From a virus: 25,284 nt of DNA. Below the pieces are notes generated by a model. The model did not search any database. It was not told where the DNA came from and saw only the letters and a list, made by a program, of their open reading frames with translations. Every line of letters starts with the position of its first letter. The stretch's first letter is position 1. The stretch is from IMG/VR virus record IMGVR_UViG_3300025120_000495, positions 1-25,284 of that record. The stretch is one strand, 5' to 3'. This document shows positions 1 to 25,284 of this stretch, one piece after another. Both the position numbers and the translations under genes were made by a program.

Positions 1-1
1 G

Positions 2-145
2 TACGATCAAAAGGTTTACAACCTAATACAAGGAGAATATAGTATAACAGAACTATCAAAGAAAACAAACATAACCTATCATTCTCTTTACAACACATTT
101 AGAAAAGTAAAGGATAGACTAAAAGAAAAGATAAATGAAGATTAA
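2..145 (+). CDS. C-terminal part of a small HTH-like early protein (5' end outside window)
   Basis: An open frame enters from the left edge and ends at TAA 143-145, giving 47 residues. The stretch ITELSKKTNITYHSLYNT reads like a helix-turn-helix (first helix, turn at TNIT, recognition helix), followed by a basic tail RKVKDRLKEKI. This suggests a DNA-binding domain, perhaps a sigma-like or transposase-like HTH in an early-region regulator. The start and the rest of the protein are missing, so the family cannot be named. Its stop codon lies inside the left arm of the first hairpin repeat. Being open to the window edge and in the same direction as the next genes supports it as real. Confidence 0.55.
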   Translation, partial: YDQKVYNLIQGEYSITELSKKTNITYHSLYNTFRKVKDRLKEKINED

Positions 146-191
146 CGCTGAGTGTATGGGGCGTTTTAATGCCTTTTACACCTTGTTAGGT
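143..191 (+). repeat. Hairpin repeat copy 1 (attC-like element left of the methyltransferase gene)
   Basis: An 11-nt arm (GTGTATGGGGC, 152-162) faces GCCTTTTACAC (171-181) across the loop GTTTTAAT (163-170). Pairing is complete apart from one T-T mismatch and two G-T wobbles. Outside the stem, TAAC (143-146) can pair with GTTA (185-188), leaving unpaired spacers GCTGA and CTT. The right end GTTAGGT fits the GTTRRRY consensus of integron attC sites; the left end fits RYYYAAC in all but one position. No T-tract follows, so it is a poor intrinsic terminator. A second copy with the same loop lies at 1043-1084. Confidence 0.7.
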
Positions 192-215
192 GTAGTTTAA
201 TTTAAAATAATAAGA

Positions 216-992
216 ATGGATTTATTTAATACAGAAAAAGAGTATTTTTTACCTAAAGAATATATAGGTAAAGAAACTAAAAACGGAGGTTTAACAAAAA
301 ACAATCCGAGAAAATGGACTAAAAAAGAAATTGAATGGGCTTTAAACCTAAAAGAAAAAGGGTTTAAAAATAAAGATATAGCAAAGTTTTTGTATAGAGA
401 TTTGATTAGTGTTTCTATAAAGATGAAAAGACTATCTAAAAAGAACGGTGTTACCTATAACGAGCCACATAGAGAAGATAAGTACCGACACAATGATTTA
501 TTTTTAGCAGAGATTAAACCTAAAGTAGTTTTAGACTTGTTTTCGGGTGCTACATCATATTATGACGATAAAGTAGATGTACTTTACACAAATGATATAG
601 ATAAAAGGTTTAATACTTACTATTCTGAAAAAGCTGAAAAATTAGTATGTAAATTATATTATGAAAAGGCAAAGTTTGATTTAATAGATATTGATCCGTT
701 TGGCTCTGCTTATGATTGTTTTGATTTGTGTATAAAGATGGCTATAAAAGGATTAATTATAACACTTGGAGAAATAGGACATAAAAGATGGAAAAGGTTA
801 GATTTTGTAAGAACTCATTACGGAATTGAAAGTTTAGAAGATTTTACAAGCAAAAGGATAGTTAATGAAATAATAAAAATAGGTGCAAGAAATAAGAAAA
901 AACTTATACCAATATTTTTAAATGATTATAGAAATATATCAAGAGTTTATTTTAAGATTGAAAAATTAAAAATAACAGAGCAATGGGAGTAA
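216..992 (+). CDS. HTH plus Trm1-like SAM-dependent methyltransferase
   Basis: This 258-residue protein has two parts. Residues about 33-77 look like a helix-turn-helix (WTKKEIEWAL followed by GFKNKDIAKFL). Residues about 103-190 look like a class I methyltransferase core: motif I VLDLFSG (105-111), an acidic end of the second strand TNDID (125-129), and DIDPFGS (158-164). DPFGS is the signature of the Trm1 tRNA guanine-26 methyltransferase family, not the DPPY/NPPY of adenine-N6 DNA methylases, but the protein is much shorter than Trm1. The substrate (tRNA, phage DNA or other RNA) cannot be read from the sequence; the N-terminal HTH favours nucleic acid. The gene stands alone between two matching hairpins, as an accessory cassette would. 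The ATG at 216 follows an A/T-rich leader. Confidence 0.6.
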   Translation: MDLFNTEKEYFLPKEYIGKETKNGGLTKNNPRKWTKKEIEWALNLKEKGFKNKDIAKFLYRDLISVSIKMKRLSKKNGVTYNEPHREDKYRHNDLFLAEIKPKVVLDLFSGATSYYDDKVDVLYTNDIDKRFNTYYSEKAEKLVCKLYYEKAKFDLIDIDPFGSAYDCFDLCIKMAIKGLIITLGEIGHKRWKRLDFVRTHYGIESLEDFTSKRIVNEIIKIGARNKKKLIPIFLNDYRNISRVYFKIEKLKITEQWE

Positions 993-1042
993 TTACACCT
1001 AATTGAGAGAGAATGCACTTACAAACCTTTAATTGTTTAGAA

Positions 1043-1084
1043 TAATTGTGTATGGCACGTTTTAATGTGTTATACACTTAGTTA
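1043..1084 (+). repeat. Hairpin repeat copy 2 (right of the methyltransferase gene)
   Basis: GTGTATGGCAC (1048-1058) and GTGTTATACAC (1067-1077) pair through all 11 positions (two G-T) around the loop GTTTTAAT, identical to copy 1. The inner three pairs differ from copy 1 (CAC/GTG against GGC/GCC) with both sides changed, so the pairing is kept although the sequence is not. TAAT (1043-1046) can pair with GTTA (1081-1084), three nt outside the stem as in copy 1. Just after the methyltransferase stop, TTACACCTAATTGAG resembles the right flank of copy 1 and may be a remnant of another copy. Confidence 0.7.
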
Positions 1085-1108
1085 AAATGAATATTAACTT
1101 TTAAATAT

Positions 1109-1237
1109 ATGAAACTAGGAGACTTAATAGAACGCATCACATACTATACTGGTATTAAATGGTTATGGAAGAAACTCTATCCAGATTGCAGGTGTAAAGA
1201 AAGACAAGAAAACTTAAACGATATAGAACTATGGTAA
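1109..1237 (+). CDS. Small conserved-looking phage protein with a CxC motif
   Basis: A 42-residue protein starting MKLGDLIERITYYTGIKWL, with CRCKERQENL near the end. The layout (short amphipathic N-terminus, aromatic middle, CxC followed by charged residues) resembles small proteins I associate with phages of Flavobacteriia, but I cannot name a function. The two cysteines could bind metal only with partners from another chain. The start ATG at 1109 follows TTAAATAT, a typical leader here, and the stop overlaps the next gene by 7 nt, which supports translation as part of an operon. Confidence 0.6.
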   Translation: MKLGDLIERITYYTGIKWLWKKLYPDCRCKERQENLNDIELW

Positions 1238-1515
1238 ACTTTAAAGAACTAGAAGAAGAAGGCTATTTTATTACAATAGATAAAAGGTCTAAAGAATACA
1301 AAGAGTATAAGAAATGGAAAGCAAAAGACTCAGAAGATACAATCATCTGGAGAGCAGTCAATGAAAGACTATCCTCTACAATGTCAAGAGCTGACTTTAA
1401 AATAATGTGTGAGCTTCATGCAAAACACTTTAACCACAAGTATAAAGAGATTTGTACTTGTAGCAAGAGTACAATAAGAGAATGGATTAGTGAACTAAAT
1501 AATAAACTTTTGTGA
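1231..1515 (+). CDS. Hypothetical early phage protein, 94 residues
   Basis: A soluble, lysine- and glutamate-rich protein with no membrane segment. The C-terminal part HAKHFNHKYKEICTCSKSTIREW contains two His and two Cys (C-T-C) and then a helix that could act as a DNA-contacting helix (STIREWISELNN). A small zinc-stabilised nucleic-acid-binding fold is possible but unproven. It overlaps the preceding gene by 7 nt and the next possible gene by 4 nt (GTGA). I do not recognise a named family. Confidence 0.7.
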   Translation: MVNFKELEEEGYFITIDKRSKEYKEYKKWKAKDSEDTIIWRAVNERLSSTMSRADFKIMCELHAKHFNHKYKEICTCSKSTIREWISELNNKLL

Positions 1516-1670
1516 GACTAACTCGCTATGAAATAAAAATAGGGTTTTTCAAAGGGTTGCTAATAGGAATTAGACACTACCCTTTTTATGATAATAATAT
1601 TTATGAAGAAGATATAGTTATCTACTTAGGAATAACACAAATAATAATTACAAGAATATATGAATACTAG
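1512..1670 (+). CDS. Small hypothetical protein with GTG start
   Basis: GTG at 1512 overlaps the stop of the previous gene (GTGA). The frame runs 52 residues to TAG at 1668-1670, overlapping the next start by 11 nt. The product begins RLTRYEIKIGFFKGLLIGI and ends with a hydrophobic, isoleucine-rich stretch (DIVIYLGITQIIITRIY) that could lie in or on the membrane. It fills an otherwise non-coding gap of about 145 nt with coding-like composition, which is the main support. The function is unknown; GTG rather than ATG makes the start less certain. Confidence 0.5.
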   Translation: MRLTRYEIKIGFFKGLLIGIRHYPFYDNNIYEEDIVIYLGITQIIITRIYEY

Positions 1671-1878
1671 AGAGAAATTTGCAGAACTTGAAGAAGAACA
1701 AGATAGTATTGTTCAATCAGTTGTAAGCTCTTTTAAGCAACGTTCTAATGTTGGTATAAGGAAATACAACAAGACAATGGATAGAAATGATTTAAGCACT
1801 TTGGAATGGCTACAACATCTACAAGAGGAGCTTATGGATGCTACATTGTATTTAGAAAAACTAAAAAAAGAATTATGA
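1660..1878 (+). CDS. MazG-like (all-alpha NTP pyrophosphatase fold) small protein candidate
   Basis: A 72-residue, helical, acidic protein. SFKQRSNVGIRKYNKTMDR followed by LEWLQHLQEELMDATLYLEKL is the pattern of short phage proteins related to MazG/all-alpha NTP pyrophosphatases: an R...G..KY segment, then EELMDA, matching the family's ExxxD metal-binding helix. Only one such helix is visible, so a complete four-helix active site would need a dimer or the protein may be inactive. A role in nucleotide pool housekeeping is inferred from this resemblance only. The ATG at 1660 follows ATAT; the next gene's ATG overlaps its stop (ATGA). Confidence 0.6.
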   Translation: MNTREKFAELEEEQDSIVQSVVSSFKQRSNVGIRKYNKTMDRNDLSTLEWLQHLQEELMDATLYLEKLKKEL

Positions 1879-2012
1879 AAAATAAAAAGTTTACAATTAA
1901 CGAGAGAATAACTTTAGTAGAACGTATGGTTTTTAAATTAGCTCACGAAGTACAAGCAATTGTACAAGCTATAAATATGACTGCTGAAAAAAAAAGTGAT
2001 GATTTAAAATAA
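1875..2012 (+). CDS. Small helical early protein, 45 residues
   Basis: Start ATG 1875 overlaps the previous stop (ATGA). The product MKNKKFTINERITLVERM... is predicted to be almost all helix with a charged end (AEKKSDD). An in-frame ATG further upstream (1806) would lie deep inside the previous gene, so 1875 is chosen. No family is recognised. It is the last gene before the first late promoter motif, whose A-tract begins at 2011, overlapping the stop codon. Confidence 0.55.
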   Translation: MKNKKFTINERITLVERMVFKLAHEVQAIVQAINMTAEKKSDDLK

Positions 2013-2037
2013 AAAAGGCTTCTTATTTCATTATATA
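2011..2037 (+). promoter_or_regulatory. Late promoter motif copy 1 (terminase unit)
   Basis: AAAAAA at 2011-2016 and ATTATATA at 2030-2037, with TTTC immediately before the latter. The distance from the A-tract start to ATTATATA is 19 nt, as in the other five copies. Here the next ATG (2068) is 38 nt after the first base of ATTATATA, so this transcript would have a leader of about 20-30 nt. Confidence 0.6.
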
Positions 2038-2067
2038 AATAGAGATTATTAATAATTTTATTTAATT

Positions 2068-2307
2068 ATGGATAGGAGAAAGAATAACGGAGGTCATAAA
2101 TCAGCTGGTAGAAAGTCTAAAGCAGAAGAAGTGCAAATGATTGAGAGGCTTACTCCATTAGAACCTAAAGCATTTGAAGCATTAAAAGAAGGTATAGACA
2201 AAGGAGACTTTAAATATGTACAGATGTTTTATCATTACTATGCTGGTAAACCAAAAGAAACAAAAGATATAACCATAAGCTCAGAACAACCTTTATTTGA
2301 TTTGTAG
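2068..2307 (+). CDS. terS: Terminase small subunit candidate
   Basis: A 79-residue protein directly abutting the large terminase gene. It starts with a basic, glycine-rich GGHKSAGRKSKAEE stretch typical of the N-terminus of short phage terminase small subunits, then a helical part PLEPKAFEALKEGIDKGDFKYVQMFYHYYAGKP, and a flexible tail. In the family, the small subunit recognises packaging sites on DNA and hands it to the large subunit. It is shorter than classical small subunits (usually over 130 residues). The call rests on the basic GRKSK-type N-terminus and on position. Confidence 0.7.
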   Translation: MDRRKNNGGHKSAGRKSKAEEVQMIERLTPLEPKAFEALKEGIDKGDFKYVQMFYHYYAGKPKETKDITISSEQPLFDL

Positions 2308-3474
2308 ATGTTTCAAACAACTACTGCTATAAGGAAGTTGCATTCTCTAACAAAGAGAAAGAAAATTATTCAGGGAGGAACTTCCGCAGGAAAAACTTTT
2401 GGAATACTTCCTATCTTAATAGATAGATGTATAAGAACACCTAACCTTGAAACAAGTGTAGTATCTGAATCAATACCACATTTAAGAAGAGGTTGTATAA
2501 GAGACTTCTTAAAGATTATGCTTTTAACTAATAGGTTTAGAGATAGTCAATGGAATAGATCGTCTTTAACTTATACGTTTACAAATGGCTCTTATATTGA
2601 GTTCTTCTCAGTAGAGCAACCAGATAAACTAAGAGGAGCAAGAAGGAATGTATTGTATGTCAATGAAGCAAACAATGTACCCTTTGAAGCATACAACCAA
2701 TTAGCAATAAGAACCTCTGGAGATATATGGATTGACTTTAACCCAACTGCTAATTTTTGGGCGCATAAAGAGATAGCTGGAAAAGAAGATGCAGACTTTA
2801 TAACTCTTACCTACTTAGATAATGAAGCTCTACCTGATACAATAGTACAAGAGATAGAAGCTGCAAAAGAGAAAGCAAAAAACTCTACTTATTGGAGTAA
2901 TTGGTGGAAGGTGTATGGTCTTGGTCAGATAGGTTCTTTAGATGGTGTATGTATTACAGACTGGAAAGAGATAAAAGAACTACCAGAAGAAGCAAGGTTA
3001 TTATGTGGAGGTATGGACTTTGGCTATCAAAATGATCCAAGCACGTATATCAGATTATATAAATACAACGATGCATATATCTTTGATGAGGTATTCTACC
3101 AAAAGAAACTTCTTAATACAGATATCTCAAATCTATTAAAGCAGCACAATGTAACAGAGGTTGTCTATGCAGATTCAGCAGAACCTAAATCAATTGCTGA
3201 ACTAAGAACATACAAGCATAAAGTGTTACCATGTACTAAAGGTAAAGACTCAATTGTATATGGTATAAACTTAATCAACCAAAACAAAATCTTTGTAACC
3301 AGCAGAAGCAAGAACTTAATTAAAGAGTTGCAGTCTTATACTTGGATGAAAGACAGAGAGGGGAATACTATTAATAAACCTATTGATGCTTTTAACCATT
3401 GTGTAGATGCAGCACGTTACGCAATCTCTTCTCAGCTAAAGAATCCAAACAAGGGTAAATACTTTATAAGGTAA
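2308..3474 (+). CDS. terL: Terminase large subunit (PBSX/phage_terminase_3-like)
   Basis: A 388-residue DNA-packaging motor. ATPase domain: Walker A GGTSAGKT (residues 23-30), Walker B VLYVNEA with catalytic Glu at about 120, and coupling motif IDFNPT (142-147). C-terminal RNase H-like nuclease: GMDFGYQNDPS with Asp 237, YADSAEP with Asp 289, and PIDAFNHCVDAARYA with Asp 360 and 367. All key residues are present and the length is usual for the shorter terminases of this family. It sits at the prohead portal, cuts and pumps DNA. ATG at 2308 follows the terS stop with no gap. Confidence 0.93.
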   Translation: MFQTTTAIRKLHSLTKRKKIIQGGTSAGKTFGILPILIDRCIRTPNLETSVVSESIPHLRRGCIRDFLKIMLLTNRFRDSQWNRSSLTYTFTNGSYIEFFSVEQPDKLRGARRNVLYVNEANNVPFEAYNQLAIRTSGDIWIDFNPTANFWAHKEIAGKEDADFITLTYLDNEALPDTIVQEIEAAKEKAKNSTYWSNWWKVYGLGQIGSLDGVCITDWKEIKELPEEARLLCGGMDFGYQNDPSTYIRLYKYNDAYIFDEVFYQKKLLNTDISNLLKQHNVTEVVYADSAEPKSIAELRTYKHKVLPCTKGKDSIVYGINLINQNKIFVTSRSKNLIKELQSYTWMKDREGNTINKPIDAFNHCVDAARYAISSQLKNPNKGKYFIR

Positions 3475-3623
3475 TGAGTAATGAGCAAATGATAGCAATT
3501 GTTCAGTGCTTTATACACCATAGAACAAACAAACAAGTGAGGATATCTCTACCAAGTAAACCTCAACATTTTTTATTACTTACAAAGGCTTATGAAAATA
3601 GTTTGCCTTATTTCATAAAATAG
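3474..3623 (+). CDS. Small hypothetical protein after terminase
   Basis: ATG at 3474 shares its A with the terminase stop (TAATG), and 49 codons run to TAG 3621-3623. The product MSNEQMIAIVQCFIHHRTNK... has no membrane segment or recognised motif; two histidines follow a cysteine (CFIHH). The gene fills the gap between terL and the next promoter, and its stop overlaps that promoter's upstream part. Function unknown. Confidence 0.55.
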   Translation: MSNEQMIAIVQCFIHHRTNKQVRISLPSKPQHFLLLTKAYENSLPYFIK

Positions 3624-3643
3624 GTCTCTTTTTTCATTATATA
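3617..3643 (+). promoter_or_regulatory. Late promoter motif copy 2 (tail block)
   Basis: AAAA at 3617-3620, TTTC at 3632-3635 and ATTATATA at 3636-3643. The A-tract to ATTATATA distance is 19 nt. The start codon of the tail assembly chaperone (3647) begins 11 nt after the first base of ATTATATA. If ATTATATA is the -10 element, the transcript would start at or just after the start codon region and be leaderless or nearly so. Confidence 0.6.
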
Positions 3644-3646
3644 TAT

Positions 3647-4297
3647 ATGAAGATAGAAATAAACGTACCTACATCACTAAGTGAGATTACATTAAGACAA
3701 TACCAAAAGTTCTTAAAGATAGCAGAAGAGAATCCAGAGGGTAATTTCTTGGATGCTAAAATGATAGAGATATTCTGTGGAATACCTTTATCAGATAGCT
3801 ACAAATTAAAGATGTCTAGTGTTACTGCAATTATAGATATACTTACTGATATGCTAGAAGTAAGACCTAATCACGTTGAGAGATTTAAACTCAATGGTGT
3901 TGAGTATGGTTTTATACCAGACCTAGATGAAATGTCTTTAGGAGAATATATAGACTTGGATAACAATGCTTCTAAATGGGAGAATATGCACATAGCTATG
4001 AACGTATTGTACAGACCAGTTGTAACAAGTAAAGTAGGTAAATACAACATAGAAGAATACACAATAAGCAATCCAGAGAAGATGTTAGATATGCCATTAG
4101 ATGCTGCATTAGGATCTTTATTTTTTTTTTATCATCTCGGAATAGAATTATCGAAGCATACGATTCTCTCTTCCAATCTGGAGGAAATGGAGGGTTTTCA
4201 AGAGCAGCTAATTTCTCTGCAAAATGGGGTTGGTATCAATCAATTTATGGTCTCGCTGGAGGAGATGTTACAAGGTTTGAAGATATCACTAAATTAA
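3647..4297 (+). CDS. Tail assembly chaperone, short (0-frame) form
   Basis: A 216-residue protein, first of the tail block. The N-terminal part (ITLRQYQKFLKIAEENPE...) is helical and acidic. Residues about 150-161 (PLDAALGSLFFF) precede a T10 tract at 4121-4130 that encodes FFF. In the 0 frame, translation continues for 55 codons (YHLGIELSKH...) to TAA at 4295-4297. A second open frame continues from the tract to 4380. Tail assembly chaperones of tailed phages commonly make a short and a frameshifted long form that bind the tape measure during tail assembly; the layout here fits that. Unlike lambda G/GT, the gene lies at the start of the tail block, not directly before the tape measure. Confidence 0.7.
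   Translation: MKIEINVPTSLSEITLRQYQKFLKIAEENPEGNFLDAKMIEIFCGIPLSDSYKLKMSSVTAIIDILTDMLEVRPNHVERFKLNGVEYGFIPDLDEMSLGEYIDLDNNASKWENMHIAMNVLYRPVVTSKVGKYNIEEYTISNPEKMLDMPLDAALGSLFFFYHLGIELSKHTILSSNLEEMEGFQEQLISLQNGVGINQFMVSLEEMLQGLKISLN
4121..4130 (+). promoter_or_regulatory. Slippery T10 tract, candidate -1 ribosomal frameshift site
   Basis: Ten consecutive T preceded by TTTA. The 0-frame reads TTT TTT TTT TAT. Heptamers of the form T TTT TTT allow both tRNAs to re-pair after slipping back one base, after which TTA TCA TCT CGG continues in the long frame. A miscounted homopolymer in the assembly would give the same appearance. Confidence 0.6.
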
Positions 4298-4380
4298 ATA
4301 TACATCAATGCTTTACAATGTTATCATTCATGAAAGAGAAAGCAGAGCTGGAAGCACAACAAATAAAAAGTAAGTTTTAA
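4129..4380 (+). CDS. Tail assembly chaperone, -1 frame extension (long form 3647-4380, 244 residues)
   Basis: After the T tract the -1 frame is open for 83 codons to TAA 4378-4380, immediately before the next ATG at 4381. The product SSRNRIIEAYDSLFQ...SAKWGWYQSIYGLAGGD... is protein-like, with a Trp/Tyr-rich segment and a charged helix MKEKAELEAQQIKSKF. It would be joined to the first 161 residues of the short form. There is no credible start codon early in this frame, so it is best explained as a frameshift product. Without a frameshift, the 83-nt stretch 4298-4380 would have no coding function. Confidence 0.7.
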   Translation, partial: LSSRNRIIEAYDSLFQSGGNGGFSRAANFSAKWGWYQSIYGLAGGDVTRFEDITKLNIHQCFTMLSFMKEKAELEAQQIKSKF

Positions 4381-4836
4381 ATGAAAGGATTTTATCAAGT
4401 AACCGAAACCATAAAGAATCAATTACTATCAGATGTAAATGTAAACACAGTAACAACTGGAGACATTACAAATATTGATTTATCAAAGCAGACTATATTT
4501 CCTTTATCACATATTATGATTGATTCAGTTACTATTAGAGATAATACTTTAGATTTTAGTTTATCTATTCTAGCTATAGATTTGGTTGATGTTTCAAAAG
4601 AACCAGTTGTAGATGTGTTTATAGGTAACAATAATGAGCAAGATATATTAAATACACAATTAGCAGTACTTAATAAACTAGCACAAGTTTTAGGAAGAGG
4701 GCAGTTGTATCAAGACTTATATCAATTAGAAGGAGACCCAGTACTAAGTCCTAAATTTGACTATATAGAAAACCAACTTGCTGGTTGGGAAATGACATTG
4801 CAAATCTCAATAAACAATGACATTAGCATATGTTAA
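4381..4836 (+). CDS. Tail terminator / tail completion protein candidate
   Basis: A 151-residue protein whose first residues MKGFYQVTETIKNQLLSDV form a helix followed by mixed strands; the centre contains IDSVTIRDNTLDFSLSILAID, an alternating beta pattern, and a C-terminal strand WEMTLQISINND. This alpha plus beta layout and the position between the chaperone and a gp10-like neck gene resemble tail terminator or completion proteins that cap the tail tube. I cannot identify a family motif. ATG directly follows the long chaperone stop; the end overlaps the next gene by 7 nt. Confidence 0.5.
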   Translation: MKGFYQVTETIKNQLLSDVNVNTVTTGDITNIDLSKQTIFPLSHIMIDSVTIRDNTLDFSLSILAIDLVDVSKEPVVDVFIGNNNEQDILNTQLAVLNKLAQVLGRGQLYQDLYQLEGDPVLSPKFDYIENQLAGWEMTLQISINNDISIC

Positions 4837-5360
4837 ACAATGTTAAAAACGAGCTTAGTCTTTTTTCAAAGTATGTCATTCAACAATCAAGAATGAATCT
4901 AACAAAGGGAAAAAAGAACGTATCAAAAGAGCTTTATAATAGTTTGGATTATGATTTGAATGTTAGTCCAAACAGTTTCTCTCTTAGCTTCTTAATGGAG
5001 GAATATGGTATGTTTCAAGACAAGGGTGTTAAGGGTAAGAATTCAAGTGCTAAAGCACCAAACTCTCCTTATAAGTTTGGAAGTGGTACTGGTAGAAAAG
5101 GGGGTTTAACAGAGTCTATTAATAAATGGGTAAGAGCAAGAAGATTTCAATTTAGAGATAAAAAGAGTGGTAGGTTTATGAGTTATGATTCAACTGCTTT
5201 TTTAATTTCAAGAAGCATTTATAATAAAGGAATAGAGGCAAGTCTATTTTTTACCAAACCATTTGAAAGAGCATTTAAGAGATTAGACAAAGACATAATA
5301 GAAGCATACAAATTAGATGTTGAAGAACTACTAAAATTTACAACCAATGGCAATAATTAA
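4830..5360 (+). CDS. HK97 gp10-like neck / head-tail joining protein
   Basis: A 176-residue basic protein. The stretch MEEYGMFQDKGVKGK (about residues 56-70) matches the YGxFxDxG-type core often seen in HK97 gp10-like neck proteins, where it precedes a variable loop (here GKNSSAKAPNSPYKFGSGTG). A C-terminal helix with alternating Phe and basic residues (FFTKPFERAFKRLDKD) also fits. Such proteins sit at the head-tail joint or top of the tail. It overlaps its neighbours on both sides (7 and 14 nt), indicating tight translational coupling. Confidence 0.6.
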   Translation: MLNNVKNELSLFSKYVIQQSRMNLTKGKKNVSKELYNSLDYDLNVSPNSFSLSFLMEEYGMFQDKGVKGKNSSAKAPNSPYKFGSGTGRKGGLTESINKWVRARRFQFRDKKSGRFMSYDSTAFLISRSIYNKGIEASLFFTKPFERAFKRLDKDIIEAYKLDVEELLKFTTNGNN

Positions 5361-6411
5361 TACAAGAAGCCCACATTTTTTATCTGTATCAGATGCTGAC
5401 TTAGCAACTGCAACTTTAGATATTGAGATTTATACTGGAGATGAAACAACTGGTTATAGTGGTACACCTCAATACAACCTTAGTAAAAAGATAATACTAA
5501 ACACAACTAAAATATCTTTTGAAATATCAGAGCTTATAAGAGACTATTTAGATATAACTTTTGAAGGAGATTATGATGCTTCTGCTGAACAATCTTGTAA
5601 ATGGGTAAGAACAATACTTACTGCACTTGATGGTAATGGTGTACAATTATCACAAACAATAAGCACAGATTTAGCCTTTGAGAGTTATGGCTATTTTGAA
5701 GATGGTTCAAATTATTCTTTTGAATATGAAGGCTTATTAATGAGTAATAGTGAAATGTTTATAAAGTCTGGAGATGAGATAAAAATACCAGTACAAACAG
5801 ATAGAAGTGTAACTGCTAAATTTTATGATTCAGATAATGGTCTTTTAGATTCTGAAACATTTTCTTTATCAGACCAATCACAAGACAAAGTAGTTTATAC
5901 ATCTTATACAGATAACCAAGCAGTAAAGGCAACCATTCAATATACTGGAGATGCTGGTTCTGAAACTTCAACTATAAAAATATCACAATTAAGCGAGTGT
6001 AAATTCACACCTTATAAGACAACATTTATAAATAAGTTTGGAGTGTTGCAAGACTTATACTTCTTTAAAAAGTCAGTAGAGAAAATGACTACTAAAAGAG
6101 AAAGCTACAAAGCAAATATTTTATCATCAAGCAATACTTACAATACCTACAATCACACAAAAAGAGATTTCAATATCGTAGCAAGCGAATCTATTTCTTT
6201 AAGTAGTGGTTTTGTAAATGAATCTTACAACGAGGTGTTTAAGCAGATGATGTTGTCAGAGAAGGTATGGATCACAAACCCAAACAATCAAGTATATCCT
6301 ATCAATATAAAGACAAGCAACATCACATACAAAACAAGTGTAAATGATAGGTTAGTAGAATACACAATAGAGTTTGACAATTCATACAATGTTTTAAATG
6401 ACATAAGGTAA
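5347..6411 (+). CDS. Tail protein of unknown role, 354 residues
   Basis: A beta-rich protein lacking transmembrane segments or cysteine clusters. The N-terminal part has a pattern of alternating strands (TATLDIEIYTGDE, KISFEISELIRDYLDITFEG), and the C-terminal part (ITYKTSVNDRLVEYTIEFDNS) reads like a structural beta domain. It lies between the neck gene and the large tail gene; its stop directly abuts the next ATG. A role as distal tail or baseplate-adaptor protein is possible from position only. I do not recognise a family. Confidence 0.65.
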   Translation: MAIINTRSPHFLSVSDADLATATLDIEIYTGDETTGYSGTPQYNLSKKIILNTTKISFEISELIRDYLDITFEGDYDASAEQSCKWVRTILTALDGNGVQLSQTISTDLAFESYGYFEDGSNYSFEYEGLLMSNSEMFIKSGDEIKIPVQTDRSVTAKFYDSDNGLLDSETFSLSDQSQDKVVYTSYTDNQAVKATIQYTGDAGSETSTIKISQLSECKFTPYKTTFINKFGVLQDLYFFKKSVEKMTTKRESYKANILSSSNTYNTYNHTKRDFNIVASESISLSSGFVNESYNEVFKQMMLSEKVWITNPNNQVYPINIKTSNITYKTSVNDRLVEYTIEFDNSYNVLNDIR

Positions 6412-8742
6412 ATGCAAAAAATACAACTATACATAGAAGGTCAGAGAGTAGATTTATTTGATGATGAAAGTGTTGTACTAACACAAACAATCCAGAACGT
6501 AAAAGACGTTCAGAAAGTGTTTACAGACTATTCAAAGACATTCACATTACCAGCAACAAAAGAAAATAATAAAATATTTAAACACTATTACAACAATAGT
6601 ATTACAAATGGTTTTGATGGTAGAAGTAGAGTAAGTGCAACCTTAGAATTAAATTATTTAAAGTTTAGAAAAGGAAAAATAAAACTTGAAGGTGTTGATT
6701 TAAAAAACAATGTACCATCATCTTACAAAGTAAGATTTACTGGAAATACAGTTACATTAAAAGACTTGCTAGGAGAAGATAAACTAGGAGCTTTAACTGG
6801 CTTAAATTCAAACACCTTAGTTTACAATGCTGCAAATGTAAAAACTAAGTTAAAAGCAAACCCAGCAACAAACGATGTTGTAGTTCCTTTAATAACACAT
6901 ACACAAAGGTTAATTTATAATAGCTTAACATCGAATAATGACAAAGGGAATTTACATTATGATAGTAGCAATGTACATGGTGTTTCTTGGGATGACTTAA
7001 AATATGCAATAAGAGTAGATACTATTATACAAGCAATAGAAACAAAATACGGAATAACATTTAGCAATGATTTCTTCAATAGCTCAAATGCACCTTACTA
7101 CAATTTGTTTATGTGGCTACACAGAAAAAAAGGTTATGTAGAATCTCCAACTGCAACAGAGGTAGAATCTTTGGTTAATACTTGGACTGCTACAAGTGTA
7201 GGCTCAACCATAACATCAATGTCAAACACATCAACTTTATTTGTTGGTGGTACTCCAAGCAGATACACTAAGCTAGATTTAAAACTAAGAACAACAAGTA
7301 GTTTTTCTTATAGTGCTTCTGTACAATTAAACGGAACAGAGATTTACAATAGTGGAAGTGTAACTGGAGACTTAGATATAACAAAAGATGATATAGGAAC
7401 ATCACAAGGTACTTATAATGTTATTATACAATCAGCTCAAAATGTTACATTCTCAGAGGTTACTTGGGATATTGGATATAGGCTTTTAGCTGGTTTAGAA
7501 ACATTTAATACTTATACATCTGCTGCATTTTCTCACACAAATGCGTTTGATTTTATTATAACACAACAGATACCAGAGATAAAATGTATTGATTTCTTAA
7601 CTGGTATTTTTAAAATGTTTAATCTAACATCTTATGTTGATAATGATACAGATAATGTTATTGTAAAAACTTTAGATAGCTATTATGCTGGAGGTACTTC
7701 TTATGACATAACAGAATTTGTAGATAGGGATAAAAGCTCTGTTAATGTTGCGTTACCATTTAAAGAAATAACCTTTGAACACGGAGATACAAAAACACTT
7801 TTAGCCAATACACATTCACAACTATTTAATAAAACTTGGGGCAAGACAGAGTATAAAAATGGAGAAAAATTAGATGGTAAAATATACAAAGTAAAAACAC
7901 CTTTCTCACAATTAAAATATGAACGATTACCTGATTCAAACAATAGCAATGCAACATCTATTCAGTATGGGTTTTTTGTAGATGACAATCAAGATCCTTA
8001 CTATGGTAAACCTTTATTGTTTTATCCAATTTTAAATAGTGGTAATAGCATATCTTTTTTAGATACTACAAGCAGTAATTCAGAAATAGCACAATATAAT
8101 ATACCATCAAATAGTGTTGCATTAGCATCATCAACAAGCAAGTATAATATCAATTTCAATAATGAGATAAACGAATATACTGCTGACAATACATTTACAG
8201 ATACTTTATTTCAAGCATACCATAAAGATTACATATCTGATGTATTTGATGTAACAAACAGACTAACAAAAGTAACTGCATATTTACCTCTAAGAATCTT
8301 GCTTAATTATACACTAGCAGATAGGTTTAATATTAGTGGTTCTACTTACAAGATTAATAGCATTAAGACAAATATGCTAACTGGTAAATCTGACTTAGAG
8401 TTGTTGAACGATATTTATACACCTCCAGCTCCAGCAATTCCTCCAGATACAACTGCACCAACTGCACCAGTTGTTTACACACCAAGTACAATAATAGGTA
8501 CAACACAAGTTTATTTCTGTTGGGCTGCTTCAAGTGATGGTACTGGTGTAGGTGTAAAAAGTTACTCAGTAACACAAGATGGAGTGCTTATACAGAGAGT
8601 TACTGCAACACCCTTACAAGACTTTTATTGTGTTACCGTAACTGGATTAGCAAGTGGTACATCTTATACGTTTGGAATAACTGCAACAGACTTTAATAGT
8701 AATGTATCATCAATAACTAATTACACAATAACAACGTCATGA
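6412..8742 (+). CDS. Large tail protein with C-terminal fibronectin type III domain (baseplate hub candidate)
   Basis: A 776-residue protein. The N-terminal region (VLTQTIQNVKDVQKVFTDYS, then KTFTLPATKENNKIFKHYY) looks like a conserved core found in large tail proteins of Bacteroidota phages. Residues about 380-650 contain mixed alpha/beta sequence compatible with a hub-like fold. Residues about 680-776 form a fibronectin type III domain: a proline-rich linker (PPAPAIPPDTTAPTAP), then the strand YFCWAASSDG, and the ending GLASGTSYTFGITATD. FN3 domains on phage tails often bind surface sugars weakly. Position before the tape measure is unusual for a hub, so the hub name is tentative. Confidence 0.6.
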   Translation: MQKIQLYIEGQRVDLFDDESVVLTQTIQNVKDVQKVFTDYSKTFTLPATKENNKIFKHYYNNSITNGFDGRSRVSATLELNYLKFRKGKIKLEGVDLKNNVPSSYKVRFTGNTVTLKDLLGEDKLGALTGLNSNTLVYNAANVKTKLKANPATNDVVVPLITHTQRLIYNSLTSNNDKGNLHYDSSNVHGVSWDDLKYAIRVDTIIQAIETKYGITFSNDFFNSSNAPYYNLFMWLHRKKGYVESPTATEVESLVNTWTATSVGSTITSMSNTSTLFVGGTPSRYTKLDLKLRTTSSFSYSASVQLNGTEIYNSGSVTGDLDITKDDIGTSQGTYNVIIQSAQNVTFSEVTWDIGYRLLAGLETFNTYTSAAFSHTNAFDFIITQQIPEIKCIDFLTGIFKMFNLTSYVDNDTDNVIVKTLDSYYAGGTSYDITEFVDRDKSSVNVALPFKEITFEHGDTKTLLANTHSQLFNKTWGKTEYKNGEKLDGKIYKVKTPFSQLKYERLPDSNNSNATSIQYGFFVDDNQDPYYGKPLLFYPILNSGNSISFLDTTSSNSEIAQYNIPSNSVALASSTSKYNINFNNEINEYTADNTFTDTLFQAYHKDYISDVFDVTNRLTKVTAYLPLRILLNYTLADRFNISGSTYKINSIKTNMLTGKSDLELLNDIYTPPAPAIPPDTTAPTAPVVYTPSTIIGTTQVYFCWAASSDGTGVGVKSYSVTQDGVLIQRVTATPLQDFYCVTVTGLASGTSYTFGITATDFNSNVSSITNYTITTS

Positions 8743-8867
8743 TAAAAGAGATATTAGAGTTACTAAAAGATACAGATTGCAAGTCTGAGATAGTACAAAT
8801 AGCAAAAGGAAAAAATAAGTTTCCAGATAGTTTTAAAGAATTAATAAAAAGAGAATGGAAAAAGTAG
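8739..8867 (+). CDS. Small basic/acidic helical protein between tail protein and tape measure
   Basis: ATG at 8739 overlaps the previous stop (ATGA) and the frame runs 42 codons to TAG 8865-8867, ending 13 nt inside the tape measure gene. The product MIKEILELLKDTDCKSEIVQ... is helical with a lysine-rich end. It has no recognised domain. Overlaps at both ends support it as a translated member of the tail operon; a tape-measure helper role is possible from position but is a guess. Confidence 0.55.
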   Translation: MIKEILELLKDTDCKSEIVQIAKGKNKFPDSFKELIKREWKK

Positions 8868-10726
8868 TAGTTGAATTAGAAGCTAAAACTGGTAAAGCAG
8901 AAGCAAGTTTACAAGATGTTGTAAATGCAATACAAGACATTAATAAAGCAACCACAGAATCAAATAAAGATACTGCTAAGTCTTTAAAAGAAGTAGAGAA
9001 GTCTTCTAGCAAAGCAGCTAAAGGCATAAAGGGTATTGGAAATGCTATAAAGGCTGCTGGTATTGGATTAGCAATTGCTGCATTAACGACATTAAAAGAA
9101 GTATTTACATCTAATCAAAAAGTAGCAGATTTATTTTCAACTGCATTTGAAACGGTGTCTTTAGTGTTTAGTAGTTTTGTAGAAACAATAGTTGATGTTG
9201 TTGAAAATGTTAATGAAGCTACTGGTGGTTTTGATGCATTAAAAAAAGTAGTAGGTGGACTTTTAACCATTGCTATTTCTCCTTTAAAGTTTGCATTTTT
9301 TGGAATTAAATTAGGTTTACAAGAAGCACAACTAGCTTGGGAACAATCATTTTTTGGGGATAAAGATCCAACAACAATTAAAGAACTAAATTCTGCAATA
9401 AAAGAAACTAGGAATGATTTAGCTGATGTAGCTACTGAAGCAGTAGATGCTGGTAAACAAGTTGCTAATAATTTTGTAGAAGCAGTTGGAGAGGTTAATA
9501 CATTGGTAACGGAATCCGTTCAGGGTGTATCTAAAATAAGTGTAAGTGCTGCATATGAAGCAGCGAAAGCCAATGTAGAACTTGCAAACTCTGCTGAATT
9601 AGCATCAGTAAAAAATCAAGGATTAATTGAAAAGTACGACAGACAAGCAGAGCAACAAAGACAAATACGAGACGATGAAAGCAAGAGTATTGAAGAAAGA
9701 ATAAAAGCTAATGATGAACTTGCTAAAATACTAGACAAGCAAGAAGAAGCAATGCTTAAAAATGCTGACATTGCTGTTGCATCTGCTAAAGCAGAGTTAG
9801 ATAAAAATAAAGAAAATATACAATTACAAAAAGCATATGAAGAAGCACTTAATGAAAGAGCTGGTATTGAAGCACAAATAACTGGGTTTAGAAGTGAGCA
9901 ACAAACAAACACAAATTCTTTATTAAGAGAGCAGAAAGAAATAATGAATGAGATTGCTCTTTTTGGTAAATCTGAAAGAGACAGAGAAAGGCTAGAGCTA
10001 GAACAACAATATGAAGCAAACAAACTTTTAATAGAAAAAGAAATTACAGATGATGCAGAAAAAAAAGAAAGATTACTTGCAGCAGAAACAGATTACAAAA
10101 CAAAGTTAAAAGAATTAAACGATGGGTTTGATACTGTGGATTTAGAAGCAAAACAATTAAAAGCAGATAAAGAAGCTGAGATAGAGCAACAAAAAATAGC
10201 TATAAAACAAAACACTTTAGATAATATTGTTTCTATTGCTAATGCAGAATCAGCAGTTGGTAAAGCAGCATTAATTGCTAAGCAACTTTTGATGGCAAAA
10301 GAGTTAATATTGGAGATAAAGAAAACAATTACATTTTCAACACAAGCAGCAGCAAGGTCAACCGTTGCAATGGCAGAAGGTTCAGCACAAACTGCTAAAA
10401 TTGGATTTCCTCAAAATATACCTATGTTAATTGGTTATGCTGCACAAGCTGCTGGTATTTTCTCTGCTATAAGGTCAGCAGTAAAAAGCTCTAAGGCTGG
10501 TGCATCAATCCCAAATATTACACCACCATCAACACCATCTATACCAACTGGAGCATCTACACCACCATTATTTAATGTAGTTGGTGCAAGTGATACAAAC
10601 CAATTAGCATCTGCTATTGGAGGGCAATCTCAACAACCAGTACAAGCATACGTTGTTGCAAACGATGTAACAACTGCACAGAGTATGGATAGAAATATTG
10701 TAAATGATGCAAGTTTAGGAGATTAA
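8855..10726 (+). CDS. Tail tape measure protein
   Basis: A 623-residue, Ala/Lys/Glu-rich protein. Two hydrophobic segments lie in the N-terminal third (about 60-82, GIGNAIKAAGIGLAIAALTT; and about 130-150), a long charged coiled coil occupies about 240-430, and a hydrophobic Ala/Gly-rich segment (about 520-545) precedes a Ser/Pro/Thr linker. This is the usual build of tape measure proteins, which set tail length and are ejected with DNA. At the usual rule of about 0.15 nm per residue the tail would be roughly 90 nm. No lytic domain is seen. It closes the tail block. Confidence 0.8.
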   Translation: MEKVVVELEAKTGKAEASLQDVVNAIQDINKATTESNKDTAKSLKEVEKSSSKAAKGIKGIGNAIKAAGIGLAIAALTTLKEVFTSNQKVADLFSTAFETVSLVFSSFVETIVDVVENVNEATGGFDALKKVVGGLLTIAISPLKFAFFGIKLGLQEAQLAWEQSFFGDKDPTTIKELNSAIKETRNDLADVATEAVDAGKQVANNFVEAVGEVNTLVTESVQGVSKISVSAAYEAAKANVELANSAELASVKNQGLIEKYDRQAEQQRQIRDDESKSIEERIKANDELAKILDKQEEAMLKNADIAVASAKAELDKNKENIQLQKAYEEALNERAGIEAQITGFRSEQQTNTNSLLREQKEIMNEIALFGKSERDRERLELEQQYEANKLLIEKEITDDAEKKERLLAAETDYKTKLKELNDGFDTVDLEAKQLKADKEAEIEQQKIAIKQNTLDNIVSIANAESAVGKAALIAKQLLMAKELILEIKKTITFSTQAAARSTVAMAEGSAQTAKIGFPQNIPMLIGYAAQAAGIFSAIRSAVKSSKAGASIPNITPPSTPSIPTGASTPPLFNVVGASDTNQLASAIGGQSQQPVQAYVVANDVTTAQSMDRNIVNDASLGD

Positions 10727-10732
10727 AAATGC

Positions 10733-10759
10733 AAAAAGTATTGATTATTTCATTATATA
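10733..10759 (+). promoter_or_regulatory. Late promoter motif copy 3 (protease/fibre unit)
   Basis: AAAAA at 10733-10737, TTTC at 10748-10751, ATTATATA at 10752-10759; spacing 19 nt. The start codon of the protease gene (10763) begins 11 nt after the first base of ATTATATA. Confidence 0.6.
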
Positions 10760-10762
10760 TAC

Positions 10763-11341
10763 ATGAGACTGATTGAATTAATTTTAGATGATGATGAGGC
10801 AATAGGTGTTTCTGCAATTAGCGTAGTAGCCAATGGTGCTATTGAGTCAGATTTTATTGCTTTAAACACCCAAGAAATAAAACTTGCTGAGATAAACAAA
10901 GAGAAACGTTTATTGATGGGGGCTTTACTTATACCAAAGAAACCTATTTACAGAAAGTCTGGAGAAGATGAGTACTACATATTCTTTTCTGAAAAGACAA
11001 TTGCAAAAGCATCTCAATTATATCTACAAAACGGAAACCAATCCGAAGCAACACTAGAACACAAAGACCAATTAAAAGATTTAACACTTGTAGAATCTTG
11101 GATTGTAGAAGACAAACAAAAAGACAAGACTGCTTTATATGGTTTAGATGTACCAGTAGGTACTTGGATGGGTTCTGTAAAAGTAGAGAACGAAGATGTA
11201 TGGAATGATTATGTAAAGACTGGTAAAGTAAAAGGTTTTAGTATAGAAGGATATTTCGCTAATCGATTAGAATCAAAACCAAAAGCAGAATTATCAGCAG
11301 ACGAAAAGAAATTAGCAGAACTTAAAAAACTTTTATCCTAA
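10763..11341 (+). CDS. XkdF-like phage head maturation protease (peptidase S78_2-like)
   Basis: A 192-residue protein with the layout of XkdF-type prohead proteases: RLLMGALLIPKKPIYR (about 49-64), a histidine in ATLEHKDQ (His 100) followed by LTLVESWIVEDKQKD, then the conserved PVGTWMGSVKV (131-141) and VKGFSIEGYF with the candidate nucleophile Ser 160. The enzyme family cleaves scaffold and capsid proteins inside the prohead. The C-terminal 25 residues are a charged helix that may tether it to the scaffold. Its separation from the capsid gene by two fibre-type genes is uncommon. Stop and next ATG share an A. Confidence 0.85.
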   Translation: MRLIELILDDDEAIGVSAISVVANGAIESDFIALNTQEIKLAEINKEKRLLMGALLIPKKPIYRKSGEDEYYIFFSEKTIAKASQLYLQNGNQSEATLEHKDQLKDLTLVESWIVEDKQKDKTALYGLDVPVGTWMGSVKVENEDVWNDYVKTGKVKGFSIEGYFANRLESKPKAELSADEKKLAELKKLLS

Positions 11342-11514
11342 TGAGAGCAGTTTATTGTAAATGTAAAAATACTTATTCAATAGAATGTAAGGATAATAAT
11401 AATAAAATTTGTAATGCTCCAGAGTATTGGAAGCAAGGCATCGGTAGGATAAGTGCAATACCAGCAACACCAAGTGATATTTTTGGTTTAACATTTGACA
11501 CAACATTTAATTAA
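11341..11514 (+). CDS. Small cysteine-bearing protein
   Basis: ATG at 11341 shares its A with the protease stop; 57 codons run to TAA 11512-11514. The N-terminal half has four cysteines: CKC (residues 6 and 8), and Cys 16 and 24. This C-x-C-x7-C-x7-C spacing could hold a zinc ion, although it is not a standard zinc ribbon. The C-terminal half (GRISAIPATPSDIFGLTF) is uncharged, resembling linkers of virion proteins. Function unknown; position suggests a minor structural or assembly part. Confidence 0.6.
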   Translation: MRAVYCKCKNTYSIECKDNNNKICNAPEYWKQGIGRISAIPATPSDIFGLTFDTTFN

Positions 11515-11519
11515 AAATT

Positions 11520-12008
11520 ATGAGCATAAAAAGCGAAGCAATAATAATAAGAGATGAAACAACAACTGGAGCAAACACTGCTGCTAGAGTTGGAGGAAAC
11601 CTTGTATCTATTGCAGATGATTTAATATCAAAACAAACTGAGATAGATTTAAATAGTGCTAAAGTTGGTATTACAACGCAACAAGCAACAGACATTACTA
11701 CAAATACTGCTAAAGTTGGTATTACAACGCAACAAGCAACAGACATTACTACAAATACTGCTAAAGTTGGTATTACAACGCAACAAGCAACAGACATTAC
11801 TACAAATACTGCTAAAGTTTCTTTTGATAGTGCTTCAAGTACAAAGCTAGGAGGAATTGAAACTAGTGCAGAAGTTAATACTATTAACTCAACAACTACA
11901 TCAGAACCAACTGGAAGCGATTTAGTTTACAATGTTGTTAGTTTGACACAAGCAGAATATGATGCTGGAAGTCCAGTAGCAACAACATTTTACTTAATAG
12001 TCGGATAA
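11520..12008 (+). CDS. Fibre/shaft protein with 17-residue tandem repeats
   Basis: A 162-residue protein without Cys or Trp. After an N-terminal region (ETTTGANTAARVGGNLVSIA) that resembles trimeric fibre N-termini, there are three exact copies of a 17-residue unit (AKVGITTQQATDITTNT, residues 47-97) and a partial fourth. The heptad-like A/V/I/T spacing suggests a coiled or beta-helical trimeric shaft. The C-terminus, LTQAEYDAGSPVATTFYLIVG, is a motif I associate with Bacteroidota phage tail appendages. It probably forms a thin fibre next to the BspA-like protein encoded just downstream (1-nt gap). Confidence 0.7.
   Translation: MSIKSEAIIIRDETTTGANTAARVGGNLVSIADDLISKQTEIDLNSAKVGITTQQATDITTNTAKVGITTQQATDITTNTAKVGITTQQATDITTNTAKVSFDSASSTKLGGIETSAEVNTINSTTTSEPTGSDLVYNVVSLTQAEYDAGSPVATTFYLIVG
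11658..11810 (+). repeat. Three perfect 51-bp tandem repeats in the fibre gene
   Basis: Units at 11658-11708, 11709-11759 and 11760-11810 are identical base for base; a partial fourth (GCTAAAGTT) follows at 11811. The unit is 17 codons, so gain or loss of copies keeps the reading frame. Identity at third codon positions points to recent duplication or active homogenisation. Confidence 0.95.
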
Positions 12009-12009
12009 T

Positions 12010-12918
12010 ATGGCTATAAAGTTAGGAAGTGCTAGTATTTCAAAATTATACTTAGGAAGCAATGAAATATCAAAAGCCTATTTAGGTGCTAATGAAGTTT
12101 TTTCAAGTGGAGATACTACAACTTTTATTACAACTTGGAGAACAACAACAAGTAATGAATCTATAACTATTCCTACATTTGGAATTGGATATAATTACGA
12201 TTTAACTACATCTGATGGTCAAGAATTTACTGGATTAATTGGAGCTAAGACAATAACATTTGCTGCATCAGGAGACTATGATGTGTCAATAAGTGGAGTA
12301 TTTCCTAGAATTTACATTAATAATAACGTTACAAATAAGGTTAAATTAATTGATATCAAACAATGGGGTAATATTGCTTGGTCAAGTTTTAGAAATGCTT
12401 TTTATGGATGCTCAAACTTAACTGGTTCGTTCACGGATGCTCCAAACCTTACAAATGTTACTGATTTAGAACGAGCTTTTTATGGATGTTCATCTTTTAA
12501 TCAAAACATAGGTAGTTGGGACGTTAGTGGTGTTACTAATATGAATAGAACATTTTTTCAAGCATTTGTTTTTAATCAACCCATTGGAAATTGGGATGTT
12601 TCAAATGTTACAAATATGAATAGAATGCTTTTTCAAAACACTAATTTTAATCAATCTTTAAATTGGGATGTTAGTAGCGCAACAGATATGTCTGTATTAT
12701 TAAGTGGAGCAACTTTATCAACTGCTAATTACGATGCTACATTGATAAATTTAGAAAGTAAATTACAAGCAACATATCCAAATGGAAGTGGATATACAGC
12801 TAGTATTTCAACTAGTTTTGGAAGTTCAAAATACACAAGTGGGGGAACTGCTGCTGCTGCTAGGGCATCATTAGTAAGTAATTTTGGATGGTCAATAGTT
12901 GACGGAGGTGCTGCTTAA
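12010..12918 (+). CDS. BspA-like (DUF285-type) repeat tail appendage protein, copy A
   Basis: A 302-residue protein. The N-terminus, AIKLGSASISKLYLGSNEIS, is a short repeat (SxxxLYLGxNE) seen on Bacteroidota phage tail proteins and probably docks it on the virion. The centre has BspA-like repeats of about 25 residues built on FNQxxxxWDVSxVTNMxxxF (about residues 157-225), the DUF285 type found in cell-surface adhesins. The C-terminal domain ends SNFGWSIVDGG. It probably faces the host surface as a receptor-binding or adhesion protein; that role is inferred. A homologue with a different N-terminus is at 18587-19579, and each is followed by a related small gene. Confidence 0.75.
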   Translation: MAIKLGSASISKLYLGSNEISKAYLGANEVFSSGDTTTFITTWRTTTSNESITIPTFGIGYNYDLTTSDGQEFTGLIGAKTITFAASGDYDVSISGVFPRIYINNNVTNKVKLIDIKQWGNIAWSSFRNAFYGCSNLTGSFTDAPNLTNVTDLERAFYGCSSFNQNIGSWDVSGVTNMNRTFFQAFVFNQPIGNWDVSNVTNMNRMLFQNTNFNQSLNWDVSSATDMSVLLSGATLSTANYDATLINLESKLQATYPNGSGYTASISTSFGSSKYTSGGTAAAARASLVSNFGWSIVDGGAA

Positions 12919-12932
12919 ATAAATAAATAAAT

Positions 12933-13139
12933 ATGATTGAATTAAAAAATACAAGTATTTGCTACCCAACCAATGAAACTTGGTTTATATGCTGGGATAA
13001 TACTAGAACAGAAATAAAAGCATTTGGCTCTATTTTAACAGACCAATGTCTAGAAACTCCTTGGATTGAAATAGACTATTACGACAATGAAGAACAATGG
13101 GCAGAAATACTAATTAAAAATGAAATAAATCCATTTTAA
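12933..13139 (+). CDS. Small partner protein of BspA-like protein, copy A
   Basis: A 68-residue acidic, aromatic-rich protein (ETWFICWDNTRTEIKAFGS, then EIDYYDNEEQWAEILI). It is clearly homologous to the 72-residue product of 19588-19806; both directly follow a BspA-like gene after a short TAAATAAATA-type leader (14 nt here). The strict pairing suggests the two products work together, as an assembly chaperone or a tip subunit, but no known family is recognised. No signal peptide or membrane segment. Confidence 0.75.
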   Translation: MIELKNTSICYPTNETWFICWDNTRTEIKAFGSILTDQCLETPWIEIDYYDNEEQWAEILIKNEINPF

Positions 13140-13154
13140 TAAAAACGAAAATGC

Positions 13155-13181
13155 AAAATAATAACTAATTTTTATTATATA
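13155..13181 (+). promoter_or_regulatory. Late promoter motif copy 4 (scaffold/capsid unit)
   Basis: AAAA at 13155-13158, TTTTT directly before ATTATATA (13174-13181); spacing 19 nt. This copy has TTTTT where most others have TTTC. The start codon of the next gene (13185) begins 11 nt after the first base of ATTATATA. Confidence 0.6.
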
Positions 13182-13184
13182 TAC

Positions 13185-13607
13185 ATGAACACACAGAACA
13201 GAGTTTTTAAAAAACTAGCACAAGCAGAGAAAGTGGAGTTGTCTGCACAGAAAGTTGAGTTGGCTAATCTTAATCAATTAAAAGCTGGTATTAAAAAAGT
13301 TGAAAAAGATTTAAAGGCTGGTCAAAAATATGAAAATCAGTATAAAAAACTTACTGGAGAAGCAGACGATTTAGCAAGAAAATTCTTATCACTTTCAAGT
13401 GATGGTAAAATGGGAATTCCTTTATCTGTAAATTTATTTACTATGATAAAGGATATTAAAGCTGCTGGTAAAGAATTAGGAGTTGATATGTCCAGTAACT
13501 CAGATGTAAAATTTGCTGAAACTGTTATGAATGCTTGGGCAGACTGGAAAAATGATGTGCAAAAAATGTCAGATAAAGCATCTGCAATGGCTAAAAAATT
13601 AAGTTAA
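13185..13607 (+). CDS. Helical head-assembly protein candidate (scaffold-related)
   Basis: A 140-residue, lysine-rich, almost fully helical protein. The first 70 residues (KLAQAEKVELSAQKVELANLN...) have heptad-like spacing expected of a coiled coil; the end is basic (MSDKASAMAKKLS). Position as first gene of the unit that makes the next scaffold-like protein and the capsid fits an assembly or minor head role. No family motif is recognised, and it could equally be a virion-internal protein. Confidence 0.5.
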   Translation: MNTQNRVFKKLAQAEKVELSAQKVELANLNQLKAGIKKVEKDLKAGQKYENQYKKLTGEADDLARKFLSLSSDGKMGIPLSVNLFTMIKDIKAAGKELGVDMSSNSDVKFAETVMNAWADWKNDVQKMSDKASAMAKKLS

Positions 13608-13615
13608 CTAAATAT

Positions 13616-14197
13616 ATGAACACAGACAGAACATTACTAAACAAAGCAAGAGTTTTACTAGGTATAGAAGTAAAGCTAGAGCAAATGACACTAGACAATG
13701 GTGCAGTCTTAGAAGCTGAAGTATTTGAAGCTGGTGCAGAAATTTTCGTTGTTGCAGACGAGGATCGTGTACCAGTACCAGTTGGAGAATACGAAGCAGA
13801 AGGCAAAACTATTGTAGTATCAGAAGAAGGAGTAATTGGAGAAATCAAAGAAGCAAGTGCAGAAGAAGAAGCACCAGCAGAGGAAGCTCCAGTTGCAGAA
13901 GAAGAGTTAGCAACGGAAGAAGCTACTCCTAAAAAAATAGTTAAATCAATATCAGAAGAAATGTTCTTCTCAGAAATTGAAAAACTAAGAACCGAGATCA
14001 ACGAACTAAAACTTTCTAAAACAGAAGTTGTTGCAGAAGAAGTAGTAGTTGAAGAAGAAAAAGTAGAGTTATCAGAAGTAGAAGGTATAACACACACACC
14101 AGAAAATACATCTGATAAAAAAGAAACAAATCTTTATTCTCAAAGAGGGAATAAAAACACAACAATAAATAGAATTTTTAACGCAATAAATAAATAA
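13616..14197 (+). CDS. Scaffolding protein candidate
   Basis: A 193-residue, very acidic protein directly before the capsid gene (3-nt gap). A short N-terminal helix (NKARVLLGIEVKLEQMTL) is followed by a small beta region (VLEAEVFEAGAEIFVVADED, VPVPVGEYEAEGK), then a Glu/Ala/Pro-rich disordered stretch (about 82-110), a helical coiled coil (about 115-140) and a basic tail (RGNKNTTINRIFNAINK). An acidic disordered middle with a basic, probably capsid-binding C-terminus is typical of scaffolds removed by a prohead protease; the XkdF-like protease is encoded upstream. Confidence 0.7.
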   Translation: MNTDRTLLNKARVLLGIEVKLEQMTLDNGAVLEAEVFEAGAEIFVVADEDRVPVPVGEYEAEGKTIVVSEEGVIGEIKEASAEEEAPAEEAPVAEEELATEEATPKKIVKSISEEMFFSEIEKLRTEINELKLSKTEVVAEEVVVEEEKVELSEVEGITHTPENTSDKKETNLYSQRGNKNTTINRIFNAINK

Positions 14198-14200
14198 ATA

Positions 14201-15139
14201 ATGGCTACAACAACAAGTATTACTTCCACTTATGCTGGAGAATTTGCTGGAAAATACGTTTCAGCAGCTCTATTAAGTGGTAACACAATCGCAAATGGTT
14301 TAATCGAAGTAAAACCAAATGTAAAATTTAAAGAAGTATTAAAAGTGGTATCAATTGATGGTATTACTGCAAATGCTACTTGTGATTTCTCTGATACATC
14401 AACTGTAACGTTGACTGAAAGAGTAATCGAACCAAAACAACTTCAAGTAAATCTTGAATTATGTGTAAACAATTTCCGTTCTGATTGGGAAGCTGAATCT
14501 ATGGGTTTCAGTTCTCATGATAACTTACCTAAAACTTTCTCTGATTACTTTATCGGAAGAATCTCTCAGAAGGTAGCACAAAAAACAGAGCAAGATATCT
14601 GGAGTGGAACTGATGGAGCTGGTTCTTTTGATGGTTTTGTAACTTTATTAGCTGCTGACTCTGCACATACTGGAGCTAAAAAGATTACTGGACAAGCAGT
14701 AACTGCTGCAAATGTAGTAGCTGAGTTAGGAAGTATTGTAGATGCTATTCCAAGTTCTTTATATGGTAACGATGAGTTATTCGTTTATGTTTCTCAGAAC
14801 ATCTTCAGAGCATACAAGAGAGCTTTAGGTGGTTTCCAAGCAAACGGACAAGGAGCTGCTGGTGTAAACGCACTAGGTAACAACCAAGACATCGACATCC
14901 AATATTTTGATGGTGTAAAAATTGTTGCTTGTAACGGATTAGCTGACAACAAAGCAATCGCTACTTTGAAATCAAACTTATACTTTGGAACTGGACTTTT
15001 ATCAGACCACAACGAAGTAAAAGTATTAGATATGTCAGATTTAGACGGAAGTTCTAATGTACGTTTTATCATGAAATATTCAGCAGCAGTACAATACTCT
15101 ATTGTTGGAGATATAATTTCTTACGGATTAGGATTGTAA
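14201..15139 (+). CDS. Major capsid protein (HK97-fold candidate)
   Basis: A 312-residue protein following the scaffold. The layout agrees with HK97-type coat proteins: N-terminal arm, an E-loop-like strand region (about 45-80: FKEVLKVVSIDGITANATCD, SDTSTVTLTERVIEPKQL), a spine-helix region, and a C-terminal A-domain with FVYVSQNIFRAYKRALGG and the hydrophobic end YSIVGDIISYGLGL. The codon choice here is visibly richer in C-ending codons (AAC, TTC, ATC) than its neighbours, as expected of the most highly expressed gene. A strong terminator follows. The identification rests on position, size and expression signs. Confidence 0.8.
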   Translation: MATTTSITSTYAGEFAGKYVSAALLSGNTIANGLIEVKPNVKFKEVLKVVSIDGITANATCDFSDTSTVTLTERVIEPKQLQVNLELCVNNFRSDWEAESMGFSSHDNLPKTFSDYFIGRISQKVAQKTEQDIWSGTDGAGSFDGFVTLLAADSAHTGAKKITGQAVTAANVVAELGSIVDAIPSSLYGNDELFVYVSQNIFRAYKRALGGFQANGQGAAGVNALGNNQDIDIQYFDGVKIVACNGLADNKAIATLKSNLYFGTGLLSDHNEVKVLDMSDLDGSSNVRFIMKYSAAVQYSIVGDIISYGLGL

Positions 15140-15160
15140 GATAATCTAATAAATAATTAT

Positions 15161-15195
15161 AAAGGGTAGGTAGTTCATCTACTTACCCTTTTTTT
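15161..15195 (+). terminator. Intrinsic terminator after the capsid gene
   Basis: A 13-bp stem (AAAGGGTAGGTAG, 15161-15173, with CTACTTACCCTTT, 15179-15191; one G-T pair) with loop TTCAT, followed by T to 15195. It begins 21 nt after the capsid stop. It would end most transcripts from promoter motif copy 4. Confidence 0.85.
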
Positions 15196-15218
15196 AATAA
15201 CTAAAAAAATATAACACA

Positions 15219-15746
15219 ATGGCTTGTTTACTTACATCTGGTAGAGCTTTACCTTGTAAAAGTAGTGTTGGTGGCTTAAAGGCAGTATATTTCGCAGACT
15301 ATGGTACTTTAGGTGCTACAACTATAGCATCTGGAGAAATTACTGCATTTGCTGGTACTCCAGACTTCTTTAAATTTGATATCAAAGGTAATTCTTCATT
15401 AGAAACCACAATTAATAGTTCAAGAGAAAACGGAACTACATTTTACACACAAACTTTAAATTTAACATTACCAGTTTTAGATAAAGCTACACAAGAAGAA
15501 ATTAAAATATTAGCTACTGCACGTCCTCACGTTGCAATAGAAGATTATAATGGTAATTTCTTTTTAGTAGGTTTAGAACACGGAGCAGAGGTAACTGGAG
15601 GTACAATTGTATCTGGATCTGGAATGTCAGAATTAAGTGGATTTACTTTAACGTTAGAAGGTCAAGAAACCGACGCAGCATATTTTGTAACACCGGCCGT
15701 AATAACTGCTGATACAAGTGCAACGCAAATAGATCCAAACGCATAG
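15219..15746 (+). CDS. Structural protein, candidate major tail tube protein
   Basis: A 175-residue beta-rich protein starting MACLLTSGRALPCKSSVGG, with two N-terminal Cys (3 and 13), then alternating strands (FFKFDIKGNSSLETTINSSR, NGTTFYTQTLNLTLPV) and a conserved-looking GMSELSGFTLTLEGQE near the end. This ENGTTFYTQTL..L pattern occurs in abundant virion proteins of Bacteroidota phages, and no other candidate tube gene is visible in the tail block, so tail tube is the leading guess. The gene stands alone between two terminators. No copy of the late promoter precedes it, so it may depend on read-through or on an unrecognised promoter at 15196-15218. Confidence 0.6.
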   Translation: MACLLTSGRALPCKSSVGGLKAVYFADYGTLGATTIASGEITAFAGTPDFFKFDIKGNSSLETTINSSRENGTTFYTQTLNLTLPVLDKATQEEIKILATARPHVAIEDYNGNFFLVGLEHGAEVTGGTIVSGSGMSELSGFTLTLEGQETDAAYFVTPAVITADTSATQIDPNA

Positions 15747-15771
15747 TTTTTTTGATTTTTGATTTGATTTT

Positions 15772-15803
15772 AGGGCATTCTTTCGGGGATGCTCTTTTTT
15801 TTT
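15772..15803 (+). terminator. Intrinsic terminator after the structural gene
   Basis: AGGGCATTC (15772-15780) pairs with GGATGCTCT (15787-15795), two G-T pairs, across the loop TTTCGG, followed by T to 15803. It lies 26 nt after the stop and just before late promoter copy 5. Confidence 0.8.
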
Positions 15804-15815
15804 ATACAAATTAAT

Positions 15816-15842
15816 AAAAAGGGTTAAAAATTTCATTATATA
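15816..15842 (+). promoter_or_regulatory. Late promoter motif copy 5 (portal/lysis unit)
   Basis: AAAAA at 15816-15820, TTTC at 15831-15834, ATTATATA at 15835-15842; spacing 19 nt. The start codon (15847) begins 12 nt after the first base of ATTATATA. It lies directly behind a terminator, as a promoter for a new unit should. Confidence 0.65.
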
Positions 15843-15846
15843 TAAG

Positions 15847-16194
15847 ATGAAACACTTAATACCATCTACAAACTCACAAACGATAAAAATTATACCAAGA
15901 GTATATGATACATCTGTAACAATTAAGTTAAGAGATGATAGCACTAACTCAGAGGTAGAGATAACACCTACTGCAATTGTAAACAAAAACTACTTAGAGC
16001 TTTCTAGTGTGTTTACATTAATAGAGGGTAGATTTTATGATTTAAAAGTATATAACGGACAAGACATCATTTATAGAGACAAGATTTTTTGTACTAGCCA
16101 ATCAACTAACCAATCAAACAACGAACATTACTCGGTAAATAAAAACGAGTATGTACAAGAAGATGGTGGTAATAATGATTTTATAATATTATGA
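15847..16194 (+). CDS. Hypothetical structural protein upstream of portal
   Basis: A 115-residue protein with alternating beta strands (TIKIIPRVYDTSVTIKLRDD, RFYDLKVYNGQDIIYRDKIF) and an Asn/Ser/Gln-rich, probably disordered C-terminus. It looks like a small Ig-like beta sandwich, a common virion decoration or connector fold, but no family is recognised. It overlaps the portal gene by 4 nt (ATGA), so the two are probably translated together. Confidence 0.65.
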   Translation: MKHLIPSTNSQTIKIIPRVYDTSVTIKLRDDSTNSEVEITPTAIVNKNYLELSSVFTLIEGRFYDLKVYNGQDIIYRDKIFCTSQSTNQSNNEHYSVNKNEYVQEDGGNNDFIIL

Positions 16195-18011
16195 GAAAAA
16201 ACATAAGAAAAACAAAACCAACTATAAATAACAAAAGCAAATCATCTGTTTCTTTTGTTAATTTATCTTCTTACACCTCTCCAGAGATTGTAGAGAATAA
16301 AAACAAAGAGTGGATTGAGTTTGGTGCAGACAATGACTATTTTAAATTTTTAATTGATAGATACAACGGAAGTCCTACAAACAATGCTTGTATAAACTCT
16401 ATCTCTCAGCTAATATTTGGTAAAGGCTTAGATGCTACTGATAGTGCAAGGAGACCAGAGCAATATGCAAGAATGATATCTCTATTTAAAAAAGACGATG
16501 TTAGAAGGTTTGCTTATGATTTAAAACTTACTGGTCAATGTGCTATGCAAGTAATTTACTCAAAAGATAAAAAGAATATTGAGAAAGTAGAGCATTTACC
16601 TATTGAGACTTTAAGAGCTGAGAAATGTGGAGAAAAAGACAAAAAAGTACAAGCATATTACTATCATGCAGATTGGGTAAATATAAAGCCAAGTGATAAA
16701 CCTTTAAGAATACCAGCTTTTGGTGTTTCAGATACACCTAAACCTATTGAGATACTATATGTTAAACCCTATGTAGCTGGAATGTATTATTATTCTACAC
16801 CAGACTATCAAGGAGGGTTGCAATATTCAGAGTTAGAAGAAGAAATATCAAATCTGCATCTTAATAATGTCATTCAAGGTATGCAGCCTAGTATGTTAAT
16901 CTCAATGAATAATGGAGTACCTGATGAAGAACAACAAAGGTTAGTTGAAAATAAGATAAAAGCTAAGTTTAGTGGATCGTCTAATGCTGGTAAATTCATA
17001 CTTGCTTTTAACGATGATAAAGAAAGTGCTGCAACAATTGAAGCAGTACAATTATCAGATGCACACAACCAATACCAATTTTTAAGTGATGAGGCACAGA
17101 AAAAAATAATGGTGGCTCATAGGATTGTATCTCCTATGCTTTTAGGTATTAAAGATTCTACTGGATTTGGTAATAATGCAGAAGAATTGGAGACTGCCTC
17201 TATTTTAATGCAAAATTCAGTCATTGCACCATTTCAAGAGCTTTTAACAGATGCTTTTGACAAGATACTTGCTTTCAATAACATTAGCTTAAACCTTTAT
17301 TTTAAAACCTTACAACCTCTACAATTTATTGATTTAGAGAATGTACAAGACGAAGAAACTAGAGAAATAGAGACTGGTGTAAAGATGTCAAAAGTATTCT
17401 CTGATTTAGAACAACTAGGGGAGGATGAAGATTTAGAGAATTGGGAATTGATTGACGAAAGAAAGGTAGACTATGATGCAGAAGATGAATTAAATGAGGA
17501 ACTAAATAAGTTAAACAATCCTAAACAATCTACATTGTCAAAGATGTACAATTTTGTTACTACTGGAACTGCTAGACCTAATGCAAAGAGTAAGCAAGAC
17601 GGAGAAAATGAAGAAGGTGTGCAATTTAGGGTACGATATCAATACGCACCATTAAGTTATAGTGCAAATAGTAGAGATTTTTGCAAGAAAATGGTAAATG
17701 CTGCTAAGATATACAGAAAAGAAGATATAGATAGAATGAGTACAATGCCAGTTAATAAGGGTTGGGGATTAAACGGAGCTGATACTTATGATATATGGTT
17801 GTATAAAGGAGGTGGAGATTGCCATCATTTTTGGATGAGAAAGACTTACAAAGCAAAGAAAAAAGGAATTAAACCAAGTGTTGGTAACCCTAATGCTGAG
17901 GTTAGTGTAAATAAGGCTAAAAAAGAAGGGTTTAAACCAGAGGTAAATGCAAAAGAAGTAGCAAAAAGACCTACTGATATGCCAAATAACGGATTTGTAA
18001 ATAAAAGATAA
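16191..18011 (+). CDS. Portal protein with C-terminal Cys/His domain
   Basis: A 606-residue protein. The portal body (about residues 30-430) shows ACINSISQLIFGKGLDATD, a pocket-forming FAYDLKLTGQCAMQVIYSKD and helical AHRIVSPMLLGIKDSTGF, FGNNAEELETASILMQNSVI segments, characteristic of portals of the SPP1/PBSX type in Bacteroidota phages. Portals form the dodecameric DNA channel at one capsid vertex. From about 477 on, a second domain begins: QFRVRYQYAPLSYSANSRDF, RKEDIDRM, then WLYKGGGDCHHFWMRKTY with the Cys and two His residues, resembling the end of MuF-like minor head proteins. The fusion is noteworthy. Preceded by an ATGA overlap. Confidence 0.85.
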   Translation: MRKNIRKTKPTINNKSKSSVSFVNLSSYTSPEIVENKNKEWIEFGADNDYFKFLIDRYNGSPTNNACINSISQLIFGKGLDATDSARRPEQYARMISLFKKDDVRRFAYDLKLTGQCAMQVIYSKDKKNIEKVEHLPIETLRAEKCGEKDKKVQAYYYHADWVNIKPSDKPLRIPAFGVSDTPKPIEILYVKPYVAGMYYYSTPDYQGGLQYSELEEEISNLHLNNVIQGMQPSMLISMNNGVPDEEQQRLVENKIKAKFSGSSNAGKFILAFNDDKESAATIEAVQLSDAHNQYQFLSDEAQKKIMVAHRIVSPMLLGIKDSTGFGNNAEELETASILMQNSVIAPFQELLTDAFDKILAFNNISLNLYFKTLQPLQFIDLENVQDEETREIETGVKMSKVFSDLEQLGEDEDLENWELIDERKVDYDAEDELNEELNKLNNPKQSTLSKMYNFVTTGTARPNAKSKQDGENEEGVQFRVRYQYAPLSYSANSRDFCKKMVNAAKIYRKEDIDRMSTMPVNKGWGLNGADTYDIWLYKGGGDCHHFWMRKTYKAKKKGIKPSVGNPNAEVSVNKAKKEGFKPEVNAKEVAKRPTDMPNNGFVNKR

Positions 18012-18013
18012 CT

Positions 18014-18514
18014 ATGGCAACTGCATTATTTATAAGTAGAACGGATTTAGTAAAGAATAGCATTATAGATGGTAATACCGATAGTGACCTTTTTCTACAA
18101 TATGTGAAAATTTCACAAGAAATACATATTAGAAACTATTTAGGAGGTAAATTATATGATAAAATCTCTGATGAAATAGTAGCTGGAACTTTATCTGGTA
18201 ACTATTTAACATTGGTAACTGAGTATGTACAACCGATGTTGATCCATTATGCAATGGTTGATTATTTACCATTTGCTGCATATCAAGTAAAAAATGGTGG
18301 TGTATTTAAGCATAACTCAGAGAACGCACAAACTGCTTCAAAAGACGAGGTAGATTTTCTAGTAAGTAAAGAAAGAGACTTTGCAGAGTATTACACTAGA
18401 AGGTTTGTAGACTATATGTGCTATCATGGTAATTTATATCCAGAGTACACAAATAATTCAGAGGATGATGTATATCCATCAAAAAATACTAATCCTTCAA
18501 ATTGGGTGCTATGA
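18014..18514 (+). CDS. Head-tail connector (DUF6712-like) candidate
   Basis: A 166-residue, mostly helical protein starting ATALFISRTDLVKNSIIDG. The middle YVKISQEIHIRNYLGGKLYDKI and LIHYAMVDYLPFAAYQVKNGG, followed by KERDFAEYYTRRFVDYMC, follow the pattern of short helical connector proteins that extend the portal in Bacteroidota phages. It starts 2 nt after the portal stop, which supports this role. The Asn/Ser-rich C-terminus is probably disordered. Confidence 0.65.
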   Translation: MATALFISRTDLVKNSIIDGNTDSDLFLQYVKISQEIHIRNYLGGKLYDKISDEIVAGTLSGNYLTLVTEYVQPMLIHYAMVDYLPFAAYQVKNGGVFKHNSENAQTASKDEVDFLVSKERDFAEYYTRRFVDYMCYHGNLYPEYTNNSEDDVYPSKNTNPSNWVL

Positions 18515-18612
18515 TTAAAGGAATGTACAAACCAAAAAAAACAAATGTTGTTAAATTAAAAAAGTATCTAACTAAAAAAGAAAAAGATGGCAAACGAGGC
18601 ATACGAGAATAG
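18511..18612 (+). CDS. Small basic protein
   Basis: ATG at 18511 overlaps the connector stop (ATGA); 33 codons to TAG 18610-18612, overlapping the next gene by 26 nt. About 13 of 33 residues are Lys or Arg (PKKTNVVKLKKYLTKKEKDG). Such tiny basic proteins occur next to virion genes, but no function can be assigned. Overlaps on both sides fit the coding style here; shortness keeps confidence low. Confidence 0.45.
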   Translation: MIKGMYKPKKTNVVKLKKYLTKKEKDGKRGIRE

Positions 18613-19579
18613 TTGGTGGGGTAGTCCAGTAGAGAATGGTTGGGGTGGTATTTATTATGATTTTGCTCAAGGTGGTGGTTTAGATGGTACATCTTTTATC
18701 ACAACTTGGCGAACGACATCTGCAAACGAAACAATCACAATACCAACTAGTGGAGGAAGCTATAATTATGATATAAGTACCTCCGATGGTCAGACTTTTA
18801 CTGGTGTAAGTGGTAACCAAGCAATAACTTTTGCTACTGCTGGAGATTATGACGTATCTATTAGTGGAGATTTCCCTAGAATTAGAATTAATGACGGAGT
18901 AGATAAAGATAAAATAATTGATATAAAGCAATGGGGAAACATTGTTTGGTCAAATTTTGGAAGTGCTTTTTTTGGATGCTCAAACTTAACCGGTTCTTTT
19001 ACGGATGCACCAAATCTTGCAAATGTTACAAGTTTTGACAATTCATTTAGAAATTGCTCATCTTTTTCTACTAATTTATCTTCGTGGGATGTTAGCAATG
19101 TTACTAGTTTTAACAGTGCTTTTTTAATTTTTGGAGCAACTGCACCATCTACTCCAGTTAGTGGATTAGGTTCGTGGGATATGAGTAGTGCTACTAATAT
19201 TAGTGCAATGTTGAGAAACCAAACAAACTACAACGAGGATTTAAGTTCTTGGAATGTTAGCAATGTTACTAATATGAGTAACACATTTTTTGGTGCTACA
19301 TCTTTCGACCAAAACCTATCGGCGTGGGATATTGCAAACGTAACAAATTTCACAAATTTTGCTAAAAGCGCTACTTTTTCAACATCAAATTACGACGCTA
19401 TTTTAATTGGCTGGGAGGCAACATTGCAAGCAGCATTTCCAAATGGTAGTGGTTATGCACCTACAATTAGTATAAATTTTGGAAATAGTCAATATACAAG
19501 TGGTGGAGCATCAGAAACTGCAAGAACATCATTAATAAACAACTTTAATTGGACTATCACAGATGGTGGTTCTATATAA
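18587..19579 (+). CDS. BspA-like (DUF285-type) repeat tail appendage protein, copy B
   Basis: A 330-residue homologue of the 12010-12918 product. From about residue 33 (SFITTWRTTSANETITIP) the two align throughout: the same immunoglobulin-like first domain, the sequence IDIKQWGNIVWSNFGSAFFG, BspA-like repeats on SSWDVSNVTxFxxxF, and the end NNFNWTITDGG. The N-terminus differs completely: EAYENSWWGSPVENGWGGIY, a Trp-rich motif seen at N-termini of other phage virion proteins. So the outer part is shared while the docking part is swapped. It probably decorates another position of the virion than copy A. Small partner gene follows. Confidence 0.75.
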   Translation: MANEAYENSWWGSPVENGWGGIYYDFAQGGGLDGTSFITTWRTTSANETITIPTSGGSYNYDISTSDGQTFTGVSGNQAITFATAGDYDVSISGDFPRIRINDGVDKDKIIDIKQWGNIVWSNFGSAFFGCSNLTGSFTDAPNLANVTSFDNSFRNCSSFSTNLSSWDVSNVTSFNSAFLIFGATAPSTPVSGLGSWDMSSATNISAMLRNQTNYNEDLSSWNVSNVTNMSNTFFGATSFDQNLSAWDIANVTNFTNFAKSATFSTSNYDAILIGWEATLQAAFPNGSGYAPTISINFGNSQYTSGGASETARTSLINNFNWTITDGGSI

Positions 19580-19587
19580 ATAAAAAA

Positions 19588-19806
19588 ATGGCTGAATTAA
19601 AAGAATTAAAAAATACAATTGTTTGTTATCCAGTTCCAGAAACTTGGTTTATCTGTTGGGATAGCAATAGAACAGAAATAACAGTATATGGTTCTATTTT
19701 GCCTACGCAATGTATGGAAACACATTGGTTTCAAATTGACTATTATGACAATGAGGAGGATTGGGCAAAAGTTTTATTGAATAACGGAATAAATCCTTTT
19801 GAATAA
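19588..19806 (+). CDS. Small partner protein of BspA-like protein, copy B
   Basis: A 72-residue homologue of the 12933-13139 product, sharing ETWFICWD, NRTEI, GSIL, QCMETHWFQIDYYDNEEDWA and the GINPF end. Start chosen at ATG 19588, 8 nt after the BspA-like gene, because it gives the same N-terminus as the other copy; an upstream in-frame ATG at 19549 would overlap the preceding gene. A function together with the BspA-like protein is inferred. Its stop shares an A with the next start. Confidence 0.75.
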   Translation: MAELKELKNTIVCYPVPETWFICWDSNRTEITVYGSILPTQCMETHWFQIDYYDNEEDWAKVLLNNGINPFE

Positions 19807-20120
19807 TGACACAAAAAGATTTAATATTAGAAATAAGACAAGAACAGAAAAGAATGGCAAAAGAGCAGTTAAATTTAGCTGCCAGTCTATCTAGCTTTTT
19901 AAACAAACAAGAACTATTTAATCAACGTATATCTGACATCTTGGAGAACGATGAAAAGACAGACAAGAAGGGTTTGGTTTATGAGGTAGAATCTAACTCA
20001 AATAGGATTGATGAAATAGAAATAAATAGTAAAGTAACTGCTGGTAAAATTGCAATTAGTGTAACTATTTTAACTTTTATAGGTAGTGCAATTTGGAAAC
20101 TAATAACCATATTTGATTAA
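19806..20120 (+). CDS. XhlA-like membrane-anchored lysis accessory protein
   Basis: A 104-residue protein with a long charged coiled-coil N-terminus (residues 1-75) and one C-terminal transmembrane segment at about 80-100 (AGKIAISVTILTFIGSAIWK). This is the build of XhlA/hemolysin-XhlA-like proteins encoded beside holins and endolysins. It is the first gene of the lysis cassette and overlaps the peptidase gene by 1 nt. It probably sits in the inner membrane and helps the holin or positions other lysis proteins. Confidence 0.65.
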   Translation: MTQKDLILEIRQEQKRMAKEQLNLAASLSSFLNKQELFNQRISDILENDEKTDKKGLVYEVESNSNRIDEIEINSKVTAGKIAISVTILTFIGSAIWKLITIFD

Positions 20121-20443
20121 TGAGTAAATACTTTAAAGAGATTGAAAACAATATGAATAAAAATTTTTTATTTGTATTAGACGAAGCAAGAGAACTAGCT
20201 GGAATACCTTTTGTAATAAATAGTGCGTACAGAAGTCCAGAACATCCTTTATCTATTAAAAACCCTAGTTCAAGCCATATTAAAGGATTGGCAGTAGATA
20301 TAAAAGCAACAGATAGTATAACAAGATTTAAGATTGTTAAAGCTCTTATTGAAGTTGGTTTTACAAGAATGGGAATAGCAGATACATTTATTCATGTTGA
20401 TTTAGATTTAGACAAAACGCAAAACGTAATATGGACATATTAA
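20120..20443 (+). CDS. Endolysin, M15-family peptidase (D-Ala-D-Ala carboxypeptidase/L-Ala-D-Glu endopeptidase type)
   Basis: A 107-residue single-domain enzyme. INSAYRSPEHP (about 34-43), SSSHIKGLAVDIKA with His 53 and Asp 60, and FIHVDLD with His 92 and Asp 94 are the zinc-binding and catalytic motifs of peptidase family M15. Such phage enzymes cut the peptide stems of peptidoglycan at the end of infection. There is no signal peptide, so export must rely on the holin. Short compared with most M15 lysins (about 130-150 residues), missing a CGCG-type N-terminal extension. Overlaps both neighbours. Confidence 0.9.
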   Translation: MSKYFKEIENNMNKNFLFVLDEARELAGIPFVINSAYRSPEHPLSIKNPSSSHIKGLAVDIKATDSITRFKIVKALIEVGFTRMGIADTFIHVDLDLDKTQNVIWTY

Positions 20444-20670
20444 ATAAAATACCAAAAGACAAACTACTTCACTTCTTTGTGGGTAGTGTTATACTATTTG
20501 TATCATTACTTTTTTTTAGCACACTTGTTTCATTTTATATTGTTGTTATTGTAGCACTTATAAAAGAAGTTGTGTATGACGATTTTTTAGGTAAAGGTAC
20601 ACCAGAAGTTCAAGACTTTATTTATACAATCCTTCCTTGTTTATTTCACTTAATTAATATTTTATTATAA
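20431..20670 (+). CDS. Small membrane protein of the lysis cassette
   Basis: A 79-residue protein with two or three hydrophobic segments (about 13-30, 32-45 and 63-79). KLLHFFVGSV near the start and KEVVYDDFLGKGTPEVQDF in the loop resemble the DxxxHF...KExxD...G.Pe..D pattern of DUF2279/YfiM-like membrane proteins found in Bacteroidota and their phages. In this position it may act in lysis (spanin-like or holin-like) but the sequence does not decide. It overlaps the endolysin gene by 13 nt and the next gene by 1 nt. Confidence 0.65.
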   Translation: MDILNKIPKDKLLHFFVGSVILFVSLLFFSTLVSFYIVVIVALIKEVVYDDFLGKGTPEVQDFIYTILPCLFHLINILL

Positions 20671-21131
20671 TGAGCAATCCTAAATTAAGAAAAAACGGAG
20701 GTAAAGGTACTTTCTTTGGTAACCTCTGGAGAGGTGTTGTCAAAAACAATATTCCAATGGGAGAAACAATAATTGCTGCTATTGATGGAGGTAATCCAAT
20801 AGAGGTTATAAAAGCCATTACAAAAGATAAAGACATACCAGTAAAAGACAAAGAAACAATGTTAGCTAACCTAGAGCAAGATGTTATAGAGATGCAAGAG
20901 ATTACTAAACGTTGGGAATCAGACAATAAAGCTGATTCATTTCTTACTAAAAACATAAGACCTTTAAGCCTTGCTTTTTTAACCTTGTCTCTTTTTATTT
21001 ATGTGATTTTAGATAGTTCTTTGCAATCTTTTAATATAGATCAACAATGGATTTCACTACTTGGTAATCTACTTATGCTTGTTTATGGTGGATATTTTGG
21101 TGCTAGAACACTAGAAAAAATAAGAAAATAA
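20670..21131 (+). CDS. Holin (3TM holin-like family)
   Basis: A 153-residue protein with a soluble, charged N-terminal half (1-95) and two clear transmembrane segments near the C-terminus (about 98-115 and 126-146), with a third weaker hydrophobic part possible. ITKRWESDNKADSFLTKNIRPLSLAFLTL is the hallmark region of the 3TM-type holins of Bacteroidota and GTA-related phages (WxSDxxxxSxLxxxIRP). It should form the membrane lesions that release the endolysin. Last gene of the late unit that starts at promoter copy 5. Confidence 0.75.
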   Translation: MSNPKLRKNGGKGTFFGNLWRGVVKNNIPMGETIIAAIDGGNPIEVIKAITKDKDIPVKDKETMLANLEQDVIEMQEITKRWESDNKADSFLTKNIRPLSLAFLTLSLFIYVILDSSLQSFNIDQQWISLLGNLLMLVYGGYFGARTLEKIRK

Positions 21132-21134
21132 AAT

Positions 21135-21161
21135 AAATTTCAAGGTTTTTCTCATTATATA
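21135..21161 (+). promoter_or_regulatory. Late promoter motif copy 6 (phosphoesterase gene)
   Basis: AAA at 21135-21137, TTCTC directly before ATTATATA (21154-21161); spacing 19 nt. The start codon (21165) begins 11 nt after the first base of ATTATATA. The A-tract is the shortest of the six. Confidence 0.55.
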
Positions 21162-21164
21162 GAT

Positions 21165-22361
21165 ATGGGAAAAGACAACAGATTTAGATTATCAGACGAA
21201 AAAGCCAAAAAATTAGGATTAGTTTTAAATAAATCAAAACGTTACAGACTAAATAAAGAAAAACAAAAAGAATTAAAAAATGAAGTAAAATCAGAATCAA
21301 AACCAAACAATTATAACTCTAGTTCTTTTGTTCTATCTGCTTGGAATATGTCAAGTGGTCAGATGATGAATATAGACAAGTATTGTACGCATTATAGTTT
21401 ACCAAGAGCAGATATATCTTCTTATAAACTAGTATCACATACTGGTACTCCTTATTATAATATAGTCTTTAAAGAAAATGTTGTAGATAATGATGTAGAT
21501 GTAGAACACATCCGAAAAGTTTTACAAGATGAAATTGTAAGAGATTACAATCCTATAAAATATCACTACAAGCAAAATAAAGAAGCAGTACTAAAATGGG
21601 CAGACCTACACTTTGGGGCACATATTAGGAATCTTCTTATTACTCATGACTACGATAAAGATATATTAGAGAAAGGATTACTCAGAAGTGTTGAGGAAAC
21701 AAATGAGCTAGGTTTTAAAAAAGTTCACGTTCACATTAACGGAGATTTGATAGAGAGTTTCTCTGGTTTAAATCACATCAATTCTTGGATGTCTATGGAT
21801 AAAGATTTGATTGGATCAAAAGCAGTAATGCTATGTACTAAATTATTAGACAACGCATTATCTAAAATAAAAAATCTTGGTACTATTAAAATTGTAGCTG
21901 GTAATCACGATCGTTTGTCAAAAGCCAACGATGAAGATGTAAAAGGTGGAGCTGCTGAGTTAATTGCTTGGGGTTTAGAACTAAAAGGATATGATATAGA
22001 CTTTCATCCGTTTGTAACTACGCATCAGGTAGAGGGAATTAATCATATAAACTTACATGGAGATAAAGGTATTTCTAAAAAAGCATCTAGTGATATAATT
22101 TTAAACTATGGTAAGCAAGGTACTTACAATTTCATATTTGAAGCTCATTTACATTCTATTATAGAAAAACTATCAGTATCTCAAAGAAGCAAGTTTAATA
22201 TTGTATCTGATGATTCTGTAAATTTTAGACGTATGCATCTACCAAGTTTTTTTACTGGTAATTATTACTCTGAGACTTTAGGGTATAACTCTAACTCTGG
22301 TTACACTTTAGTATGGGATAATGGAAAAGGAAAACCAAATGTTTTGTCTTGTACTGTTTAA
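21165..22361 (+). CDS. Calcineurin-like metallophosphoesterase with N-terminal extension
   Basis: A 398-residue protein. The phosphoesterase domain (about 140-390) shows the family motifs in order: ADLHFGAH (Asp 147, His 149), INGDLIE (Asp 194), VAGNHDR (246-250), LHGD (His 298) and EAHLHS (His 328, 330). All metal ligands expected of the fold are visible. The first 130 residues are a basic region and a small HTH-like or winged domain that may bind DNA. The family cuts phosphodiesters; Mre11/SbcD-type nucleases belong to it, but no SbcC partner is encoded. It is transcribed alone, tail to tail with integrase (4-nt overlap). Its role in the phage is unknown. Confidence 0.85.
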   Translation: MGKDNRFRLSDEKAKKLGLVLNKSKRYRLNKEKQKELKNEVKSESKPNNYNSSSFVLSAWNMSSGQMMNIDKYCTHYSLPRADISSYKLVSHTGTPYYNIVFKENVVDNDVDVEHIRKVLQDEIVRDYNPIKYHYKQNKEAVLKWADLHFGAHIRNLLITHDYDKDILEKGLLRSVEETNELGFKKVHVHINGDLIESFSGLNHINSWMSMDKDLIGSKAVMLCTKLLDNALSKIKNLGTIKIVAGNHDRLSKANDEDVKGGAAELIAWGLELKGYDIDFHPFVTTHQVEGINHINLHGDKGISKKASSDIILNYGKQGTYNFIFEAHLHSIIEKLSVSQRSKFNIVSDDSVNFRRMHLPSFFTGNYYSETLGYNSNSGYTLVWDNGKGKPNVLSCTV

Positions 22362-23638
22362 AGAATAAAATCTATTTTCTCAGACCAATCCTCTGGAATG
22401 TCTGCATCAATTTTATGTATATACATTTCAAGAGCTTGTTGCGTTTCATGTCCAGTAATTGGTTGTAGTTCTTTTATTGCTTCTGAGTAGCTTTTGTTCT
22501 CAGTACTTCTTAAATACCTAAAAAGATTTGTAATAAAAGAATGACGGAAAGAATACAAACCATATTCTTTGCCTAAGTTGAATTTATTTTTTACTTTTTT
22601 AAATCGTTTACTAAATGCATCTCTTCTTGTATTGTCATCTGTATTCCATTCTGCTGGTTTATTTTTTAAAGTGAATAAGAAATACTCCTTATTATATAGG
22701 TGTAAATTCATTGCTTTTACATCTTCTATAAATATACTTGGAATGCGTTTTGTTTTTTGTGGTTTGTTTTTTGCTTTAAAATATAAAAGATTTTCTTCTA
22801 GGTTTACATCTTTTACTCTTAATCTGTTTACCTCAACTGGACGTAGAAAGCAATACGAGACAAAACGGATATACATTAATAAATACGGATCGTTATTTTT
22901 TAAATAGTCTACAATATCTTTAAGTTCTTTTCTAGTAAAGGTTCTATCTGTTTTTGGTTTTGTCTTTTCGTTACCTATGTCTTTAATAAAGTTTCTATCT
23001 ATTAAATTAAGTTTGTTTTCCATTATGGTAAACAGAGCTGATAAAGATGCTTTTGAGTTGTTGCGAGTTCTTGCAGATGTTTCTTTTAGTTTTTGATTTA
23101 AGAATTTAAGAACGACAGACTTTGTTAAATCGTTTATGTCTTTGTTTTGGTTATATTTAAGAAAGTCTAAAAATTGGTTCTTTGTATGAAGGTAGTCTTT
23201 AGATGTTATTTTAGAAACAGATAGAGTACAATGTTCATAAGCTAACTCTAATGCTTCTTTTATAGTATGTACTTTTTTTTCATCTTCAAAGTTGTTTAAA
23301 TTAAAAGGGGAGTAGCCATTTCTAATTGCAGTTTCTAATCCAAACTTTAAATTCTTTAAATGCCTTACTCTATCCTCAAATTTTTTTAATTTATTAACTC
23401 CTCCTTTTAAATGGCTTTGCCTTTCTAGTTTGTTTGTATTTGGATTTCTAAAAGACCATCTTAAATACCAAGACTTTTTTAGTGCTTTTGTTTTTTCACT
23501 TTTGCTTAAATATTTCCATTCATTGACGTTTATTCCTCCAGTATAAAAAGAAATAGTGTATTTTTTTTGCATTTTTTTTAAAACATCTAGTGCGTACTCT
23601 ACAACGTATTTTTGAAGTATTTTTTTATTTTTCTTCAT
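22358..23638 (-). CDS. int: Tyrosine integrase
   Basis: A 426-residue site-specific recombinase. The N-terminal third (about 1-120) is lysine-rich with aromatic strands (KSWYLRWSFRNPNTNKLERQ), typical of arm-binding domains; a SAM-like core-binding domain lies at about 124-215 (TIKEALELAYEH...); the catalytic domain follows. Catalytic residues: Arg 266 (FLRPVEVNRL), Lys in KAKNKPQKTKR (about 290), Arg 365 in YSFRHSF, His 397 (TGHET) and Tyr 406 (ALEMYIH). The usual HxxR is YxxR here (Tyr 362). The start at 23638 lies 66 nt from the attachment core. It inserts the phage at a tRNA gene. Confidence 0.93.
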   Translation of the reverse strand: MKKNKKILQKYVVEYALDVLKKMQKKYTISFYTGGINVNEWKYLSKSEKTKALKKSWYLRWSFRNPNTNKLERQSHLKGGVNKLKKFEDRVRHLKNLKFGLETAIRNGYSPFNLNNFEDEKKVHTIKEALELAYEHCTLSVSKITSKDYLHTKNQFLDFLKYNQNKDINDLTKSVVLKFLNQKLKETSARTRNNSKASLSALFTIMENKLNLIDRNFIKDIGNEKTKPKTDRTFTRKELKDIVDYLKNNDPYLLMYIRFVSYCFLRPVEVNRLRVKDVNLEENLLYFKAKNKPQKTKRIPSIFIEDVKAMNLHLYNKEYFLFTLKNKPAEWNTDDNTRRDAFSKRFKKVKNKFNLGKEYGLYSFRHSFITNLFRYLRSTENKSYSEAIKELQPITGHETQQALEMYIHKIDADIPEDWSEKIDFIL

Positions 23639-24006
23639 ACAAAAACGACTTAAATTTTGAACCTAAATCGTTTATTTACAAAGAGTTGTGTTTACTTTAA
23701 ATTTGTAGCGAAGACGGGATTTGAACCCGTGACCTCAGGGTTATGAATCCTAAGGTAGATTTACAAACCCTTATAAACACTGACTTTATGCATTGTCGAT
23801 TTATGATTAATGACAACCAAATAACGTACTTTTTTTTATGCAACTACTTGCTTTTTTGTACTTAATTTTTTATATTTATTGTTTAACAATAATAAAAAAA
23901 TAATAAACAATACCCTCTAATCCTCTAACTATAAAAATTGAAATAAAAGATATTATTTATTTTCTGTTATAAAAACTTATATGTTAGTTTTAAATTTAAG
24001 TTTTAA
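23639..24006. other. Non-coding attachment region with inverted and direct repeats
   Basis: This 368-nt stretch has no convincing gene. Besides the tRNA-like core it holds the direct repeat ATTTACAAA at 23674-23682 and 23759-23767, one on each side of the core; a 17-nt palindrome TTATTGTT-T-AACAATAA at 23876-23892; and a second half, TAAACAATA, shortly after it, inverted to part of the palindrome. Such repeats would suit integrase arm sites or an excisionase site. The part from 23900 to 24006 is A/T-rich with nothing else recognised. Confidence 0.55.
23705..23751 (-). other. attP core: 3' half of a tRNA-Met(CAU)-like sequence
   Basis: On the minus strand, GGATTCATAACCCTGAGG carries a CAU anticodon loop (TTCATAA), followed by a perfect T-arm (ACGGG-TTCAAAT-CCCGT), the acceptor 3' strand CTTCGCT and a discriminator A. 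The 5' half of the tRNA (D-arm and 5' acceptor) is absent: upstream sequence is unrelated. It therefore is not a tRNA gene but the piece a phage carries to restore the host tRNA 3' end on integration. CCA is not encoded. It sits 66 nt from int. Confidence 0.85.
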
Positions 24007-24132
24007 ATGTATATTAAATTAACTCAAGATTACTACAAGAAACAAGTAAAAAAAAATATTAAGATTATTAAAAAATTAAAAAATAAACTAACAAAAAAAG
24101 AATTAGATACTATTCTTTCAAAATTTCAATAG
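24007..24132 (+). CDS. Small basic protein next to the repressor
   Basis: ATG 24007 to TAG 24130-24132, 41 codons. The product MYIKLTQDYYKKQVKKNIKI... is lysine-rich and helical, ending KKELDTILSKFQ. It converges on the repressor gene and overlaps its 3' end by 23 nt. Size, charge and position next to int/attP would suit an excisionase, but no winged-helix motif is visible. The lysine content may simply reflect the A-rich DNA, so it may be non-coding. Confidence 0.35.
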   Translation: MYIKLTQDYYKKQVKKNIKIIKKLKNKLTKKELDTILSKFQ

Positions 24133-24451
24133 CTCTCTTTTGGCTTTCAACTTCAAACCATAAACTATAAATTTCTACTTGTAGGAGTTTATGGTGGTTT
24201 TTTATTACATCAGATGCTAATTCTTGCATTTTGATCCTTTCCTCAGCTCCTAAAGTTACCTCACTAGTATCGTTTTCCATTGCTTTAGTAGCAAATTCAA
24301 TAATAATTTCTTTTGTTTTTCTTTGGGGATTAGCAACTTTGTTACTAAGTATTTTTCTAACACCAGCCTCATTTAAGCCAGTGTTATTGTGTATTTCATA
24401 AGCTGAAAACCCTTTATTTTTTAAGTAGATAATACTATCTTCAAAAGTCAT
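24110..24451 (-). CDS. HTH repressor candidate (lysogeny control)
   Basis: A 113-residue protein. Residues 3-45 fit a helix-turn-helix: SIIYLKNKGFSAYEIHNNTG, then LNEAGVRKILSNKVANPQRK, with the second helix NEAGVRKIL as recognition helix. The remaining part (about 70-113) is helical and could dimerise (LLQVEIYSLWFEVESQKRA). It is the only leftward gene besides int, divergent from the rightward early operon, with three regularly spaced GTATCGT copies in the gap: the standard position for a phage repressor. It lacks a LexA-type protease domain, so SOS self-cleavage is not expected. Confidence 0.65.
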   Translation of the reverse strand: MTFEDSIIYLKNKGFSAYEIHNNTGLNEAGVRKILSNKVANPQRKTKEIIIEFATKAMENDTSEVTLGAEERIKMQELASDVIKNHHKLLQVEIYSLWFEVESQKRAIEILKE

Positions 24452-24472
24452 TTTTTTTATTTTTTTTAAAAA

Positions 24473-24499
24473 GTATCGTTTTGTATCGTAAAGTATCGT
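24473..24499. promoter_or_regulatory. Triple operator: three GTATCGT copies at 10-bp spacing
   Basis: GTATCGT at 24473-24479, 24483-24489 and 24493-24499. The starts are exactly 10 bp apart, one DNA turn, so proteins bound there would line up on one face. The third copy ends on the first base of the -7 box of the rightward promoter, so binding would block transcription. They lie 22-48 nt upstream of the leftward repressor start. Confidence 0.7.
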
Positions 24500-24506
24500 A
24501 TATTTG
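24481..24506 (+). promoter_or_regulatory. Host-type promoter of the rightward early operon
   Basis: TATATTTG (24499-24506) is a full match to the Bacteroidota -7 element TAnnTTTG. TTG at 24481-24483 could serve as the -33 element, but the 15-nt spacing is shorter than the usual 17-19. Transcription would start near 24512, giving a leader of about 35 nt before ATG 24547. Confidence 0.6.
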
Positions 24507-24546
24507 TTGATAGAATGTTAGTAAATATACAATTTTAAAACCTAAA

Positions 24547-24861
24547 ATGCTACAAAAAAACACTTTAATCTCTGATTTAACACAACAAGAAATTTCACAA
24601 AACTGCTTTTTAAGATTAGACCGAGCAACCTATCAAGGTAGCACTTATGATTCAGTTCCATTTCGTACACAATTTGATACAGACGAGTACTTATTTGAGC
24701 TATTTGGAGAGGTTAATATTGTTTGGTTAAACAAAGAGAATTACCAGTATCAAGAAGTCAGCTCTATCTATATAACAATGTTTGATGATGTTGGAGAGGT
24801 CTTTCCAGATGAAAACATTTATGATAAAATAATAAAAAACCTTGAATTTTCAATTATTTAG
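24547..24861 (+). CDS. First early protein of the rightward operon (unknown function)
   Basis: A 104-residue acidic soluble protein. It has a run of aromatic and acidic residues (FDTDEYLFELFGEVNIVWLN) and no membrane segment. First gene after the rightward promoter, where phages often encode Cro-like, anti-host or replication-control proteins; no HTH is visible in it. It is separated by 2 nt from the next gene. I do not recognise a family. Confidence 0.7.
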   Translation: MLQKNTLISDLTQQEISQNCFLRLDRATYQGSTYDSVPFRTQFDTDEYLFELFGEVNIVWLNKENYQYQEVSSIYITMFDDVGEVFPDENIYDKIIKNLEFSII

Positions 24862-24863
24862 TT

Positions 24864-25079
24864 ATGTCAAATATTATCAATCAACTCAAAAGTACAAGTC
24901 TATCAAAAGATAGTAAGTCAAATCAAACCCTAAACAATATTGTTTACAACGCATTTCATAATGCTAAAACAGACCAAGAAGAAATAGCAATTGCTGCTAT
25001 TGCCTACAAATATGATTTGGGTTGCTTGGATGAGTTAATTGGAGTTTTAGAAGTTCAGGGATCTAAACTTCCTTTTTAA
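24864..25079 (+). CDS. Second early protein (unknown function)
   Basis: A 71-residue, mostly helical soluble protein (NIINQLKSTSLSKDSKSNQ..., then TDQEEIAIAAIAYKYDLG). Hydrophobic and charged positions alternate as in a small helical bundle. It starts 2 nt after the previous gene and so belongs to the same operon. No motif is recognised. Confidence 0.65.
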   Translation: MSNIINQLKSTSLSKDSKSNQTLNNIVYNAFHNAKTDQEEIAIAAIAYKYDLGCLDELIGVLEVQGSKLPF

Positions 25080-25083
25080 CTCT

Positions 25084-25260
25084 ATGTCTCCTCTAGAACA
25101 AAATATAATCAATCTTTTACCTACTCTTTCTGATGAAGCTAAGAGCAAGGCAAGATTAATTCTAGGGGAGAATCCAAGTTTTAGCAAGAAAAAAAAGAAT
25201 AGCAATCACTTAACAAAACAAGAAGCAGTAGTATTAGTTAGAAAAATGTTAAAAATATAA
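25084..25260 (+). CDS. Third early protein, small and helical
   Basis: ATG 25084 to TAA 25258-25260, 58 codons. The product starts MSPLEQNIINLLPTLSDEAK and ends with a basic helix LTKQEAVVLVRKMLKI; a lysine run (KKKK) lies between. Four nt separate it from the preceding gene, and a further ATG follows 2 nt after its stop, so the operon continues. Function unknown. Confidence 0.6.
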   Translation: MSPLEQNIINLLPTLSDEAKSKARLILGENPSFSKKKKNSNHLTKQEAVVLVRKMLKI

Positions 25261-25262
25261 AA

Positions 25263-25284
25263 ATGCAAAACCCCAAAAAAAAAT
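25263..25284 (+). CDS. Start of a further early gene (cut by the window edge)
   Basis: ATG at 25263 follows the previous stop by 2 nt and opens a frame starting MQNPKKK that runs out of the window. Only seven codons are seen, so this rests on operon continuity alone. Confidence 0.3.

Follow-up and report, generated by a model that had tools for sequence, protein, structure and literature searches.

The stretch of DNA analysed here (the window) is a whole virus record of 25,284 bases, with terminase, portal and integrase genes within it. At the locus of interest, an accessory gene lies between two phage backbone genes and is accompanied by two hairpins (Table 1). The Pfam TRM family that the gene weakly matches, with a score below the Pfam cut-off, is tRNA N2,N2-dimethylguanosine methyltransferase. 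Copy 1 of the hairpin has arms at 152-162 and 171-181, the loop GTTTTAAT at 163-170 and GTTA at 185-188; the corresponding positions in copy 2 are 1048-1058 and 1067-1077 (arms), 1059-1066 (same loop) and 1081-1084 (GTTA). These coordinates agree with a preliminary description of two hairpins with 11-nt arms, identical loops and a GTTA three nt past the stem, and the inner pairs indeed vary yet stay paired (GGC/GCC in copy 1, CAC/GTG in copy 2). The stem of copy 1 contains one T-T mismatch and some G-T pairs, and there is no third hairpin copy elsewhere in the 25,284 bases.

Table 1. Parts of the window's locus as interpreted here (the slash in AA/C marks the proposed exchange position)
Feature	Position	Strand	Observation
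Upstream phage backbone gene, 3' end (runs off window)	2-145	+	Homologous in >40 relatives, usually abutting the gene at 1109 there
Left R box GATTAAC, belonging to site 1; exchange AA/C = 145/146	140-146	+	Homology to L290/L213/L288 ends at 146
attC-type site 1: hairpin 152-181, right R box GTTAGGTGTA 185-194	146-194	+	Covariance-model match 137-200, 64.8 bits, E 2.3e-11
Cassette gene, 258 aa	216-992	+	Weak Pfam TRM match, below cut-off
3' end box of cassette, TACACCTAA/T, exchange 1002/1003	994-1003	+	9/9 complementary to TTAGGTGTA at 186-194; L188 homology ends at 1002
38-nt remnant between cassette end and site 2	1003-1040		
attC-type site 2: box AAT 1041-1043, hairpin 1048-1077, right R box from 1081	1041-1090	+	Covariance-model match 1034-1096, 42.7 bits
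Next phage backbone gene, MKLGDLIERITYYTG...	1109-1237	+	Follows the upstream gene directly where relatives have an empty junction

The boxes outside the stems fit the attC consensus RYYYAAC/GTTRRRY, as had been proposed for the GTTAGGT end: those of copy 1 read GATTAAC...GTTAGGT, and the left box of copy 2 is degenerate. This outer box of site 2 is mutated to AAT in the window and reads AAC in relatives; the site 2 hairpin itself is identical in more than 15 other phage contigs, and site 2 is not the partner of site 1. The stop codon that had been placed in the left arm of copy 1 (TAA, 143-145) sits instead in the outer R box (ATTAAC, 141-146). Folding of the single sequences as DNA is equivocal, with copy 1 alone favouring a different fold and copy 2 reaching a z of about -1.9, and such folding of a lone copy is uninformative because R boxes of different cassettes flank one hairpin.

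Other repeated features occur along the window. The motif TTTCATTATATA (at most one mismatch) is found eight times over both strands, with 1.1 occurrences expected. Its plus-strand copies lie at 2026, 3632, 10748, 13170, 15831, 20528 and 21150; several stop about 4-5 nt upstream of an ATG (3647, 10763, 13185, 15847, 21165), and the motif is often preceded by a T-rich terminator-like stretch, so that it is likely a phage promoter or leader element. Positions 12010-13139 and 18587-19806, 6.6 kb apart, are a duplicated module in the structural region: paralogous gene pairs, 71-81% identical in stretches, each with a gene for a repeat-rich protein (about 300 aa) and, after it, one for a small protein. 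At 11636-11819, inside the ORF at 11520-12008, a 51-nt unit is present three times in tandem, as in fibre-like proteins.

Scanning with GTATGNNNCGTTTTAATG yielded 90 stretches in viral contigs, many of which are chance matches with unpaired arms. Scanning of genomes yielded 61, mainly in Bacteroidota and above all in Flavobacteriia. Wherever the arms pair, the layout is the same: RYYYAAC - spacer - stem - GTTTTAAT - stem - spacer - GTTRRRY, with a stem of 11 bp. An alignment of 43 diverse members was used for covariation and pair counts, and in it the R''/R' boxes RYYYAAC and GTTRRRY bracket a pairing inner stem, as they do in attC. In the named structure 82.9% of cells are paired; the covariation score is 0.376, against 0.175 +/- 0.012 for shuffled alignments, none of 500 shuffles reaches it, and shifting the partner abolishes it. 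The earlier view that structure rather than sequence is kept in these hairpins was thus borne out over 43 sequences. A covariance-model search, the check proposed at that stage, found both window sites (Table 1) and a family spread over flavophages and Bacteroidota genomes.

One stem position on the GTTTTAAT strand is G-U in 36 of 43 members and A-U in 6 of 43. Because this near-fixed G-U would be a C-A mismatch on the opposite strand, the comparison shows that selection for folding acts on the GTTTTAAT strand. Extrahelical unpaired bottom-strand bases, the canonical attC marker, were not seen in the family, and a G-T/A-C position stands in their place; this, together with a very short, fixed loop of 8 nt, sets the GTTTTAAT sites apart from integron attC sites.

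Cultured phages with such sites are Tenacibaculum phage JQ, Polaribacter phage P12002L and Cellulophaga phage phi13:2, and phage JQ was the sole meaningful match when the window segment was compared with the phage collection by blastn. P12002L carries three members of the GTTTTAAT-loop family, and two of these lie around genes for DNA methyltransferases. In the same genome, a second attC-like layout (TAACAACGGATAAAACAAGTTTTACCAAAC...) at 29170-29260 and 37199-37310, both missed by the model, sits downstream of two methyltransferase genes, and further site families thus exist within P12002L. Chimeric hairpins, with the left arm of one type and the right arm of another, were also observed (L287 4876-4939; L007, L010 and L061). 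They join at the loop and have a weakened stem, which implies exchange inside the loop; ordinary homologous exchange therefore also acts on these hairpins.

In integrons, both ends of one cassette are complementary because both form one site in the circle, and adjacent boxes in an array stem from different cassettes. We compared the seven bases past GTT with the seven ahead of AAC, counted at least six matches as positive and gave sites with two GTT equal freedom in all categories. Pairing of the R boxes within one site is absent (0/69 in phages, 1/73 in bacteria); the correct partner is the next site, with 9/28 positive in phages (Fisher p 9e-9) and 26/60 in bacteria (Fisher p 1e-27). The previous site gave 1/28 and 0/60, and random sites gave 2.2% in phages and 1.9% in bacteria. 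Next-site pairing is the rule of integron cassettes and the decisive test of this relationship. The comparison shows hairpin-plus-gene units with mutually complementary ends, each of which runs from the C of one AAC through hairpin and gene up to the AA of the next.

The window unit obeys the same rule. Because 185-194 (GTTAGGTGTA) pairs with 994-1002 (TACACCTAA) at nine of nine positions, the cassette of the window is 146-1002, and the site that would be reconstituted in its circle (TACACCTAAC...GTTAGGTGTA) folds well (-12.8 kcal/mol, z -4.3). The limits first assigned to the cassette, 192-1042, with hairpin 2 as its other border, have to be replaced: the cassette ends at AA/C, at 145/146 on the left and 1002/1003 on the right, and hairpin 2 forms a site of its own beyond the 38-nt remnant.

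Junctions in relatives bear on the same units; the contigs compared are metagenomic and mostly fragments. The hairpin is common to 22 phage loci. In one phage group, the backbone is 80-98% identical over 1-3 kb, homology sets in exactly at AAC, and the left flanks, at least 12 of which are unrelated, stop there. A fixed backbone anchor hairpin holds true of this one group; the group of the window has hairpin-free empty junctions. One unit (L008 5955-7360 and L020 753-2267) is 91% identical between the two loci, has different neighbours on both sides and begins and ends no more than a few nt from the boxes. By this comparison, junctions between unrelated DNA fall at the AAC box.

The nearest relatives of the window gene are in L187 (88% aa identity) and L188 (86%), and the nucleotide homology between the window and L188 covers 198-1002, ending exactly at the AA/C exchange position. 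Around the terminase of the window phage, about 20 relatives lack the 146-1100 segment, and their upstream gene adjoins the gene at 1109; other relatives have a different gene at this locus, in many cases for a C5 DNA methyltransferase, and none of these hairpins. The segment is thus absent or replaced in close relatives, a comparison that the preliminary description had asked for. Part of what that description had named as evidence against a cassette does occur, since L188-L194 carry the gene without these hairpins. Because gene-bearing and other-gene relatives without hairpins exist, not every accessory-gene exchange at the window locus uses these sites. The left box of the window is suggestive of a cut 5' end of the C5-methyltransferase gene that relatives carry here (ATGAAGATTAAC), over only about 12 nt; such an origin would mean an attG-like insertion.

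Sites differ strictly in polarity between phages and bacteria. In phage contexts, flanking genes run along the GTTTTAAT strand in 39 cases and against it in 0; in bacterial arrays, they run against it in 55 and along it in 0 (p 2e-27, for contexts that are deduplicated but non-independent). These counts are of contexts with both neighbours concordant, leaving out those with mixed or missing neighbours. Sites of multi-site viral loci are co-oriented in 18/18. The counts of 55:0 and 0:39 place the bacterial site at the 3' side of its gene, which is the classical arrangement, and the phage site at the 5' side. Genes are accordingly read towards their site, as expected of attC, in bacterial arrays but not in phages, the window included. 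The equivalent of the bottom strand of attC is the GTTTTAAT strand, and the window gene is back to front relative to its site. Since the next-site rule holds in phages and bacteria alike, it is the phage genes that are inverted within the unit, a difference from integron cassettes. We know of no description of such a reversed polarity of phage cassettes. Possible causes are the direction of phage transcription, single-strand exposure in replication or a useful mRNA hairpin.

Bacteroidota genomes carry dense, co-oriented arrays of these sites, with up to 14 sites in 9 kb (Adhaeribacter terrigena). When one flavobacterial family was sampled evenly, 37/120 genomes had at least one site (E <= 1e-4), and in a wider sample of the class 12/118 are positive besides the centre genome. 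IntI/XerA-like tyrosine recombinases adjoin the arrays: 6/120 genomes of the family sample have an integrase no more than 5 kb from a site and 10/120 no more than 20 kb from one, where a rough Poisson estimate with positions taken from tables gives about 0.3 and 1.1, respectively. Nine of the 10 site-proximal integrases are opposite to the GTTTTAAT strand and thus codirectional with the cassette genes, unlike IntI. The array enzymes match both the integron-integrase model TIGR02249 (192-222 bits, cut-off 265) and the XerA-like model NF040815 (about 216-234 bits, cut-off 220), as well as the solved structures of archaeal XerA and Vibrio IntI4. They differ from IntI in remaining below the TIGR02249 cut-off, in lacking about 40 residues that match profile positions 180-240 (the IntI-specific region) and in having extra N-terminal domains. 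Among 20 genomes searched, no integrase exceeded the integron cut-off, and an IntI-clade integrase beside an array was found neither near the window sites nor in Bacteroidota relatives. Downstream of several array integrases (L157-L171), 30-300 nt past their stop codons, a recurrent palindrome (for example AAACGTAC..GTACGTTT) is followed by a GTTRRRY-like box and could be an attI.

We consider it very probable that the hairpins are attC-type sites and that a flavobacterial phage here carries an integron-type gene cassette, 146-1002. End complementarity, junction mapping, presence and absence in relatives and arrays beside integrases support the earlier view that a movable, integron-like cassette is framed by recombination sites that fold as single strands. 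For cassette mobility we propose the following route. The GTTTTAAT strand would fold as single-stranded DNA, and a tyrosine recombinase would bind the paired R and stem boxes and exchange strands at AA/C. In the cassette circle, TACACCTAA would close onto C-GCTGAG... to give a complete site, and the circle could then insert at a further site or into a phage genome at a plain AAC. The recombinase would probably be supplied by a host integron, most likely as an IntI/XerA-like enzyme beside Bacteroidota arrays, because the window phage has no such enzyme and its own integrase is only distantly related.

The polarity of the sites bears on whether the hairpin works as RNA, that is, as a processing, stability or terminator element of phage mRNA that lies between genes by chance. 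In phages, GTTTTAAT reads in the coding sense, the sites stand directly past a stop codon or ahead of a start, and the sequence makes a good intergenic hairpin containing G-U. However, in Bacteroidota arrays the GTTTTAAT strand is antisense, yet the pairing is kept there, including the G-U position. An RNA element predicts neither the end complementarity of neighbouring units nor junctions at AAC, and an Rfam search with the hairpins gave no match at or above any family's gathering cut-off. As the whole explanation an RNA element is exceedingly unlikely, and it may be a secondary use of the hairpin in phages. We consider it very improbable that the hairpins are a REP- or MITE-like dispersed repeat, a mere mark of gene borders offering short homology to phage recombination. 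Near-identical hairpins across unrelated flanks would fit such a repeat, as would the chimeric hairpins, whose two types were exchanged within the loop common to both. Exchange by homology would cross inside the hairpin, though, whereas the main family keeps the hairpin whole and switches at AAC; next-site complementarity and strict co-orientation into arrays are not features of REP or REP/RAYT elements.

The attC-type sites might also be moved by a phage-encoded tyrosine recombinase instead of a host integron integrase. The window does encode a tyrosine integrase at 22358-23638, which matches the integron-integrase model weakly (46.5 bits), and a polarity difference between phages and bacteria is what a separate phage system might show. 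This integrase is 18% identical to the array-adjacent enzymes, with no phmmer match to them, and lies 22 kb from the sites, and we do not favour it as the enzyme. No integrase was found encoded with the phage sites, and the annotated genome of P12002L, with its three sites, lists none. Movement by a phage enzyme is therefore improbable.

Cassettes with attC-type sites in phages that lack an integrase have been described before. Qi et al. 2023 (PMC9892861) reported attC sites and CALINs in phages, including Polaribacter phage P12002L, and IntI1 recombined one P12002L attC (attC2), which may or may not be a member of the GTTTTAAT family. The Bacteroidota family, its loop, next-site complementarity and the reversed phage polarity are not defined there. 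With integron cassettes and attC sites (59-be), the present family shares RYYYAAC/GTTRRRY R''/R' boxes, a paired inner stem, a length of about 55-65 nt, complementary ends, co-oriented arrays and junctions located at the AAC/GTT box. Genomic insertion of integron cassettes at attG sites (Loot et al. 2024, as cited in PMC12901181) may have a parallel in the left junction of the window, which lies at an AAC, with only about 12 nt to suggest it. In the survey with IntegronFinder 2.0 (2022), the only complete integron of Bacteroidetes is in Salinibacter ruber, and none of the 11 taxon-specific attC models of Ghaly 2021 is for Bacteroidota. Our literature search, whose coverage takes in few subscription papers, found no description of flavobacterial integrons. 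The sites and arrays form a large, little-described integron-like system in Bacteroidota, in which the strict reversal of polarity between phages and bacteria and array integrases without the IntI-specific insertion look new.

More broadly, Bacteroidota and their phages may share a distinct integron-like lineage, with short attC sites, a fixed GTTTTAAT loop and a recombinase without the IntI insertion. Phages would hold a separate, inverted cassette pool in which phage transcription, not Pc, sets polarity, and accessory genes, including methyltransferases, would be exchanged through the host enzyme. We give equal weight to this wider picture being right or wrong. The array enzymes make the role of the IntI-specific insertion directly testable, and the strict polarity reversal raises the question whether phage and bacterial cassette pools exchange at all. 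For marine flavophages, the hairpin pair points to a testable route by which accessory genes are swapped, among them methyltransferases, which could counter host restriction.
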